Part shown: piece by piece, positions 1-64,000 of the stretch
How positions within the stretch are numbered: the stretch's first letter is position 1
How the letters are laid out: the number at the start of each line of letters is the position of its first letter
DNA from: Acidihalobacter ferrooxydans
Lineage (GTDB): Bacteria; Pseudomonadota; Gammaproteobacteria; DSM-5130; Acidihalobacteraceae
Direction of reading: 5' to 3'
Length of the DNA: 64,000 nt
NCBI RefSeq assembly: GCF_001975725.1
Contig: NZ_CP019434.1
Coordinates: forward strand, 1,633,486 to 1,697,485
Notes under the pieces: generated by a model
Told to the model about the DNA's origin: nothing
Database searches by the model: none
Seen by the model: the letters and a program-made list of their open reading frames with translations, nothing else
Position numbers and translations under genes: made by a program

Positions 1-1
1 C

Positions 2-1099
2 CCGGGCGGGCTGCCTCAGTCGCCCAAACTGATCTCCACCGCCGAGAACGGATTGGGTCGTATCGCCATCGGCGTCGGTACGCAATTCAACACGCTCCAG
101 CAACAGGGCATCGACCTGAATGGCCAGCCCGGCACTGATTTCTTCAAGGTGCCCCAGCCACAGGTGTTCCCGGCTAGCAGTAATGCCGGCACCAGCGGGC
201 TGCCATCCGTGAATATTGCCGATGCCAGCCAGTTGACGACCGACAATTATCGTCTGTCCTATGCCGGCAGCAGTGGCTGGACCCTGACCGACACCACCAC
301 CAACCAGCCTGTGAGCATGACAGGCAGCGGCACTTCCGCCAGCCCTTATACTGCCGCGGGTCTCCACATTGTCGTACCCACGAATGTCAGCGCAGGCGAT
401 AACTTCACCATCGAGCCGACCACTTATGCCGCCCGCGATCTGAGCCTTAATCTCACCAACTCGCGCCAGATCGCGGCCGCCTCGGTTGTTGCCAGCACGG
501 CAACCCAGGCCAATGCCGGCAACGCAACCATCAGTTCGCCCACATTGACGGCTGCGGCCGGCAGCGTAAACACGACATCGGTCAATCTCACCATCAGCGG
601 CAACCCACCGAACACCTGGACCGCGACCGACGCCGCCAACGGCACCACGCTGTCGAGTGGCGCATACAGTCAGACCAACGGCGCCACCATCGCGCTCAAT
701 GGCTGGAGCGTCAACCTGAGCGGGGGCGCCCAAACGGGCGACTCATTCACCGTCAGCGGGACCGGCCCCGGAGACAACGGCAACGCGCTGCGGATGGCCG
801 CTTCGCAGCAACAGAATCTGCTCGAAAACGGCGGCAGCGGAGCGACCGCCACCTTCGGCGCCGCCTACAGCCAACTGGTCGCTCAGGTCGGCACCGAAAC
901 CCAGGCCGCGCAGACCAGTGCCAAGACCAACCAGGCGTTGCTCAATCAGGCCACGGCGCTGCAGCAGTCCATATCCGGGGTCAATCTGGATCAGGAAGCG
1001 GCCAATCTACTCAAGTATCAGCAGGCCTACCAGGCGTCGGCCAAGGTGATCGCCACCGCCAACAGTCTGTTCAAGACTCTGCTCCAAGCGGTCCAGTGA
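2..1099 (+). CDS. flgK: Flagellar hook-associated protein 1 FlgK, C-terminal part (5' end outside window)
   Basis: The reading frame is open from the first bases, so the gene begins before the window and only about the last 365 residues are seen. FlgK is the first hook-filament junction protein, assembled at the tip of the hook after export by the flagellar type III system. The last 45 residues carry the coiled-coil D0 signature of FlgK, with the motif LDQEAANLLKYQQAYQASAK and the ending LFKTLLQAVQ. The middle part is rich in Thr, Ser, Asn and Gly, as expected of the variable surface domains. An in-frame TTG at 53 is internal and not a start. flgL follows after 10 bases, the usual flgKL order. 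Confidence 0.93.
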   Translation, partial: PGGLPQSPKLISTAENGLGRIAIGVGTQFNTLQQQGIDLNGQPGTDFFKVPQPQVFPASSNAGTSGLPSVNIADASQLTTDNYRLSYAGSSGWTLTDTTTNQPVSMTGSGTSASPYTAAGLHIVVPTNVSAGDNFTIEPTTYAARDLSLNLTNSRQIAAASVVASTATQANAGNATISSPTLTAAAGSVNTTSVNLTISGNPPNTWTATDAANGTTLSSGAYSQTNGATIALNGWSVNLSGGAQTGDSFTVSGTGPGDNGNALRMAASQQQNLLENGGSGATATFGAAYSQLVAQVGTETQAAQTSAKTNQALLNQATALQQSISGVNLDQEAANLLKYQQAYQASAKVIATANSLFKTLLQAVQ

Positions 1100-1109
1100 G
1101 GTATCCGTT

Positions 1110-2312
1110 ATGCGTCTTTCCACGGCTGAATTCACTCAGAGCAGTATCAACTCGATCCTCGATCAGCAATCGCAACTCAATCAGACCCAGCAACAACTCT
1201 CGACCGGGCGCAGCATCGTTACCCCGGCCGACAACCCGCCCGGCGCGGCTCAGGCGCTTCAACTGCAGTCGGCGATCGATACCAACACACAATGGGTCAA
1301 GAACGGCGATGCGGCCACTGCCAGCCTGAATCTGGAGCAAAGCACGCTGACGCAGGTCAAAAACGTGCTGCAAAGTGTCCGGACGCTGGTCATTCAGGCC
1401 AATAACGGTACCGAAAACAACCAAAGCCGAGCCGCGATCGCCACCCAGGTCAAACAAAACCTCCAGGAAGTACTGGGCTATGCCAACACCCGCGACAGCA
1501 ACGGCAACTACATCTTCGCCGGCTCGCAGACCGCGACTAAACCCTTCACGCAGAATCCCGGTGGCAGCTTTGCTTACTCCGGCGATCAGATCCAGCGCTT
1601 CATCCAGATCGGCGGCAGCCGCCAGATCGCCAGTAACGACCCTGGCTCCAGCGTGTTCATGCAGATTCCGGCCGGCAATGGCCGCTTCGTCGCAACTGCG
1701 GGTTCCAGCAACCAGGGCACCGGAATCATCGATCCGGGCTCGGTGACCCAAACAGGCGCCTATACCGGTGATACCTATCAGATCAAATTCACCGGCCCCA
1801 ACACATTCGATGTGACCGATACCACCACCAATACGCCGGTGCTCAGCAATCAAACCTACCAAAGCGGCAGCACGATCAGCTTCGCCGGCATCCAGACGAA
1901 TATCACTGGCGCTCCGAAGGCTAACGACACCTTCACTATTGATCCCAGCGCGAGTCAGAGCGTCTTTAAAACCCTGCAGAACATCGTTACCACCCTGAAT
2001 ACTCCGGTCAGCAATAACGCCTCTAAGACTGCGATGCACAATCAGATCAATCAGGAACTGTCCAGTCTCGATCAGGGCATCAACAACGTAATCAACACCC
2101 AGGCCAGCGTCGGCTCACGTCAAAACGCAATCACCAGTCAGCAGTCCTTGCAGCAGGACTGGGGCGTGCAACTGCAAACGGCTCAGTCCAAGATCCAGAA
2201 CCTCGATTACGCCAAGGCCATCAGCCTCTACCAGCAGCAACTGACCGCTCTGAAAGCGGCGGAACAGACCTACACCAAGGTTCAAGGGTTGTCGCTGTTC
2301 AATTACCTGTGA
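1110..2312 (+). CDS. flgL: Flagellar hook-associated protein 3 FlgL
   Basis: FlgL is the second hook-filament junction protein and sits between FlgK and the FliC filament. The 400-residue product starts with a flagellin-like D0/D1 helix containing ILDQQSQLNQTQQQLSTGR and the PADNP motif near residues 43-47. It ends with the matching C-terminal helix (DYAKAISLYQQQLTALKAAE). Residues of roughly 180-290 form a Thr/Asn-rich variable insert, making the protein longer than the enteric form of about 317 residues. The ATG at 1110 follows a GAGG-like ribosome site overlapping the end of flgK, so the two genes are probably cotranscribed. Confidence 0.95.
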   Translation: MRLSTAEFTQSSINSILDQQSQLNQTQQQLSTGRSIVTPADNPPGAAQALQLQSAIDTNTQWVKNGDAATASLNLEQSTLTQVKNVLQSVRTLVIQANNGTENNQSRAAIATQVKQNLQEVLGYANTRDSNGNYIFAGSQTATKPFTQNPGGSFAYSGDQIQRFIQIGGSRQIASNDPGSSVFMQIPAGNGRFVATAGSSNQGTGIIDPGSVTQTGAYTGDTYQIKFTGPNTFDVTDTTTNTPVLSNQTYQSGSTISFAGIQTNITGAPKANDTFTIDPSASQSVFKTLQNIVTTLNTPVSNNASKTAMHNQINQELSSLDQGINNVINTQASVGSRQNAITSQQSLQQDWGVQLQTAQSKIQNLDYAKAISLYQQQLTALKAAEQTYTKVQGLSLFNYL

Positions 2313-2338
2313 TTCTGCGCCAGAGGGAGAGCGATTTT

Positions 2339-5300
2339 ATGATGCAAGCAAGACGGGCCTTGCAGGCTGAAAGCGTGGTATTCGATCCAGGTTTGGACGA
2401 ACGGCAACTATTCGGCAGTGAAGCTCTTGCGACTGCCCTCGCGGATGCGCTCTTGCTCGTCGGAATCCGTTATGAAGATGTGCTGGAGCAGGGGCAACAT
2501 GTGCCCTACATCGACCTGTTGTTCCACGCGCCTGCAGGTGACAATCTACTCATTGCACTGGGTCTGCCTGTTCGCGAAGGTCGGCTTGTCTGGCCGCAGA
2601 GTTATTCCATCTGGCCCGATGCGGTATTGTCGGAATACACCTCTGAGGTTTTGCGAACCCTGGCCGCCAGTCGGCCACCTTCGGGGCACTTGATCCCGCT
2701 TCCGGGTTTTGAACGGGCCTTGCGCATGAATCCGGATCTTGTGCGCGATGAGCGTCCATGCCCGGGCCTGGAAAATTACTGGACCATTGCCCAGATGCTA
2801 ACGCGTTACCGTTTCGTCGCCGAGCATGTCCGCGCCGGGCGCGTGCTGGAAGTTGCCTGCGGTTCTGGTTACGGGGCCGGGTTACTGCTCAAGGCCCATC
2901 CTGACATACAAGCCTATCTGGGGATGGATCTGGATGAGAGTGCTGTCGACCTATCCAAACGATCTAACCGTGATCCGCGCGCAAGGTTCCTTGCGGGCGA
3001 CCTGGCCAAACTCGAAGAAGAGGCGTTCGATTGGGTGTTGTCCCTGGAAACTGTGGAGCATGTACCGGATCCGGAAGTTTTTCTTAATCAGCTTAAAAGC
3101 CACATGAAACCCGAAGGGGGCATGATCGTCAGCCTGCCATGCGAGCGGTGGCACGGCTTTCATCAGAACCGAAGCCACTGGAGCGCCTGGAATCTTGATC
3201 GCATCCGTCGCTTTATCGAACCGCATTACGAAAGAGTCGATTACTTTACCTACGATCGCCCCGCCTTCACCGAGCACGCCTTCGACATAGCGCGTATCCG
3301 CCCGCTGGATTGGGGCGAAGACCGCTCCCGTCACGAGGACTATGTCATGGTTCTGCGCGGCCCCCGCGCGCGTCCCTTCAGGCCGCGAATCGTTTTGAAA
3401 CGTCGCTATGCGCGCGGCGACGCCTTGCAGGCAACGCCCGTGGTGCACGCGCTCAAGCGCCGCCATCCAGACCATGATTTGGTGGTCAGCACTGATGTCA
3501 ATGAAATTTTTGCCAACAACCCGGATGTCGACTTACTGATGGCCACCAGCTCGGGATTCCGCCCTCGGTCAGGAGATCGCGTCATCGATCTCGATGAGGT
3601 CTATGAGCGGACGCCTGAACTGCATATGCTCGATGCCTATGCCAAATCCGCCGGAATCGCACTCGATGATCCTAAATTGCGCCTGCATCCCAACCGATGG
3701 GATTATCGTGCCGCCCAGGATTTGTTAGGGAGCGCATTCAAATCGTGGGCTGACGCCGGTGTGCGTTATCTCATTGCCGTACATCTTTGCGCGACACCCG
3801 ATCGCAGCTGGCCGGCCTCGCATTGGAATGCGTTTCTCCAGAGTCTGCGCCAGCGCAAGGACATCGGCGTCATTGTGGTCGGTGCCGGCACCGATCTTAT
3901 GGTGGATGCGCATGAGCGTTTGATCAGTGTCGTCAACCGTGGTGATTTTTTGACGACGGCGGCCTGTGTTTCTCTGGCAGATGTACTGATAGGTCCGGAT
4001 TCAGCCTTGCTCCATGTGGCTGCCGCTGTCGGTACTGCTGCTATCGGCTTGTACGGCATGGTCAATCCCGAAAAACGTATTCCCTACGGGGGTGTGCAGT
4101 CGGCCATCGTGGCGCCGGTCGAATGCGCCGGCTGTCTGCATGAATTGCCGCCGCCGGTGACGAATCCTCGCTGCAAATTCGGCAAGTCTTTCTGCATGGA
4201 AGCGATCGAGCCGAAGGTCGTGCTCGACCGGCTGGACACGCAGCTCTCGCTCATGCCGGCCGACACCTGGCACAGACGCTTCAGCTTGCTCTGTAGTGAG
4301 ACTTCATCCACTTTCGACCGAGCGGCGACTGAGGTCTCGGCGCCTGATCCAGCGCCGGTTGCAGGCGTCGAAGCGGCTGCGTTGCCGCCGTCTGCCCGCC
4401 AGGACGCAGCGCGAAAATGGATCGATCCGCAACACGAAAAGATCGCCCAATCCATCGCCGTACTGTTGAGAGTGAGCGGTGCAGCGGAAAGGGTGGGCAT
4501 GACCCGACAGGCATTGGACAACCAATGGCTGTCGGCAGGCACGGTGGTCGAAATCGCCGGATCGGATGTGGCTTTCCTGAACGCGGCCGCAGACCCATTC
4601 CCGGGACAATGGGTGATCATTCTACGTGAGGGCGATATCGTCGCCGAAGACTTCGTTTTAGCGTCAACGCAGGCGGTGTCCGTTCATCCTGAATGGGGCA
4701 TCATCTATTTTGACGAAGCTCAGCAAAATGGCGATGAGCTGTTTTCAAATCCGCATTACAAGCCTGATTTTAATCTCGATTATTTGCGCAGCCTGCCTTA
4801 TACAGGCACTGCGATCGCGGTGCGCAAAGATGTGTTTGAGCGGCTCGGCGGTTTCGATCCGGCCTATGAAGGCTGCGAAGAATACGAATTCATGCTGCGC
4901 ACGTACGAACTTTTGGGCGCGGAGAGCATCGGGCACGTCAGCGGCGCGCTCGTCACTCATGATCCCTTGATCGAGTCAAGCGGGCGTCCGCTTGAAGAAG
5001 TGCTCGTGACGGTCCGGCAGGCTGTGGCGGAACATTTGCAGCGTCTCGGCATCCGTGCACAGGTCGAACCCGGCTCCTTGCCGGCGACCTCGCGGGTGCG
5101 CTATCTGCATGACGCACAGCCTTTGGTCAGCATCATCATTCCCACGCGCAACCAGCGCGACGTGCTGCAACGTTGTCTGGAGTCGCTGCTGTCGCATACA
5201 GCCTGGCCGAACTACGAAATCATGGTCGTGGACAACGGCAGCGACGAAGCCGAAGCGTTGCAGTATCTCGAAGGATTGAAAGCGCTTGAAGACGAGCTGG

Positions 5301-7021
5301 GCGGACGTTTGCGCGTGCTGGATTACCCGCAGTCTTTCAATTACTCGGCAATGAATAATCTGGCCGCCGCAGAGGCGCGGGGCGAGTATTTGCTGCTGCT
5401 CAATAACGACACGGCCGCGCTGCATGAGGACTGGCTGGACGCCATGATGAGCCATGCCCAGCGACCGGAGGTCGGGGTGGTGGGTGCAAAACTGCTCTAT
5501 CCGGACGGGAAAGTTCAGCATGCCGGCGTGATCCTGGGCATGAAAGGCCCGGCGGAGCACGTCTATATCGGCCAGGATGCCAAGTTGCCCGGTCATTACG
5601 GACGCTTGCAACTGGATCAGAACCTGTCCGCCGTCACAGGCGCCTGCCTGCTGGTGCGAAAGTCATTGTTCGAGCAGGTCGATGGACTGGATGCGAAGGA
5701 ACTGGCCGTATCCTACAGCGACATCGATCTGTGCCTGAAGATCGGGAAACTGGGCAAGCGGATTGTCTGGACGCCGTATGCCGTTCTCATGCACGAGGGA
5801 TCGAAAAGCCAGACGGGCGGCGTTGAAGCCGCGCCCGATCCGGTGAAGGCGCGCCGTTTCGACGCAGAACAGGCGGTGATGTATCGGCGCTGGCTCCCAG
5901 AGATGAGGGCCGATCCGGCGTACAACCGCTGCCTGAGCCTGGCCGCGACCGATGTCGTGCCCGAGCCGGATCCGGCATTGCGATGGGATCCGGATTGGCG
6001 ACCAGTACCGCGGATCATTACCCAGCCCGCAGATCACGAGGGCTGCGGTGAATATCGCATCATCGCGCCCACCCGCGCGCTGGTGAACGCAGGTCTCGTT
6101 CAGGGCGAGGCGTCTCAGCGGATTTACTCGCCACCGGAACTGGCCCGCCTGCGACCTGACGCGCTGGTGTTGCAACGGCAGATCGAAGCCCATCAACTCG
6201 AAGCGATGGAACGTCACAAACGCTTCAACGATCCGTTCTGCATCTATGAGATCGACGATCTGGTAACGAACCTGCCGGTCAAGAGTGTGCATAAGAAACA
6301 CCTGCCCAAAGATATGCACAAGCGCCTGAGGCGTGCCGTAGGGTTATGTGATCGGCTGGTTGTGGCGACCGATGTGCTGGCGGAGGCTTATGCCGACCTG
6401 TGTAGTGACGTGCGGGTGGCGCCCAATCACATTGAGGATGCGCGTTGGGGGCACTTGAGACCCCGGCGCGGGGTCGGGAAACGACCGCGCGTGGGTTGGG
6501 CGGGGGGCATCAGTCACAGCGGCGACCTGGATTTGATCGCGGGCGTTATCGAAACCCTGAAAGACGAGGTGGATTGGGTGTTTCTGGGTATGTGCCCGGA
6601 ACGCATCAGGCCCTTCGTAAGCGAATTTCATGCGCCGGTGTCGCTGGACGCCTATCCGGCCACGCTGGCCGGCCTTGATCTCGATCTGGCCGTGGCCCCA
6701 CTGGAAGACGTGCCCTTCAACAACGCCAAGAGTCACCTCAGGCTGCTCGAATACGGCATTCTGGGTTACCCGGTGGTGTGCTCGGATCTGACGCCATACC
6801 GAGGGGAGTACCCGGTGACTCGCGTGCGCAACCGGCATCGCGACTGGGTGGAGGCGATCCGGGCGCACATCGATGACCTCGACGCGACGCACCGTGCCGG
6901 TGACCGCTTGCGCGAGTATGTCCGCGCTCACTGGCTGCTGGAGCACAACCTCGATACCTGGTTGGGGGCCTGGCTGCCGGATGAAAACGGCCGGCCCGTT
7001 CGGCCGGACAAAAAAGTCTAA
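2339..7021 (+). CDS. Giant multi-domain methyltransferase-glycosyltransferase, probable flagellin glycosylation enzyme
   Basis: This 1560-residue protein fuses several sugar-transfer modules. A SAM-dependent methyltransferase domain shows VLEVACGSGYGAGLL near residue 170. A GT9 (heptosyltransferase-like) domain runs from about 347 to 640, with GPDSALLHVAAAVG near 552. A first GT2-like half has IYFDEAQQNGDELF near 789 but no clear nucleotide-binding N-terminus, so it may be inactive. A complete GT2 domain starts with VSIIIPTRNQRD near 930 and has an NND motif near 1022. A GT4-like C-terminal domain has GWAGGISHSGDL near 1385. The ATG at 2339 is preferred over the GTG at 2309 because GAGGGAGA precedes it and the GTG overlaps flgL. 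Its place between flgL and fliC suggests flagellin as the acceptor; this is inferred from position, not shown. Confidence 0.8.
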   Translation: MMQARRALQAESVVFDPGLDERQLFGSEALATALADALLLVGIRYEDVLEQGQHVPYIDLLFHAPAGDNLLIALGLPVREGRLVWPQSYSIWPDAVLSEYTSEVLRTLAASRPPSGHLIPLPGFERALRMNPDLVRDERPCPGLENYWTIAQMLTRYRFVAEHVRAGRVLEVACGSGYGAGLLLKAHPDIQAYLGMDLDESAVDLSKRSNRDPRARFLAGDLAKLEEEAFDWVLSLETVEHVPDPEVFLNQLKSHMKPEGGMIVSLPCERWHGFHQNRSHWSAWNLDRIRRFIEPHYERVDYFTYDRPAFTEHAFDIARIRPLDWGEDRSRHEDYVMVLRGPRARPFRPRIVLKRRYARGDALQATPVVHALKRRHPDHDLVVSTDVNEIFANNPDVDLLMATSSGFRPRSGDRVIDLDEVYERTPELHMLDAYAKSAGIALDDPKLRLHPNRWDYRAAQDLLGSAFKSWADAGVRYLIAVHLCATPDRSWPASHWNAFLQSLRQRKDIGVIVVGAGTDLMVDAHERLISVVNRGDFLTTAACVSLADVLIGPDSALLHVAAAVGTAAIGLYGMVNPEKRIPYGGVQSAIVAPVECAGCLHELPPPVTNPRCKFGKSFCMEAIEPKVVLDRLDTQLSLMPADTWHRRFSLLCSETSSTFDRAATEVSAPDPAPVAGVEAAALPPSARQDAARKWIDPQHEKIAQSIAVLLRVSGAAERVGMTRQALDNQWLSAGTVVEIAGSDVAFLNAAADPFPGQWVIILREGDIVAEDFVLASTQAVSVHPEWGIIYFDEAQQNGDELFSNPHYKPDFNLDYLRSLPYTGTAIAVRKDVFERLGGFDPAYEGCEEYEFMLRTYELLGAESIGHVSGALVTHDPLIESSGRPLEEVLVTVRQAVAEHLQRLGIRAQVEPGSLPATSRVRYLHDAQPLVSIIIPTRNQRDVLQRCLESLLSHTAWPNYEIMVVDNGSDEAEALQYLEGLKALEDELGGRLRVLDYPQSFNYSAMNNLAAAEARGEYLLLLNNDTAALHEDWLDAMMSHAQRPEVGVVGAKLLYPDGKVQHAGVILGMKGPAEHVYIGQDAKLPGHYGRLQLDQNLSAVTGACLLVRKSLFEQVDGLDAKELAVSYSDIDLCLKIGKLGKRIVWTPYAVLMHEGSKSQTGGVEAAPDPVKARRFDAEQAVMYRRWLPEMRADPAYNRCLSLAATDVVPEPDPALRWDPDWRPVPRIITQPADHEGCGEYRIIAPTRALVNAGLVQGEASQRIYSPPELARLRPDALVLQRQIEAHQLEAMERHKRFNDPFCIYEIDDLVTNLPVKSVHKKHLPKDMHKRLRRAVGLCDRLVVATDVLAEAYADLCSDVRVAPNHIEDARWGHLRPRRGVGKRPRVGWAGGISHSGDLDLIAGVIETLKDEVDWVFLGMCPERIRPFVSEFHAPVSLDAYPATLAGLDLDLAVAPLEDVPFNNAKSHLRLLEYGILGYPVVCSDLTPYRGEYPVTRVRNRHRDWVEAIRAHIDDLDATHRAGDRLREYVRAHWLLEHNLDTWLGAWLPDENGRPVRPDKKV

Positions 7022-7045
7022 AGCTTCGCTTCCTCGCGCCGATAC
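7019..7045 (+). promoter_or_regulatory. Sigma-28 (FliA) promoter of fliC
   Basis: TAAAGCTT at 7019-7026 and GCCGATAC at 7038-7045 are separated by 11 bases, matching the FliA consensus TAAAGTTT-N11-GCCGATAA in all but three positions. The -35 element contains the TAA stop codon of the preceding glycosyltransferase gene. The expected transcript would start about 90 bases before the fliC ATG. Confidence 0.9.
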
Positions 7046-7147
7046 CTTGGGTGTAGGCGGCAAACCGCTGCGCTATGAACAATAATCGACCGGGCGGCGG
7101 GCCGCCTGATCAACTCGATCCAAGGAACTCCCCACGGAGGTTGCGTC

Positions 7148-8566
7148 ATGTCTCTCGTCATCAACACCAACATTGCGTCTTTGCAAGCCCAGAACAACTT
7201 GAGCAAAACGCAGAGCCAGCTGGACAACGCCTTGCAGCAACTGTCCTCCGGTCTGCGAATCAACAGCCCGGCCAACGATCCGGCCGGCTACGCGATCGCT
7301 CAGGGCATGACCTCGCAAATCAACGGGTTCAACCAGGCGATCCGCAATGCCAATGACGGCATTTCCTTTGCTCAGGTGGCCAACGGCGCGCTCAACACCG
7401 TCACCAATTCGTTGCAAACCATCCGTACTCTGGCAATCCAGTCCGCCAATGCCTCGAATTCCGCCCAGGATCGCCAGGCGCTGAACCAGGAAGTGCAGCA
7501 GAATATCAAACAGGTCAACACCACTGCCCAGACCACTCAGTTCAACGGTCAAAGCATTCTCAATGGAACGCTTACACAGCTTGTATTCCAGGTGGGCGCG
7601 AATGCCAATCAAACGATTAGTGCCAACGGTATCGATGTGCGCGGGCAGAATCTGGGCGCAACCTACGGTGACGCCAACAGCGTATTCAGCGGCACATTGA
7701 GTAGCTCGACTTCCGGTTCCTTCACTATCAATGGCACCAAGGGCTCCGCGGGAATCTCGACCACCGCGGGCGAGTCGCTTTCCAATGTAATCGCCTCGAT
7801 CAACAATGCCTCTTCGCAGACCGGCGTGTATGCCCAGACGGCCAGTGATGTGTCAGGAACCTTGAGTTACACCTCCAGCGGCGGCGCGACAACCCAGACA
7901 ATCAATGGCGTTCAAGTCAGCATAAGCGCAAACGCAACTTTGAGCCAGGCGGTGGATTCCATCAACGCCTATTCGGCGCAGACCGGCGTGACGGCGACCG
8001 CCAGCGGCAGCTCCGGTATCGTGCTCAGTGACAACACCGGCGCCTCGATCACCTTCAGTGGCAGCAGCACGAATATCACCGCTTCTGGTGCTGCTACTAC
8101 TGCTACTTCGGGCACCTTCCAGGCCGGCGTCGAGCTCTATACCAGCGTGGGCGGAACGATCCAGGTCAGTGGTGCTGCCGCCGAACTGGCTACCTTCGGC
8201 TTCACGACTTCCGGTAGCGGCAGCACATCGGCCAACTTCGACAGCAACACGCTGACTCTCAACAGCACCAATATTCTCACGGCGAAAAATGCGCAATTCG
8301 CCATCAAGGCGATGGATTTTGCATTGACGCAAATGAGTCAGTTCGGTGGCCAGTTGGGGGCCCTGCAGAACCGCTTCCAGGCCACCATCTCCAACCTGCA
8401 GTCGGCGAGCACCAATACGCAGGCCGCGCGATCGCGTATCCAGGATACGAATTTCGCCCAGGAGACGGCGGCGCTCAGCAGGGCTCAGGTGCTCCAGCAG
8501 GCCGGCGTGGCCATGGTCGCTCAGGCCAATGCCTTGCCACAGGTGGCGCTCTCGCTGCTCAAGTAA
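7148..8566 (+). CDS. fliC: Flagellin FliC, main filament subunit
   Basis: Flagellin polymerises into the filament after export through the hollow axial structure. The 472-residue product has the conserved N-terminal D0/D1 helices (start MSLVINTNIASLQAQNNL, then LSSGLRINSPANDPAGYAIA) and the C-terminal D1/D0 helices (QAARSRIQDTNFAQETAAL, ending ALPQVALSLLK). Residues of roughly 175-365 form the variable outer domains and contain two Flagellin_IN-like repeats, each with a TING core followed by a SIN helix. These domains are very rich in Ser and Thr, plausible O-glycosylation sites given the upstream glycosyltransferase. CGGAGG sits seven bases before the ATG. Transcription is expected from the sigma-28 site just upstream. 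Confidence 0.96.
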   Translation: MSLVINTNIASLQAQNNLSKTQSQLDNALQQLSSGLRINSPANDPAGYAIAQGMTSQINGFNQAIRNANDGISFAQVANGALNTVTNSLQTIRTLAIQSANASNSAQDRQALNQEVQQNIKQVNTTAQTTQFNGQSILNGTLTQLVFQVGANANQTISANGIDVRGQNLGATYGDANSVFSGTLSSSTSGSFTINGTKGSAGISTTAGESLSNVIASINNASSQTGVYAQTASDVSGTLSYTSSGGATTQTINGVQVSISANATLSQAVDSINAYSAQTGVTATASGSSGIVLSDNTGASITFSGSSTNITASGAATTATSGTFQAGVELYTSVGGTIQVSGAAAELATFGFTTSGSGSTSANFDSNTLTLNSTNILTAKNAQFAIKAMDFALTQMSQFGGQLGALQNRFQATISNLQSASTNTQAARSRIQDTNFAQETAALSRAQVLQQAGVAMVAQANALPQVALSLLK

Positions 8567-8582
8567 TCCAGCGAAGCCAATC

Positions 8583-8616
8583 GAGGGATCGTCGGGCCGA
8601 ATCGCGGCGATCCCTC
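8583..8616 (+). terminator. Hairpin after fliC, possible terminator or mRNA stabiliser
   Basis: GAGGGATCGTCG at 8583-8594 pairs with CGGCGATCCCTC at 8605-8616 (one G-T pair) around a 10-base loop, 17 bases after the fliC stop. No run of T follows, so it may cap the abundant fliC message against 3' decay rather than act as a classic rho-independent terminator. Confidence 0.55.
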
Positions 8617-8665
8617 TGAACCGGCCCATGCCATTCGGTCGGTTCACTGAGGTGGGACGAAGTGT

Positions 8666-9040
8666 ATGAATCCGATCACTGACATCAAGGGGTTGTCGAA
8701 CCTTATCGGGCCGGTAAAGGCGACGAGTCATTCCTCGACATCGGAAGCTCGATCGTCCGCAAGTGGCAAGATTTTGCCGGTCCAGGGGCAAGGCGGCGCA
8801 AAGGTCGATCGCACGGCGGTAGGCAAGGCGGTTGTCCAGGTCAACAATTACTTGCAGCAGCAAAGTCGCACGCTGGAGTTCAGCGTGGATAAAACCACTG
8901 GCGAGACGGTCGTCAAGATCATCGATCAGGCCAACGGTAAAGTGTTGCGCCAGATTCCCCCGGAATACATGCTTCATCTGGCGCAAACATTGCTTGAACA
9001 TAACGGCGTAAGCAGTACCGGTATCAAGCTCAAAACTTGA
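8666..9040 (+). CDS. flaG: FlaG family flagellar protein
   Basis: The 124-residue product has the FlaG domain in its C-terminal two thirds. This includes LQQQSRTLEFSVDKTTGETV, then VKIIDQANGKVLRQIPPEYML, where the RQIPPE core is the family hallmark. FlaG proteins affect filament length in some polar flagellates; the biochemical role is not settled. The first 45 residues are Ser-rich and unconserved. AGGTGGGA lies about ten bases before the ATG. The gene lies between fliC and fliD, its usual place in polar-flagellar clusters. Confidence 0.9.
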   Translation: MNPITDIKGLSNLIGPVKATSHSSTSEARSSASGKILPVQGQGGAKVDRTAVGKAVVQVNNYLQQQSRTLEFSVDKTTGETVVKIIDQANGKVLRQIPPEYMLHLAQTLLEHNGVSSTGIKLKT

Positions 9041-9131
9041 TTCGCGTGAAAACAAGACATCGGGTTCGCATTGTGGAACACGCATGAACCGGTGAAAACA
9101 GATGGTTTGATCACGCAGGAAGGTTATCGTT

Positions 9132-10523
9132 ATGTCAGGAATTATCAGTTCACCCGGAATCGGCTCAGGTCTGGATATCAACTCGATTGTCTCGAAGCTC
9201 GTCCAGGCTGATTACGGCTCTCAACAAACTCAGATCAAGAATCAGGAATCCACTCTCAATGCTGAGCTGTCGGCTTACGGCAGCATCAACAGCGATGTGT
9301 CCTCGATCAGCGATTCCCTGACTTCATTACAGAATCTGAGCGCGAGTTATGGCGCGTCGTCTTCGGCGTCCGGCGTGGTCTCCGTTGCAACCCAGAGCGG
9401 CGCCGCCCCCGGCAGTTACAATGTCAATGTCACTCAGTTAGCCAGTGCGCAGAGCCTGGCGAGCGCGGATTACAGTTCGCCGACTGCCACGGTCGGTACG
9501 GGAACGTTGACATTTCAGTTTGGCAGTTATGCCAACGGCAGTTTCACGGCCAACAGCAACGCACCGGTTCAGGTCAACATTGACTCCAGCAATAACACGC
9601 TTCAAGGCGTCGCCAATGCGATCAATCAGGCCAATTTCGGTGTCTCCGCCACTATCGTCAATGACGGCAGCGGGTACAAACTGGCCCTGACCTCCAAGAC
9701 AGGATCCAACAACGAACTCAACATTTCTTCTTCCAATTCAAACCTGTCGGCACTGACCTATAACGGAGGCAGCACCGGCATGACTCAAACAGTCGCGTCG
9801 GCCGATGCCAAATTATCGATCAACGGTATCGCGGTCTCGTCCCAGAGCAACACCATCACTGATGCGGTTCAGGGCGTTAATTTCACTTTGGGCGCCACGG
9901 GCTCGGCCACTGTCAGTGTGACGCCAGATACAAACTCAGTAATCAATGCGGTACAGGCTTTTGTCAAGGCATATAACAGCTATGCACAGGACAACAGTAA
10001 ATACAACAGCTACGACAGCAAGACCAAGCAGGCAGGTATTCTGCTGGGCGATGCCACATTGCGGACACTGACCAGTCAGTTGCAAAACGGTGTGGTGAGC
10101 CCAATCGCAGGTGCTCCGGCCAACTATTCCAATCTGATGGCCTTGGGTATCACGGCCAAGTCGGACGGCACACTGAGTCTGAACACCAGTCAATTGACAA
10201 CGGCGCTGAACACGGACTACTCGGGCGTGATCACAGCGCTGCAAGGGGCGGGCAAACAACTTGGCGGCGCGGTCAGCTCGATGACGGGCGCCAATGGCAT
10301 TCTCACCGCTCGCACCAACACCATCAATCAACAATTGACCGGTCTTCAAAACCAGCTTTCGACGCTCAGTACACAAATGCAGCAGCAACAGCAGATGCTT
10401 CTGACACAGTACAATTCGATGGATACACTCGTGGCGAATTTGAAAAATACCGGTAGTTATCTCACCCAGGCGTTGGCCAGCCTGCCGTCCGTGACCAGCA
10501 GTTCAAGCAGCAAAAAAGCCTGA
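9132..10523 (+). CDS. fliD: Filament cap protein FliD (hook-associated protein 2)
   Basis: FliD forms the cap at the filament tip that folds incoming flagellin. The 463-residue protein opens with the FliD_N signature (SPGIGSGLDINSIVSKLVQAD), here starting at residue 7, and ends with a long coiled coil of Leu, Gln and Asn (NQQLTGLQNQLSTLSTQMQQ). The Ser/Ala/Thr-rich centre contains a Flagellin_IN-type repeat around residues 150-200. AGGAAGG lies a few bases before the ATG. It is followed by fliS and fliT; FliT is the export chaperone of FliD. Confidence 0.96.
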   Translation: MSGIISSPGIGSGLDINSIVSKLVQADYGSQQTQIKNQESTLNAELSAYGSINSDVSSISDSLTSLQNLSASYGASSSASGVVSVATQSGAAPGSYNVNVTQLASAQSLASADYSSPTATVGTGTLTFQFGSYANGSFTANSNAPVQVNIDSSNNTLQGVANAINQANFGVSATIVNDGSGYKLALTSKTGSNNELNISSSNSNLSALTYNGGSTGMTQTVASADAKLSINGIAVSSQSNTITDAVQGVNFTLGATGSATVSVTPDTNSVINAVQAFVKAYNSYAQDNSKYNSYDSKTKQAGILLGDATLRTLTSQLQNGVVSPIAGAPANYSNLMALGITAKSDGTLSLNTSQLTTALNTDYSGVITALQGAGKQLGGAVSSMTGANGILTARTNTINQQLTGLQNQLSTLSTQMQQQQQMLLTQYNSMDTLVANLKNTGSYLTQALASLPSVTSSSSSKKA

Positions 10524-10561
10524 ACCATTCCAAATCGACAGTTTGCGAGGGTGTGTAGACG

Positions 10562-10975
10562 ATGATGAATCAGACTCGACGGGCCTTGAGCCAATATCAG
10601 GAAGTAGGAATCGAAAGTTCGATTCTCGAAGCCGACCCCCATGCTGTCATACAACAGCTCATGCAGGGTGTGATCGAATGTCTTTCAACCGCCAAGGGCG
10701 CCATGCAGCGCAATGATGTCGCGCTGAAGGCGAAACGCATCACGCATGCGATCCGCATCATCGATGGGTTGAGGGCTCATCTCGACCATGAGAAAGGGGG
10801 CGAGATCGCGGAAAATCTGGATGCCTTATACGATTACATGAGCCGCCGGCTGGTCGATGCCAACGCGAAAAATGATTTGGTGGCTCTGGATGAGGCGTTT
10901 GGCCTGATGATGGAAATCAAATCCGGTTGGGATGCCATCGATCCCGATCGCAATAAAGAGGCGGTTGCCTCGTGA
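10562..10975 (+). CDS. fliS: Flagellin export chaperone FliS
   Basis: FliS binds the C-terminal helix of flagellin in the cytoplasm and prevents premature polymerisation. The 137-residue, all-helical product contains the family motif ILEADPHAVIQQLMQGVIE and the helix HLDHEKGGEIAENLDALYDYM, the equivalent of the conserved LD...GGEIA.NL..LY.Y segment. Two ATGs are adjacent (10562 and 10565); the first follows GAGGG. The stop TGA overlaps the ATG of fliT, so translation is probably coupled. Confidence 0.94.
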   Translation: MMNQTRRALSQYQEVGIESSILEADPHAVIQQLMQGVIECLSTAKGAMQRNDVALKAKRITHAIRIIDGLRAHLDHEKGGEIAENLDALYDYMSRRLVDANAKNDLVALDEAFGLMMEIKSGWDAIDPDRNKEAVAS

Positions 10976-11310
10976 TGCAAACGCGCGCGAGTCGGGTCGA
11001 TCTCCTGGCAACTCTGATCAGGAATGCCCGGGCGCTGCTGGCTGAGGCAGCCCGCGTGTCGGATTGGGAATCATTGCTCGCAAGGGAGGAAAAATTGCGG
11101 CATGAGCTTTCCGCCGTGCTCGCGGATCCCATACAGTCTGAGGAGGTGGCGGCTGTACGCATAGCCTTGCAGGAATTGCTGGCACTTAATCAGCAAACGG
11201 TGGCGATCATTGAAAATCGGATGAACGAAGCATCCAGTGCCTTACAACACGTTTCGCTGGTTCAACGCGCGGCTCAGGCCTATGGGCATACAGCAAACTG
11301 CTCACCCTAG
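10975..11310 (+). CDS. fliT: FliT-like flagellar export chaperone
   Basis: This short helical protein (111 residues) in the position just after fliS fits FliT, the chaperone of the cap protein FliD; in enterics it also restrains FlhDC, which is absent here. Direct sequence identity to enteric FliT is weak, so the call rests on length, helical heptads (RIALQELLALNQQTVAIIENR) and gene order. The start ATG overlaps the fliS stop as TGATG. The stop codon TAG is the first part of a palindromic repeat element (11307-11473), so the last residues (HTANCSP) may have been changed by that element's arrival. Confidence 0.72.
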   Translation: MQTRASRVDLLATLIRNARALLAEAARVSDWESLLAREEKLRHELSAVLADPIQSEEVAAVRIALQELLALNQQTVAIIENRMNEASSALQHVSLVQRAAQAYGHTANCSP

Positions 11311-11473
11311 GAGCCTGTCGGACCTGGAAAGAATCGGCTGCGGCGATGGGATAATGGGCCCACACCTCGCTCTTTTTCGTCGAATAGAACCACTATTGCC
11401 CTCAAAAGAGCGAGAAACTGGTCTCCATTCCCACTCGCCTCGCTTCGATCCTCCAAGTCCGACAGGCTCCTAG
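11307..11473. repeat. Palindromic repeat, family 1, copy A (MITE-like)
   Basis: CTAGGAGCCTGTCGGAC at 11307-11323 is repeated in perfect inverted form as GTCCGACAGGCTCCTAG at 11457-11473. A nested inverted repeat lies inside: CTCGCTCTTTT (11366-11376) with AAAAGAGCGAG (11404-11414). The left part, including GAAAGAATCGGCTGCGGCG, recurs almost unchanged at 50502-50602. The left end supplies the fliT stop codon. No protein is encoded. From here to the next gene (11474-11665) the only further items are an end-like remnant (AACAGGCTCCTA near 11587) and a weak promoter-like site. Confidence 0.85.
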
Positions 11474-11572
11474 CGCCTCTCCATAGAGCCCGGCTGTGAG
11501 GATGCCAGCGGATTGAGCATGATCCTTGCCTAAATCAGGGTGACGCGCCGGATGCTTTAATTCTTCGATTTT

Positions 11573-11603
11573 TTGTGAAGCAGCAGAACAGGCTCCTATA
11601 CTT
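11573..11603 (+). promoter_or_regulatory. Weak sigma-70-like promoter before the PilZ gene
   Basis: TATACT at 11598-11603 resembles a -10 box, with TTGTGA at 11573-11578 as a poor -35 at 19-base spacing. It lies about 60 bases before the next ATG. This is only a suggestion from motif similarity. Confidence 0.25.
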
Positions 11604-11665
11604 ATTGAAGTCCTCGGGCTGGCAGATTCAGGTGCATCGCCAAAAAACGGTTATGCTTGAAAGCA

Positions 11666-12241
11666 ATGGACAAAACAGATAAGACACTTGGCGATCGCAT
11701 CGTTTATCGAGGGCGTTTGCCGTTGATGTGGACGTCGGCGCAAGCCGAGCCTACGCAAGCAGATTTGGCCACGATGAATGAGACAAACGCCACCCTGCTG
11801 AAAGTGTTCCTGGCTCTCGATGAAATGCCGACGGAGAGCGCTGATGGTAATTCCGAGCTTCAGCAAGCCTATTTCAGACTCGATGCGAAGCTCAATCTCC
11901 TCCTCGATCTCATTGGCGAAATGCTCACTCGGCAGAAGGCGTTGCCAGCAGTCCATGATTTTGCGTTGTCCGAATTGGGACTTGTCTGGTTCGAGAAAAA
12001 TGCTCAAACACGACCTGCGGAAGGCGGAGAAAATGCATATGTCGAGCTGTATCTCAAACCGGATTTTCCGCGCCCCGTCAGGTTTTTTACCCGTCTCGGA
12101 ATCAAGGCGGCGTCGGATCAGGGCGTGCAGTTAGCCGGTCGCTTTAGCGGCATGAGCGAAGAGGTGCGCGATGCCTTGGCGAAACTCATATTCCGCCAGC
12201 ACCGGAGAATGGTGGCAAACCGTCACGGAACAGATTCTTGA
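11666..12241 (+). CDS. Probable atypical PilZ (tPilZ) c-di-GMP receptor family protein
   Basis: The 191-residue cytoplasmic product resembles the atypical PilZ proteins found between fliT and fleQ in other gammaproteobacteria. These have a helical insert between the two halves of a beta barrel. Visible features are an opening strand (IVYRGRLPLMW), a helical stretch (LDAKLNLLLDLIGEMLTRQK) and C-terminal beta segments (ENAYVELYLKP). The canonical RxxxR and DxSxxG c-di-GMP motifs are not apparent, which fits the atypical class but leaves nucleotide binding unproven. The ATG at 11666 is chosen over the TTG at 11657. A link to the flagellar regulon is inferred from position. Confidence 0.55.
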   Translation: MDKTDKTLGDRIVYRGRLPLMWTSAQAEPTQADLATMNETNATLLKVFLALDEMPTESADGNSELQQAYFRLDAKLNLLLDLIGEMLTRQKALPAVHDFALSELGLVWFEKNAQTRPAEGGENAYVELYLKPDFPRPVRFFTRLGIKAASDQGVQLAGRFSGMSEEVRDALAKLIFRQHRRMVANRHGTDS

Positions 12242-12373
12242 CGCTGTGCTTTGTAATAACCGGGGGCATGCGTTGGAATTTTGACATCTGCATGGTTCTG
12301 CTGCATGCTCCTGTCTGGGGCGTTCGGGGCCGCCCATCGTTACTGAATAGCCGAAGAGCAAGAATCAACAATA

Positions 12374-13792
12374 ATGAGTTCAGCGCAACCCATCATTCTG
12401 GATCAGAAGCGTCCATTGGTTCGCATTGTCGAGCAGTCTGAACCTCGCCTGCTGCGATTGCGCGCCATTCTCGAATTCCTCGGTTTCCGGGTCGAGCCCT
12501 GGACAGAGCAGGGTGAAGCGCCCGCGCTCATTGTGGTCAGTACTCTGAGCGGGAATGGTGATTCGCAACAAACGCTCGCCACGATCAGCCGTTCCGATAA
12601 CGCCTCGCGAACCATCCTGCTCGGCGCGGCTCCGGCCACCATCGATCAGGAGCGCCTCGGTGCCCGGTGCGACTGGCCTCTCAATGCCGAGACCTTCATG
12701 CTCACGCTCGAACAGGTGCTGGCAGCACAAAAGCCGCCCGGCGACCGTATCGCATCACCAGCGTCCGGCCGTTTGAATCGTATGCTGGTTGGGCGAAGCC
12801 CGGCGATACAGGAGCTGCGCAGGCTTATCGAACAGGTGGCAGGAACCGAGGCCAGTGTTCTGATTCAGGGCGAAACAGGCACCGGCAAGGAAGTGGTCGC
12901 CGCAGCGATTCATGCATTATCCGGTCGTGTCACGCATCCTTTCGTGGCCGTCAACTGCGGCGCGATCCCGGCCGATCTGCTGGAAAGCGAACTGTTTGGT
13001 CATGAGAAAGGCGCTTTTACCGGCGCGATCACCGCCCGTCAGGGGCGGTTCGAACTGGCCGGAGGAGGTACGCTGTTTCTCGACGAGATCGGCGACATGC
13101 CCCTGCCGATGCAGGTAAAACTGCTCCGCGTCCTGCAAGAGAGAAGCTTCGAGCGCGTTGGCAGCAACAAAAGCATCGAGGCCGATGTACGCATCATCGC
13201 GGCCACCCATCGCGATCTGGAAGAAGAAATCACGGCAGGGCGTTTCCGCGAAGATCTCTATTACAGACTCAATGTCTTTCCAATCGAAATACCGCCGCTG
13301 CGGGAGCGCCGCGAAGATCTCGTCCTGCTGACAGAGCACATCGCCGCCAAGCTCGAACGCGAAGGCCGGGGCGGCGTGCGGATCACGCCGGCCGCCCATG
13401 AAGTGCTGCGCCGCTATGAATGGCCCGGCAATGTGCGCGAACTGGCCAATCTGGTGGAGCGGCTTTCGATTCTTGCGCCGGACGGTGTGGCGGAACTACA
13501 CGACTTGCCCCGGCGCATTCTCGATCGGGTCGGGATCGCGCCGCCGCCTGCCGCTGGCAATGCCGCGCCGGAAGCACCCTCTGCTTCGTTGATGAGTGGC
13601 TTGCCTGAAGAGGGGATTGATCTGCGGGACTATCTTGGTCAACTCGAAATCGCCTTTATCCGTCAGGCGCTGGAGGAGGCTGGTGGCGTTGTCGCGCATG
13701 CGGCGGAACGGCTGCGCATGCGTCGAACCACGCTGGTAGAGAAAATGCGCAAATGGGATATTCAACGCCTGGACGAATCCGCAGAAGTATAA
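12374..13792 (+). CDS. fleQ: Flagellar master regulator FleQ, sigma-54 activator
   Basis: FleQ/FlrA activates sigma-54 flagellar promoters and in Pseudomonas also binds c-di-GMP. The 472-residue protein has an N-terminal FleQ-type receiver-like domain without the usual phosphoacceptor Asp pattern. Its AAA+ domain carries Walker A GETGTGKE near residue 166, GAFTGA at 213-218 and the Walker B region [10 protein letters not shown] Fis-type helix-turn-helix ([19 protein letters not shown]) closes the protein. Upstream, TTGACA (12281) and CATGCT (12304) at 17-base spacing are a poor housekeeping-promoter candidate. The 132-base gap before the ATG holds nothing else recognisable. Confidence 0.93.
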
Positions 13793-13821
13793 GTACGCGC
13801 CCCAGCCGGTCGGTAGGAATC

Positions 13822-15030
13822 ATGGAACAGAAGCCAGCGAAGCCGCTCACCGCCGGGACGGAGGATTCGATTGAGGCGCGCGAGCGCGCCTTGGCAGAGG
13901 CATTCGATGCCTTCAATCGTCTATCGGCTGACCTGGCCAGATCCTATCGCGAACTCGAACAGCGGGTCGAACAGCTCAGCGAAGAGCTCGCCGCCGCCCG
14001 CTCCGAACGTCTGATACAGTTGGCCGAGAAAGAACGCCTCGCCAATCGTCTGAGTCAGTTGCTAGAGGCGCTCCCGGGCGCGGTCGTCGTGACGGATGCC
14101 CGCAACATCGTACGCGAGGCTAATCCGGCGGCACTGGAATTTTTTGGTCTGCCGCTGCTAGGCACGAGCTGGAATGCGGTCATGCAATCACACTTTGCCG
14201 AAGGCGATGCCGACAGCGGCGAAGTCAAGCTCATCGACGGCCGTCGACTGAGTTTGACGCGGCGCAGTCTGGCCCCCGAGCCCGGCCAGATCTGGCTACT
14301 GCAGGATGTGACCGAGACCCGCGCCTTGCAAACCCAGCTTGACCGGCATCAGCGGCTGGCAGCCATGGGTGAGATGGTGGCCGGTTTGGCGCATCAGATC
14401 CGCACGCCGCTCGCTTCGGTGCTGCTGTATCTGTCACATCTCGAACAGAAAAAGCTGGAGCCTGAGCCCCGGGAGCGAATTCTGGGTCGGATCCGGGGCA
14501 GAGTGCTGTATCTGGAAAACATGATCGGTGACATGCTGCAATTTGCACGCGGCGGCGAGGCCGAACGCGCTCAGTGCGCGCTGGCCACGCTGATCGCCGA
14601 ATTCGAGGACATGCTCGCCGTGCCGTTGCGGGATGCCGGCGCCACACTAGTGATAGCCTGGGCAGATCCCGCGCTCCGGCAGGCCACTGTGGCCTGCCAA
14701 CGCTCAGCCCTGGTCGGAGCCATGCTCAATTTGGCCACCAACGCGATCAGTGCGGGCGGACCAGGGGTGGCGCTACGACTTGGAATCGCTATGCCAACGC
14801 CGCAATCGTTGAGACTCAGTCTGGAAGACGATGGCCCCGGAATCGATCCGGCGATCGCAGAGCGAATCTTCGAGCCATTTTTTACCACCAGCACTCAGGG
14901 TACCGGGCTTGGGCTGCCGGTGGTTCGGGCGGTCATGGATGCGCACGCCGGTGAAGTGCGAGTGGAGCCGGCGAGGCATCTGACCGGCGCCCGGTTCACC
15001 CTGGAGTTGCCGACCGCGCCCGAATCATGA
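13822..15030 (+). CDS. fleS: Flagellar sensor histidine kinase FleS/FlrB
   Basis: This cytoplasmic kinase phosphorylates FleR to start class III transcription. The 402-residue protein has an N-terminal coiled coil, a PAS domain (around LPGAVVVTDARNIVREANP), a dimerisation/phosphoacceptor helix with GLAHQIRTPLASVLLY (His191), and an ATPase domain with the G boxes DDGPGIDP and GTGLGLPVV. There is no membrane segment, as in other FleS proteins. The ATG at 13822 follows TAGGAAT and removes a 23-residue N-terminal extension of the open frame that overlaps fleQ. It is followed after 16 bases by its partner fleR. Confidence 0.92.
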   Translation: MEQKPAKPLTAGTEDSIEARERALAEAFDAFNRLSADLARSYRELEQRVEQLSEELAAARSERLIQLAEKERLANRLSQLLEALPGAVVVTDARNIVREANPAALEFFGLPLLGTSWNAVMQSHFAEGDADSGEVKLIDGRRLSLTRRSLAPEPGQIWLLQDVTETRALQTQLDRHQRLAAMGEMVAGLAHQIRTPLASVLLYLSHLEQKKLEPEPRERILGRIRGRVLYLENMIGDMLQFARGGEAERAQCALATLIAEFEDMLAVPLRDAGATLVIAWADPALRQATVACQRSALVGAMLNLATNAISAGGPGVALRLGIAMPTPQSLRLSLEDDGPGIDPAIAERIFEPFFTTSTQGTGLGLPVVRAVMDAHAGEVRVEPARHLTGARFTLELPTAPES

Positions 15031-15046
15031 AGAGGATGAATCCACC

Positions 15047-16378
15047 ATGAGCGACAGACTGGCGGTTTTGGTCGTGGAAGACGATCTCGATCTGAGGGAA
15101 GCCTTGTGCGACACATTGACTCTGGCCGGTTTCGAGACCCTGGCGGCCAGTGACGGGCGCGAGGCGCTGGCTATGCTGTCCCGGGAGGAGATCGGGCTGG
15201 TCGTGACCGACGTGCAGATGGCCCCCATGAATGGTAATGCCTTGCTTGAGCGCATCACAGCCGCCCATGCGGGCATTCCCGTCGTGATGATGACCGCCTA
15301 CGGGACCATCCGGAAAGCGGTCGAGGCGATGCGTAATGGCGCGTCGGATTATCTGGTCAAACCCTTCGAGGCCTCGGTGCTGGTCGAAATGGTCAGCCGG
15401 CTCTTGCCAGAGGTGGAGGAGGAGGGTGATCTGGTCGCCGAAGATCCGCGTACCCGGGAACTGGCGGCTATGGCATTGCGGGTGGCCGAATCGGAGGCCA
15501 CGGTCATGATCACCGGCGCTTCCGGCAGCGGCAAGGAAGTGTTCGCCCGTCATATTCATCGGCATTCCCGCCGCGCCGAAGGGCCCTTTCTGGCCATCAA
15601 CTGCGCCGCTATTCCGGAGAATATGCTCGAAGCCATGTTGTTCGGATACGAAAAAGGAGCTTTTACAGGCGCTCACGAAGCACGACCGGGAAAATTCGAG
15701 CAGGCGCATGGCGGAACCTTGTTGTTGGACGAAATTTCGGAAATGGCACTCGGCCTTCAAGCCAAGCTTTTGCGTGTACTGCAGGAACGTGAGGTCGAGC
15801 GGCTCGGGGGGAAGAAGCCGGTTGCGCTTGACGTGCGGGTGCTGGCAACTTCCAACTGCCATATGCAAGAAGAAGTGGCCGCGGGCCGCTTCCGCGAAGA
15901 CCTCTACTACCGTCTGAACGTGTTCCCCCTTCATCTGCCCGCGCTGCAAGAGCGGCCGGGCGACATCCTTCCCTTGGCCAGGCGACTCTCCATCCGCCAT
16001 TCCAACGGCCGCGTCCGCTTGTCGGCCGAAGCGGAGCAGAAGCTGTTGGCACATTCCTGGCCGGGCAATGTGCGCGAACTCGATAACGTGATACAGCGCG
16101 CCCTGATTCTGCGCCGGAGCGACGAAATCCAGGCGCAAGACATCTATTTCGAGACAGTAGGCGTCGGAACCATGACGGATGAGGCGGCACCGACGTCCAG
16201 GGATACGACTCCCGGGCTGGGCGAGGATTTGCGTCGACGCGAAAACGAGCTCATCCTCGAAACATTGCGTGCGGCCAATGGTAACCGCAAGCAGGTGGCG
16301 GAACATCTGGGTATCAGCCCGCGCACGCTGCGCTACAAGCTGGCGAAGCTGCGCGAGGCGGGCGTTTCGATTCCGTGA
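15047..16378 (+). CDS. fleR: Flagellar response regulator FleR/FlrC, sigma-54 activator
   Basis: FleR, phosphorylated by FleS, activates sigma-54 promoters for late basal-body and hook genes. The 443-residue protein has a receiver domain with acidic pair Glu11-Asp12, phosphoacceptor Asp55 and Lys105 (DYLVKPFE). The AAA+ domain carries [14 protein letters not shown] near residue 204 and [11 protein letters not shown]-terminal Fis-type helix-turn-helix follows ([20 protein letters not shown]). GAAGAGGATG lies upstream of the ATG. A sigma-54 promoter begins four bases after the stop, so the operon changes here to structural genes. Confidence 0.94.
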
Positions 16379-16381
16379 TGA

Positions 16382-16397
16382 TGGCCTCGTTATTGCA
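16382..16397 (+). promoter_or_regulatory. Sigma-54 promoter of the fliE-fliJ operon
   Basis: TGGCCTCGTTATTGCA matches TGGCAC-N5-TTGCA, with the invariant GG (16383-16384) and GC (16395-16396) exactly 12 bases apart. It lies between fleR and fliE, about 50 bases before the fliE ATG, where FleQ/FleR-controlled promoters are expected. Confidence 0.87.
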
Positions 16398-16446
16398 TAT
16401 GTGAAGATTGCAGAGTTCCGGCAACGACGTGGAACAGGTGACTGGC

Positions 16447-16773
16447 ATGAGTGGAACCGACATCAATCAAGTACTGGCGCAGATGCGGGCGATGGCCGCT
16501 GCCGCCGAAGGGAACAAGACATCGCCGGCTGCCGCAAGCGATGCCGGCAAGCCCGATTTCGGCAAGTTGCTGGAAGAGTCAATCAACAAAGTGAACGAAG
16601 CCCAGCAGCATGCCGGCAATCTTGCCCTGAGTTTCGAGGCGGGCAATCCCAATGTGAATCTTGGTGAAGTGATGGTAGCCTTGCAGAAAGCCAGCCTGTC
16701 TTTCGAAGCCATGACTCAGGTGCGCAACAAGCTGGTGTCTGCGTATCAGGAAGTCATGAACATGCAAGTCTGA
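16447..16773 (+). CDS. fliE: Flagellar hook-basal body protein FliE
   Basis: FliE joins the MS ring to the rod and is the first substrate of the export gate. The 108-residue product contains the family C-terminal signature with LGEVMVALQKASLSFEAM followed by QVRNKLVSAYQEVMNMQV. The ATG at 16447 gives the usual FliE length; a TTG at 16408 would add 13 residues but sits too close to the sigma-54 promoter. It is followed by fliF after 18 bases. Confidence 0.94.
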   Translation: MSGTDINQVLAQMRAMAAAAEGNKTSPAAASDAGKPDFGKLLEESINKVNEAQQHAGNLALSFEAGNPNVNLGEVMVALQKASLSFEAMTQVRNKLVSAYQEVMNMQV

Positions 16774-16791
16774 CGCGCTGGCGCGGCCGCA

Positions 16792-18459
16792 ATGGCTCTC
16801 ATCGACCCTCAGCGCCTGAAGGCTCAGTTCGAGGCGTTTTCCAAGCTGCCGATGCTGCGCCAGTTCGGCCTGCTGGCCGGGCTGGCAGCCAGCGTGGCTT
16901 TGGGCACAGCCATCGTGCTGTGGTCACAACAGCCCAATTACGATCTGCTGTTCGGCGGTTTGTCATCCAAGGATGCCGAGCAGGTGACCAGCGCCTTGCG
17001 CCGCGCCAGCATTCCCTATCGGGTCGATCCTGGCACCGGCGCCATTCTGGTGCCGGCTGGCGATGTCTATCGCGCCCGTCTCAAGCTGGCCGGTGATGGG
17101 CTACCCAAGGGGACCGCCAATCCCATGTCGCTGCTGACCAAGAATCAGGGAGCGTTTGGCTTCAGCGAATTCATGCAGAAGGTGCAGTATCAGCAGGCCC
17201 TCCAACTTGAACTGGAACGGACCATCGCCAGCCTCGACAGCGTCCAGAGCGACCGGATTCATTTAGCCATTCCCAAGCAATCGGTGTTCATCGAGAACAG
17301 CCCCCGACCCACCGCATCGGTGCTGGTGAACCTGTATCAGGGACGCACACTGAGTTCCGAGCAGGTGCAAGGTATTGTCCATCTGGTCGCCTCAAGTGTG
17401 CCCGGACTCTCTGCCAAAAACGTCACGGTGGTCGATCAGAACGGCAATCTGCTGACCGGCAACCAGTCGCCCACGTCGCCCAATGGCGCCGCCCTGAGCA
17501 CCGCGCAATATGACATGGCGCGACGTTTGGACCGGCTCTACGAGCGCCGGATCAAGAACATTCTGGTGCCGATAGTGGGCTCCGGCGGTGTCCGGGCGCA
17601 GGTCGATACTTCACTGGATTATTCGCTGATCGACACGACATCTCAGACCTACAACCCCAAGGATCAGGTGGTACGCAGCCAGCAGCTCACCGACAATCGC
17701 CGCTGGGGCCAAATCAAGCAGGGGGCCGTGCCTGGTGCGTTGACCAACCAGCCGCCGCCGGCCGGCGTACCGGCCAATCAATCGGTCAATCAACCGGGCG
17801 TGACCGCGGTCAAGCCGGGGACCCAGCCCCCCTTGCTGCAGGAAAACAAGAGCAGCACCCAGAATTACGAGATCGGTCAGACGATTCAGCATATCCAACC
17901 GGCGCCAGGTGTAGTCAAGCGGTTGTCTGTGGCGGTGGTGGTTGATTATCAGACGGCCAAGGGCCCCAAAGGCACCGTGATCAGCAAGCCGCTATCCAAG
18001 CAGGAGTTGACCAATATCACCAGCCTGGTCAAAGAGGCGGTTGGATTCAATGCCGCCCGCGGCGATACGGTGAATGTGGTCAATGCCCCCTTCAAGCAGG
18101 CAGCTGCATTGCCCGCGGTAGGCGCTCCTCCAATCTGGCAGCAAGCCTGGGTGCAACAACTCGCCAAGGAGATACTGGGCGCCTTGGGCATTGCGCTGCT
18201 GGTCTTCGGCGTCTTGCGGCCGGTCATGCGCAGTCTGGCGGGAACCGCTGCAAAGGGTGACGGGCAAACAGACGAGGCCGAGGTGGATATGGCGGCACGC
18301 GAAGAGGCAGGTGAACTCGGCGAAGATCGCGTCAGTCTGAGTCCGCGCGCGACCGCCGCGGATGCCTATGAGACGAACCTCACGGCTGCACGGCAGCTGA
18401 CCCAGGCCGATCCCAAGCGGGTGGCGCAGGTTGTCAAAGCCTGGATGCAGGAAGAATGA
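16792..18459 (+). CDS. fliF: Flagellar MS-ring protein FliF
   Basis: FliF forms the membrane MS ring on which the switch and rod assemble. The 555-residue protein has a first membrane helix at about residues 24-43 (LLAGLAASVALGTAIVLW) and a second near 461-479 (ILGALGIALLVFGVLRPVM). Between them are the ring-building motifs, including YQQALQLELERTIASLDSV and the IHLAIPKQSVF segment. The cytoplasmic C-terminus (RVAQVVKAWMQEE) is the FliG-binding tail. The stop overlaps the fliG ATG, indicating coupled translation. Confidence 0.96.
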   Translation: MALIDPQRLKAQFEAFSKLPMLRQFGLLAGLAASVALGTAIVLWSQQPNYDLLFGGLSSKDAEQVTSALRRASIPYRVDPGTGAILVPAGDVYRARLKLAGDGLPKGTANPMSLLTKNQGAFGFSEFMQKVQYQQALQLELERTIASLDSVQSDRIHLAIPKQSVFIENSPRPTASVLVNLYQGRTLSSEQVQGIVHLVASSVPGLSAKNVTVVDQNGNLLTGNQSPTSPNGAALSTAQYDMARRLDRLYERRIKNILVPIVGSGGVRAQVDTSLDYSLIDTTSQTYNPKDQVVRSQQLTDNRRWGQIKQGAVPGALTNQPPPAGVPANQSVNQPGVTAVKPGTQPPLLQENKSSTQNYEIGQTIQHIQPAPGVVKRLSVAVVVDYQTAKGPKGTVISKPLSKQELTNITSLVKEAVGFNAARGDTVNVVNAPFKQAAALPAVGAPPIWQQAWVQQLAKEILGALGIALLVFGVLRPVMRSLAGTAAKGDGQTDEAEVDMAAREEAGELGEDRVSLSPRATAADAYETNLTAARQLTQADPKRVAQVVKAWMQEE

Positions 18460-19460
18460 ACGACGCTCGTCTCGATGGCGCCACTCGATCCGCGATCCTG
18501 TTGATGAGCCTGGGAGAGCAGGCCGCAGCGGAAGTGATGAAACATATGGGTCCGCGCGAGGTGCAGAAAGTCGGCGAAGCGATGAGTACCCTCAGCCAGG
18601 TTTCGCGTGGGAAGGTGATTCAGGTGCTGGAAAGCTTCATGGAATCGGTCGGGGAACTGACGGATCTCGGTATCGGCAACGAGGACTATCTGCGCAGCGT
18701 TCTGGTGCAGGCACTGGGTGAAGAAAAAGCCGGCGGGATCCTCGACCGGATCACCACCGGTCAGAGATCGCGCGGGCTGGATCAGCTCAAATGGATGGAT
18801 GGTCGGGCGATCGCCGAAATCGTGCGATTCGAGCATCCGCAGATCATCGCGCTGGTGCTGACGCATCTTGATCCGGATCAGGCGGCGGAAGTTCTGCAGC
18901 AGCTGTCTGATAAGCTGCGCTCGGATGTCATCATGCGGATCGCCACGCTGGATACCATTCAGCCACAGGCCATCAGGGAACTGGATCAGGTGCTGGAACA
19001 GCAATTCAGCGGTAGCACCGGCATCAAGACATCCAAGGTGGGCGGTTTGAAAAGCGCCGCGGAAATTCTCAATCACCTCGATTCGAACGCCGAGGAGGCA
19101 GTGCTCAGCCAGATATCGGAGATGGACGAGGCGCTGGCGCACAACATCGAAGACCTGATGTTCGTGTTCGACAACCTGGCCGAACTGGATGACCGTTCCA
19201 TGCAGGCTCTGCTGCGCGAAGTGTCCTCCGAAACGCTGGTCGTCTCACTAAAAGGCGCCGATGAGAAATTGCGTGAGAAAGTGTTCGGCAACATCTCCAA
19301 ACGCGCCGCGGAAATGCTGCGTGACGATCTCGAAACCAAGGGGCCGGTGCGTCTCAGCGAAGTAGAGGTCGCGCAGAAAGAGATACTGGCGATTGCCCGA
19401 CGCATGTCCGATGCCGGCGAAATTACCCTCGGAGGCCAAGGCGGTGATGAATTCCTTTAA
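18456..19460 (+). CDS. fliG: Flagellar motor switch protein FliG
   Basis: FliG converts ion flow through the stator into rotation. The 334-residue protein contains the N-terminal FliF-binding region (ATRSAILLMSLGEQAAAEVM), the middle domain EHPQ motif (RFEHPQIIALVLTHLDPDQA) and the C-terminal torque helix with charged residues (LREVSSETLVVSLKGADEKL, then RAAEMLRDDLE). All conserved blocks are present and the length is typical. The stop is followed immediately by a 143-base palindromic element before fliH. Confidence 0.97.
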   Translation: MNDARLDGATRSAILLMSLGEQAAAEVMKHMGPREVQKVGEAMSTLSQVSRGKVIQVLESFMESVGELTDLGIGNEDYLRSVLVQALGEEKAGGILDRITTGQRSRGLDQLKWMDGRAIAEIVRFEHPQIIALVLTHLDPDQAAEVLQQLSDKLRSDVIMRIATLDTIQPQAIRELDQVLEQQFSGSTGIKTSKVGGLKSAAEILNHLDSNAEEAVLSQISEMDEALAHNIEDLMFVFDNLAELDDRSMQALLREVSSETLVVSLKGADEKLREKVFGNISKRAAEMLRDDLETKGPVRLSEVEVAQKEILAIARRMSDAGEITLGGQGGDEFL

Positions 19461-19603
19461 CAACAGGCTGTTGTTGTCTACTCATGCGGCACGACAGGGC
19501 GCCAAAATCGGATTCTTGTGCTCGTTTACGCGCTGTAAACTGCATTTTTTCGCCCGAATTTTCCTTCTCGCGCAAGCGCCTGAGCGACAACAACAGCCTG
19601 TTG
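19461..19603. repeat. 143-base inverted-repeat element between fliG and fliH
   Basis: CAACAGGCTGTTGTTGTC at 19461-19478 is perfectly complementary to GACAACAACAGCCTGTTG at 19586-19603. A smaller hairpin, GTTTAC...GTAAAC, lies in the middle near 19525. The left arm starts directly after the fliG TAA. It encodes no protein. Its arms share only the short core ACAGGCT with family 1, so it is listed as a separate type. Confidence 0.85.
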
Positions 19604-19628
19604 ACGCCAGGGCAGGAAGACGCACCTG

Positions 19629-20327
19629 ATGGCCGGCAAGATCGTTCCCGGCAACCAGGCTGATCGGGTCAGTCTCTGGCAGGCCCCCATGGTGGGCGGC
19701 TCGGAAACCGCGAAACAGGCGTTCGACAGCAGCGAATCGGCTGTTCCTCCGGCTCCGGCGGAAGAGTCGCCGATGGATACGGATGCCTTGCCGCCTCTCA
19801 TGACGGCCGAAGCGCTGGAAGCCCTGCAGGAAGCCGCCCGGAAAGAAGGCTTTGAGCAGGGCTATGAGGAAGGACTGGCCAGTGGCAGACGGACCGTGGA
19901 ACAGCAGGTTCATGCTTGGCAGGCTTTGCTGGACCACCTGGCCCGACCCCTGGAAGAACTCGATGAACGGGTCGGTCAGGAGCTGATCGCGCTCGCGATC
20001 GCCATGACCCGACAGATCGTCCGGCGTGAGCTCAAAACTGCGCCGGATGAGGTCATTGGCGTTGTGAAGGAGGCTCTCGCGCTGCTGCCCTCGCAGGCGA
20101 GCCAGGTAAAGGTTGACCTGCATCCGGAAGATGCTGCATTGATCCGCCAGACGCTGCCGGAAGGCGAGGGCGAAAAATTCTGGCAGATCGTCGAGAATCC
20201 AGCGCTTACACGCGGCGGGTGCCAGGTGTCTACCGCAAACAGCCAGATCGATGCGACCGTAGAAAAGCGTCTCAATCAAGTCTTCGCGGCCGCTCTGGGG
20301 CACGTCCGCGGCGGTGAGGTTGCATGA
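19629..20327 (+). CDS. fliH: Flagellar export ATPase regulator FliH
   Basis: FliH is the stator-like partner that restrains and positions the FliI ATPase at the C ring. The 232-residue protein contains the family segment EALEALQEAARKEGFEQGYE (near residue 60), which includes the GxxxG-type GFEQGYEEGLASG repeat, followed by coiled coil. The C-terminal domain contains VKVDLHPEDAALI and GGCQVSTANSQIDATVEKRL. AGGAAG lies before the ATG. It overlaps fliI by four bases (ATGA). Confidence 0.93.
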   Translation: MAGKIVPGNQADRVSLWQAPMVGGSETAKQAFDSSESAVPPAPAEESPMDTDALPPLMTAEALEALQEAARKEGFEQGYEEGLASGRRTVEQQVHAWQALLDHLARPLEELDERVGQELIALAIAMTRQIVRRELKTAPDEVIGVVKEALALLPSQASQVKVDLHPEDAALIRQTLPEGEGEKFWQIVENPALTRGGCQVSTANSQIDATVEKRLNQVFAAALGHVRGGEVA

Positions 20328-21778
20328 CCATCAGCGGCGCCGGAGACTTCATCGCCGCCCATCACACGCGCTGGGCGCAAATACTGACCGAGGCGCGCGA
20401 ACGGGCGGCCGGCGCGCAGACTCTGATCGTGGAAGGACGTCTGACCCGCATGGTCGGCCTCACACTGGAGGCTGTCGGACTGGAAATGCCGGTCGGTGGC
20501 CGTTGCGAGATTATCGCCCATCATGCACGTATCGAAGCCGAAGTGGTCGGATTCTCCGGCGATCGGACATTTCTCATGCCGGTGGGCGATATCCGTGGTC
20601 TGACCCCGAATGCAAGCGTCAGGCCGCTCAATACGAACTACCGCATCCCGGTCGGGGCCGGGCTGCTCGGGCGGGTGCTGGACGGAGCCGGGATGCCGCT
20701 GGACGGCAAACCTTTGCCGCCGCTGGAAGACAGCATTGATCTGACCGGCACGCCGATCAACCCGCTGGCTCGCGTCCCGATCCGCGAGCCGCTTGACGTA
20801 GGCATCCGTGCCATCAACGGGCTGCTGACCGTGGGGCGGGGGCAGCGCATGGGACTGTTTGCCGGCAGCGGTGTGGGAAAGAGCGTCCTGTTGGGGATGA
20901 TGACACGCTTTACCGATGCGGACGTGACCGTCGTCGGCCTGATCGGCGAACGTGGCCGGGAGGTAACCGAATTCGTGCAGAGCACGCTGGGCGAGGCCGG
21001 CATGCAGCGAGCGGTGGTCGTCGCCGCCCCGGCGGATGCACCGCCACTGATGCGTCTGCACGGCGCCTGGTACGCCACTGCAATCGCAGAGTATTTCCGG
21101 GCCCAGGGCAAACAGGTGCTGCTGCTGCTCGATTCGCTGACCCGATTCGCCCAGGCACAGCGTGAAATTTCTTTGGCGATCGGCGAGCCGCCGGCCACCA
21201 AGGGCTACACACCTTCGGTTTTTACGCGCCTGCCCCAGCTGGTCGAGCGCGCCGGCAATGGCGTATCCGGAGGCGGCTCGATCACGGCATTTTATACCGT
21301 ACTGGCGGAAGGCGATGACCAGAACGATCCGATTGCCGATGCCGCGCGGGCCATACTCGACGGCCATGTGGTGCTGTCACGCGACATCGCTGAGCGCGGC
21401 CGGTATCCGGCGATCGATGTTGAGGCCTCGATCTCGCGGGTCATGCCCCAGGTGGTGGAGGCAGAGCATTTGGCGAACGCGAGCCAGTTCAAGCAGTTCT
21501 ACGCGGCCTATTCGCAACATCGGGATCTGATCACGGTAGGCGCGTATCAGGCCGGCAGCGATCTTTTAGTGGACGAGGCGATTCGGATCTATCCTCGTCT
21601 GGAGGCGTATCTGCATCAGGATATGCACGATGCGGTCCGGTATGAGCAAAGCGTGACGGACTTGCGCACTTCGGTGGAATCGCAACCCGCGTCGGGCGAA
21701 ACCGACCCGGCGCGGGCGACTGCTGCCGACAATGTGCGCGGTCTGGCCGATTATGTTGCTAACAGAGAGTTGCGATGA
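20324..21778 (+). CDS. fliI: Flagellum-specific export ATPase FliI
   Basis: FliI is the F1-beta-like ATPase that helps unload chaperone-bound export substrates. The 484-residue protein has Walker A AGSGVGKS at residues 180-187, the catalytic GERGREVTEFV segment and Walker B VLLLLDSLTRFAQAQREI. Its N-terminal beta barrel and C-terminal helical domain are of normal length. Start and stop overlap fliH and fliJ respectively by four bases, so the three genes form a tightly coupled unit. Confidence 0.97.
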   Translation: MTISGAGDFIAAHHTRWAQILTEARERAAGAQTLIVEGRLTRMVGLTLEAVGLEMPVGGRCEIIAHHARIEAEVVGFSGDRTFLMPVGDIRGLTPNASVRPLNTNYRIPVGAGLLGRVLDGAGMPLDGKPLPPLEDSIDLTGTPINPLARVPIREPLDVGIRAINGLLTVGRGQRMGLFAGSGVGKSVLLGMMTRFTDADVTVVGLIGERGREVTEFVQSTLGEAGMQRAVVVAAPADAPPLMRLHGAWYATAIAEYFRAQGKQVLLLLDSLTRFAQAQREISLAIGEPPATKGYTPSVFTRLPQLVERAGNGVSGGGSITAFYTVLAEGDDQNDPIADAARAILDGHVVLSRDIAERGRYPAIDVEASISRVMPQVVEAEHLANASQFKQFYAAYSQHRDLITVGAYQAGSDLLVDEAIRIYPRLEAYLHQDMHDAVRYEQSVTDLRTSVESQPASGETDPARATAADNVRGLADYVANRELR

Positions 21779-22212
21779 AACGCAGTCAACGCATCGGGCC
21801 AGCCAGGGAACTGGCCGCCCGGCAAGAGCGAAAGGCAGTGCAGGATCTCGGCCACCAGCTCGAACGGCTCAAACAGGCCAGCCAGCGACTGGAAGAGCTG
21901 CTGAACTGGGAACGTGAATACGCCACCCGACAGCAACAGGGTGTCGCCACAATCAGCCAGTTGCACAGTCATCGCCAATTCATGCTCGAACTCGGACGGG
22001 CCATCGAAGCGCAACGCGTTCTGACGCAGGAAGCCGAACAGTCCGTCGCAAGCGCGCGGGCATCCTGGCAGAGCCGCCAGGCTCAGCATGCTGCCGTCAG
22101 TCGGGTGATCGAGCGTTGCGAAGCCACGGAACGCCGCGCCGACGATCGGCGCGAACAACAGACGCTGGATGAATTCCATTTGGCGCGGTGGACGCATGAG
22201 CGCAAACCCTGA
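21775..22212 (+). CDS. fliJ: Flagellar export protein FliJ
   Basis: FliJ is a small coiled-coil protein that inserts in the FliI hexamer ring and connects it to FlhA. The 145-residue product is almost wholly helical with Gln, Arg, Glu and Ala heptads (LERLKQASQRLEELLNWERE, then IEAQRVLTQEAEQSVASARA), ending with DEFHLARWTHERKP, similar to other FliJ C-termini. It overlaps fliI by four bases and precedes fliK. Confidence 0.92.
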   Translation: MKRSQRIGPARELAARQERKAVQDLGHQLERLKQASQRLEELLNWEREYATRQQQGVATISQLHSHRQFMLELGRAIEAQRVLTQEAEQSVASARASWQSRQAQHAAVSRVIERCEATERRADDRREQQTLDEFHLARWTHERKP

Positions 22213-22213
22213 T

Positions 22214-22229
22214 TGGCCTGAATCCTGCA
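22214..22229 (+). promoter_or_regulatory. Possible sigma-54 promoter of fliK
   Basis: TGGCCTGAATCCTGCA keeps the invariant GG and GC at the correct 12-base distance and matches TGGC...TGCA. It starts two bases after the fliJ stop. A transcript from it would begin near 22240, which favours the ATG at 22269 as the fliK start over the ATG at 22230. Confidence 0.5.
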
Positions 22230-22268
22230 ATGGCATTGCAGTGTCAGCACGCCCAGCCAGGATCGACC

Positions 22269-23369
22269 ATGCCCGCCACCGTCTCGATGACCTTGTCTGC
22301 CCAAAGCCCGCCCGGCGGCAAGGTCGTTAGCGACGCCAGGCCGACCCCGCCGCATGAAGGACAACCGCCCCGACATGAGTTTGCCAAGGCCATGTCGTCA
22401 AGGCAGGCCGGGGCGGGAGAAGCACAAGCGCCGTCGCGCGCCGCCGCCGCGCCCCAGCCGGGCGCTCCAACCGCGGCCGATCATGCCGGGAAAAAAATTT
22501 CCACGCACAAGACGAAAGACGGCAAAGACTTGCCGCCCGAGATCGTGTTGCCCCTGTTTTTGTCGCCTCTGCCGATCACCGCGGGCAGCAAGCTTCCGCG
22601 TTCGCCAAGCGATGGTTCGCCGGCGGCCGGGAACGCGCCCTCTCCGAATGATTCCCAGATCATACGGGCCGAGCTGTTCAAGGACGGAGCATTGCAAGGA
22701 TCGCCAGGCGCCAAAACGGCGCAAGCCGCTACCGACGTATCGGCGCGTCTCGAAGCGAATATCCCGGGATGGCGTGGGCTGCTGGCCTCCGATCAGGACG
22801 GCACCCGGTCTCAGAACCAGGCACCCGCGGCGCCAATGCTTGCGGGAACGGCTCCAGTAACGCCGCCAGGAGCATCCGGGGCGTCGCTGTCTTCGGGGGC
22901 TTTGCCCGCGTTGGCGCTCAATCAGCCCGGCTTCAGCCAGGCATTGAGCGAACGGGTCTTGCTGATGAGCGAACACCAGGGACGGCATCTGGCCCAGATC
23001 CAGTTGAATCCGCCCGAACTCGGGCCGATGCAGATCCAGATCAAAGTGGATGGGCATCATACCCAGGTTCTGTTCCACACCCAGCACAGCGCGGTAGCGG
23101 AAGCCCTGGACGCCTCTCTGCCGAAACTGCGCGAGATGCTGGCGCAGGGTGGGCAGCAAGTCAGCGTCAGTGTTCAGCAACAGGCGGGCGGCTGGCAGGG
23201 CATGGGCGGGCAGGGGCAGCAGCAGGGCTATCGGTCACCCCAGCCATGGGGTTCCGTTTCCGCGACATGGACCGGCGTGTCGCTGACAGCTTCCGTTCTA
23301 CCCGAGCACCCGATCGGTCTGGCCCGCTGGCTGAACAGATCCGCCGGCGCGATCGACGCCTATGTGTGA
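22269..23369 (+). CDS. fliK: Flagellar hook-length control protein FliK
   Basis: FliK measures the hook and switches export specificity from rod/hook to filament proteins. The 366-residue product has a long, Pro/Ala/Ser-rich N-terminal ruler and the C-terminal Flg_hook domain, seen as LAQIQLNPPELGPMQIQIKV followed by HSAVAEALDASLPKLREML. The tail is rich in Gln and Gly. The start at 22269 has AGGA six bases before it; an upstream ATG at 22230 is possible. The next genes lie on the opposite strand, so this closes the fliE operon. Confidence 0.9.
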   Translation: MPATVSMTLSAQSPPGGKVVSDARPTPPHEGQPPRHEFAKAMSSRQAGAGEAQAPSRAAAAPQPGAPTAADHAGKKISTHKTKDGKDLPPEIVLPLFLSPLPITAGSKLPRSPSDGSPAAGNAPSPNDSQIIRAELFKDGALQGSPGAKTAQAATDVSARLEANIPGWRGLLASDQDGTRSQNQAPAAPMLAGTAPVTPPGASGASLSSGALPALALNQPGFSQALSERVLLMSEHQGRHLAQIQLNPPELGPMQIQIKVDGHHTQVLFHTQHSAVAEALDASLPKLREMLAQGGQQVSVSVQQQAGGWQGMGGQGQQQGYRSPQPWGSVSATWTGVSLTASVLPEHPIGLARWLNRSAGAIDAYV

Positions 23370-23389
23370 GCCGGCTGGCGTTTCGTGAA

Positions 23390-24682
23390 TCAGACCAGCA
23401 AGGCTTCTGCTGTGCGACGCCAGGCGGCGATCATTTCCGCTTCCAGCGCGTGCAGCTGATCCAGCTCCGGTTCTCCTGACTGTCGCGCGAAAGCCGCGAT
23501 GGTACGCGCCAGGCGCTCTTCCAGAGCATACAGTTCGGCCGCGGCAGTGACCGCCTCCGGTGGCCAGCCGTCGTGGTCGTCTTCCGTCCGGCTGAAATGG
23601 CGCAGTGGTGCCTCACTCTGCTTGATGGCCGCCTCGCGTGGGCCCGAACGAAGCAGGTTTAAAGCGGTCTCATACCAGCCCCGATGGCTTAGCATGGCCT
23701 GATCGAGCTGCATGACGGGTGGCAGCTTTAACACCGGGGGCGGCGGTTCGGCCACGGCGGGGGGCATCCGGCCTAGCGCCTCCTCCTGAGACTCCAGGTT
23801 CCGGCGCAAGGCATCCAAGGTCTGCGCGAACGATTCCATGTGTGCGTTCAATGAGGCAAAAGCGGTGTTCGCACTGCTCGCGGTGTCGATCGCCTGCCGA
23901 TTGTCCGTGTTCTGCTGGGCGGCCTGGTTCATCATGGCCAGTGTTTCAATCACGCTTTCGAGGCTACCGAGACTGTCCTGAATCCGGCGTATCCCCGTAT
24001 CCACATGGGCGTTCACCCGGCTGACGCCGGCGCCGATGGTTTCGGCGGACTGGCGAATGTCAGTGGCCGCATTCTCGGAATTCTGGGCCAGCTTCTTGAC
24101 CTCATCGGCCACCACGGCGAAGCCGCGTCCGTGTTCGCCGGCGCGGGCAGCCTCGATGGCTGCATTGAGTGCGAGCAGACGCGTCTGTTGGGCAATTTCC
24201 TGCGATTTGCCCGACAGTTTGGTGATGGCATTGGCATCGCGCCGGAATTCTTCCGTGACCGCACGCATGGTATTCATCGCCGTTTCGATCTGATCCATCT
24301 TACCGACCAGCTCAGACATTTGTTCATTGCTATGCTGAACGTGTCGCTTGATACCGCTGGCGAGCGAGGTGGTTTCCTGAAGGTGCTGTGATACGGATTC
24401 GGCGTATCGGGCGAGCAGGCCGACATCATCCCCGAACGCCTGAAGTACCTGCCGGGCCGCTTCCACGGCACGCTTCGATGCCGCGGACATGTCCTGGCCC
24501 GCGGCGCAGCGCTCCAGCGTCTCCAGATGCCGGTCGATGAGCCGGTTGCACCAGCAGGCGTGTTCATCGAACCATTGCTTCCAGCGGGCATCTTCCGGGT
24601 CCGGCAACGATTCCTGTGCAATGGGCCGCCGTTCCTCTTCGGGCTCGCTCAGGCTGGTTTCCTGTTCTGTCGTCATGGGCAT
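23390..24682 (-). CDS. Soluble methyl-accepting chemotaxis-type receptor
   Basis: The 430-residue protein has no membrane segment and no recognisable PAS domain. A helical N-terminus is followed by a chemoreceptor signalling domain with the hairpin tip [20 protein letters not shown] near residue 168, so it should bind CheA through CheV. The C-terminal 100 residues have the layout of a CZB zinc-binding domain ([13 protein letters not shown], then a helix) but lack its Cys-Phe-Gly-x-Trp core and the HxxxH pair, so they look degenerate. It is the last gene of the chemotaxis operon. Its ATG lies four bases after the cheV stop. Confidence 0.87.
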
Positions 24683-24686
24683 GGTC

Positions 24687-25643
24687 TCAAGCAGGTTTGT
24701 GGATCACTCTGGACACGGCCTCGGCCAACGAGTCGGGCTCGAATTTGGGCACGTAGCCGTCGGCGCCGACGGTGCTGGCATGGGCTTCGTTGGCGCTGCC
24801 GGACAGGGATGAGTGGATCACCACCGGGATGGCATGCAAGGCGTCGGATTCTTTGATCTTTCGCGTCAGGGTGAAGCCGTCCATTTCAGGCATCTCGAGA
24901 TCAGTCAGCACCAGCGCTACCTTCTGCGTGATAGGCACCTCCGCTGCCTTGGCATCGTGCGCCAGCGCCTGCAAACGCTCCCAGGCTTCCTGGCCGGTCT
25001 TGGTGCTGATAAACGGCAGGTCCAGGGCGTGCAGGGTTTTTTCGATTTGCGAGCGCGCCACTGCCGAGTCGTCGGCATAGAGAATCACCGCGCCGGGCGG
25101 TATTTCCACCTGATGCGTCCGGCGCATTTCGTCCCCGCTTTTGAAGCGCGAGGGCAGGGTCTGGCGCAGAATGGCTTCCACGTCGAGCACCAGCGCCAGC
25201 CGGGACTGCTCCGGATTCTCATCGAGGCGGGCCAGGCTGGTGACCAGTCCGCCCACGGCCGAGCCTTCCGCCGACAGCACGCGGCTCCATTCCAGCCGGA
25301 CGATTTCATCGACTTCCTCGACCGCGAAGCCCTGGATGGAGCGTTCGTATTCGGTGACGAGCAAAATATTGCGACCCGTGGGCTGGCAATCGACGATAGA
25401 CGGCAGGTCGATCACGGGCACGATCTGACCGCGGATATTAGCTACGCCGAGCACATGCTCCGGCGCACCTGGCATGGGCGTGATCTCCGGCATCACCAGG
25501 GCTTCGCGCACCTTGAACACATTGATGCCGAAATATTCCCGCTGGCCGCTGCGCCGATCCTGACCGAGGCGGAACACCAGCAGTTCGAAGCGGTTGGTGC
25601 CCGCCAGTTTGGTGCGTTCCTCGATGTCCTGCAGGGCGCTCAT
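24687..25643 (-). CDS. cheV: Chemotaxis coupling protein CheV (CheW-REC)
   Basis: CheV couples receptors to CheA like CheW and adds a receiver domain for adaptation. The 318-residue protein has an N-terminal CheW domain ([14 protein letters not shown], and [17 protein letters not shown]) and a C-terminal receiver domain ([18 protein letters not shown], phosphoacceptor Asp in [13 protein letters not shown]). The ATG at 25643 follows GGAGG and gives normal CheV length; the longer open frame upstream overlaps the next receptor gene. No cheW exists in this window, so CheV may be the main coupler of this array. The start overlaps the stop of the receptor gene at 25640. Confidence 0.95.
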
Positions 25644-26902
25644 GGGGAAACCTCCAGATTCGTTTCGGCATCTGCGGCCAGTTGTTCGAGGCGTTCTACG
25701 AATCGCGCCTTCGCGGATTCGATTTCGCCTGAAAGGCGGTTGACGGTCTGCGCATCGCCGTGTTCGAGAGCGTCCAGCAATGCTCGGGCCGAGGCATGGA
25801 TAGCGGCATGTTCCGATTCGATCTCGCGGAAGCGAGGCAGTCGACTGGCCAGTTTCTGGCCTGCACCGTAATACCATTGGCCGAAGGCGCATTGATGATG
25901 ATCGGGAATATCCTCGGCATGGAGCGAGCGTATGCCCGAGAGCGCTTCATCGATCACTCTGCGCACCAAGACCACATGCGATTGGATGGCGTTGCGCGCG
26001 GTGAGCAGGGTGGCCAGATCGCCGATCTTCTCTACCGAACGCAGGGCGGTACCCAGCGCGGTGTGGGCATGGTCGGCCCCCTGAATCGCTTGCTGACTGG
26101 TTTCGTCGATATCCTCGGCCGCGCCGTGAATACTCTCGATGTTCGCCTGCACTTCGTCGGTTGCCGCCTGCACCCGCCGGGACAGATTGCGCACCTCGTC
26201 GGCGACCACGGCGAAACCACGGCCATGCTCGCCTGCACGGGCGGCCTCAATTGCGGCATTTAGCGCCAGCAGATTGGTCTGATAGGCGATTTCGCGGATG
26301 TTCTGGGCGATTTTGGCGATTGACGTCACCTTGCCCTTGAGCGAATCCACGCCCTGACGGTTTGCCTGGATGGCATCGATAAGGTTTTTCATGGGCTGTT
26401 CGGCCAGGCGCACGCTGTCGATCGCGCCCGATTCGACCCGCCCCAGCCTGTCACTGTCCTGATTGGCGGTCTTCAGGGCGCCGTCGGCCACATGCGCAAT
26501 GAATTCGGCAGACGTAATGTCCCGCCACGAGGCGTGGAAAGCCAGTACCTTTCCCTCAGCGTCGCACAGGGTGGAAAACGACAGTTGGAGCAAGGTGTCT
26601 CCAAGCTTGAGACTGGCGGTGTGGATTGTTCCTGGCGTCGCCGCCAACTCGCGCAGAATGACGCGGATGCGTTCCGGGTCCTTGTGAAACTGGTGAATGG
26701 AGTGGCCCAGGGCAGAGCGGGTGTCTGCATGGCCGGGAAGATATTCGGCGAGTTGCGCATGATAGCGGCCCATGACGTTTAACGCAGTGGGGTTCATGTA
26801 GACGATCCTGTTCTCATAGTCGGGATCGGCCTCGGCCAGCATTTCCATGCTGTCCAGCGGATCGAGGGCCTGTCTCAGCAGGTTCAGAATTTCGGCTTGC
26901 AT
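25640..26902 (-). CDS. Cytoplasmic chemoreceptor: PAS, MCP signalling and CZB zinc-binding domains
   Basis: The 420-residue protein lacks membrane helices. Residues 1-130 form a PAS-like sensor ([19 protein letters not shown], and [13 protein letters not shown]). Residues of about 140-310 form a short receptor signalling domain with [20 protein letters not shown]. Residues of about 320-420 match a CZB domain, with its zinc ligands in [15 protein letters not shown] and SEHAAIH. CZB domains in other receptors respond to zinc or oxidants. The upstream neighbour is a di-iron ODP protein, so this receptor is a good candidate for the partner that relays its signal. The ATG lies 18 bases after the ODP gene. 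Confidence 0.88.
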
Positions 26903-26920
26903 GAAAGGCTCCTTTGGGAT

Positions 26921-27697
26921 TCATTCCTGATTGGCGTCGAGTGCGATACCGACCGGCAGGGCTTCGAACCAGTCGAGGAAACGCTTGACATGCGGGCCGG
27001 CGTAGATGGCGCCATGCTGAGGGCAGAGAACGTCCACCTTCAGCATGCGCATGCGGTCTATCCAGTCTTTTTTAGCCCGGTTGGACGGCATCCAGCGCTG
27101 GTGGAAATAACGCGCACCATGCTGGATGTGATCGGCGAACGCCTTGTCGCCGCCAGCGCCGGCTATGTCGCGCCGGTCGATGAACGGCGCGTGGCCCGGC
27201 GGCAGCAGGGCTGCCCCCACGTCGCCGGAGAAATAGACCCTGGATTCCGGGTCGTATACATGGAAATTGCTGGAAGCGTGCAGATAATGAGCCGGTACGA
27301 ATTCAAGCCGCCGTCCGCCCAGAACCATGTCCAGCCCCTCGTCGGGAATGTCGATGAAGGGCGTGTCGAGCGCACCGTAATGGCGGATGAAGCCGTTCCA
27401 GAGTTTGGGGACATACCATTGCATGTCGGGTTTGCAGGCGGCCCACAAGGGCAGGCTGGAGGCGATGTCCGGGTCCTGGTGCGAGACGAAAGCGGCGCGG
27501 ATGGCCGAGGGCGGTACGATCTCGGTGACTGCGGCGAAGACCTGGGGGAATATCTCGAATCCGCCCGGATCCAGAATCATGGCCTCGCCACGTGACTCGA
27601 CCACGTAGACGTTGGAATCAATGACCCGCTGTTCTTCCTGATCATAGATCACCCACCAGCGGTGATCGCTGGTTTCATAGACCGGTGCGGCTTTCAT
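26921..27697 (-). CDS. ODP-type di-iron metallo-beta-lactamase-fold protein, probable oxygen/iron sensor for chemotaxis
   Basis: The 258-residue protein has the flavo-diiron type beta-lactamase fold without the flavodoxin domain, so it is unlikely to be an oxygen reductase. Candidate iron ligands are His73, Asp75 and Asp77 (SHQDPDIASS), His137 or His140 (PAHYLHASSNF), Asp159 (YFSGDVGAAL) and His228 (CPQHGAIY). This set resembles ODP of Treponema denticola, an iron and oxygen sensor that works with a chemoreceptor. The ATG at 27697 follows GGAGGAG and overlaps the preceding gene by 23 bases, indicating coupling. The position among cheA, receptors and cheV supports a sensory role; the ligand is inferred. 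Confidence 0.82.
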   Translation of the reverse strand: MKAAPVYETSDHRWWVIYDQEEQRVIDSNVYVVESRGEAMILDPGGFEIFPQVFAAVTEIVPPSAIRAAFVSHQDPDIASSLPLWAACKPDMQWYVPKLWNGFIRHYGALDTPFIDIPDEGLDMVLGGRRLEFVPAHYLHASSNFHVYDPESRVYFSGDVGAALLPPGHAPFIDRRDIAGAGGDKAFADHIQHGARYFHQRWMPSNRAKKDWIDRMRMLKVDVLCPQHGAIYAGPHVKRFLDWFEALPVGIALDANQE

Positions 27698-28286
27698 GCG
27701 TGAACTCCTCCAGCGTGTTTTTCCATTGATCGATCGTTTCACGAACCTCCCCGACAGCCTGTCCCATTTCACGTGACACCCGCGTCAGCGGCGCTCCGGT
27801 ATTTTCGGAGAGCGCCGCTTCGATGCGCCCGTTGGTGACCACGTATTCCTGTTCGGCGATGGCTTCCTGAAAGCGTTCCACGTCCTTGAGTAATTGAACC
27901 AAAATTCGGGCCATGTGCTTTTCTGCGCTTTTGATCTGTTGCTGCCATAGCGCTTGCGTTTCGGCCAATTGACCCATTGAGCGGTTTGTTTTTCCCAACA
28001 TCGAGCCAACCATGTCGCCGTAGAGCCTGTATTGCATGACCCGCATGGAAGCTTCCACCAGAGGCGCTACAGCCTGTTGCAAGCGTTGCGCGTCGGTCTG
28101 CATCTTGGCGGCCTGATCGCGAAAGGCGCCGGCGATGACGCCATAGCCGGCCAGCGCATTGCCATGCCGCTTGACCAGCACCATTGCGTTGAGCGCCCGG
28201 CGGTCGATGTCGCGCAGGGCACGGTTGACCCGATGCCGTGTGTGATGGGTGTTTTCAACCAGTGTCATAAGCGATTGCAGATTCAT
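27675..28286 (-). CDS. Small all-helical protein with a degenerate chemoreceptor tip
   Basis: I know no named family for this 203-residue protein. It is predicted helical throughout, with no membrane segment. Residues 31-59, starting ALNAMVLVKRHGNALAGYGV, align without gaps to the receptor hairpin tip. Relative to Tsr numbering, Leu380, Asn381, Arg388, Gly390, Gly395 and Val398 are kept, but Glu385 is Leu and Glu391 is Asn. The remaining 140 residues form long amphipathic helices. It lies between cheA and the ODP gene, with GGGAGAC before its ATG, and is clearly part of the operon. It may bind CheA, CheV or receptors as a partial or decoy tip. Confidence 0.7.
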   Translation of the reverse strand: MNLQSLMTLVENTHHTRHRVNRALRDIDRRALNAMVLVKRHGNALAGYGVIAGAFRDQAAKMQTDAQRLQQAVAPLVEASMRVMQYRLYGDMVGSMLGKTNRSMGQLAETQALWQQQIKSAEKHMARILVQLLKDVERFQEAIAEQEYVVTNGRIEAALSENTGAPLTRVSREMGQAVGEVRETIDQWKNTLEEFTHESRTGL

Positions 28287-28305
28287 ACCGTCTCCCGGGC
28301 GGCGC

Positions 28306-30273
28306 TTAGCCGGCGGTCGTCTGTTCGTTGGCCAGGCGGACCATCGCCTGAGGATCGAGGATCAGGATGACGCGTCCCTGACCGGAGAGGCTGGCGCCCT
28401 GATACCAGTGCTGATCGCCCACGAAATCCAGCGGCTTGACCACGCAGTCTTCATTGCCCAGCACTTCCGAGAACAGCAGCACGCCACCTTGGGTGAGGAT
28501 GCCCTCGACCGGTTCCGCGCCCAGGCGAAGGGGACGTTGCTGCAGGATTTCACCCAGGTCGATCACGGGCAGCACGTCCTGATCGCTCACCCGGTAAAGC
28601 ACTCGCGACCGTATGCGATTCATGCGCTGGGGCTCGATATCGAGCAGGCTGTCGATGGCCGAGATCGGCAGGGCGTAGGTGTCGCGGCGCAGCTTTGCGT
28701 AGAGGACCGGCAGCACGGCGAGAGAAAGCGGGAATTCCATCGCGACGGTGGAGCCCTTGCCGGGCTCGGTATGCAACTCCAGCCGTCCGCGCAGGGAACG
28801 CACTGTCTCTTTGACGACGTCCATCCCCACGCCCCGGCCGGAGAGTTCGCTGGCCTGGTCTTTGGTGGAGAAGCCAGGCCGGAAGATCAGATCGAGCATT
28901 TCCTGCCGGCTCAACCGGGCCGCTTCATGGGCATCGAGCAGGCCCTTTTCCACCGCTTTGCGGGCTACGGCCTGAGCGTCGAGACCGCGCCCGTCGTCGC
29001 TGACCTCGATCCGCACCCGGTCGCCCAGATGGATGGCGGCCAGCTTGAGCGTGGCCTCGGTGGGCTTGCCGCAGGCCTCGCGTTCCTCGGGCGTTTCGAT
29101 GCCGTGATCCAGGCTGTTGCGAACCAGATGGGTGAGCGGGCCGGACAGGGCATCGATGACGGTTTTGTCGATTTCCACGTCCTCGCCGGTGATCACCAGC
29201 CGCACCTGTTTGCCGAGCCGGCGGGAGGCGTCTCGCACCACCCGCGGCATGGCCTGGAACAGCTTGCTGCAGGGCTGCATCCGCAGGCGCATGACTGAGG
29301 TTTGCAGGTCATTGACGGTCAGATCGAGTTCGCGGGCGATACGGGTGAGCTGTTCGTCTTCGACGCCAAGCGCGCTTACGGAGGCGTTGTAGCGGTTGCG
29401 CAGCAGCACCAGCTCGCCGACCTGGTTCATCACCTCGTCCAGGCGAGCGGCTTCAACCCGCAGTGTCGTCTCACCAGCGACGCGCGTTGATCCAGACCCG
29501 GCGGATTGCGGGGGCGGCGCGTGCGTGCTTTCGGCTTTCGCCGCCGGTGGAGGCGGCGGTGGCGGATGAGGCGCTGTCCCGGCGTTCGAGGGATCGGGTC
29601 GCTCCATGCCGGGCGCAGTGCCCTCATAGAGCACGTCCAGATAGCGCTCGAACTCCGCGTCGGTGATCTCATCTTCGCCCGCGTGTTCGCCCGCCTGCGG
29701 CGACGCTTCATCGGCCTGAGATGCTCCGCCGTCGGCGAACATTTCGTCGATGTAATCCCCGATGACGCTGTCGGCATCAGTTCGTTCGACGAAGATGCCG
29801 TCGTCACCGTCGGGTTTTTCCCTCCGGGTGGCGCGGTAACGGCCGGTGCCTGGGTTGTCAGCCGTTTCTTCCGGGACGGAAGGCGGACTGTCTTCTCTGG
29901 CAGCCTCCTGAATCCGACGGCCCAGCGTCTCGGGGCCGGGTTCCGGCATTTGACCGCTCGCGAGCGCGCCGAGCATATCGGAGATGACATCGCTGCCCCG
30001 CAGGATGACATCGATGCGTTCGGGAGTGACGGAAAGGCTTTGCGCGCGCAGCTTGTCGAGCAGGTCTTCGAGGTGGTGGGTCCAGTCGACCAGAGACCGG
30101 GCTTCGACGAAGCCGGCGCCGCCCTTGAGGGTATGAAAGGCGCGAAACAGCGAGGCCAGCAGCGCGTCGTTGTGTGGATCGCCTTCCAGTGCCAGGGCGT
30201 CGTTTTGCGCCTGCTCGAGCAGTTCTTGCGCTTCGACGACGAATTCCTGTACCAGTTCCTGATCCATGCTCAT
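28306..30273 (-). CDS. cheA: Chemotaxis histidine kinase CheA
   Basis: CheA autophosphorylates in response to receptors and passes phosphate to CheY. The 655-residue protein has the P1 domain with phosphoacceptor His47 (LFRAFHTLKGGAGF). A long acidic and Pro-rich linker at about 110-265 has no obvious P2 domain. Then follow the P3 dimerisation helices (EVMNQVGELVLLRNRYN), the P4 ATPase (HLVRNSLDHGIETPEER, SDDGRGLD, SGRGVGMDVV) and the P5 CheW-like domain. It overlaps the cheZ stop by four bases. The apparent lack of P2 may slow or change CheY docking. Confidence 0.95.
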   Translation of the reverse strand: MSMDQELVQEFVVEAQELLEQAQNDALALEGDPHNDALLASLFRAFHTLKGGAGFVEARSLVDWTHHLEDLLDKLRAQSLSVTPERIDVILRGSDVISDMLGALASGQMPEPGPETLGRRIQEAAREDSPPSVPEETADNPGTGRYRATRREKPDGDDGIFVERTDADSVIGDYIDEMFADGGASQADEASPQAGEHAGEDEITDAEFERYLDVLYEGTAPGMERPDPSNAGTAPHPPPPPPPAAKAESTHAPPPQSAGSGSTRVAGETTLRVEAARLDEVMNQVGELVLLRNRYNASVSALGVEDEQLTRIARELDLTVNDLQTSVMRLRMQPCSKLFQAMPRVVRDASRRLGKQVRLVITGEDVEIDKTVIDALSGPLTHLVRNSLDHGIETPEEREACGKPTEATLKLAAIHLGDRVRIEVSDDGRGLDAQAVARKAVEKGLLDAHEAARLSRQEMLDLIFRPGFSTKDQASELSGRGVGMDVVKETVRSLRGRLELHTEPGKGSTVAMEFPLSLAVLPVLYAKLRRDTYALPISAIDSLLDIEPQRMNRIRSRVLYRVSDQDVLPVIDLGEILQQRPLRLGAEPVEGILTQGGVLLFSEVLGNEDCVVKPLDFVGDQHWYQGASLSGQGRVILILDPQAMVRLANEQTTAG

Positions 30274-30761
30274 AGCCCCAGTTCCGCCAGCAAATCGTCG
30301 ACTTCGGCCTGGTTGAACGTCTTGGCGTCTTCGCGCCGGGTTTCTGACGCGGCCTGCGCTTTGGGCATGTCGTCGCCATAGGCGACCTGCATTTCGCTGA
30401 TGGTCTCGGCCAACTGTTGTTCCACGGCGCGTAGCAACGTGAGGGCTTTTTTCAGGCGTTGTCCGGTCAGATCCTGTGCCTGCTGGCTGGCCAGGATCTG
30501 GCTGAAACTTTCGGTGATGACAGCCAGAGGCTCGTCGATGAACTGCTCGTTCGCATTGCGGATCGCGGCGACGGCTGCCTGGCCGCGCTCGACCGCGGCC
30601 AGCGAAGCCATAGCCTGTTCCTCGGATAGATGCAGCGCTTCGGTGATCGGATCCTGGGCGTCCGGCAGATCGGTCTGGGCAGCGGCGATGCGTTTCAGTC
30701 CCTCGTGCAGCAGGGCATCGAGCCGGCTGATGTCGGCCAGGGGGGATTTTTTTTCGGTCAT
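30270..30761 (-). CDS. cheZ: CheY phosphatase CheZ (short form)
   Basis: CheZ removes phosphate from CheY. The 163-residue product is shorter than the enteric form of about 214 residues but keeps both essential parts. These are the catalytic helix with the Gln-rich motif SQQAQDLTGQRLKKAL and the C-terminal CheY-binding peptide NQAEVDDLLAELGL. The shortening is in the N-terminal and linker regions. It lies between cheY and cheA, as in other polar flagellates. Confidence 0.94.
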   Translation of the reverse strand: MTEKKSPLADISRLDALLHEGLKRIAAAQTDLPDAQDPITEALHLSEEQAMASLAAVERGQAAVAAIRNANEQFIDEPLAVITESFSQILASQQAQDLTGQRLKKALTLLRAVEQQLAETISEMQVAYGDDMPKAQAASETRREDAKTFNQAEVDDLLAELGL

Positions 30762-30777
30762 GGTTCCTCCTGCGGGA

Positions 30778-31188
30778 TCAGCCTTGCGCGGCCTGCAAGC
30801 GATTGAAAATCGCGTCGAGCTTTTCTTTCAGGGTTTCCGCCGTGAACGGTTTGACGATGTAACCGTTGACCCCGGCTTTGGCCGCTTCGAGGATGTTGTC
30901 GCGCTTGGCTTCGGCCGTGACCATGAGCACGGGGATGGACTTGAGCTGAGGATCGCTGCGGATTTCGCGCAGCAGATCGATGCCCTGCATGACCGGCATG
31001 TTCCAGTCGGAGACGACGAAGTCGAACGGTTTGCTGCGCAACTTTTGCAAGGCTTCCTGGCCGTTTTCGGCTTCTTCGACATTGTTGAATCCCAACTCGC
31101 GCAGCAGATTGCGCACGATCCGACGCATGGTCGAAAAATCGTCCACAGCCAGGATGCGGATGTTCTTGTCTACTTTGTCGATTCCCAC
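30778..31188 (-). CDS. cheY: Chemotaxis response regulator CheY
   Basis: CheY-P binds the FliM N-terminus and changes motor rotation. The 136-residue single-domain receiver has the acidic pair Asp16-Asp17, phosphoacceptor Asp61 (FVVSDWNMP), Thr91 and Lys113 (GYIVKPF). It is the first gene of the minus-strand chemotaxis operon, so the operon promoter should lie in the 31189-31404 interval. I found no convincing sigma-54 or sigma-28 site there, only an isolated GCCGATAG (minus strand) without a -35 match. Confidence 0.96.
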
Positions 31189-31404
31189 AGTGTTTGGACC
31201 TCTTGCGATTGGGTTGAGGACCGACGCTTACACAGATAAAAGCGAGGGAAGAAAACCGCTCCGCCCCTATCGGCCCCGTCGATGCACCTCGCCCGGTCGG
31301 TTGACCATCGCACCACCTTATCGCTGGTATAGCTGTTACGGTGCGGTGGCTGTAACCCGGTCTTGGCGGCATCGCCCTAACATATCAAACCCGACGGTCT
31401 TTCC

Positions 31405-31576
31405 TTGAGTCCAGATAACCCATCTGGATGAGGCACCCTGAGCCTGATCTTTGAATCCACTGAAAAATCTCCCTCGCTCGGGCAGAGCGCAACGATGCCA
31501 CTCGCTGAAGTATCTTCCCTGTGAATCCAGGTCTCTGAGCAATTCTCACCTCGTCTAATGGACTATCCGGGTTGAA
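31405..31576. repeat. Palindromic repeat, family 2, copy 1
   Basis: The left arm (around CCAGATAACCCATCTGGATG at 31411) is an imperfect inverted copy of the right arm, which ends CTAATGGACTATCCGGGTTG near 31574. The inner parts also pair (TTTGAATCCACTG with TGTGAATCCAGG). Similar elements lie at 47101-47269 and 54541-54668. The whole 31189-31843 interval between cheY and fliL holds only this repeat, a putative sigma-54 site and AT-rich sequence near 31710-31770. Confidence 0.75.
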
Positions 31577-31751
31577 GCGAGGGAGTTCCCATATCGCTTC
31601 CGTGACGGTTCCATCGAGTGTATCGGCACGGCGGAGTAAATCTTGATAGCCAAGCCTTCCAGTGACGGATTTTCGACGCGAAACCGCGCTGCCGTTGCCG
31701 TCATCTCAAATTAACATTTCAAGTTATTGTTATAGTTAACTATATTATGAT

Positions 31752-31767
31752 TGGCATGATATTGGCT
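31752..31767 (+). promoter_or_regulatory. Probable sigma-54 promoter of the fliL operon
   Basis: TGGCATGATATTGGCT has the invariant GG and GC 12 bases apart and five of six -24 bases, with one deviation in the -12 element (TGGC for TTGC). It lies 77 bases before the fliL ATG, downstream of an AT-rich tract that could bind IHF or FleQ. Confidence 0.65.
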
Positions 31768-31843
31768 AATGGGTTGGCAGTGATCTTTCGCGACAGCGAG
31801 GATCGATTTTTTCATCGGCGTGAAATCGGTCAGGGGCCTTGCA

Positions 31844-32344
31844 ATGGCAAAAGCAGCAGAGAAGAAAAAAGTAGAGGGCGGTTCCAAAATGAAGCTCATT
31901 ATCATCGCCTCAGTGGCGGCGGTTGTGTTGCTGATCGCCGCCGTGGGCGCGACATTGTTCTTGACCGGAGCCTTGAACAAGAAATCCGCTTCGGCAGCGA
32001 CGCACGAAACCGCGCCTCCGCTGAAGCCACCGGTGTATTTTTCGATCACGCCGCCCTTGGTGGTCAACTTTCAGCATCCCACCCAGGCGCGGTTTCTCCA
32101 GGTCGGCATCGATGTGATGGCGCGTGATCCGCATGTGATCGAAGAGCTCAAGACCAACATGCCCGCGATCCGCAACCGGCTGATCATTCTGCTCTCCGCC
32201 CAATCGTACAACGAACTCAGCACGCCAGCCGGCAAGGAAAAATTGCGCAAAGAAGTGCTCGACAGCATCAATACGGAGCTGAAAAAAGCCGGAGTCCACG
32301 GTCACGTGGACAATGTCTATTTCACCAATTTTGTGATGCAGTGA
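31844..32344 (+). CDS. fliL: Flagellar basal body-associated protein FliL
   Basis: FliL is a single-pass inner-membrane protein that rings the stator and supports torque. The 166-residue product has a basic N-terminus, a membrane helix at about residues 16-38 (MKLIIIASVAAVVLLIAAVG), a linker and the periplasmic FliL domain ending in VDNVYFTNFVMQ. The ATG at 31844 gives a normal N-terminus; a GTG at 31820 is also in frame. It heads the long fliL-to-fliA run and is followed by fliM after seven bases. Confidence 0.93.
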   Translation: MAKAAEKKKVEGGSKMKLIIIASVAAVVLLIAAVGATLFLTGALNKKSASAATHETAPPLKPPVYFSITPPLVVNFQHPTQARFLQVGIDVMARDPHVIEELKTNMPAIRNRLIILLSAQSYNELSTPAGKEKLRKEVLDSINTELKKAGVHGHVDNVYFTNFVMQ

Positions 32345-32351
32345 CAGGCTG

Positions 32352-33329
32352 ATGGCCGACGACGACATTCTGTCGCAGGAAGAGATCGATGCTCTGTTGC
32401 ATGGCGTCGATAAGGGCGATGTCGATACCACCGCCGATGAACCGGCTCTCTCATCCGGAGCGCGCCCCTATGATCTGACCAGTCAGGATCGGATCGTCCG
32501 CGGGCGCATGCCCACGCTGGAGATGATCAACGAGCGGTTCGCCCGGCATTTGCGGATCAGCCTGTTCAACCTGCTGCGCTTCACTGCGGAAATCAGCGTT
32601 CACAGCCCGAAAGCGCAGAAGTTTTCCGATTATGTGCGCAGCTTGTTCGTGCCTACCAGCCTGAATCTGGTCAAGGTGCGTCCATTGCGGGGGACCGCAC
32701 TTTTCGTCATCGATCCTCAGCTGGTGTTCATCCTGGTCGACAATTTCTTCGGCGGCGGCGGTCGGTTCCGGGCCAAGATCGAAGGTCGGGATTTCACCCC
32801 CACCGAAATGCGGGTGGTGAAAATGTTGCTGGAACGCATTTTTGCCGACATGAAAAAAGCCTGGGAGCCGGTGCTGGAGATCGACTTCGAATACCAGACT
32901 TCCGAAGTGAACCCGCAGTTCGCCAACATTGTCAGCCCTACCGAGGTGGTGGTGGTCTCTACTTTTCACATCGAATTGGAGGGCGGGGGCGGCGATCTGC
33001 ATGTCACTCTGCCGTATTCGATGATCGAACCGATCCGCGAGGTGCTCGATGCCGGCATCCAGAGCGACAAATCGGACATCGACGAGCGCTGGATCCGTTC
33101 ATTGCGCAAGGAAATCCTGGATGCCCCGGTAGAGATTCGCGGGGTACTGGCCAACACCGACCTGAGCCTGCGCGAAGTGCTCAAGCTCAAGCCGGGCGAC
33201 ATCATTCCTTTCAACATGCCCGAAAGCATGCTCATTTACACGCAAGACATGCCGATTCTGCGCGGACGTTTCGGCGTACATCGGAGCAAGAGCGCCGTTC
33301 AGATCATCGAACACATCAGGCGCGATTGA
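32352..33329 (+). CDS. fliM: Flagellar motor switch protein FliM
   Basis: FliM forms the middle of the C ring and receives CheY-P. The 325-residue protein begins with the CheY-binding peptide DILSQEEIDALLHGV. It contains the middle CheC-like domain with GGGGRF near residue 136, and ends with the FliN-like C-terminal domain (VLANTDLSLREVLKLKPGDI). All regions are of standard length. The stop lies 23 bases before the chosen fliN start. Confidence 0.97.
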   Translation: MADDDILSQEEIDALLHGVDKGDVDTTADEPALSSGARPYDLTSQDRIVRGRMPTLEMINERFARHLRISLFNLLRFTAEISVHSPKAQKFSDYVRSLFVPTSLNLVKVRPLRGTALFVIDPQLVFILVDNFFGGGGRFRAKIEGRDFTPTEMRVVKMLLERIFADMKKAWEPVLEIDFEYQTSEVNPQFANIVSPTEVVVVSTFHIELEGGGGDLHVTLPYSMIEPIREVLDAGIQSDKSDIDERWIRSLRKEILDAPVEIRGVLANTDLSLREVLKLKPGDIIPFNMPESMLIYTQDMPILRGRFGVHRSKSAVQIIEHIRRD

Positions 33330-33352
33330 GCGCTCGCAGCGAGGGGAAAACC

Positions 33353-33898
33353 ATGAGTGCGGATCAGAAAGAACCAAAAGCGCAAGATGAAACCCAAAAT
33401 GCAGATGCCCTGTGGGCCGAGGCCATGGAGGAGCAGGCCCGGGGCAGCGGCGAGGCAGCAGGCGGTACTGAACCGGAAACCGAAGCCGCTGCGGCGGCGG
33501 CCGGTGTGGATTCCACTTCCGGGGAACAAGCGCATGCCGGCCAGAACCCGGGCGCGACGGAAAGGGCGGCTTTCGACGATTTGCAGGAGACCCGGACCGA
33601 TGGCCCGAACGCACCGGATCTGGACGAGAAATCGCTCGACAGTGAACTGGACGTCATCCTCGACATTCCGGTGGCCGTTTCCATGGAAATCGGCCGCACC
33701 CACCTGCCGATCCGCAATCTTCTGCGACTGAATCAGGGCTCGGTGGTGGAACTGGATCGACTGGCGGGCGAGCCTCTGGACGTGTTGGTCAATGGCACCC
33801 TGATCGCGCATGGAGAGGTGGTGCTGATCAACGACAAGTATGGCATTCGTCTGACCGATGTGATCAGCCCGCAGGAACGGGTGCGTAAACTCAAATGA
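33353..33898 (+). CDS. fliN: Flagellar motor switch protein FliN
   Basis: FliN forms the base of the C ring and binds FliH to localise export. The 181-residue protein has the C-terminal FliN domain from about residue 95 (LDVILDIPVAVSMEIGRTHL, then VVLINDKYGIRLTDVISPQE). The first 90 residues are an acidic, Ala/Glu-rich, low-complexity extension typical of gammaproteobacterial FliN. The ATG at 33353 follows GAGGGG; the longer frame from 33326 would overlap fliM. Confidence 0.94.
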   Translation: MSADQKEPKAQDETQNADALWAEAMEEQARGSGEAAGGTEPETEAAAAAAGVDSTSGEQAHAGQNPGATERAAFDDLQETRTDGPNAPDLDEKSLDSELDVILDIPVAVSMEIGRTHLPIRNLLRLNQGSVVELDRLAGEPLDVLVNGTLIAHGEVVLINDKYGIRLTDVISPQERVRKLK

Positions 33899-34368
33899 AC
33901 GGGAAGGGATACGCCAGGAACGCCTTGCTGACCGGCGCCGGCGTGTTGGCGGGGCCGTCGGGCGCCGCGGCGGCGAAGGCGTCGGGCAGCGGGCAGTATT
34001 CGATAGGTTCGGGCGCACCCGATCCTCTCAGTGCGATGTCGCTGTTGCAGTTCGGTTTTGGCCTGCTCGTCGTTATCGGCATGATTTTTCTGCTTGCCTG
34101 GGTGATGCGCCGCATGAATCGGGTTCAAGGCACTGTCCAGGGGCAAATCAAGATTCTGGGCGGGTTGCCGCTGGGATCGCGCGAGCGCGCCGTGCTGGTG
34201 CAGGTGGGTGAGGAGCAGATTCTGCTCGGCGTGGCGCCCGGTCGGGTATCGCGTCTGCATGTCATGAAGCAACCTATCGATATCCGGTCAAGCCATCCCT
34301 CTGCGCCGGGCAAGGGCGGCTTTGCCGCCCGGCTGGCGGCCGCCATGCAAGGAGGCCGCAAGTCATGA
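33895..34368 (+). CDS. fliO: Flagellar biosynthesis protein FliO
   Basis: FliO assists assembly of the FliP ring in the export gate. The 157-residue product has one clear membrane helix at about residues 48-69 ([20 protein letters not shown]) and a short cytoplasmic domain with [20 protein letters not shown], the FliO signature. The N-terminal 45 residues are small and polar. It overlaps both fliN and fliP by four bases. Confidence 0.92.
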
Positions 34369-35117
34369 AACGACGGTTGATTCTGGTGTGTCTCGTTTTG
34401 TGCGCGCTATTCCCGGCCGTGGCGGCTGCGGCGAATCCGAGCGTGTTTCCGCTGTTTACCGTCACGCCTTCGTCCGGCGGCGCCCAGACGTATTCGGTCA
34501 GCTTGCAGGTGTTGGCGGTGATGACGCTGCTGAGCTTCCTGCCGGCGGCGCTGATCATGATGACATCGTTCACCCGGATCATCGTAGTTCTGGCGATCCT
34601 GCGCCAGGGGCTTGGCACCGCGCAGACGCCTTCGAACCAGATCCTGATCGGCATCGCGTTATTTCTGACGTTTTTCATCATGTCGCCGGTTTTCACCCAG
34701 GCATACAAGGACGGCATCAAGCCCTACCTGTCCGGCAGCATGCCGGCGCAGACGGCCATCGAGGACGCGGCCGGGCCGTTCAAGACGTTCATGCTGCACC
34801 AGACGCGCGAATCGGATCTGGCGCTGTTCGCCAAGATCGCCCATCACGGCAAGTTCCAGAATCCCCAGGCAGTGCCGTTTTCCCTGCTGGTGCCGGCCTT
34901 TGTGACCAGTGAGCTGAAAACAGCGTTCCAGATCGGATTCCTGTTGCTTATACCGTTTCTGATTATCGACTTGGTGGTGGCCAGTGTGCTCATGTCCATG
35001 GGCATGGTGATGCTCTCGCCCATGATTATTTCCCTGCCATTCAAGTTGATGCTATTCGTGCTGGTCAATGGCTGGGCGCTGGTCATGGGCACTCTGGCGG
35101 CCAGTTTTTATCATTGA
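34365..35117 (+). CDS. fliP: Flagellar export gate protein FliP
   Basis: FliP forms the core pentamer of the export gate. The 250-residue protein has a cleavable signal peptide (residues 1-22, ending AVAAAA) and four further membrane helices. The family motif [20 protein letters not shown] lies near residue 68, and [20 protein letters not shown] forms a C-terminal helix pair. It overlaps fliO and precedes fliQ by 15 bases. Confidence 0.97.
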
Positions 35118-35132
35118 GCGAGAGGAACAACA

Positions 35133-35402
35133 ATGACATCGGATACGATTCTGACGATCGGCGTCGAGGCGATGAAGGTCACCATGTTGTTGTCCGCGCC
35201 GCTGCTGTTGACCGGCCTGCTGGTCGGCGTGTTGATCGGCATGCTCCAGGCGGCGACCCAGATCCAGGAAATGACGCTCAGTTTCATCCCGAAGCTGATC
35301 GCCATGGCGTTCGCGCTGGCCTTGACCGGTCATTGGATGCTGACGGTGGCGGTGGATTATACCCATGCCTTGTTCAACAGCATTCCGAGTCTGATCGGCT
35401 GA
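35133..35402 (+). CDS. fliQ: Flagellar export gate protein FliQ
   Basis: FliQ wraps the FliP-FliR core as two-helix hairpins. The 89-residue product has two membrane helices (LLLTGLLVGVLIGMLQAATQ and a C-terminal helix) and the conserved IQEMTLSFIPKLIAM segment between them. GAGAGGAAC lies before the ATG. The gene has standard length and order. Confidence 0.96.
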   Translation: MTSDTILTIGVEAMKVTMLLSAPLLLTGLLVGVLIGMLQAATQIQEMTLSFIPKLIAMAFALALTGHWMLTVAVDYTHALFNSIPSLIG

Positions 35403-35408
35403 AGTACC

Positions 35409-36188
35409 GTGCTCACCCTCACGACCAACGAAGTCACGTCCTGGGTGGGCGGCGTTATCTGGCCGTTCATTCGTATCGGTTCGATGTTCGTGGCTGCGCC
35501 GATCTTCGGCGCCGGCAGCGTGCCGGTGCGGGTACGGCTGGCCTTGGCGCTGGTGCTGGCGTGGGCGCTGCAACCGTACCTGCCATCGGTTCCGCCCATC
35601 GACCCGGTGAGCCTGGAAGGTCTGCTGGTCAGCGCTTCGCAAGTGCTCATCGGCATTGTCATGGGCTTTATTCTACAGATGGTGTTCAGCGCCATGGTGC
35701 TGGCCGGGCAGGCGATCGCGCTGAGTATGGGGCTGGGTTTCGCGGTGTTCGTGGACCCGCAGAGCGGCGCACAAGTGCCGACGGTCAGCCAGATTTACGT
35801 CATTCTGGCGACTTTGTTGTTTTTGAGCATGAACGGACAGTTGATGCTCATCGATATGCTGGTGCGCAGCTTCCGGCTGATGCCGGTCGGGCCACTGATG
35901 TTGAGCAACAATGCTCTGTGGGAGATCGTTACCTGGGGCGGCACCATGTATGCGGCAGCCATGCTGGTGGCTTTGCCTGCTGTCGCTGCGCTCATGCTGG
36001 TCAACCTGGCCTTTGGCGTGATCACCCGCGCCGCGCCGCAACTGAATATCTTCGCGGTGGGCTTTCCGCTGACCCTGATGCTGGGTCTCGTCTTGATCAT
36101 GTTCAGTCTTCCGACTGTTTTGCCGCGTTTCACGGCGCTGTTCACGCAGTCGTTCACTTTGATGTTCAGCGTGCTGGGAGGGCATTGA
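35409..36188 (+). CDS. fliR: Flagellar export gate protein FliR
   Basis: FliR completes the FliPQR gate. The 259-residue, hydrophobic protein has about six membrane helices and the family segment FIRIGSMFVAAPIFGAGSVP near the N-terminus. The start is a GTG at 35409 six bases after fliQ; no ATG gives a family-length protein. The stop is directly followed by the flhB ATG. Confidence 0.95.
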   Translation: MLTLTTNEVTSWVGGVIWPFIRIGSMFVAAPIFGAGSVPVRVRLALALVLAWALQPYLPSVPPIDPVSLEGLLVSASQVLIGIVMGFILQMVFSAMVLAGQAIALSMGLGFAVFVDPQSGAQVPTVSQIYVILATLLFLSMNGQLMLIDMLVRSFRLMPVGPLMLSNNALWEIVTWGGTMYAAAMLVALPAVAALMLVNLAFGVITRAAPQLNIFAVGFPLTLMLGLVLIMFSLPTVLPRFTALFTQSFTLMFSVLGGH

Positions 36189-37328
36189 ATGGCTGCCGGC
36201 GATGACTTTCAGGAACGCACGGAACAGGCGACTCCCAAACGCCTGCGCGAGGCGCGGGAGAAGGGCCAGGTTCCGCGCTCGCGCGAACTCAGCACTATGG
36301 CTGTGGTGCTGGCGGCAGCGGGTGGGTTGTTGATCTTCGGGCCGCATCTGGCGCAAGGATTGCTCGCTCAGATGCGTGATGGCTTGAGCCTGAATCGTGG
36401 CATGGTGACGCATTCGGATCTGTTGATTCCGGCCTTGTTCGAGGCTATACGCAACGCACTCTGGCTGGTGACGCCCTTGCTGGCGCTGTTGGTCGTGGCC
36501 TCACTGCTGGCTTCGGTCGCTCTTGGTGGCTTGAATTTCAGCATCCAGTCTCTGGCGTTCAAGCCGGAGCGCCTCGACCCGCTAAAAGGTCTGGGGCGCG
36601 TGTTTTCGGCCAATGGCCTGATGGAGCTGGTCAAGGCGCTGGTCAAGTTCCTGCTGGTTGGCGGTCTGGCCGTGCTGCTGTTGTGGTACGACGCCCCCAG
36701 GCTGCTCGCGCTGGGTTCTCTACCCCTGAATCCGGCGCTGATGCAGGCCGGTTTCCTGCTCGGTTGGGGCTTTGTGTTGCTCGCCTCGACCCTGATCTTG
36801 ATCGCTGCGGTGGATACGCCTTTTCAACTTTGGCAACACGCCAAGCAATTGCGCATGACCCGCCAGGAAGTGCGCGATGAATTCAAGGAAACCGAAGGTA
36901 AGCCGGAGCTGAAGTCGCGCCAGCGTGCGCTGCAACGCGAAATCGCACAGCGCCGCATGATGGAGGAAGTACCGCGGGCCGACGTCGTCGTCACCAACCC
37001 CACCCATTATGCCGTCGCCTTGCGCTATGAAGAGCAAGGCGCAACGGCGCCAACAGTTGTTGCGAAGGGCCGGGGCGAGATTGCAGCCCGTATCCGGGAG
37101 CGGGCCGAAGCGCATTCCGTTCCGGTTTATTCCGCGCCGCCCCTTGCCCGTTCGCTGTACGCGCATGCGCGTCTGGGCGAAGAAATACCTACTGCGCTGT
37201 ACATTGCCGTGGCGCAATTGCTCGCTTATGTCTATCAGCTCAAGGCGGGGCAGGCGGAGGCGGGCGCGCGTCTGGACTTGCCGATTCCGGCCGAGCTTGA
37301 AGTGCCAGCGACAGGAGAGCCCGACTGA
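36189..37328 (+). CDS. flhB: Flagellar export switch protein FlhB
   Basis: FlhB controls the order of export and cleaves itself at NPTH. The 379-residue protein opens with the conserved ERTEQATPKRLREAREKGQV, has four membrane helices, and carries the autocleavage motif Asn270-Pro-Thr-His273 (VVVTNPTHYAVALRY). A homologue of only its C-terminal half is encoded at 45674-45994. The stop overlaps the flhA ATG. Confidence 0.97.
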   Translation: MAAGDDFQERTEQATPKRLREAREKGQVPRSRELSTMAVVLAAAGGLLIFGPHLAQGLLAQMRDGLSLNRGMVTHSDLLIPALFEAIRNALWLVTPLLALLVVASLLASVALGGLNFSIQSLAFKPERLDPLKGLGRVFSANGLMELVKALVKFLLVGGLAVLLLWYDAPRLLALGSLPLNPALMQAGFLLGWGFVLLASTLILIAAVDTPFQLWQHAKQLRMTRQEVRDEFKETEGKPELKSRQRALQREIAQRRMMEEVPRADVVVTNPTHYAVALRYEEQGATAPTVVAKGRGEIAARIRERAEAHSVPVYSAPPLARSLYAHARLGEEIPTALYIAVAQLLAYVYQLKAGQAEAGARLDLPIPAELEVPATGEPD

Positions 37329-39427
37329 TGGCCGCTTCGGAGGCAGGCGTACTCGGCAGCGTGCGCAGCCTGGCCGCGATGGGGCTGGGTGTACCCGTGG
37401 TGCTGCTGGCCATGCTGGCAATGATCACGTTGCCTTTGCCGCCGTTTGCGCTGGATGTGTTGTTCACCTTCAACATCGCTTTGTCTATGGTCATCGCGTT
37501 GATGACCGTGTACGCGCGCCGTCCGCTGGATTTTTCCATTTTTCCCACTGTCTTGCTGGTAGCCACCTTGTTGAGGTTGGCCTTGAATGTGGCTTCGACC
37601 CGCGTGGTACTGCTCAACGGTTACACCGGCACGGCCGCCGCCGGGCATGTGATTCAGGCCTTTGGCGATTTCGTGATCGGCGGGGACTATGCGGTAGGTC
37701 TGGTGGTTTTCACCATTTTGGTGATCGTCAATGTTATCGTCGTAACCAAGGGTGCCGGCCGAGTCTCGGAAGTCAGCGCGCGCTTTACCCTCGACGCGAT
37801 GCCCGGCAAGCAGATGGCCATCGATGCCGATCTCAACGCCGGCATCATTACCCAGGAAGAAGCGCGCTTAAGGCGCGAAGAGGTGACGCAGGAAGCTGAT
37901 TTCTACGGTGCCATGGATGGCGCCAGCAAGTTCGTACGCGGCGACGCCGTGGCCGGCATCCTTATTCTGTTCGTCAATATCATTGGCGGGCTGGTCATCG
38001 GCATGACCCAACACGGCATGACTTTTCAGGATGCGACGCATAACTACGTGCTGCTGACCATCGGTGATGGTCTTGTGGCTCAGATACCCTCGCTGCTGCT
38101 GGCGACGTCCACCGCGATTATCGTCACCCGCGTCTCGTCCTCCCAGGACATGGGCCAGCAGATCGTGCAGCAGTTGTTCGGCTCGGCTAGAGCCTTGTTC
38201 ATCACCGCCGGCATCATTGGCCTGCTGGGTTTGATACCTGGCATGCCGAGCATCTTTCTGGGTCTGGGCGCGCTTCTGGCAGGAACCGCCTATTGGATGC
38301 TGCGCCGCCAGCAGGCCGCTGCCGCCGCCGAGGCCGAGACATCGGCCGAGCCCGAGCAAACCCGGCAGCGCGAACTCTCCTGGGAGGATGTCGAGCCGGT
38401 CGATATTGTCGAGCTCGAAGTCGGCTATCGCCTGATCCCGCTGGTTGACTCGAATCAGGGCGGGGTGCTGATGACTCGGATCAAGGGGGTGCGCAGAAAG
38501 CTCTCGCAGGAGCTCGGTTTCCTCATCCCGCCGGTGCACATCCGCGACAATCTCGAACTCGCTCCCAATGCCTATCGCATCAGTCTCAATGGCGTGCCAA
38601 TCGGTGAAGCAGAGGTCTACCCGGAGCGCGAACTGGCCATCAATCCCGGCACAGTATTCGGCCATGTGGAAGGCCTGGCTACGCGCGATCCGAGCTTCGG
38701 TCTGGAAGCCGTCTGGATCGAGCCGGGCGAACGCGAGCAGACACAGACCCTGGGCTACACGGTGGTGGACGCGGCCACGGTGATCGCCACCCATCTGAGC
38801 CAGATTCTGCAGGCGCACGCGCATGAACTGCTCGGTCACGAGGAAGTCCAGCACTTGCTCGACCTATTAGTCAAAAAATCGCCCAAGCTGGTCGAGAACC
38901 TGACGCCGAAACCCTTGCCGTTGGGCGTGATATTGAAGGTTCTGCAAAATCTGCTCGCAGAGAGCATTCCGATCCGTGACATCCGGACTATCGCCGAATC
39001 TTTGGCGGCTCAGGCGGGCAGGAGTCAAGACCCTGACGTTCTGACGGCGGGTGTACGCAGTGCGCTCGGCCGCACCATCATCCAGCACATCTACGGAAGC
39101 ACCGAAGAACTGCCCCTGATCACGCTCGACCCCGGGCTGGAACAGATGTTGCAGAAAACCATTCAAAGTGGCAATGGTCTGGCGCTGGAGCCGAATCTGG
39201 CTCAGCGGCTGCAGCAAGCCGTCGCCGCCGCGGCACAGCAGCAAGAAATGGCTGGAGAACCTCCGGTTCTGGTGGTTTCACCCGATCTCCGCCCATGGCT
39301 GGCTCGCTGGTTGCGTCCGCAGATACGCGGTTTGCATGTGCTGGCGTATACCGAAATTTCCGACAACAAGCGGCTGCGCATCGTCGCCACCGTCGGGCGC
39401 AACGATGCGGCCCAGCCCGCCGGGTGA
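37328..39427 (+). CDS. flhA: Flagellar export gate protein FlhA
   Basis: FlhA forms the nonameric export channel that docks chaperone-substrate complexes. The 699-residue protein has eight N-terminal membrane helices, the FHIPEP-family stretch RLALNVASTRVVLLNGYTG and the conserved cytoplasmic loop with KGAGRVSEVSARFTLDAMPG. A large C-terminal cytoplasmic domain follows (from about residue 350), with PVHIRDNLELAPNAYRISLN. Length and order are normal. Confidence 0.97.
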   Translation: MAASEAGVLGSVRSLAAMGLGVPVVLLAMLAMITLPLPPFALDVLFTFNIALSMVIALMTVYARRPLDFSIFPTVLLVATLLRLALNVASTRVVLLNGYTGTAAAGHVIQAFGDFVIGGDYAVGLVVFTILVIVNVIVVTKGAGRVSEVSARFTLDAMPGKQMAIDADLNAGIITQEEARLRREEVTQEADFYGAMDGASKFVRGDAVAGILILFVNIIGGLVIGMTQHGMTFQDATHNYVLLTIGDGLVAQIPSLLLATSTAIIVTRVSSSQDMGQQIVQQLFGSARALFITAGIIGLLGLIPGMPSIFLGLGALLAGTAYWMLRRQQAAAAAEAETSAEPEQTRQRELSWEDVEPVDIVELEVGYRLIPLVDSNQGGVLMTRIKGVRRKLSQELGFLIPPVHIRDNLELAPNAYRISLNGVPIGEAEVYPERELAINPGTVFGHVEGLATRDPSFGLEAVWIEPGEREQTQTLGYTVVDAATVIATHLSQILQAHAHELLGHEEVQHLLDLLVKKSPKLVENLTPKPLPLGVILKVLQNLLAESIPIRDIRTIAESLAAQAGRSQDPDVLTAGVRSALGRTIIQHIYGSTEELPLITLDPGLEQMLQKTIQSGNGLALEPNLAQRLQQAVAAAAQQQEMAGEPPVLVVSPDLRPWLARWLRPQIRGLHVLAYTEISDNKRLRIVATVGRNDAAQPAG

Positions 39428-39487
39428 ACGGCGAGGGCGTGAAGATGATGGAATTCCGAGAATGCAGATGAGAACCGAGAGGCGCAC

Positions 39488-40771
39488 ATGAAAATCAAAC
39501 GGTTCATGGCACCGGATATGAGGCAGGCCATCCGCCGGGTACGCGAGGAATTGGGCATGGACGCCGTAATCCTGTCCAACAAAAAGGTCGACGGCGGCAT
39601 AGAACTGATGGCTGCGATCGATTTCGATGCCGAATGGGCCGAGGGCAAAACCGAGCCTCCGCCGGCCAGCGCCCCGGCGCGTGCCAACGAAGCTGAGGCC
39701 GGGCGTCTTGCCGCAAGAGAGCACTTCGACGCCTTTCCTTCCGTCCGACCAAAGGCTGATCGTCGATGGCCGGACAAGGCGACGCCGCGGCCTGACGACG
39801 AGCCCCTGGATAAAGCGGAGGACTCCGCCACCGTAGCCGCCTTGCAGCAGGAGCTGGCTTCCATGCGCGATCTGCTCGAAGGCCAGCTGGCGCGGATTGC
39901 CTGGAGCGAGTTCACCCGCGAACGCCCGCGCCAGGCAGAGGTCGTACGCCATCTGGAGCGCCTTGGGCTGGATCAGGCCCTGGGCCGCGTGATCGCCGAG
40001 GCCGGCCCACCGACCGCTGATTTCCGTCAAGCCTGGCGCGCTGCCTTGGCCACCCTGGGCAAACGACTACCGGTCAGCCAGGACGATGTGCTGGAGCAGG
40101 GCGGAGTAATCGCGTTGGTCGGCCCCACCGGCGTGGGCAAGACGACCAGCCTGGCCAAGCTGGCAGCACGCTATATCATCCGGCATGGAAAGCGCGATGT
40201 CGTTTTGGTCAATACGGATGCCTACCGCATCGGCACGCTGGCACAATTGAACACGCTCGGCCAGTTGCTGGGCGTGCCGGTGTATCAGGCCGAGAATCCA
40301 GAGGCACTGGCGCGTGTGCTCAGGGGCTTGCATGACAAACGCCTGATTCTGATCGACACCCCCGGCATGGCGCCGCGTGACGACGCCCTGAGGCCGCAGT
40401 TGCAAACCCTGGCCGCGATCCCCGGCGTCACGCTAACTCTGGTGCTCGCGGCCAATATGGCCCGCAGCACACTGACTGAAACGCTTCAGCGGTTCGGTCA
40501 GGTGCCGCTCGATGGCGCGATTCTGACCCGGCTGGACGAGGCGGAAACGCTCGGTGAGGCGCTGTCCGCCCTGATCGAGGCCAAAGGCCCGCCTCTGGGG
40601 TATCTGGGTACGGGGCAGCGGATTGCGGACGATTTCGAGCCGGCGGACAGGCAGCATTTGCTGGTCCGGGCCGTCGAGCTGGCCCGTCGACGTGAACGGG
40701 AAACTCGGGCCAGGGCCACTGCACATACCCCATCCGCCCATCACGAGAGGCCGTCTGTCCATGCACAATGA
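39488..40771 (+). CDS. flhF: Flagellar placement GTPase FlhF
   Basis: FlhF is an SRP-type GTPase that marks the pole for flagellum assembly. The 427-residue protein starts with MKIKRFMAPDMRQAIRRVRE, the family B-domain opening. A Pro- and Glu-rich linker at about 55-115 follows. The NG domain contains LVGPTGVGKTTSLAKLAARY near residue 210 and the switch DTPGMAPRD. AGAGGC lies upstream of the ATG. It overlaps flhG by 11 bases, the usual pairing of the antagonistic number and place regulators. Confidence 0.95.
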   Translation: MKIKRFMAPDMRQAIRRVREELGMDAVILSNKKVDGGIELMAAIDFDAEWAEGKTEPPPASAPARANEAEAGRLAAREHFDAFPSVRPKADRRWPDKATPRPDDEPLDKAEDSATVAALQQELASMRDLLEGQLARIAWSEFTRERPRQAEVVRHLERLGLDQALGRVIAEAGPPTADFRQAWRAALATLGKRLPVSQDDVLEQGGVIALVGPTGVGKTTSLAKLAARYIIRHGKRDVVLVNTDAYRIGTLAQLNTLGQLLGVPVYQAENPEALARVLRGLHDKRLILIDTPGMAPRDDALRPQLQTLAAIPGVTLTLVLAANMARSTLTETLQRFGQVPLDGAILTRLDEAETLGEALSALIEAKGPPLGYLGTGQRIADDFEPADRQHLLVRAVELARRRERETRARATAHTPSAHHERPSVHAQ

Positions 40772-41636
40772 TACTGATCGGGCGCCTGCGCCCCAGGACG
40801 GATCGCGGCCGGTACGGGTTATCGCCGTTACCAGCGGCAAGGGTGGCGTCGGCAAGACCAACGTTTCTGTAAATATGGCAATTGCCCTGGCAGACATGGG
40901 CAGGCAGGTGACGCTGCTGGATGCCGATCTGGGACTGGCCAATATCGATGTGGTGCTTGGCCTACAGCCCCGGCGAAACCTGTCCCATGTCGTTAACGGC
41001 GAATGCGGCCTCGACGAAATCATGGTAGACGGGCCACGTGGCTTGCATGTGATCCCGGCAGCCTCCGGCGTGTCGCAGATGGGGCGTTTGTCTCGAGCCG
41101 AGCATGCGGGTCTGATCCGGGCTTTCAGTCAGCTGAGCCTGCCGCTGGATGTGCTGGTGGTGGATACGCCGGCAGGCATATCCGAAGATGTCATCAGTTT
41201 CACCACCGCGGCTCAGGAACTCGTAGTCGTCGTCTGCGATGAACCGGCGTCCATGACCGATGCCTACGCGCTGATCAAGGTCTTGAGCCGGGAACACGGC
41301 ATCGGCCGATTCCATGTGCTGGCCAACCGCGTCCGGGATGAGGCCGAGGGCAGGACCCTGTTTCGCAAGATCGCTGCGGTGTGTGACCGTTTCCTGGATG
41401 TGACCCTGCATTACATCGGCAGCGTGCCGGAAGACCCGCAGCTACGCCTCGCCGTCCAGAGGCAAAGCGCGGTGGTGGACATCTATCCCGGCAGCCCGGC
41501 CGGCAAGGCCTTCAAGCAGCTGGCTGCCCGGATTGAGAACTGGCCGGCGCAGCGTGGCCCGCGGGGGCATCTCGAGTTTTTCGTCGAACGCCTGCTCAAT
41601 GCACAATTGCCGCCGGCGATGACCGGGAGTGACTGA
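40761..41636 (+). CDS. flhG: Flagellar number regulator FlhG/FleN
   Basis: FlhG is a MinD-like ATPase that limits the number of flagella; FleN also restrains FleQ. The 291-residue protein has the deviant Walker A TSGKGGVGKTNVSVNMAIAL near residue 23 and LLDADLGLANIDVVLGLQP. An amphipathic C-terminal helix follows. An N-terminal activation helix of the DQAxxLR type is not obvious. The ATG at 40761 is chosen because the upstream frame lies inside flhF. fliA follows after two bases. Confidence 0.94.
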   Translation: MHNDTDRAPAPQDGSRPVRVIAVTSGKGGVGKTNVSVNMAIALADMGRQVTLLDADLGLANIDVVLGLQPRRNLSHVVNGECGLDEIMVDGPRGLHVIPAASGVSQMGRLSRAEHAGLIRAFSQLSLPLDVLVVDTPAGISEDVISFTTAAQELVVVVCDEPASMTDAYALIKVLSREHGIGRFHVLANRVRDEAEGRTLFRKIAAVCDRFLDVTLHYIGSVPEDPQLRLAVQRQSAVVDIYPGSPAGKAFKQLAARIENWPAQRGPRGHLEFFVERLLNAQLPPAMTGSD

Positions 41637-41638
41637 GC

Positions 41639-42361
41639 GTGTATGCGGTTAGCGAACCGGGCGATGTGAACCGGCTGGTTACCGATCACCTGCTGTTAGT
41701 GAATCGTATTGCGTACCATTTGATCCATCGCCTTCCCGACAGCGTGCAGATCGACGATCTGGTGCAAGCGGGCCTTCTCGGGCTGATCGAGGCGGCGCGG
41801 CATTACCGCACGGACCAGGGCGCCAGCTTCGAAACCTATGCAGGCATCCGCATTCGCGGGGCCATGCTCGACGAGGTGCGCCGGCATGGCTGGGCGCCGC
41901 GCTCGGTGCATCGCAAGGCCAGGACTTTGTCGGCAGCCGTGCAGGCGGTCGAGCACCGTCTGGGACGGGCGGCGCGGGATGCGGAAGTGGCGGCAGAATT
42001 GGGCCTCGGGCTTGAGGATTACCATCAATTGGTGCGAGAGGCGGCGAGCTATCAGGTATTCAGTTTCGACGACGCCATTGGCGATGACGATGATCTCCCC
42101 GCTGGGGAAACATACGCGCCGACCGACGCAGAGACCCCCTACGACAGCCTGGCCAATGAGGCTTTCAGGGAGGCGTTGACCAAAACGATTGCCCGATTGC
42201 CCGAGCGTGAGGCGCTGGTGCTGTCACTTTATTACGACGATGAACTGAACCTGCGCGAAATCGGAGAGGTGCTCGGTGTTTCCGAATCGCGCGTGTCGCA
42301 GATTCACAGCCAGGCGCTCGTGCGCTTGCGCGCCAGAATGCGTGACTGGCGCGGTGAATAA
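41639..42361 (+). CDS. fliA: Flagellar sigma factor FliA (sigma-28)
   Basis: FliA directs RNA polymerase to late flagellar promoters such as those seen before fliC and flgM. The 240-residue protein has region 2 (QIDDLVQAGLLGLIEAARHY), region 3 and region 4 (LPEREALVLSLYYDDELNLR, and LGVSESRVSQIHSQALVRLR). The start is a GTG at 41639, two bases after flhG. Its activity should be held by the FlgM encoded at 49716. Confidence 0.96.
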   Translation: MYAVSEPGDVNRLVTDHLLLVNRIAYHLIHRLPDSVQIDDLVQAGLLGLIEAARHYRTDQGASFETYAGIRIRGAMLDEVRRHGWAPRSVHRKARTLSAAVQAVEHRLGRAARDAEVAAELGLGLEDYHQLVREAASYQVFSFDDAIGDDDDLPAGETYAPTDAETPYDSLANEAFREALTKTIARLPEREALVLSLYYDDELNLREIGEVLGVSESRVSQIHSQALVRLRARMRDWRGE

Positions 42362-42376
42362 CCCGGGCGTAAGGGG

Positions 42377-42608
42377 GAAGAAACGGCACTACGGCAGACT
42401 CCTAGAACATAGTCAGACAGGCTCCTGGATCCTCTATCCGTTCGAACAGGGCAAGGCGCTCGACATGCCGGGTAGAACGGCATAGCCGGGGACTGGAGAA
42501 ATACCCTCGACTGCCGATATAGAGGTATGCGGCAACAAAACACTACGGCAGCCTCGTCGGCGGCCTGTATCGGATGAGCGCCATGTTTTTTGTCCGACAG
42601 GCTCCTGG
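42377..42608. repeat. Family 1 repeat, composite copy B, between fliA and motA
   Basis: The right end of family 1, GACAGGCTCCTGG, occurs twice in the same orientation at 42416-42428 and 42596-42608. CACTACGGCAG also occurs twice (42387 and 42541). This indicates two tandem, partly degraded units. The whole fliA-motA gap (42362-42724) holds no gene. A GCCGATAT at 42513-42520 matches a FliA -10 box, but the expected -35 position reads TGGA, so a sigma-28 promoter here is doubtful. Confidence 0.65.
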
Positions 42609-42724
42609 GAGCCGGCACGACGTGGATTTACCTCAACCGGGAGCGTTCTTGGAAATGCGTTTGAACAGGCATGTCACCGTGATTCGGCGTGCGCGCGACC
42701 GCCTGTCGGGGACGGCTCGCTGAG

Positions 42725-43471
42725 ATGAGAGTCGATATTCTCACGCTTGCCGGTCTGGTGATCGCTTTCGCCGCGATCCTCGGCGGCAACATGATCGAAG
42801 GAGGACGGGTCGGTTCGCTGCTTCAGTTCACCGCCTTTGTTATCGTGATCGGTGGAACTTTTGGGGCGGTTTTACTGCAAACACCGCTGAAAGTTTTTCT
42901 TCCGGCCATGAAGATGCTGCTCTGGGTCTTCATCCCGCCGCCAATGGACGCAGGAAAACAGATCGAGGAAATCCTCGAATGGAGCCAATTGGCGCGCCGG
43001 GAAGGATTACTCGGTCTGGAGCAGATTTCGGAAGACCACGACGAGCCCTTTGCCCGTAAGGGGTTACAGATGCTGGTGGACGGACGTGAACCCGAAATGA
43101 TCCGCTCCATCATGGAAGTCGAACTCGATTCGATGGAAGAGCAAGCGATGCATGCCGCCAAGGTCTTCGAGGCGGCGGGCGGGTATGCGCCGACGATCGG
43201 CATTCTCGGGGCCGTCATGGGCTTGATTCACGTCATGGAGCATCTGGCGGAACCGTCAAAACTGGGTGCGGGCATTGCGGTGGCTTTCGTGGCCACGATC
43301 TATGGCGTTGGCTCAGCCAATCTGGTGTTGTTGCCCATTGCCGGCAAGCTCAAATCGATCGTGCTGGCCCAGAGCCGCATGCGGGAAATGATGATCGAAG
43401 GATTGACGGCGATCGCCGAGGGGGAGAATCCCCGCGCGATCGAGGCCAAACTTCGGGGTTACATTCAGTAA
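42725..43471 (+). CDS. motA: Flagellar stator protein MotA/MotC family
   Basis: The stator A subunit surrounds the B subunit and presses on FliG. The 248-residue protein has four membrane helices: the first from residue 6 (LTLAGLVIAFAAILGGNMIE), a second with FVIVIGGTFGAVLLQTPL, and a third and fourth after residue 150 (ILGAVMGLIHVMEHLAE, and GAGIAVAFVATIYGVGSANL). A cytoplasmic loop contains the charged residues that contact FliG. The sequence style is closest to the MotC/PomA group, and ion choice cannot be decided. The ATG at 42725 is chosen over an upstream frame start at 42689. Confidence 0.92.
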   Translation: MRVDILTLAGLVIAFAAILGGNMIEGGRVGSLLQFTAFVIVIGGTFGAVLLQTPLKVFLPAMKMLLWVFIPPPMDAGKQIEEILEWSQLARREGLLGLEQISEDHDEPFARKGLQMLVDGREPEMIRSIMEVELDSMEEQAMHAAKVFEAAGGYAPTIGILGAVMGLIHVMEHLAEPSKLGAGIAVAFVATIYGVGSANLVLLPIAGKLKSIVLAQSRMREMMIEGLTAIAEGENPRAIEAKLRGYIQ

Positions 43472-43484
43472 CAGGGGAAAAACC

Positions 43485-45143
<1,659 letters not shown>

Positions 45144-45236
45144 ACAGCGCACAGGACACGATTGGCATGATTAGATCCGGTAGCCGACGACTGTTGGTTG
45201 TCCGATCAATGAGTGCCGAATGATCCGAGAGACGAC

Positions 45237-45725
45237 ATGCAATTCGATTGGCTCAGCATCCTGATCGCGCTGGATTTGATCTATTTTCCCTTGTTTGCCG
45301 TCTGGGCGGCATGGCAGGCGTTGAAATTCAACCGCGCGGGATACATGACACGCACCGAGTTCGCAAAGCATGGCCTGGAGGGACAAATCGAGGCGTTGCG
45401 TGAGGAACTCGAAGCCGCCAAAGCGGCGCAGGCGGAAACGCAGGCGCGGCTGGGGGCAGGGTTGGAGCAACTGCGCGAACGCGTGGATGCGCTGGAGTTG
45501 CGTGCCCAGTCGGGCGGTGTCCATGTGCAGGCACTGCGCCTGCTCGAAAGCGGCATGGACGTGGACGAACTCGCCTCGGCGTGCGATCTGTCCAGAGGCG
45601 AAGTCGAATTATTGCAGGCGTTGCATGCCGCGGGTCAGGGCCGACAACCGGATCAGGCCGCGACGGACCGCAATCATTCCGGCGGCGCTTCCGGCGCGAG
45701 AGGAGACTCCCCGCTCAGCCGGTAG
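45237..45725 (+). CDS. DUF2802 family flagellar-cluster protein
   Basis: The 162-residue product has an N-terminal membrane helix (LSILIALDLIYFPLFAVWAA), a coiled coil (EGQIEALREELEAAKAAQAE) and a short C-terminal helix-turn-helix-like segment (GMDVDELASACDLSRGEVEL). This matches the DUF2802 proteins that close the motCD-parA-cheW set in Pseudomonas-type clusters; their function is unknown to me. The ATG at 45237 is preferred to a GTG at 45213. Its last 52 bases overlap the 3' end of a gene on the other strand. The expected cheW between parA and this gene is absent. Confidence 0.8.
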   Translation: MQFDWLSILIALDLIYFPLFAVWAAWQALKFNRAGYMTRTEFAKHGLEGQIEALREELEAAKAAQAETQARLGAGLEQLRERVDALELRAQSGGVHVQALRLLESGMDVDELASACDLSRGEVELLQALHAAGQGRQPDQAATDRNHSGGASGARGDSPLSR

Positions 45726-45994
45726 GCGAATGCCAGCACTTCGGCGACCGCCACATAAAGATCTTCCGGTATCTCCTCGCCCAGCGGCACGTGCGCCAGC
45801 ACTCCGCACAATTCAGGGTCCTGCCTGATGGGTACGGCATGTTCCTGGGCCAAGGCCAGAACTCTTTCTCCGATAACACCATATCCCTTGGCGGTGACCT
45901 GCGGCGCACCTTGTCCGCTGTAGCGCAGGGCGACCGCGAGCAGACGCCTGTCTTCCTTGTCCTTACTGGAAGTTGTGCCGTGTCCGCCGTTCAT
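45674..45994 (-). CDS. FlhB C-terminal domain-like protein (FlhX/FhlB type)
   Basis: The 106-residue protein corresponds to the cytoplasmic C-terminal domain of FlhB, seen in LAVALRYSGQGAPQVTAKG and VPLGEEIPEDLYVAVAEVLA. It lacks the membrane part, and the NPTH cleavage site is missing because the protein starts just after it (compare the FlhB fragment YAVALRYEE). Such small paralogues occur in other bacteria and can partly replace cleaved FlhB. It overlaps the upstream fliK-like gene by four bases, so both probably modulate export-specificity switching together. Confidence 0.88.
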   Translation of the reverse strand: MNGGHGTTSSKDKEDRRLLAVALRYSGQGAPQVTAKGYGVIGERVLALAQEHAVPIRQDPELCGVLAHVPLGEEIPEDLYVAVAEVLAFAYRLSGESPLAPEAPPE

Positions 45995-47064
45995 ACCTGT
46001 CTGTCCACGAGTCGGCCTCCCGGCCCGTCGCTTGGCGTGGCGGCTTCAGGCGCGTGACCGTGGAAGGCCTCCAGAACGCCTGGTTGGACTCCTCGGTCGC
46101 GCCAGGCCGCTTCCAGCTCGGGCAATGATGATTGGATCATGGCGAAGGTCGTACGCCGCTCGGCCCAGAAATGGGCCGAGACCGAACCTTTGATATTCCT
46201 TATCCGGGCCTCGATCGGGCCGAGACGGGGAAGATCGAGGCCCAGTCGCACACTCCAGTATCCACTCGCATCGCCGGTCTCCTCCCGGTCATTGCGGTCG
46301 GCTTCGACTTCGAGCCGCAGGGTCTGGAACCCGGCCTGCGTCTTGAATGGAATCTCGATCAGCCAGTGGTTCTGGGCGGCGGATTGCGCAGCAGACGTAC
46401 TGTGCAGCTGGTTCAGTGTGATCCGAGCGGTGATCGCTTCCAGTGCACTGCGGATACCGGATGGGGTTTCATTGTTGATTCCACCGAGAGTCTTTGCCAA
46501 TTGAAGCTTGAAATCAACCGGCGAGAGCTTCAGTCCGCCCCGAATTTTCGCCTCCAGAAAACTGCCTGAGCGATCAATCGCTTCACGCAAAGTCTGCGCT
46601 TGTCCGAGCGTTTCCAGAGTGGGTCTGTCCTGGACGAGCTGATTAAGCATCCGCTGAGTTTCCGCGTCAGGGGAGGTGGGTTTGGACGCCAGGATCTGCA
46701 AACCCCGGCCAAGAGCAATCTGCTGACTCAGGAGAGACTTCACAACGGCAAGCAGGGGCGTTCGGGTTAGGGAAGGGGTGGTTCGGCGTGTGGCGCTAGA
46801 AGCCGTCTCGATGATCTGCAGTCGCGTTTCAGGACCAGAACGCGTGACCCGCAACTGAACCGATTCACCAGCATGGAGCGGCGTTTGCGAACGTACGGTG
46901 TACTCGCTGCCGCCGATGCGCAGCACAGCCCGCCCTCCGCCGGTGCCCGCAGGCGTGCCGGAGATGATCAGAGCCCGGAGCATCTGCCCCGTTTTCCAGT
47001 CTTGCAGGGACTGCTGGGTACTGCCGCCAACCATCCGGCCGAGCAGGCGCAGACTGTTATCCAT
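45991..47064 (-). CDS. Second FliK-like flagellar hook-length control domain protein
   Basis: The 357-residue protein has an N-terminal beta-rich domain (GGSEYTVRSQTPLHAGESVQ), a helical middle and a C-terminal domain resembling Flg_hook (IEARIRNIKGSVSAHFWAER, then TFAMIQSSLPELEAAWRDRG). It is a distinct gene from fliK at 22269 and lacks the Gln-rich tail. The partner downstream is an FlhB C-terminal-like protein, mirroring the FliK-FlhB interaction of the main export switch. The exact role is unknown. Confidence 0.8.
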   Translation of the reverse strand: MDNSLRLLGRMVGGSTQQSLQDWKTGQMLRALIISGTPAGTGGGRAVLRIGGSEYTVRSQTPLHAGESVQLRVTRSGPETRLQIIETASSATRRTTPSLTRTPLLAVVKSLLSQQIALGRGLQILASKPTSPDAETQRMLNQLVQDRPTLETLGQAQTLREAIDRSGSFLEAKIRGGLKLSPVDFKLQLAKTLGGINNETPSGIRSALEAITARITLNQLHSTSAAQSAAQNHWLIEIPFKTQAGFQTLRLEVEADRNDREETGDASGYWSVRLGLDLPRLGPIEARIRNIKGSVSAHFWAERRTTFAMIQSSLPELEAAWRDRGVQPGVLEAFHGHAPEAATPSDGPGGRLVDRQV

Positions 47065-47100
47065 TCTTCCTCTCAGCGTAAGCGGGAATCATGCGAACCC

Positions 47101-47269
47101 TTCAACCCAGGTGATTCATCAGGAGAGGTGTCTTTGCTTGATCTTTGAATTCACACAAAAACTTCTTCTCACGGGCATGGCGCAAAGATGTCGCTCAGGA
47201 ATAAAATCCCCTGTGAATCCCGATTTTTGAAAAATCATCACCTCCTCTAATGAAATACCCGAGGTTCAA
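47101..47269. repeat. Palindromic repeat, family 2, copy 2
   Basis: TTCAACCCAGGTGATTCATC (47101-47120), continuing into AGGAGAGGTG, is the imperfect inverse of CACCTCCTCTAATGAAATAC (starting 47239), which continues to GAGGTTCAA at 47269. The inner arms TTTGAATTCACAC and CTGTGAATCCCG also pair. The right end contains the TGA stop codon of the HDOD gene on the minus strand. It fills most of the 201-base gap between two minus-strand genes. Confidence 0.8.
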
Positions 47270-48504
47270 TTCAGGAATTCGCGTATGGATGCGATTTCAT
47301 CGGAAGCCTCCTCGAGTACCTGCAGGGTGCGCTCGGAATCCGGTGCGCCAAGCCCCAGTTTCTTGAAACCGGGGACTTCGACGAGATCCGGCAACGCCTC
47401 CGGTTCCGGGGCGCGGAGATTTACATACAGGCGCGCCGTGTTGATGATGTCACAGAGATCGGGTTCTGGATCGGGATCGCGCTGCCACTGTGTAGTTTCT
47501 TCGGCGGCCGTGATGAATTCCTGGTCGAATCCCCAGTCCTTGAGAAGTATCCCTCCGAACAGGGGCGTGAAACGCCGTAATGCCTGTTCGATTTCTGCTT
47601 CACCGGGCGACAGGTCTTGAAGGTACTGCAGAATCGGGATCGCCCCGATACGGTGCAGCAGACCGCCGAGCAGGGCATGCTCCGGAGCCATCAGCCGGGT
47701 GTGCCGGGCGATAATAAAAGCATAGGCGGAGACATGAACGCTCAACTCCCAGTTACGACGCATCTGAGCAGCAATCACTGAGTCTGCGGATGAGAAGGCG
47801 TCGTGCAAGGCCATGCCCAATGCCAGATTCGCGCTGCGTTTGAGTCCGAGGCGGGTCGCGGCTTCACGTATCGACACAACGGTTTTTACGCCCCGAAAGG
47901 CTGCGCTGTTGGCAGCCTGGATCAGATGTGCGGCAATAGCCGGGTCGGTTTGCACGATTTTCGTGATGTCATTGATATCCGCTTGTTCGTCCTGGATCAG
48001 CAGGCGCACCCGAATGGCGACATCCGGCATGCCAGGAAGCTTGATCTGTCCGCTCTGTAGCATCGGATAAATGCGTGACAACAGCTCCGCCTCTACGGGT
48101 TGCAGCGGTGTTTCTTCAACACCGTACGACTGTTGCAGCAAGGATTCGACACGCTGTTTCTGAATGCTGAGCAAACTGACCGTGGAACCGCATCGTGCAT
48201 GATCCGGCAGTTCCTCCGCCTCCGTGAGGTCACCGAAAATGGGGGAGGCGGTTTGTCCGGCGAATTCTCCGGCGTTATCTTCCGAATTCAGGCGCCTGAT
48301 GACGCTACCATCGCGGACGATCTCAATGGCGCCGTCCAGCAGATAGATCAACCAGCTCTTGGCATTCCGTCCGGGTAATTTCTGCCCTTTTGTCAAGGTA
48401 TCCAGTCTGGCGTAGGGGAGCAATTCGCGCCTGTCGGCATCTGATAATCGATCCAGGGGGCTCAAACCAGAGAGGAGTTGCGGTGAGATTTCATTTGTTG
48501 GCAT
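47266..48504 (-). CDS. HDOD-domain signalling protein with N-terminal cyclic-nucleotide-binding-like domain
   Basis: The 412-residue protein has an N-terminal Crp-like beta-roll of about 120 residues (LDTLTKGQKLPGRNAKSWLI, and LLDGAIEIVRDGSVIRRL). A C-terminal HDOD domain follows (IKLPGMPDVAIRVRLLIQDE, ITKIVQTDPAIAAHLIQAAN, and ALLGGLLHRIGAIPIL). HDOD proteins resemble HD-GYP hydrolases but lack the metal-binding HD pair and act as signalling scaffolds. The ATG at 48504 follows AAGGAAA; an upstream ATG at 48525 would add seven residues. It is divergent from flgA. Confidence 0.85.
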   Translation of the reverse strand: MPTNEISPQLLSGLSPLDRLSDADRRELLPYARLDTLTKGQKLPGRNAKSWLIYLLDGAIEIVRDGSVIRRLNSEDNAGEFAGQTASPIFGDLTEAEELPDHARCGSTVSLLSIQKQRVESLLQQSYGVEETPLQPVEAELLSRIYPMLQSGQIKLPGMPDVAIRVRLLIQDEQADINDITKIVQTDPAIAAHLIQAANSAAFRGVKTVVSIREAATRLGLKRSANLALGMALHDAFSSADSVIAAQMRRNWELSVHVSAYAFIIARHTRLMAPEHALLGGLLHRIGAIPILQYLQDLSPGEAEIEQALRRFTPLFGGILLKDWGFDQEFITAAEETTQWQRDPDPEPDLCDIINTARLYVNLRAPEPEALPDLVEVPGFKKLGLGAPDSERTLQVLEEASDEIASIREFLN

Positions 48505-48529
48505 AGCGAGTGTTTTCCTTATCATGAAA

Positions 48530-48546
48530 AGAGGCGTTTCGCCTCT
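48530..48546. promoter_or_regulatory. Small perfect hairpin between the HDOD gene and flgA
   Basis: AGAGGCG-TTT-CGCCTCT (48530-48546) is flanked by AAAA on one side, so on the minus strand it reads as a hairpin followed by TTTT just upstream of the HDOD gene. It could attenuate that gene or separate the divergent transcripts. Confidence 0.4.
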
Positions 48547-48644
48547 CCCGGTCTACCCCGAAATTTATTGAGCTTATGTCCGACCGCAAGGATGCCATGA
48601 GACACTCCCGCGATGGAATCATCTCCCGCTGGAGAGACTGAAGC

Positions 48645-48660
48645 TGGCACCAGATTTGCA
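48645..48660 (+). promoter_or_regulatory. Sigma-54 promoter of flgA
   Basis: TGGCACCAGATTTGCA is a perfect match to TGGCAC-N5-TTGCA, with GG at 48646-48647 and GC at 48658-48659. It lies about 40 bases before the flgA ATG at 48700. The promoter is inside the longer open frame that starts at 48613, which rules against that start. Confidence 0.93.
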
Positions 48661-48699
48661 TTTTATGCGAATAATGGGAAATTCGAGTATATCAAGCTC

Positions 48700-49449
48700 A
48701 TGCATGACGATTTGTTGACGGCAGCGGTGGATTCGCGGATCAAGCGCGCATTGATGGCCGCTTGTCTGCTCGTCCTTCTGCCCCAACCCATGCTGACCGC
48801 ACAGGCCGCCCGGTCGATTGAATCCCCGGAGGCTCTCCGCCAGGCGGCGGTGGATTACGCACTCGGCCAGGCAAAACGTCGCTTACCTGAAGCGAGGCTC
48901 AGCGCCAAAGCCGCACCGCTCGATTCCAGGTTACGCATGACGGCATGCAAAACACCTTTGAAAACGCAGAGCGCTGCGGGTGCCGCACGGGTAGGCAATA
49001 CTGTGGTGGCGGTGCAATGTATGTCTCCGCGTTGGAAATTGTATGTGCCTGTCAGAGTCGATGCGTATATCGAAGTGGTCGTGGCGGCCCGACCTCTGTT
49101 GCGAGGCACCCATGTCGCTGGCGGCCAACTCACCCATGCCGAAAGGAATGCGGCCAGCTTGCCCTACGGCTATTTCACCCAAGCCTCCGAAGTTGTGGGG
49201 CAGGTGCTGACCAGAAATCTTGCTCCCGGTGCCGTGCTGACGCCCCAGGGTCTGCGGCCGCCCATGCTGGTCAAACGCGGGCAAATCGTGAGCGTGACGG
49301 CGGGCAGTGGAGGACTGAGCGTCAGTACGCATGGAGAAGCCTTGCAGAATGGCGCGCGTGGAGCATTGATTCGAGTGCGTAATCTTCAATCCAACCGGAT
49401 CGTACAGGGACGGGTGACAAGCGTTGGCACCGTTCACGTCGGGGGCTGA
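48700..49449 (+). CDS. flgA: Flagellar P-ring assembly chaperone FlgA
   Basis: FlgA is the periplasmic chaperone for P-ring protein FlgI. The 249-residue product has an N-terminal signal peptide after a short cytoplasmic lead (RALMAACLLVLLPQPMLTAQ, cleavage likely after AQA). The C-terminal SAF/ChapFlgA domain is seen in ARPLLRGTHVAGGQLTHAER, GQVLTRNLAPGAVLTPQGLR and VRNLQSNRIVQGRVTSVGTV. The ATG at 48700 fits a transcript from the sigma-54 site. In related genomes flgA, flgM and flgN sit together, as here. Confidence 0.93.
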   Translation: MHDDLLTAAVDSRIKRALMAACLLVLLPQPMLTAQAARSIESPEALRQAAVDYALGQAKRRLPEARLSAKAAPLDSRLRMTACKTPLKTQSAAGAARVGNTVVAVQCMSPRWKLYVPVRVDAYIEVVVAARPLLRGTHVAGGQLTHAERNAASLPYGYFTQASEVVGQVLTRNLAPGAVLTPQGLRPPMLVKRGQIVSVTAGSGGLSVSTHGEALQNGARGALIRVRNLQSNRIVQGRVTSVGTVHVGG

Positions 49450-49638
49450 TTGTCGCAGATATTTCATGAGAAAAGACGATGATTTCACAGAGCACTGGAT
49501 TCAAAGGAAATTTGATGGGAGATCAGTATTGTTGCGCTATGCTCGAGCGAAGAACCAATCAGTAAACTCAACGATCCAGCAAGGCGCTCCTGCTAATGAA
49601 TTATCCGGGGACATGGTGACGGCTTTTGCACGAAGCGC

Positions 49639-49665
49639 TAAAGTTTGTTGGGAACCCGCCGATAT
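49639..49665 (+). promoter_or_regulatory. Sigma-28 (FliA) promoter of flgM
   Basis: TAAAGTTT at 49639-49646 and GCCGATAT at 49658-49665, 11 bases apart, match the FliA consensus TAAAGTTT-N11-GCCGATAA in all but the last base. It lies about 50 bases before the flgM ATG. The 266-base gap after flgA (49450-49715) contains no other feature. Confidence 0.94.
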
Positions 49666-49715
49666 TGAATATAGAAGGATGACTCGACGGGTTGACCCGC
49701 TGGAGGATAAATTCC

Positions 49716-50045
49716 ATGAGCATTGATTTGAAACGTCCTGAATCGCTAGGCATTCAGGCACCTGCTGCGTCTTCCCGGACTGGAAAACCGGAGGCCTCTC
49801 CCAAGGAATCCTCCGCCTCTGGCACGACCTCTTCGCCTTCCGCTGGCGCAGCGGGTGATTCTGTGACCCTGACCCCCGCCGGCATGCAGCTCGCCCAGGC
49901 GGGCGTGACTCTCAGTCAACAACCCGTCGTGGATTCTCAGCGCGTTGACCAGATACGGCAGAAAATCCAGTCGGGAAACTATGTCATCGACCCCAGGCGC
50001 GTGGCAGACAAACTCCTGGGCTACGAAATTTCACAGAAAAAATGA
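49716..50045 (+). CDS. flgM: Anti-sigma-28 factor FlgM
   Basis: FlgM binds FliA until the hook is complete, then leaves through the export channel. The 109-residue protein is Ser/Ala/Pro-rich and disordered in its first 60 residues. It ends with the sigma-binding region (RVDQIRQKIQSGNYVIDPRR, then VADKLLGYE), the family hallmark. The ATG at 49716 follows GGAGG; the frame start at 49692 lies too close to the promoter. A FliA promoter directly upstream makes an autoregulatory loop. Confidence 0.95.
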   Translation: MSIDLKRPESLGIQAPAASSRTGKPEASPKESSASGTTSSPSAGAAGDSVTLTPAGMQLAQAGVTLSQQPVVDSQRVDQIRQKIQSGNYVIDPRRVADKLLGYEISQKK

Positions 50046-50051
50046 TGCCCG

Positions 50052-50504
50052 ATGAATAACGAAATCTGGCGCTATCAATTGCTGCAAGCGCTCGAAAGCG
50101 AGCTTTCCGCGGCGGTCGCTTTGCGTAGTCTCCTCAGCCGCGAAGAGGCGACATTGAGCGAAGGGCGTCTGGACGACCTCGAAGCGCTGATCCGTGCGAA
50201 AGAGGCGGCGATCGAAAATCTGGATTCAGCCTCGGAACACCGCACCGCCTTAGCCAAAGGACTTAGTCACGGTGGCGGCGTGGAGAGCCTGATCGAGCAA
50301 CTGTGCGGTGCAGACGCATCAGGTCATCCTTTGCAAGAGCTGTGGCCACGGCTCAGGAGCGAGATCGAGGCCTGTGCAGAGTTGAATCGCCAGAATGAGA
50401 TCCTGAATCGCGCCGGACAGCGCAGGGTGAAGCAATTACTGCGTTTAATGAATGGGCAGCCTATTGATCCTCTGACTTATGAGGGACTGGTCGGCAAGAC
50501 CTAG
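50052..50504 (+). CDS. flgN: FlgK/FlgL export chaperone FlgN
   Basis: FlgN carries the hook-filament junction proteins FlgK and FlgL to the export gate. The 150-residue helical product contains the family pattern of Leu/Glu heptads (LEALIRAKEAAIENLDSASE) and a C-terminal helix with LNRQNEILNRAGQRRVKQLL. It follows flgM after six bases. The TAG stop is the first part of a family 1 palindromic element, so its last residues (YEGLVGKT) may reflect that insertion. Confidence 0.88.
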   Translation: MNNEIWRYQLLQALESELSAAVALRSLLSREEATLSEGRLDDLEALIRAKEAAIENLDSASEHRTALAKGLSHGGGVESLIEQLCGADASGHPLQELWPRLRSEIEACAELNRQNEILNRAGQRRVKQLLRLMNGQPIDPLTYEGLVGKT

Positions 50505-50602
50505 GAGCCTGTCGGACTTGGAAAGAATCGGCTGCGGCGGTGGGATAAATGGGTCCATTCCCCACACGCCTCGCTTCGATCCTCCAATTCCGAAAGCTCC
50601 TG
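50502..50602. repeat. Palindromic repeat, family 1, copy C
   Basis: TAGGAGCCTGTCGGACTTGG (50502-50521) is the imperfect inverse of CCAATTCCGAAAGCTCCTGG (50583-50602). Most of the sequence, such as AAAGAATCGGCTGCGGCG and CGCCTCGCTTCGATCCTCCA, is shared with copy A. The left end supplies the flgN stop codon. After it, 50603-50836 holds no gene or motif I can support. Confidence 0.82.
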
Positions 50603-50836
50603 GTCGGTACATTGGGAAACGGACTTTCTCGGGAATTCATGGAATACAGCCGTGTGTCGTTCCATAGCCCGGAAATTTCAAAAATCTTCTTATGAAGCCC
50701 CTATCCGGCGCATATCAACACAAATCCATAAAACTCCGATTAGGCTGCATGACAGGATCGACTCGATGGTAAAGGCTGATATCCGGAACCTCATCGTCCA
50801 CCCGCTTGGATACAGGGGTACAGGGCCGGATTCGGC

Positions 50837-51625
50837 TCAATCGTCCTTCTTGATCTGTTTTCGCAGTTGTTCCCGCTCGAGGAAAGAGACGCTGCGCTGC
50901 ACCAGGCGTTGTTCCCGAGGAGGAAGATCCTGAAAGGCCAAACCGATCTGGAGGGTCTTGTGGGCCGGGTCAGTATGTAAATGGCGAATTTCCGCCTGGA
51001 CCGTGACATGCCCTTCGCCCGGTAGTTCCAAGTCGCATTCGGTGAACAGCAGGTTCGGAGAAAGCGTCTCGAGCTCACGCAATTTCTTGAGCATGACAGA
51101 CAATCCCCCGATGGATAGATCGCGTAACTGGCCGGTGAGTGCCAGTCCGTCGTCGTGTTTCAGGCGTACCTGACTCCTGATACTTAATGCCACTGGAGCG
51201 CGGTAACTGTAGCGCCGTTGCTGATGGCGAATGGCTGCAGGAATTTCCAGACGGTAGATAGGCAGGCCATTCTCTTTGCCGACGGAAATCACGCGGGTTT
51301 TGAAAGCTGTCTTGATGCCACGAACCTGTCCCAGCAGCCACAGGCCGACGCCTGGAATGACGTCGTTCTGCCTCGGCGAAGGCAGGAACTCGTCTAGCAG
51401 CATGGCATTTTTATTTTCATCGACATCCAGGATCGCAGTAGTAAACGCGTTCTCGTTGCCATCAAAGATGGCGGTGAGCAGCGCTTTTTCGCGAGTCAGT
51501 TCATCGAGAATCTGAAAGATCCTGCGCCGATCCGAGATGAGCTGATACTGGCTATCGGAGGCCGTATCCGTTGTTGAATTTTCCGGTTGTTGGGTCAAAG
51601 GTGTTATCCGTTCGGCTGTGTTCAT
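50837..51625 (-). CDS. ycgR: YcgR-type flagellar brake protein with PilZ domain
   Basis: YcgR proteins bind c-di-GMP and slow the motor at the switch or stator. The 262-residue protein has an N-terminal YcgR domain (residues of about 40-140) and a C-terminal PilZ domain. The PilZ domain carries the c-di-GMP motif RxxxR in RHQQRRYSYR and the second motif as DLSIGGLSV, both needed for binding. It is transcribed toward the flgMN end. No FliA promoter was found upstream. Confidence 0.9.
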   Translation of the reverse strand: MNTAERITPLTQQPENSTTDTASDSQYQLISDRRRIFQILDELTREKALLTAIFDGNENAFTTAILDVDENKNAMLLDEFLPSPRQNDVIPGVGLWLLGQVRGIKTAFKTRVISVGKENGLPIYRLEIPAAIRHQQRRYSYRAPVALSIRSQVRLKHDDGLALTGQLRDLSIGGLSVMLKKLRELETLSPNLLFTECDLELPGEGHVTVQAEIRHLHTDPAHKTLQIGLAFQDLPPREQRLVQRSVSFLEREQLRKQIKKDD

Positions 51626-51773
51626 GCAAATCCTATCGCAGCTTGTTCGGATCCGGTCAAGGAACTTCTGAGCGATTCATGACAGGGCGTCGGCGGCATC
51701 ATATCCACTGACCGTTCTTTCCATTTCGTCCGTGTGGCGGACAGTTTTCCGGGATCATACGCATGCCACGGAA

Positions 51774-52703
51774 TCAATGAGAGGTGCCTTGACCTTCTCG
51801 GATGGACAGGTTCGGCAGCATGACGATACGATTTCGCCCCGCTTGTTTGGCCTGATAAAGCGCGGCGTCGGCGCGATTGAAAAGTGAAGCCCTATCGTCG
51901 GTGGGATTCAAGGTGCTTACGCCAATACTGATGGTTGTACCGACTTGGCGGCCATCGTCCAGGGTAAGTGACAGATTTTCGATGGCCAGACGCAGACGTT
52001 CCGCCGTGTGATGCGCTGCGCAACCATCGGAGCCGCTCAGGACGATAACGAACTCTTCACCCCCATAACGGAATACCAGATCGGAATCACGCAGACTCTT
52101 CATCAGACTGTTCGCCACACACACGAGAATGCGATCTCCATTCGAATGGCCATATCGGTCATTGATTACTTTGAAACTGTCAATATCAGCGACCAGCAGG
52201 CTCAAAGGCCTTTGTTCACGATTTGCAAGACTGATCTCGCGTAGCAGCTGTTTGTCCATATCGGAGCGGTTACACAGCCCGGTTAAGGGGTCGGTATGTG
52301 CGAGCCGCAAGGCCTGCCGATAAAGCAATGCGTTGTTCAGTGGATGCATGAGCAGAGCGAGCAGATTTTCGATCCGCCGTGAGTCGAGCGGAGAAAACGG
52401 GCGTGCACGATAGAATCGGATCTCGCCGAGTGCCCGGTCGTCGAGTTTCAGCGTATAGGCAACCTCATGCCGGTTCAGGTGGCCATTATGGCAGTCGATT
52501 GCCTCCTCGTGATGACGATAGTGGAAGCCGTCGATGCCCATGTCCCTCTCCAGGAAATCAGCCCAATACCGGATCAATGTTTCAATATCCAGAGTCTGCT
52601 GGAGGCGCAGCAGTAGTTTTATCCCGCTATCGTTAGCTGTCTCGGTAAAGGTGCTCGTATCAGAGGGAATTTTTTTATCTTGATTGATGTCATAGATCAT
52701 CAT
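51774..52703 (-). CDS. Diguanylate cyclase (GGDEF domain)
   Basis: The 309-residue soluble protein has an N-terminal region of about 130 residues without a clear family. Its C-terminal GGDEF domain contains the active-site motif GGEEF (LVFRYGGEEFVIVLSG). The inhibitory site RxxD is present as RDSD, five residues before the motif, so it should make c-di-GMP and be feedback inhibited. The start is one of two adjacent ATGs. The 242-base gap upstream (52704-52946) is AT-rich, with a small hairpin GCAAT-AAAAA-ATTGC and no gene. Confidence 0.88.
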   Translation of the reverse strand: MMIYDINQDKKIPSDTSTFTETANDSGIKLLLRLQQTLDIETLIRYWADFLERDMGIDGFHYRHHEEAIDCHNGHLNRHEVAYTLKLDDRALGEIRFYRARPFSPLDSRRIENLLALLMHPLNNALLYRQALRLAHTDPLTGLCNRSDMDKQLLREISLANREQRPLSLLVADIDSFKVINDRYGHSNGDRILVCVANSLMKSLRDSDLVFRYGGEEFVIVLSGSDGCAAHHTAERLRLAIENLSLTLDDGRQVGTTISIGVSTLNPTDDRASLFNRADAALYQAKQAGRNRIVMLPNLSIREGQGTSH

Positions 52704-52946
52704 GCTTGCGCTTCCTGATGAGGGGCAGAGCTATATAAGCTAAATTCATGCCATATCTTACAAACGCAATAAAAAATTGCATATTCAGATAGATAGTTGC
52801 CTCAAGAGACTCATGATGGGCCGGACAGCCAATTCTTTGGCGCGGAAGGTACGCAAAGACGTATTTTCGTCAATATAACATCGTGACCCACGGAAAATCA
52901 GATAATCGGTTAACTTGGCTCTCATTCTGAATCTGCTGCGGTGAAT

Positions 52947-54473
52947 TCAGATATCCCGAGAATGCCGCAGCGTGCGGTCACGACCTTCGCGTTTGGCGGC
53001 ATACAGCGCTCTGTCGGCAGCGCGCAGTAAATCTTCCGCAGAATCAAAACCGGAGTCCGAGGAATGCTCCACATTCACGGAGGCCAGGCCGATGGAAATC
53101 GTCACACTGATACCTGCGTCGTCGTGTGTAAAACGCGTTTTTGCGATATGCCGGCGCAAACGATCCAAGAGACCGAAAGCATCTGACTCCTTTGTCCCTG
53201 GCAATAACACGACGAACTCCTCTCCGCCGTATCGAGCTACCACATCTGAACGACGCAGCTCTTCCTTCATCATCCGGGCGAGCGCTTTTAACACCACATC
53301 ACCCGCTGAATGGCCATAAGTATCGTTGACTTTTTTAAAGTGATCGATATCGAGAAAGCCGACCGATAACGGCCAGCCTTGCTTTTTAGCCGCCAGGTAC
53401 TCGCGTTCCATCAGTTCCGCCAGTCGCCGGCGATTGCTCAAGCCCGTCAAGGGATCGCTTTGATTTTGCACCTCAAGCTCACGATTACGCGCTTCGAGAA
53501 CTTCACTCCGTGACTTGTAATCTCGTGCTTCCTGCAGCGACTTAAGATTACGCAACAATCTGATATCGCGTGCCTCAGCTACAAAATGAGCCACTTCCTG
53601 ATCAGTGAGCAGTTTGATTTCGAACAAGGCAGAGTAATCGGGCAACAAGGTGGCAACCCGATCAATGACTGCCATGAAACCATCGGTGTCCAGCTCGAGA
53701 TAGTCCTGCGCCCATTGCGCTAGGGCTGACAAGGCTTCTTCATCCGGTGCACCTGCGAGGCAATAATCGGCAAGCTGCCCTGACGCATGCACGTAGCGAT
53801 CAAGCAGGGATGATTGCGCCGGTGCATCGTTGACGTTGAGATTATGGCTACCGCGTACGGCGCGCCACAAAGGCTCGGGAATGTTCCAGCTTTGCAGCAA
53901 GCAACATCCGACCTGGGCATGATCGAAGCCAAACGTTGCCGACTCCAGACGTGCCAACTCCGCATGCGACGAGGCGGCTTGCAGCAATGCCGAATAGCGT
54001 ACTGACTCTGCCTGCTCAAATACGAGCATACCGATATCTTGCAATAAAGCGGCCAGAAAAAAACGTCCGGTATCGCCGCCTTGCGAATGTTCGACCAGAA
54101 CGCGCGCGAAGATCGCTGCAGTCAGGGAACGGCGCCAATAGTTGCGTTTATTGATGCATCCCCCGTTGGCGGGGGGCTGCAATGAAAAACTCAATGCGAG
54201 TGTGATTGCTGCGTCGAAGCCGAGCAAATTGACTGCCTGGCGCAAATTGTCCACTTGCCGACGCATCGCATAGAGCGGTGAATTGGCCGCCTTGAGCAAG
54301 CGTGCGCTGAGTGCCGGATCGTTAGCGACTACACCGGCTACCTCGCTTGGCCCCGCATAGGGATCATCGCCCAACTCGAGTACCCGCAAAGCCACGGCGG
54401 GCAAAGAGGGAAGGCGTGCAGCCCTGCGCAGGATCGCATCGGCCCCGCTATCAGATAAATTCTGTTCCGTCAT
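52947..54473 (-). CDS. HDOD-GGDEF diguanylate cyclase
   Basis: The 508-residue cytoplasmic protein has an HDOD domain in residues of about 10-270 (LPSLPAVALRVLELGDDPYA, and FLAALLQDIGMLVFEQAE), a coiled-coil linker and a GGDEF domain. The active motif is GGEEF (VVARYGGEEFVVLLPG) and the I-site is RRSD, so it should be an active, feedback-inhibited cyclase. It lies beside a second HDOD protein and a second cyclase, both near flagellar genes. A family 2 palindrome lies upstream of its start (54541-54668). Confidence 0.9.
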   Translation of the reverse strand: MTEQNLSDSGADAILRRAARLPSLPAVALRVLELGDDPYAGPSEVAGVVANDPALSARLLKAANSPLYAMRRQVDNLRQAVNLLGFDAAITLALSFSLQPPANGGCINKRNYWRRSLTAAIFARVLVEHSQGGDTGRFFLAALLQDIGMLVFEQAESVRYSALLQAASSHAELARLESATFGFDHAQVGCCLLQSWNIPEPLWRAVRGSHNLNVNDAPAQSSLLDRYVHASGQLADYCLAGAPDEEALSALAQWAQDYLELDTDGFMAVIDRVATLLPDYSALFEIKLLTDQEVAHFVAEARDIRLLRNLKSLQEARDYKSRSEVLEARNRELEVQNQSDPLTGLSNRRRLAELMEREYLAAKKQGWPLSVGFLDIDHFKKVNDTYGHSAGDVVLKALARMMKEELRRSDVVARYGGEEFVVLLPGTKESDAFGLLDRLRRHIAKTRFTHDDAGISVTISIGLASVNVEHSSDSGFDSAEDLLRAADRALYAAKREGRDRTLRHSRDI

Positions 54474-54540
54474 AAGCCGGTACCCGCTGTCCTGGGGGCA
54501 AAATCGATCAATGTTCGCGCTTTCTTATATCAAAGCATTT

Positions 54541-54668
54541 TTCAACCCGGATAATCCATTAGGAGAAGCGATGATGGTGCTGAAATTCGGATTCACAGCG
54601 ATGAGAGTTTCCCCCTGAATTCAAAAATCAAGCAAGTGCGCCTCTCCTAATGGATTATCCAAGTTTAA
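54541..54668. repeat. Palindromic repeat, family 2, copy 3
   Basis: TTCAACCCGGATAATCCATT (54541-54560), continuing AGGAGAAGCG, is the inverse of CGCCTCTCCTAATGGATTAT (54639-54658), which continues CCAAGTTTAA. Inner arms (ATTCGGATTCACAG and CTGAATTCAAAAATC) also partly pair. This is the most regular copy of the family. The rest of 54474-54805 is AT-rich with no gene. Confidence 0.85.
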
Positions 54669-54855
54669 CGCAGATAATCTGTTATCCCGGCTATTCAAAA
54701 AAGCAGAAACCCAATACGCAATAAAACACACCTGCTCATACCGTGTTATCGAGCATGATCCCGCCTATCATAGAATGTACTCAAGAATCCTTTATTTTGC
54801 CAGTCTGAACCGCCCCGGGTTTTGCGGAGGCTCCAACACTTGAGAGAATGGAGCC

Positions 54856-55179
54856 ATGAACAAAGCCAAGAAGTATTCCCCTGAGGTACGTGAGCGTGCG
54901 GTGCGTTTGGTGCAGGAGCGCCGTGGCGAGTATCCCTCGTTGTGGTCGGCGGTGGAGTCGATTGCGCCGAAGATCGGCTGTTCGGCCAACACCCTGCATG
55001 AATGGGTCAAGCGGGCCGAGGTCGATGGCGGGACGCGCCCGGGTACGACGAGCGCCGAGGCTCAGCGCATCAAGGAACTGGAGCGCGAGGTCAAAGAACT
55101 GCGCCGGGCCAACGAGATCCTGCGCACGGCCAGTGCTTTTTTCGCCCAGGCGGAGCTCGACCGCAAGCTCAAATCGTAA
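54856..55179 (+). CDS. IS3-family transposase OrfA
   Basis: The 107-residue DNA-binding subunit has a helix-turn-helix ([20 protein letters not shown], then [16 protein letters not shown]) and a leucine-zipper-like segment ([20 protein letters not shown]). Near its end the frame passes over T TTT TTC (55137-55143), a canonical -1 slippery heptamer in the right phase. Ribosomes slipping there would make the OrfAB transposase. Confidence 0.92.
55137..55143 (+). other. Programmed -1 frameshift site of the IS3 element
   Basis: T TTT TTC is in the phase X XXY YYZ relative to orfA (codons TTT at 55138 and TTC at 55141). After a -1 slip, reading continues into the orfB frame as CGC CCA GGC. This is the usual IS3 mode of making the transposase. 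Confidence 0.85.
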
Positions 55180-56210
55180 GCCGCTACGCGTACATCGATC
55201 AACATCGCGACGCCTTTGGGGTCGAGCCGATCTGCCGTGTGTTGCAGATCGCCCCGTCGGCGTATCGACGTCATGCCGCAAGGCGGCGCAGCCCTGCGTT
55301 GCGCAGCGCCCGGGATCGACGTGATGAGACACTGCTGCCCGAGATCGAGCGCGTGTGGCAGGCCAACCAGCAGGTCTACGGTGCCGTGAAGGTCTGGAAG
55401 CAGCTCCGGCGCGAAGGCATTGCTGTGGCCCGCTGCACGGTCGAGCGGCTGATGCGCCGCCAGGGCCTGCGCGGCGTCATTCGCGGCAAGGCGGTGCGCA
55501 CCACGATCAGCAACCCCGCGGCTCCGTGTCCCCTGGATCGGGTCAACCGCCAGTTCACGGCCGAGCGGCCCAACCCGCTGTGGGTCTCCGACTTCACCTA
55601 CGTCTCGACTTGGCAGGGCTGGGTGTATGTCGCCTTCGTCATCGACGTGTTTGCCCGTTATATCGTCGGCTGGCGCGTGAGCCGCACGATGACCACGGAC
55701 TTCGTGCTCGATGCGCTGGAGCAGGCCCTCTACGCCCGTCAGCCCGAACGCGACGCCTTGATCCACCACAGCGACAAAGGGTCTCAATATGTCAGCATCC
55801 GTTACGCCGAACGACTCCAGGAGGCCGGTATCGAACCCTCCGTCGGCAGCACGGGCGACAGTTACGACAATGCTCTGGCCGAAACGATCAACGGCCTGTA
55901 CAAGGCCGAAATCATCCATCGGCGTGGCCCCTGGAAATCCGCCGATGCCGTCGAGTGGGCCACCTTGGAATGGGTGTCCTGGTTCAACAACCAACGCCTG
56001 ATGGAACCCCTGGGCTATATCCCGCCCGCAGAAGCTGAGGCACTACTACCGGCAACTCAGGCAGCCAGCCTCCGTTGCCGCTTAACTTCAACCAAACAGC
56101 CTCCGCGTTTCCCGGGGCGGTTCAGTTCAAGCGTGGAGAGACCGGTTTTGGTTTGGCTGAGCAGATACATGGCCAGAAACCACAAGCGCAGCGGCACATG
56201 GCTGTTCTGA
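55143..56210 (+). CDS. IS3-family transposase OrfB (integrase core), C-terminus altered
   Basis: The catalytic subunit carries the DDE residues in [28 protein letters not shown] and [16 protein letters not shown]. It is read as a fusion with OrfA. After [12 protein letters not shown] the frame differs from the usual ending: two bases appear to be missing near 56041, because the alternative frame reads [13 protein letters not shown] and stops at TAA 56083-56085. The present frame runs on through the IS end into the next element, up to 56210, adding about 42 foreign residues. The element may therefore be inactive. Confidence 0.85.
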
Positions 56211-56437
56211 AAGAGCGTGCCGGCCGTCAAGGAACACTGATACCGGCATGCGCTGCACTGGAAGGTTTTGCGTGTGCCTTTGCGAAACACGCTGTGTGGA
56301 TGCGCACCACATTTTGGACACCGAAATCCATCAGGCCAGCGCGCCGCCTCGACCGCCTCTTCACAGTTCTCATCGGTGCCGTAGCGGTCAAGGAATTCCG
56401 GCAAGGACAGCTCCGCCTGAAACTGAATACGGTTCAT
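56125..56437 (-). pseudogene. IS1595-type transposase, N-terminal remnant cut by the IS3 element
   Basis: About 104 residues of an IS1595-family transposase remain. They include the zinc ribbon (FRCPKCGAHPH, and FQCSACRYQCS) and the following [20 protein letters not shown] and [15 protein letters not shown]. The frame is cut at the IS3 right end, where it continues a few codons into that element. The catalytic domain is lost. The interval 56456-56629 upstream contains no recognisable gene. Confidence 0.87.
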
Positions 56438-56629
56438 CGGCATAAGCCACCTCATTTGTCATTTCAACTCAGTGAGTTACAACATGATGGCAATATCGTC
56501 GAATTCAATGGCCGAAGAATCGTGCTAATCAGGAGATACAGTTCGATGGAATGTGGCTCTGCGGGATTCTCCCGTGGCCGCATCGCTTTAGAGCTGGATT
56601 GCTATGCGACTGTGTTGTGGCACGTCTCC

Positions 56630-58255
56630 TTAAGCCTGCATGCGGCCGAGGCTCGAGCGAGCCAGCGCAAGCAGAACAGCGCTGCTGAATACGCCGATCA
56701 CGGCCATGGCCATACCGTCACCCACGTCGCCCTGCAGAAACTGATTCATGATGTAGGTAGAAATGACCTGCGTGCCGGGCGGTTGCAGCATGACCGAGGT
56801 CACCAGTTCGCGCATGGATAGAGCAAACACCACCGAAGCAGCGCCAGCCAAGGCAGGTACGGCCAGCGAAAGGGTGATGCGCAGAAAGCGGCGTGCTGCC
56901 GCTGCGCCATGCACCGCAGCGGCAGCGTCAAGACCATTGCTGGCGGCAAGTCCTATCTGCGCATAACGCAGCGCGTAAGGGAAGGTGACGGTGAGATACG
57001 ACACCATCAGGATCAGCGGCGTGCCGTACAGGGGCAGTGGGTTCCACGGTGCGTTCCAGAACAGGATGAGCCCGACCGCCACGACCACACCCGGTAGCGC
57101 CGTCGGCAGCGAGGCGAGCAGATCCAGCGTGCGCGAAGGTGGAGGGGAGCCTCTGCGGTGGCGCAACGCGTTAGCTACCAGCAGTCCCAGCAGTAGCGCG
57201 GCAAATGCAGTGAACAGGCTCAACCACACGCTGGTGCTCAGCGCCTGAAGCCCGATGGAACCCGGATCGAGCACGGCCGCGTAATGTCCCAGGGTCAGAT
57301 TGGTAGCTTCTACGCCGTTGGTGACCGCCCGCAGCAGCGAGGTGAGTACGATTGCACCAATCGGCAGCACATCGGCAAGCAGGATGAAAATAAACACCGG
57401 TAGCAGTGCTGTCCAGCGGGTCGGGCGCGGGCGTTGTTGGGGCGTGTCCATAGGCACGCGTGACAGGCGCCGGTAGGGTAACCAGGCCAGCAGCGCGAGC
57501 AGGCACAAAATAACGCCGAGCGAGGCGGCTTTGGGTAGATCGACCGGCCACACGCTGACAGCTTCTTCGACCGCGGTGGCGAGTACGCTAACCCCGGCAT
57601 AGCTGCCGATCACGGCCGGGACGCCGTATTCCTCGGAAGCGGCGAGAAAGACCAGCAGAGCTGCACCAGCGAGCGCGGGTGCGATGCCTGGCAGCTCGAT
57701 CAGCAACCAGGTGCGCAGTCGTCCGGCACCATGCACGCGTGCGGCCAGGCGTGGCGTTTCGGCACGCTGCAGCAATGCGGCGCGCAGCATCAGATAGGCC
57801 AACGGCGTCAGGTGCAGGGCCATGACCCAGGCCATGCCGGGCAGGGTATAGAGCGCCTCGCCCAGCGGCGCGTTGACCTGACCGAACCATTGGGCAAAAT
57901 AGCCGCCGGGCTGCAGTAGCAGGCTCCAGGCGATGCCGGTGAGGTAGGGCGGCAACAGGAAGGGCGCCAGCAGTAGCGCCTCCCAGAGCGATCCGGCCGG
58001 TAGCGGCGATTCGACCATCAGCGCGGCCAGTGCCCAACCGAGCGCCAGCGTCATGCTCATGGTCAGGAAGGCGAGTTTTATGGTGCCGCCGAGGGCGGTC
58101 CACAGGTCGTGGGTGTGCAGCGCCTGATGCATACCGGTGCCGTCGGCGCTGCCGAAGGCCATCCAGGCGATTTGCACGAGCGGCGCGACAAGCAGTATGC
58201 CGAGCGCGATCCAGGCGCCCAGGCTGTTCAGCCCGGGCCACCTGAGGCGGCGCAT
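56630..58255 (-). CDS. ABC transporter permease, double-length (Fe3+/2-aminoethylphosphonate type)
   Basis: The 541-residue protein is a fused dimer of two binding-protein-dependent permease domains with about 12 membrane helices. Each half has an EAA-like loop (HGAGRLRTWLLIELPGIAPA in the first, HGAAAARRFLRITLSLAVPA in the second). Such fused permeases serve Fe3+, thiamine and aminoethylphosphonate importers. The start is taken as the ATG at 58255, four bases after the stop of the binding-protein gene; a TTG at 58294 is an alternative. It closes the operon on the IS side. Confidence 0.87.
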   Translation of the reverse strand: MRRLRWPGLNSLGAWIALGILLVAPLVQIAWMAFGSADGTGMHQALHTHDLWTALGGTIKLAFLTMSMTLALGWALAALMVESPLPAGSLWEALLLAPFLLPPYLTGIAWSLLLQPGGYFAQWFGQVNAPLGEALYTLPGMAWVMALHLTPLAYLMLRAALLQRAETPRLAARVHGAGRLRTWLLIELPGIAPALAGAALLVFLAASEEYGVPAVIGSYAGVSVLATAVEEAVSVWPVDLPKAASLGVILCLLALLAWLPYRRLSRVPMDTPQQRPRPTRWTALLPVFIFILLADVLPIGAIVLTSLLRAVTNGVEATNLTLGHYAAVLDPGSIGLQALSTSVWLSLFTAFAALLLGLLVANALRHRRGSPPPSRTLDLLASLPTALPGVVVAVGLILFWNAPWNPLPLYGTPLILMVSYLTVTFPYALRYAQIGLAASNGLDAAAAVHGAAAARRFLRITLSLAVPALAGAASVVFALSMRELVTSVMLQPPGTQVISTYIMNQFLQGDVGDGMAMAVIGVFSSAVLLALARSSLGRMQA

Positions 58256-58259
58256 CGGG

Positions 58260-59243
58260 TTATTGCCCGAGAATGTCGCGGCGGAAGCGCTCAAGCACCT
58301 GCGTGCGCTCGCCGGCCAGCTTCTGCCAATCTGCGTCGATGAATTTCACCCGGTCGAGTTCGGGCCAGACGGCAGCGGGTTTCACGGCGCTCACAGCCGG
58401 GATCAACAGTGCCTTGGACACCAGCTTCTGGCCCTGCTCGGACAGGCAGTAGCGCACGAATCGTTCGGCCAGAGACTTATCCGGCGCGGACTTCATGATC
58501 ATGATCGGGCGCGGGATCAACACCGTGCCGGATTTCGGGAACACCAGGTCGAGCGCGTTGCCTTTCTTCTTGGCCTTGAGCGAGGTGTGACCGACCGCAG
58601 AAAGCATGGCCGAACGCGCGCCGAGTTCGACCGGACGCAGCGCGGCGGCGTTCGGACCGGGCCAGATCGTGCCTTCAGCCTTGAGCGCCTTGAAATAGTT
58701 CCAGGCACGGTCGCCGTACTTGGCGGTGAATGCGAGCACGAAGTCGGAAGCTGTACCCGAAAGCAGGGGATTGGGCATAGTGACCTGACTCTGCCACTGC
58801 TTACCCGTAAGTGCGAACCAGTTGTCCAGGCTCTGCGGATTGCTGATTTTTCTGGTGTTCACGACGATGGACACAGTGTCGCCGCCGATTGGCAGGAACG
58901 ATCCCTTGGCGTCTAGAGAAGGGCGCAGTCGCTTGACGATGTCTGCCGGGCGGAAGGGGTAGGTCAGGTTGGCGAGCGCCAAGCCGGCAGTCCAGTTCGC
59001 GAGGATGACTACGTCGGCACGTGGATGGCTTTCCTCGGCGGCCAGTCGCGCCATCACCTTGCCGGTACTCGCGGTGTAAAGCTCAACTTTGGCGCCGGTC
59101 TGCTGCTCGAATGCATGTGCCAGCGCGCGCGCCAGCGAGGCCGGTCCGGAACTGTACACAACCAGCGTCTGCGCGGCCTGAACGGGCAGCGCAAAGGCTG
59201 CCATCAGGACGATAAACAACCCGAGGAGTCGCTTGTATAACAT
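58260..59243 (-). CDS. Periplasmic substrate-binding protein of the Fe3+/phosphonate-type importer
   Basis: The 327-residue protein has a Sec signal peptide (LLGLFIVLMAAFALPVQAA) and a type 2 periplasmic-binding fold. Characteristic segments are TLVVYSSGPASLARALAHAF, VVILANWTAGLALANLTYPF and GTVLIPRPIMIMKSAPDKSL. Two Tyr of a typical FbpA iron site are not evident, so iron is uncertain. The nearby Ugp-type system makes a phosphorus compound equally likely. The ATG at 59243 follows AAGGAGAT; the longer frame overlaps the ATPase gene. Confidence 0.82.
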   Translation of the reverse strand: MLYKRLLGLFIVLMAAFALPVQAAQTLVVYSSGPASLARALAHAFEQQTGAKVELYTASTGKVMARLAAEESHPRADVVILANWTAGLALANLTYPFRPADIVKRLRPSLDAKGSFLPIGGDTVSIVVNTRKISNPQSLDNWFALTGKQWQSQVTMPNPLLSGTASDFVLAFTAKYGDRAWNYFKALKAEGTIWPGPNAAALRPVELGARSAMLSAVGHTSLKAKKKGNALDLVFPKSGTVLIPRPIMIMKSAPDKSLAERFVRYCLSEQGQKLVSKALLIPAVSAVKPAAVWPELDRVKFIDADWQKLAGERTQVLERFRRDILGQ

Positions 59244-59265
59244 TGAATATCTCCTTTCTGAGATT

Positions 59266-60366
59266 CTATTGAGTGATTGGGATAAGCCAGGCAAGAGATT
59301 CACGTAGTTGCAGCCGCAGACCTGGGCCGGGGGTGTCACGTAGGTGTACTGGAAGCGGACTGTCTTCGCCGATGCGCACCTGGGCAAGCCAGCGGTCACC
59401 CTGGAAGCGCGCATCCGCAAGCTGCGCGGCGAAGCCGTCAGCGTCCGGGCGCAGCGCATCGGGCCGTAGTAGAAGATGTGCCGGTCCCGGGCGGATGTCG
59501 GTATGCGCGGGAATAGTATGAATGTGTTCCTGCCAGCGAACCTGCGCCGTGTTGCCGTTACGCTCCAGGCATTCAGCCACGGCTACCCCGCAGGCGCCAC
59601 TCAGGCGGGCGACGTTGAGGCTCGCGGGGTACCGATAAAGCTGTTGCGGCGTGCCCCACTGGATCAGCTTCCCGCGCTCCAGAACGCCGACCCGTGTACC
59701 CAGTTCGAACGCTTCGTCGGGATCGTGAGTGACATGCAGTGCGGTGAAGTGCAGATCGTTGAACAGGCGCTTGAGATAGGCGCGCAGCTCGCTGCGCATG
59801 GCGGTATCGACGGCCGAAAGCGGTTCGTCGAGCAGTAGCAGGCGTGGGTTTCCGGCTAACGCGCGCGCCAGTCCGACGCGCTGGCGCTGACCGCCTGAAA
59901 GCGCGCCAGGGCGGCGCTGTTCGAGACCGCCGAGGCCGACGCGGCGCAGCAGATCGGCCAGCGCCTGGCGGTCGATAGGCTGGCGGCGGGCACGCAGAGG
60001 GAATTCGATGTGTCCCTGCACGCTCAGGTGCGGCCATAGCGCCTGGTCCTGGAACACCATGCCGAGTCCGCGATCCTCGGGCGCGACGTGCAGTCGGCGC
60101 GCAGGATCGGCGACGGTGCGTCCGGCGACCGTGATTTGTCCGTGCTGGGCGCGTTCAATGCCGGCAATGAGCTGGAGCAGTGTGCTTTTGCCTGAGCCGG
60201 AGTCGCCGAGCAGGCAGGCATATTCGCCCGCGTAGAGCTGCAGTTCGAGTTCTTGCAGCACGGGCGTGTCGGCGTAGCGGTGCGTCAGTCCCGCGACCTC
60301 CAGCGCGGACTCACCCGGCGCGGTGGTGGACGTTGTGGAAAGTACGGCTGATGTTTCGGCAAACAT
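59266..60366 (-). CDS. ABC transporter ATP-binding protein of the Fe3+/phosphonate-type importer
   Basis: The 366-residue protein has Walker A GDSGSGKST, Q loop VFQDQALWPH, signature LSGGQRQRVGLARAL, Walker B LLLLDEPLSAVD and the switch His in HVTHDPDEAFE. A C-terminal TOBE-like domain follows from about residue 250. This is the CUT2/Fe/spermidine-type architecture. It lies upstream of its binding protein and permease and follows ugpE after 52 bases on the same strand. Confidence 0.92.
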   Translation of the reverse strand: MFAETSAVLSTTSTTAPGESALEVAGLTHRYADTPVLQELELQLYAGEYACLLGDSGSGKSTLLQLIAGIERAQHGQITVAGRTVADPARRLHVAPEDRGLGMVFQDQALWPHLSVQGHIEFPLRARRQPIDRQALADLLRRVGLGGLEQRRPGALSGGQRQRVGLARALAGNPRLLLLDEPLSAVDTAMRSELRAYLKRLFNDLHFTALHVTHDPDEAFELGTRVGVLERGKLIQWGTPQQLYRYPASLNVARLSGACGVAVAECLERNGNTAQVRWQEHIHTIPAHTDIRPGPAHLLLRPDALRPDADGFAAQLADARFQGDRWLAQVRIGEDSPLPVHLRDTPGPGLRLQLRESLAWLIPITQ

Positions 60367-60418
60367 GCCCGCAGAGCATAGTGGCGGGTTATGTCGTTTT
60401 CGTGACAGGTTGCGCGGC

Positions 60419-61225
60419 TCAGCGGATGCCGGCGCGCATGAAGGACTGCACGAACTGACGCTGGAATACGAGGAAAGCGAGCAGCAGCGGCGCAGAGGTC
60501 ATGAGTGCGGCGGCGCTGAGTATCGACCAATCGATACCCTGATCTGAGGTGGAAAACACCTGCAGACCGACGGTGAGCACACGGCTGCCAGGTGTGTTGG
60601 TGACGATCAGAGGCCACAGGAAATCGTTCCAGTGATAGCTGACCGAGACCAGACCATAGGCAACCAGCACTGGGCGCGCCACCGGCAGGTAGACGCGCCA
60701 GAGCACGGCGAGCGGACCGGCGCCCTCGATACGGGCTGCTTCCTCCAGTTCCTTGGGTACGCTCATGAAGGTCTGACGCAGCAGGAAGATGCCGAAGGCC
60801 GAGGCGAAATAGGGCAGGCCGATGGCCAGTAGATGGTTGACCAGTCCCAGTTGCGCCACGGTGCGGTAGTTCTCAACGATGAGCATGTTCGGCATGATCA
60901 ACAACTGCACGAGGATGAGTGAGAATAGTAGATTGCGCCCGAGAAAGCGGTAGCGGGCAAAGGCGTAGGCGGCGAGCGAGCAGATCACAAGCTGCGCGGC
61001 CAGCGTCATGCTCACCACCAGGAAGGTGTTGAGGAAATAGCGCGCGAACGGCGCCATACTCCAGGCGCGCACGAAATTGTCCAGCGTCAGCGGTGCCAGA
61101 AGATCGAAGCGGGTCGCGTCGGCGAAATGATGGAAGGCTGCCCACAGGGCGAACAGCAGTGGCGCAATCCACAATACAGCCAGCGTCCATGCGGCTAGCG
61201 TCGTGAGGCGGTCGTCGCCGTTCAT
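60419..61225 (-). CDS. ugpE: UgpE-like ABC sugar/glycerol-3-phosphate permease
   Basis: The 268-residue protein has six membrane helices and the EAA loop EEAARIEGAGPLAVLWRVYL. It is of the MalG/UgpE class that pairs with MalF/UgpA. It overlaps the ugpA gene by four bases. Substrate is not certain from sequence: the UgpABEC name is by similarity to sn-glycerol-3-phosphate importers, but related sugar importers look alike. Confidence 0.8.
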   Translation of the reverse strand: MNGDDRLTTLAAWTLAVLWIAPLLFALWAAFHHFADATRFDLLAPLTLDNFVRAWSMAPFARYFLNTFLVVSMTLAAQLVICSLAAYAFARYRFLGRNLLFSLILVQLLIMPNMLIVENYRTVAQLGLVNHLLAIGLPYFASAFGIFLLRQTFMSVPKELEEAARIEGAGPLAVLWRVYLPVARPVLVAYGLVSVSYHWNDFLWPLIVTNTPGSRVLTVGLQVFSTSDQGIDWSILSAAALMTSAPLLLAFLVFQRQFVQSFMRAGIR

Positions 61226-62133
61226 CGGTAATGCGTCCGGCGGCCGACGAACAGGAACTGCACCAGCGAGGCCGCGGCAAGAATCAGCACCAGCACCACA
61301 GTCAGCGCCGCAGCATAACCCGTGTCCCAGAATTGGAAAGCATTCTGGAAAATGTAATAGAGCAGCAGGTTGCTGGCATTGTCAGGCCCGCCGTTGGTGA
61401 GTACGAACAACGCATCGACCTGGCTGAAGGCGCCGATCACGGCATTGACCAGCACGAACAACGTGGTCGGGCCGAGCAGTGGAAGGATCACGCGGCGCAA
61501 GGTGTGCCAGCGCGAAGCGCCTTCGATCGCCGCCGCCTCGCGCAGATTCTCGGGGATCTGCTGCAGTGCGGCGAGGTAGAAAATCATAAAAAAACCGGCC
61601 TGTTTCCACACAGTCACAGCCGTGACCGCCCACAGCGCAGTGGACGGGTTGCCCAGCCAGTTGTGCCCGGCCAGCCCGAACACGTGCAGCAACTGGTCCA
61701 GCAGGCCGTAACCTGGCGTGTAGAAAAACAGCCAGATATTGGCCGCGGCGATCAGCGGCAGCACGGTAGGCGTGAAAAACGCCATACGCGCAAGCCCGCG
61801 CCCGGGAATCCGCGCATTAACCAACAGCGCCATGAGTAAGGCCAGCGCTACTGAGGCAGGAATCGATCCGGCGGCATACAGCAGGTTGTTGACGAGTACC
61901 TTGACGAATACCGGGTCGGCGAGCATCTGCTGGAAATGCGCGAAGCCGACAAAATGCGCGGGTCGATTGACCAGTGGCGTGGAAAAGAAGCTTTGCCACA
62001 GCGTTGCCGCAGCTGGGTACAGCGTGAAGGCAACCAACAGCACAAGCGCAGGAGTGATGAGCAACCAGGCTACAAGGTGATCACCAAACTGTGCAGTCCT
62101 GATGCGTGCCAGTGTGGGGGCAATGACGGACAT
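61222..62133 (-). CDS. ugpA: UgpA-like ABC sugar/glycerol-3-phosphate permease
   Basis: The 303-residue inner-membrane protein has six membrane helices and the EAA loop EAAAIEGASRWHTLRRVILP. It also has the MalF-class segment LARMAFFTPTVLPLIAAANI. It pairs with the downstream UgpE-like permease. The start ATG at 62133 is preceded by a strong hairpin (62164-62191) that separates it from the binding-protein gene. Confidence 0.8.
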   Translation of the reverse strand: MSVIAPTLARIRTAQFGDHLVAWLLITPALVLLVAFTLYPAAATLWQSFFSTPLVNRPAHFVGFAHFQQMLADPVFVKVLVNNLLYAAGSIPASVALALLMALLVNARIPGRGLARMAFFTPTVLPLIAAANIWLFFYTPGYGLLDQLLHVFGLAGHNWLGNPSTALWAVTAVTVWKQAGFFMIFYLAALQQIPENLREAAAIEGASRWHTLRRVILPLLGPTTLFVLVNAVIGAFSQVDALFVLTNGGPDNASNLLLYYIFQNAFQFWDTGYAAALTVVLVLILAAASLVQFLFVGRRTHYR

Positions 62134-62163
62134 GTGAGTGTCTCGTGCGAAATGACCAAGCCT

Positions 62164-62191
62164 CCCGCCCCGTGCGGCAGCACGGGGCGGG
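62164..62191 (-). terminator. Strong intercistronic hairpin between ugpB and ugpA
   Basis: CCCGCCCCGTGC (62164-62175) pairs perfectly with GCACGGGGCGGG (62180-62191) around GGCA. It has no T run. Hairpins after binding-protein genes commonly protect the upstream message, giving more binding protein than permease, and this position suits that role. Confidence 0.7.
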
Positions 62192-62200
62192 GGCTCGGTT

Positions 62201-63502
62201 TCAGGCGCGGTAGCGGCGCAGGATCGCGTTGGCCCTGGACTGCGCCTCGTGCAGCGCGACGGCCGGCGCTTTCTGTCCGGTTAGCGCGGCTTCCAGGGCG
62301 TCGTTGAACACTTTGGTCACGCGCTGGTTCTGGTGGGTGGACAGCTCCGGCTCGGCATACTGCAGCTGGTTGCGGGCGACGACAGCCTGCGGGAAACCGG
62401 CAACGTACTGTTTAAGTGCGTCGGTATCCCAGGCCGCAGGACTGGTAGCGATGTAGCCGGTTTGCATGCTCCAGTCGGCGGCCATCTCGGGCGAAGTGAC
62501 CCACCGAATGAAGCGCAGTGCTGCTGCGCGCTCAGCGTCCGTGGTGTTATTGAACACGTACAAATTACCGCCGCCGGTGGGCGCGCCGTAGCGCTTATGC
62601 TTGGGCAGCATGCCGACGCCGAAGGGGAAAGGCGCGTGCTTGCGCACGTTGGTCAGGTTACCGGTGGTGGTCCACATCATGGCACATCGGTTCTGGAAGA
62701 AGTCCTGCGGCGTGGTGCCCCAGTTGATGATGCCGGAGGGCATGACCTTGCTCTTGCGGCCCAGGTCGACCATGTATTCCAGCGCACCGATGGTCTCGGG
62801 AGTGTCGAAATAGGTGTGGGTACCGTCGACGGAGGCCAGGCGGGCCTGGCCGTTTTCGATTGCCAGACCCTGGAACAGCCAGTAGGGAAAGCCGGAAGAG
62901 GGAATCTGGATCCCCCACTCGGTGACGCTTTTGGCGTTGTGCCTGCGAGTCAAGCGACGCGCGTAGTCTTGCATCTCGGCCCAGTCGGCCGGCGCGCGCT
63001 CGGGATCGAGGCCGACCGCCTTGAACGCCGCCTTGTTCCAATAGAGCACGGGCGTCGAACGCTGGAAGGGCGCGCTCCAGATTTTGCCGTTTGCGCGCGA
63101 ATTAGTCAGAAAGGCAGGATAGAAGCTGTTCAACCAGGCCTTATCGCCCTTGGCCAGTTCCTCGACGGCGACCAGCACACCTTGATCAAGATAAGTGAAT
63201 ATGTCCACGGCCAGCGCTACGGCCATTTTGGGCGCGCTGCTGCCACCGCCGCGCAAGGCGGTGAGCGCCTTGATGGTGGTGTCCTGGTAGCTGCCGGTAT
63301 AGATCGGGCGAATACGCACGTCGGGGTTGGCTCTATGGAAGGCGGCAGCATAGCCATCCATGATCTTGGCGATCGGGCCGCCCACTGCGACCGGATAGTA
63401 CATCGGCAATTCTATAAGCTCGGCTGCGTGGGCGCGCTGAAGCGGCAGCGCGGCAGTCAGGGCCGTGGCGGCGGAAAGCTTGAGAAAGTCACGACGTTGC
63501 AT
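62201..63502 (-). CDS. ugpB: UgpB-like extracellular solute-binding protein with a Tat signal
   Basis: The 433-residue protein has a twin-arginine signal (QRRDFLKLSAATALTAALP), so it is probably exported folded, which is unusual for UgpB. It has the family 1 binding-protein segments ELIELPMYYPVAVGGP, ALTALRGGGSSAPKMAVAL and FDTPETIGALEYMVDLGRKS. Related proteins bind glycerol-3-phosphate or sugars. The ATG at 63502 follows TTGGAGAT and overlaps the ugpC end by 14 bases. Confidence 0.83.
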   Translation of the reverse strand: MQRRDFLKLSAATALTAALPLQRAHAAELIELPMYYPVAVGGPIAKIMDGYAAAFHRANPDVRIRPIYTGSYQDTTIKALTALRGGGSSAPKMAVALAVDIFTYLDQGVLVAVEELAKGDKAWLNSFYPAFLTNSRANGKIWSAPFQRSTPVLYWNKAAFKAVGLDPERAPADWAEMQDYARRLTRRHNAKSVTEWGIQIPSSGFPYWLFQGLAIENGQARLASVDGTHTYFDTPETIGALEYMVDLGRKSKVMPSGIINWGTTPQDFFQNRCAMMWTTTGNLTNVRKHAPFPFGVGMLPKHKRYGAPTGGGNLYVFNNTTDAERAAALRFIRWVTSPEMAADWSMQTGYIATSPAAWDTDALKQYVAGFPQAVVARNQLQYAEPELSTHQNQRVTKVFNDALEAALTGQKAPAVALHEAQSRANAILRRYRA

Positions 63503-64000
63503 TGCAGATCTCCAAGGAGTTTGATTCGGGTGTTTGCGTGAGAAGAGCCGGCGGATCGGGCAGGCGGCAGCCGGTGTCGGCATCGAAGAGATTGACTGCG
63601 TGGGGCGCCCAGCCCAGACACAGACGCTCGCCAGGCTGCGGGTGCAGGCGACCCGGGAGACGGGCGGATAACGCGTGCGGGCCGGCACGGCAGGCGACTA
63701 CGGCATCGGCGCCGAGGTATTCGACCGCTTCGACCGTAACCTCGATGCCGTTGCCGTACTCGACGACCTCAATCTGCTCCGGGCGTAGGCCGAGAACCTG
63801 ATTTTCGCCGCTTGCGATGAAGTTCAGGGTGTGTTCGCAATCCTGCAGCTGCGGTCCTGACTGCAAGGGCAGGAGGTTCATCGGCGGTGTGCCGATGAAG
63901 CGGGCGACGAACAGGCTGGCCGGGCGTTCGTAGAGTGTTTCCGGATCGGCGATCTGTTCGATCCGGCCCTGGTTCATGACGATGACCACATCGCCCATGC
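63489..64000 (-). CDS. ugpC: UgpC-like ABC ATP-binding protein, C-terminal part (5' end outside window)
   Basis: About 169 residues of the C-terminus are visible. GDVVIVMNQGRIEQIADPET and ASLFVARFIGTPPMNLLPL are typical of the MsmK/MalK/UgpC family just after the switch His, and the LGLRPEQIEVVE segment marks the TOBE domain. The catalytic half lies beyond position 64000. It would energise the UgpA/UgpE permeases. Confidence 0.88.
   Translation of the reverse strand, partial: MGDVVIVMNQGRIEQIADPETLYERPASLFVARFIGTPPMNLLPLQSGPQLQDCEHTLNFIASGENQVLGLRPEQIEVVEYGNGIEVTVEAVEYLGADAVVACRAGPHALSARLPGRLHPQPGERLCLGWAPHAVNLFDADTGCRLPDPPALLTQTPESNSLEICNATS

Follow-up and report, generated by a model that had tools for sequence, protein, structure and literature searches.

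What does a protein that joins a methyltransferase to several glycosyltransferase domains do beside a flagellin gene, and which of its domains attaches the first sugar? The question is raised by a locus of Acidihalobacter ferrooxydans in which the gene order is flgL, a five-module glycosyltransferase gene, fliC, flaG, fliD and fliS. It lies in the window, the 64,000-nucleotide stretch of DNA that we analysed, which belongs to a host genome made up of one contig of 3.45 Mb. On the forward strand, flgL occupies positions 1110–2312, the five-module gene 2339–7021, and fliC, which encodes a flagellin of 472 amino acids and the likely acceptor, 7148–8566. We consider it likely that the product of the five-module gene is an FgtA-type enzyme that O-glycosylates flagellin in the cytoplasm, composed of a conserved COOH-terminal core and an exchangeable NH2-terminal cassette, with steps that can be predicted for its domains. 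A flagellin glycosyltransferase with an FgtA-type core is known; here a methyltransferase-GT9 cassette stands in front of it. The main interest of the locus lies in the proposed reassignment of priming to the GT4 domain and in the apparent exchange of the front within one gene.

Gene and domain structure

The gene runs from an ATG at 2339 through 1560 codons in a single intact frame to a stop codon at 7019–7021; an alternative in-frame GTG at 2309 would lengthen the product by 10 codons. A sequence-only reading of this DNA had described one 1560-residue chain next to a Ser/Thr-rich flagellin, and its coordinates and length proved exact, as did the composition of the acceptor, with Ser and Thr together accounting for 33.5% of FliC residues 141–385. 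Relatives that match the whole chain at 49–52% identity were found in Acidithiobacillus, Igneacidithiobacillus and Tibeticola. In comparison with a same-genus relative, dN/dS was 0.08–0.12 for the COOH-terminal half of GT2a, GT2b and GT4, and 0.24 for the NH2-terminal half of GT2a. Given the whole-chain relatives and the low dN/dS of the core, a chance fusion is excluded.

A promoter-like site of the sigma-28 type for fliC (about 7019–7046, forward strand) begins at the stop codon of the five-module gene and is a perfect match, at 7019–7044, to a pattern of the sigma-28 type. With up to one mismatch allowed, this pattern gave three matches in the 64-kb window versus none in 100 shuffles. The position of the match at the stop codon suggests that fliC is probably transcribed late from a promoter of its own and that the five-module gene follows flgL. 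The other two sites were located at 49639–49664 (forward strand, exact), which may be the promoter of a second late gene for flagella or chemotaxis, and at 31621–31646 (reverse strand, one mismatch).

The methyltransferase, the GT9 domain, the GT2 half and the complete GT2 domain that had been read from the sequence were borne out by domain searches or, in the core, by alignment and structure modeling. The NH2-terminal region ahead of them (residues about 10–118, 2366–2692), which was absent from that earlier list, gave no family match in the Pfam search and is conserved in an alignment of all seven proteins with this front. It is followed by a class I SAM methyltransferase (residues 158–289, 2810–3205; E 1.5e-13) and by a heptosyltransferase-like GT9 domain (residues about 345–640, 3371–4258), which passed the Pfam profile with 55.8 bits versus a cut-off of 22 (residues 436–602, E 5.5e-15) and of which residues 351–403 match the NH2-terminal half of a heptosyltransferase model; Pfam and NCBIfam together place GT9 at about 345–602. 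The structure model of the front (residues 1–787, 7 sequences) was poor, with a pLDDT of 49.7, and nothing was drawn from it.

For the core, an alignment of 40 sequences yielded a good model, with a pLDDT of 91.3 and a pTM of 0.89. GT2a (residues 706–905, 4454–5053) had no Pfam match; it forms a compact alpha/beta domain in the predicted core and aligns with intact GT2 domains elsewhere. Its donor site reads REGD (residues 763–766, 4625–4636) in place of DxDD, and most of the aligned intact domains read DHDD or similar. GT2b (residues 911–1202, 5069–5944) is a complete GT2 domain with its donor and catalytic Asp motifs present (LNND and DIDLCL) and a Pfam match at residues 931–1114 (E 1.7e-22; 931–1157 with NCBIfam). 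Structural neighbours were compared for GT2b and GT4. The former proved to be a complete GT-A domain, with 6nqt_F as best neighbour (Z 23.9, rmsd 3.4, 261 residues aligned). The GT4 domain (residues 1221–1552, 5999–6994), with a weak Pfam match (E 0.035), resembled solved GT-B/GT4 enzymes (7qsg_A; Z 25.6, rmsd 3.1, 303 residues aligned); the earlier term "GT4-like" was thus correct as to family and understated a full GT-B/GT4 domain. Phages carry a counterpart of the GT4 domain, as seen in its matches to the phage glycosyltransferase family phrog_7162 (E 1e-37) and to 84 phage records (<60% identity), of which 59 belong to Escherichia phages.

The top Foldseek matches to the core were of the K4CP chondroitin polymerase and heparosan synthase type (2z86_B, E 2.6e-16). 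These enzymes likewise contain two GT-A domains in tandem, both of which are catalytic; they differ in that they possess no GT4 domain, and global superposition was poor (rmsd 16.9). The pair GtfA/GtfB offers a further comparison, by description: its catalytic half is a GT-B/GT4 protein and its partner a non-catalytic homologue that binds the acceptor. The two halves are separate proteins with another acceptor, forming a complex (Gtf1/Gtf2) that is reported to initiate Ser glycosylation with O-GlcNAc on Ser-rich adhesins (PMC5207161).

The core family and FgtA

The arrangement GT2a-GT2b-GT4 is a conserved family core and not a one-off fusion. A search with residues 736–1560 at E 1e-40 or better matched 60 of 369 genomes of the class, about half of them with the whole core, and 57 of 398 genomes of a phylum-wide sample. 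From both samples and from named relatives we assembled 53 full-core genes, including that of the window. Four genes were dropped from this set, L075 (core in two frames), L010 (run of N) and L091 and L103 (both partial), as were, by score threshold, the weaker second gene of L148 and small fragments. In L075, from the sister genus, either the gene is broken or its two frames result from faulty sequencing.

A flagellar gene (FliC, FlgL, FlgK, FlaG, FliD or FliS) was present in the fetched stretch for 44 of the 53 full-core genes versus none of 20 tandem GT2a-GT2b genes lacking GT4 (Fisher 2e-11), where the comparators were 19 hand-chosen of about 41 GT2-only places plus one more, inspected over up to 6 kb on each side of the match, and about ten of them sit in flagellin-bearing genomes. 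Of the 50 full-core genes with enough sequence, 28 were followed on their own strand by FliC at a distance of no more than 1.5 kb. In the class sample, flagellin genes were found in 31 of the 32 genomes with a full core versus 200 of 369 overall. In L095 and L146, two full-core genes stand in tandem beside flagellin, an arrangement that recalls fgt1-fgt2 of Pseudomonas syringae.

In Pseudomonas aeruginosa, a pa1091 mutant is reported to produce non-glycosylated flagellin, and the wild-type glycan is given as one deoxyhexose plus phospho-N,N-dimethylthreonine in the same paper, which terms FgtA a GT2 enzyme (PMC11833859). The locus that we examined reads flgK-flgL-methyltransferase-HAD phosphatase-NTP transferase-FgtA-fliC (B-type)-flaG-fliD, in keeping with PA1088–PA1091 as described. 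The gene identified as that for FgtA is annotated as "CDP-glycerol glycerophosphotransferase family protein" and encodes 1694 amino acids; its assignment to PA1091 fits the locus order, the phosphotransferase front and the B-type flagellin, the locus tag not having been the basis. An 847-kb P. aeruginosa record labelled as a conjugative plasmid (L149, NZ_CP131792.1) contains the b-type flagellar genes in full, flgJ through fleR, which may reflect either duplication of chromosomal DNA or a problem of the assembly.

FgtA and the core of the window protein were 42% identical over residues 730–1548 (828 columns, E 1e-174), with values of 53% for GT4, 40% for GT2b and 27% for GT2a. Both genes lie between the flgL side and fliC, directly upstream of the latter, and both proteins share the GT2a-GT2b-GT4 core with a GT2a domain lacking DxD (HAGD in FgtA). 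They differ in the front, which is a CDP-glycerol phosphotransferase (PF04464) in FgtA and methyltransferase plus GT9 here; in the methyltransferase, which is encoded by a separate gene in P. aeruginosa and within the same chain here; and in GT2b, whose donor motif is lost in FgtA (LGAGV versus LNNDT) and intact in the window protein. The GT4 domain of FgtA is intact. The window gene therefore shares the core and probably the priming step of FgtA but, because the fronts differ, is not its full orthologue. The role in flagellin decoration that had been read from the sequence is upheld by the position between flgL and fliC together with a core common to FgtA, which is reported as necessary for flagellin glycosylation (PMC11833859).

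The resemblance extends, by description, to P. syringae, in which the glycosyltransferase genes fgt1 and fgt2 are also located upstream of fliC, Fgt1 is described as required for flagellin glycosylation and as transferring rhamnose to Ser, and the glycan bears a methylated sugar (PMC3927599, PMC3402453). There, methylation is attributed to VioM, a distinct protein encoded in a different island. Some relatives in the slot between flgL and fliC comprise 1176–1186 amino acids and are thus similar in size to VioT, with 1173 (PMC3927599).

That the protein instead makes a surface polysaccharide (LPS or EPS) and lies in the flagellar cluster by accident is highly improbable. GT2, GT4 and GT9 domains are frequent in polysaccharide loci, all 20 tandem GT2a-GT2b proteins without GT4 lie away from flagellar genes, and 9 of the 53 full-core genes showed no flagellar neighbour in the fetched stretch, two of them having less than 1 kb of upstream sequence. 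The position between flgL and fliC is, however, conserved over many families, and the core is common to FgtA. A search of the genome for Maf (PF01973) gave no match; the four controls that matched were all archaeal, and the search may miss bacterial Maf.

The domain that attaches the first sugar

Motifs were counted over 52 full-core relatives, the window gene being left out. Both Asp residues of DxD in GT2a were present in none of the 52, and the third position was Gly in 49, in agreement with the earlier suggestion that the first GT2 half is degenerate and perhaps structural; 13 of the 20 GT2-only comparators retain both, and 7 of 20 are without DxDD. The Asp of GT2b was kept in 33 of 52 relatives and lost in 19. 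In GT4, Glu1471 was present in 52 of 52 and Lys1464 in 50 of 52. This domain is more conserved across the family than any other; in its COOH-terminal half, 34 of 172 columns reached ≥95% conservation. FgtA has lost the donor motif in each of its GT2 domains and kept GT4 intact, so that the transfer of one sugar appears to coincide with one intact glycosyltransferase domain. On these grounds, and given the family motif counts, we propose GT4 as the primer.

The alternative that, with the same enzyme and acceptor, GT2b primes flagellin and GT4 elongates the glycan is unlikely. GT2b is complete in the window protein, and the structures closest to it are those of polypeptide GalNAc-transferases, enzymes that glycosylate Ser and Thr, although a common fold proves no function. 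The label of FgtA as a GT2 enzyme (PMC11833859) and the alignment of the predicted structure of Clostridioides difficile CD0240 with the glycosyltransferase domain of PA1091, described in 2023 (PMC10714395), may also favour a GT2 domain. Against this stand the single-sugar glycan of FgtA, which has lost the GT2b donor motif and kept GT4, the 19 relatives without the GT2b Asp, and the concentration of conservation in the COOH-terminal half of GT4. Given that FgtA retains ADVDFSLR in GT2b, activity of that domain without the Asp is conceivable.

With GT4 as primer, we infer the following order of steps, sugars and roles, with FliC as the acceptor. GT4 would attach the first sugar, perhaps a deoxyhexose, to Ser or Thr in the central region of FliC, and GT2b, whose donor motif is intact here, would add a second. 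GT9 might then add a further sugar, heptose-like or of another type, and methylation of the glycan would fall to the methyltransferase. The donor-dead GT2a may serve as a scaffold, as a surface on which the acceptor docks and as the junction for cassette exchange. The predicted product is most likely a small methylated sugar chain on the protein of the flagellar filament. Even if, as the earlier reading suggested, the chain could build a methylated oligosaccharide by itself, the sugar donors must come from elsewhere, and two RmlC-family genes in the genome are compatible with dTDP-rhamnose as a candidate donor.

For the broad family including FgtA, we offer a more tentative reading, to which we give somewhat less than even chances: that GT4 is the true protein O-glycosyltransferase, that the donor-dead GT2 domains present flagellin, and that the exchanged front sets the glycotype. 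Such glycotypes would resemble O-antigen variation, but inside one protein. A priming GT4 would reassign the catalytic domain of an enzyme called GT2 in print, and a possible rule would be to predict flagellin glycans from genomes by counting intact domains. No report of FgtA as a GT4 enzyme was recognised in a literature search that covered titles and abstract openings, with few subscription papers.

Apparent exchange of the front within the gene

DNA of the same-genus genome L006 aligned with the window at 17–2310 (77.3% identity) and at 4629–10994 (78.3%), with nothing between. The alignment covers flgL, resumes inside GT2a, at the REGD motif, and runs to fliD; the unalignable segment (2311–4628, forward strand) corresponds to the variable front. 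The L006 core is 81–83% identical to that of the window protein, and its front consists of methyltransferase plus GT4. Flanking alignments with the sister genus ended at nearly the same places (2306–2312 and 4749–4751). The DNA thus looks as if the front had been exchanged as a whole cassette within the gene and the core kept, so that close relatives would swap the front of one enzyme while core, neighbours and acceptor stay constant. No report of such within-gene exchange in flagellin glycosyltransferases was recognised among the titles and abstract openings searched, which included few subscription papers.

When 60% mutual coverage was required, the protein fronts of the 53 genes formed 25 clusters, with types that include GT2 repeats, GT4, sulfotransferase, WbsX, FkbM, RgpF, TPR and CDP-glycerol. 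The methyltransferase-GT9 front (residues 1–678, E 1e-30 or better) was found in 1 of 369 class genomes, that of the window itself, and in six other records (three Acidithiobacillus, Igneacidithiobacillus, an unclassified proteobacterium and Tibeticola). In a tree of GT2b-GT4, a quick one with long branches and with front labels assigned by hand from Pfam tables, the window protein paired with L006 and then with the sister genus and stood away from the other five rows that have its front, and a single clade for the six rows was rejected (p-AU 5e-7). The 35 front changes on this tree depend on fine labels and were given no weight.

It is also possible, if rather doubtful, that the methyltransferase-GT9 front is ancestral to the core clade, with relatives having lost or replaced it and the window gene unchanged. 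The Acidithiobacillus and Tibeticola rows with this front fall inside the same 12-row core clade (SH-aLRT 96), and the data do not fix the direction of exchange. Such an ancestry would nevertheless still need replacement of the front at the same site in the sister lineages; only the direction differs from that of exchange into the window gene.

GC3 was 0.61–0.64 in the front versus 0.73–0.75, and 0.63 in GT2a. We did not accept this difference as proof that the front was imported, and regard it as suggestive only, because GT2a is equally low and an Acidithiobacillus gene with the same front has no such step.

Enterobacterial flagellin islands also place variable modules beside flagellin, and most of their GT41 enzymes and one GT2 enzyme are described as carrying methyltransferase domains as well (PMC4875605). 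As described there, these islands vary by whole genes, whereas the break in the window falls inside one gene.

Follow-up and report, generated by a model that had tools for sequence, protein, structure and literature searches.

A putative single-chain chemoreceptor-tip protein encoded directly upstream of an oxygen-binding diiron protein in Acidihalobacter ferrooxydans and other Gammaproteobacteria

Chemoreceptor tips function as dimers packed into trimers, and for this reason their contacts are hard to assign to one subunit. A small protein (hereafter X) is encoded in the chemotaxis operon of Acidihalobacter ferrooxydans, next to an oxygen-binding diiron protein (ODP), and had been predicted from the DNA sequence to carry a degenerate receptor tip. 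We asked what this protein is and what it may do at this place.

The operon lies on the minus strand of the window, the 64,000-nucleotide stretch that was analyzed, in the order cheY-cheZ-cheA-X-ODP-[PAS-MCP-CZB]-cheV-MCP. Domain matches were found for cheY (30778..31188), cheZ (30270..30761), cheA (28306..30273; Hpt, dimerisation, ATPase, and CheW-like P5), a PAS-MCP-CZB chemoreceptor (25640..26902), and a second chemoreceptor (23390..24682), both receptors being soluble, with no membrane segment. The cheV gene (24687..25643, starting at the in-frame ATG 25643) encodes a CheW domain and a receiver. The ODP gene (26921..27697, PF19583) has its metal-binding motifs intact (HQDPD, AH, GD, and QHG); its best solved relatives are the ODPs of T. 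denticola and T. maritima, with T. denticola ODP as the best PDB match (6qrq, E 2.7e-55). X (27675..28286, 203 aa) lies between cheA and the ODP gene, and shares its last 23 bases with the start of the ODP gene (ATG at 27697). Three receptors only were present in the genome: the two soluble ones of the che operon (23390-31188 of the window) and PilJ in the pilus cluster. CheR and CheB had no match in the genome, and the remaining CheW domains lie in the pilus cluster, leaving CheV as the one coupling protein found on the flagellar side. Judged by gene content, flagellar chemotaxis is here a minimal system without methylation-based adaptation.

X proved to be a real gene of the predicted extent inside the chemotaxis operon, with an orthologue of 67% identity at the corresponding place in one same-genus genome. 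An orphan or decayed gene was considered and rejected, since homologues occur upstream of ODP at many loci. Searched alone, X matched Pfam MCPsignal (PF00015) with E=0.0017 and 18.6 bits, below the curated cut-off of 34.6 bits, in an alignment beginning at residue 31; its sole PDB matches were to the soluble T. maritima receptor (Tm14; 3g67/3g6b, E 0.02-0.04). The similarity was thus to receptors and to no unrelated family. As predicted, X lacks a sensor or membrane part: no membrane segment was found (maximum 19-residue hydropathy 0.85), the Pfam search gave no other domain, and the chain has about 50 residues beyond the tip, with methylation helices and sensor domain absent. A CheW/CheV-like adaptor identity was rejected, as X has no match to the CheW domain (PF01584) and an all-helical AlphaFold model.

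The predicted tip (tip 1, residues 31-59; 28110..28196, minus strand) was examined by profile alignment and superposition. A profile of 13 members of the family of X matched the PDB entries 3g6b (2.7e-12) and Tsr 1qu7 (9e-7), and MCPsignal was matched at E<=1 by eight of these 13 members, with a best E of 7e-8. The N-half profile aligned to a profile of 42 receptor tips with an hhalign E of 3e-16 (reversed control, 0.04); the 42 tips were chosen by motif, and their 100% conservation is by construction. An AlphaFold model of residues 1-100 (pLDDT 89.7) had chemoreceptors as its best Foldseek matches and superposed on Tsr 350-448 over 99 residues at 1.5 A, and also on residues 349-441 of the receptor in the E. 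coli core unit, where the offset makes X residue 33 the equivalent of Asn381. In this predicted model the N-half has the antiparallel hairpin fold of a receptor tip, and from its superposition on receptor hairpins residues 31-59 form the hairpin bend. The straight helix predicted through tip 1 (3-71, or 3-99 in the N-half model) seemed a refutation, but superposition on Tsr and Tm14 places the bend there. Profile alignment and model together confirm that residues 31-59 are a receptor hairpin tip, aligned in register to Tsr Asn381.

The residue equivalences of the original prediction hold as well. Its ungapped alignment was exact, with the counterparts of Leu380, Asn381, Arg388, Gly390, Gly395, and Val398 kept, and tip 1 also keeps Ala382 and Phe396 (as Tyr). 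The counterparts of Glu385 and Glu391, near-invariant in receptors, are indeed lost, with Leu at the Glu385 position. No single hairpin of X holds all of the near-invariant tip residues Asn381, Glu385, Arg388, Gly390, Glu391, and Gly395.

The prediction of one degenerate tip was upheld by profile and superposition, but the tip is not single: a second lies near the C-terminus (tip 2, residues 146-174; 27765..27851, minus strand). Here N152 equals Asn381, I155 Val384, and E156 Glu385, followed by A157 and A158 and by a bend at 160-163, and Arg388 and Gly395 are lost. The family C-half alone aligned to the receptor tips without gaps, with E156 on Glu385 and N152 on Asn381 (hhalign E=1.4e-7). The score of 42 compares with 20 or less in 100 column shuffles and 9 with the motif cut out. 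Distant members alone gave 37 and the che-operon subgroup alone only 16, which is not significant, so that recognition of tip 2 in X itself depends on the family. Aligning X with 67 companions showed near-invariant positions at A31, N33, A34, G42, G47, and F/Y48 in tip 1, and at E156 and L167 towards the C-terminus. Glu385 is present in tip 1 of none of the 68 sequences and in tip 2 of all 68. The Arg388 position is mostly Arg or Lys in tip 1 and rarely so in tip 2, and Gly395 and Phe396 are kept in tip 1, with mostly Pro/Ala/Ser and Leu in tip 2. By this alignment, the two tips of the family have decayed in complementary ways.

The full-length AlphaFold model, made as a monomer with the 68 sequences (pLDDT 94.6, pTM 0.87), has helices at 3-71, 73-99, 105-159, and 164-201, interrupted at 100-104 and, at the bend position of tip 2, at 160-163. 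Its best structural alignments were with single-chain four-helix bundles (5vjs, 175 residues at 2.2 A; single-chain ROP 1yo7, 117 residues at 1.9 A). Helical bundles match easily, and these matches support only the topology of four helices, which implies a bend at tip 1. Whole-model Foldseek matches all had E>0.001, and receptor signalling domains were not at the top; the evidence of kinship was taken solely from the in-register receptor matches of the N-half. Placing the bends at about 45, 102, and 162 gives helix lengths of about 40, 52, 55, and 38 residues. From these lengths and the bundle matches, we infer that both tips would lie at one end, like a receptor-tip dimer in one chain.

One could also take X for an ordinary sensor-less soluble receptor of the Tm14 or TDE2496 kind, forming a homodimer through one long hairpin, with a merely coincidental second tip; indeed, the best N-half matches in sequence and structure are Tm14 (3g67/3g6b) and Tsr. 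We regard this as improbable. Tip 1 is only 31 residues from the N-terminus, whereas the matching stretch of Tm14 starts at residue 107 (its numbering), near the middle, and the independent family-level match of the C-half to receptor tips and the 175-residue match of the whole model to single-chain bundles also argue against it.

How general this design is was examined from the ODP side. ODP (PF19583) was searched in 369 genomes of the class; the frames upstream of the matches encoded X relatives of about 200 aa. A search of the 369 genomes with the family alignment gave 31 strong members, and coordinate comparison placed all of them directly upstream of ODP; the next-best matches were ordinary receptors, with longer frames, matching in the tip region. 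When the GTDB genome contigs were scanned with the ODP alignment, 80 loci came up. Of these, 79 have a same-strand companion directly upstream; the sample partly overlaps the 369 genomes. At the one exception (L114, 1-688), no intact open frame lies upstream: the frames there are broken by many stops and gave no family-profile match. Scored against the window ODP, the ODPs of the loci read reached 210-610 bits where a full companion was present and at most 182 where it was absent. The family is a near-obligate companion of one ODP clade, and the orthologues sought beside ODP genes were found. In 48 of 78 loci the companion gene runs into the ODP start, with overlaps mostly of 4 or 23 bases, and companion and ODP distances were correlated (Mantel r 0.91), a tracking that may reflect shared species descent only.

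Two very divergent companions (L008:731-1420 and L030:2189-2836) stand by an ODP of the same clade and matched a larger profile at E 4e-11 and 3e-25. At G087:C42:4505-5508, a companion with an internal stop stands beside a truncated ODP match, both apparently decayed together, and at G205:C1:112863-113453 the ODP match lies within a 1730-codon open frame, possibly of a fused multidomain protein. A hemerythrin (HHE) protein is encoded directly downstream of ODP in about 23 loci (L128:8647-9246 checked with Pfam, the others by similar ORFs), which suggests a second iron/oxygen protein in the module.

The family is so divergent that scanning the GTDB contigs with X alone gave no matches. Against plasmids, X found only a single weak match, an annotated MCP, and two other members matched only in part, mostly to annotated MCPs. 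Among 299 genomes of the phylum, in which the share of other classes was uncounted, no member was listed outside the class. No existing family in Pfam or NCBIfam covers the companions, in agreement with the statement that no named family has this design, and our literature searches found no description of them.

The link to ODP predicted for X is general in this clade, but the position inside a che operon is not. A conserved che operon, in its full form cheY-cheZ-cheA-X-ODP-MCP-cheV-MCP, surrounds the pair in 26 loci (Acidihalobacter, Acidithiobacillus, Thiomonas, Tibeticola, and related genera). A handful of further loci fall within other che clusters, CheW being the next gene upstream in one of them, and CheW, CheB, CheD, or CheR occurs near the companion in some loci outside the 26-locus group. 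Many pairs stand alone away from che genes (Zoogloea, Dechloromonas, Vibrio, Shewanella), some of them adjoining hemerythrin or Crp/FNR-type genes. These stand-alone pairs, together with the overlapping genes, which suggest co-production, would agree with X being dedicated to the assembly, stability, or iron loading of ODP, having arisen from a captured receptor hairpin and playing no part in chemotaxis. That role seems very unlikely to us, given the conserved che-operon place in 26 loci and the presence of CheA in all 29 genomes with the family, against 236 of 369 overall (P=1e-6); moreover, ODPs of the other clade do without a companion.

In T. denticola, ODP serves chemotaxis as an oxygen sensor. 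It is coupled genetically to TDE2496, an MCP homologue that lacks membrane and sensing modules and modulates CheA; when ODP is deleted, CheA ordering in the arrays changes (PMC7666581). From this coupling, the simplest reading is that X plays the role of TDE2496, and we think it probable that X and ODP form a two-protein oxygen/iron sensor, in which X is the output half and carries the ODP signal to CheA through a receptor-tip pseudo-dimer. X would be a single-chain stand-in for the tip dimer, a four-helix bundle some 50 residues in length in which two tip hairpins are joined head to tail. Its tip end would sit in or against the array of receptors, CheA, and CheV (or CheW). ODP would bind O2 at its diiron site and, in one ligand state, alter the engagement of X with the array, and CheA activity would change. 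X would thus do in Gammaproteobacteria the job of TDE2496, with a more reduced design. Binding of ODP to X, entry into the array, control of the kinase, and which way the response runs are inferred from the gene linkage, the tips, and the T. denticola precedent. The two roles first offered for X, a tip mimic and an adaptor for ODP, are probably one and the same.

Several observations count against X as an output module. The loss of Glu385, and usually of Glu391, in tip 1 may impair CheA/CheW contacts or trimer packing, many homologues lie away from che genes, and tip 2 is undetectable in the che-operon subgroup alone. The main rival, which we hold to be unlikely, is that X acts as a decoy or cap: it would bind CheA P5, CheV, or receptor trimers and be unable to complete an array, limiting growth or sequestering partners until ODP releases or blocks it. 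A partner that binds and does not signal might look like this, with Glu385 missing from tip 1 in 68 of 68 sequences and Arg388 largely missing from tip 2, and the bundle is too short for methylation helices. Such a cap differs from an output module mainly in sign, and the modulation of CheA by TDE2496 (PMC7666581) speaks for the latter.

The evidence leans slightly towards a wider statement: that the family is a widespread, unnamed set of natural receptor-tip pseudo-dimers made from single chains, whose two tips could divide the conserved contact residues after duplication and fusion, and which would serve as a general plug wiring a stand-alone diiron oxygen sensor into chemotaxis arrays. A natural single-chain tip with split conserved residues would separate the roles of Glu385 and of Arg388/Asn381, and X would offer a small soluble tool for CheA control. 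ODP-based oxygen/iron taxis, known from T. denticola, would also be extended to many Gammaproteobacteria, among them acidophiles that oxidise iron and sulfur; here the window genome would be a minimal case, with two soluble receptors, X-ODP, CheV as sole coupling protein, and neither CheR nor CheB.

Among known proteins, CheO of Campylobacter jejuni resembles X as an accessory chemotaxis protein tied to low oxygen. It has no known sensory domain, binds CheA, CheZ, FliM, and FliY, and is reported in Campylobacterota only, with no ODP (PMC9665402); it was considered as an identity for X and rejected. Tm14 (3g67/3g6b) is, like X, a cytoplasmic protein of about 200 aa with a signalling hairpin only, and superposes on the X N-half at 2.0 A over 100 residues; it consists of a single long hairpin whose complete tip lies near the middle, whereas X would have two short hairpins per chain with incomplete tips. 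The Tsr tip (1qu7) is in register with the X N-half (1.5 A over 99 residues), but Tsr builds its four-helix tip from two chains and has methylation helices and complete tips, whereas X is one chain without these. TDE2496, compared by its published description, is like X in consisting only of the receptor-derived signalling part and in being encoded with ODP (PMC7666581). X has two degenerate tips and scores below the MCPsignal cut-off. An ODP-coupled sensor-less receptor is already known from one organism in the literature examined, and what is new is the tandem, complementary, single-chain tip.
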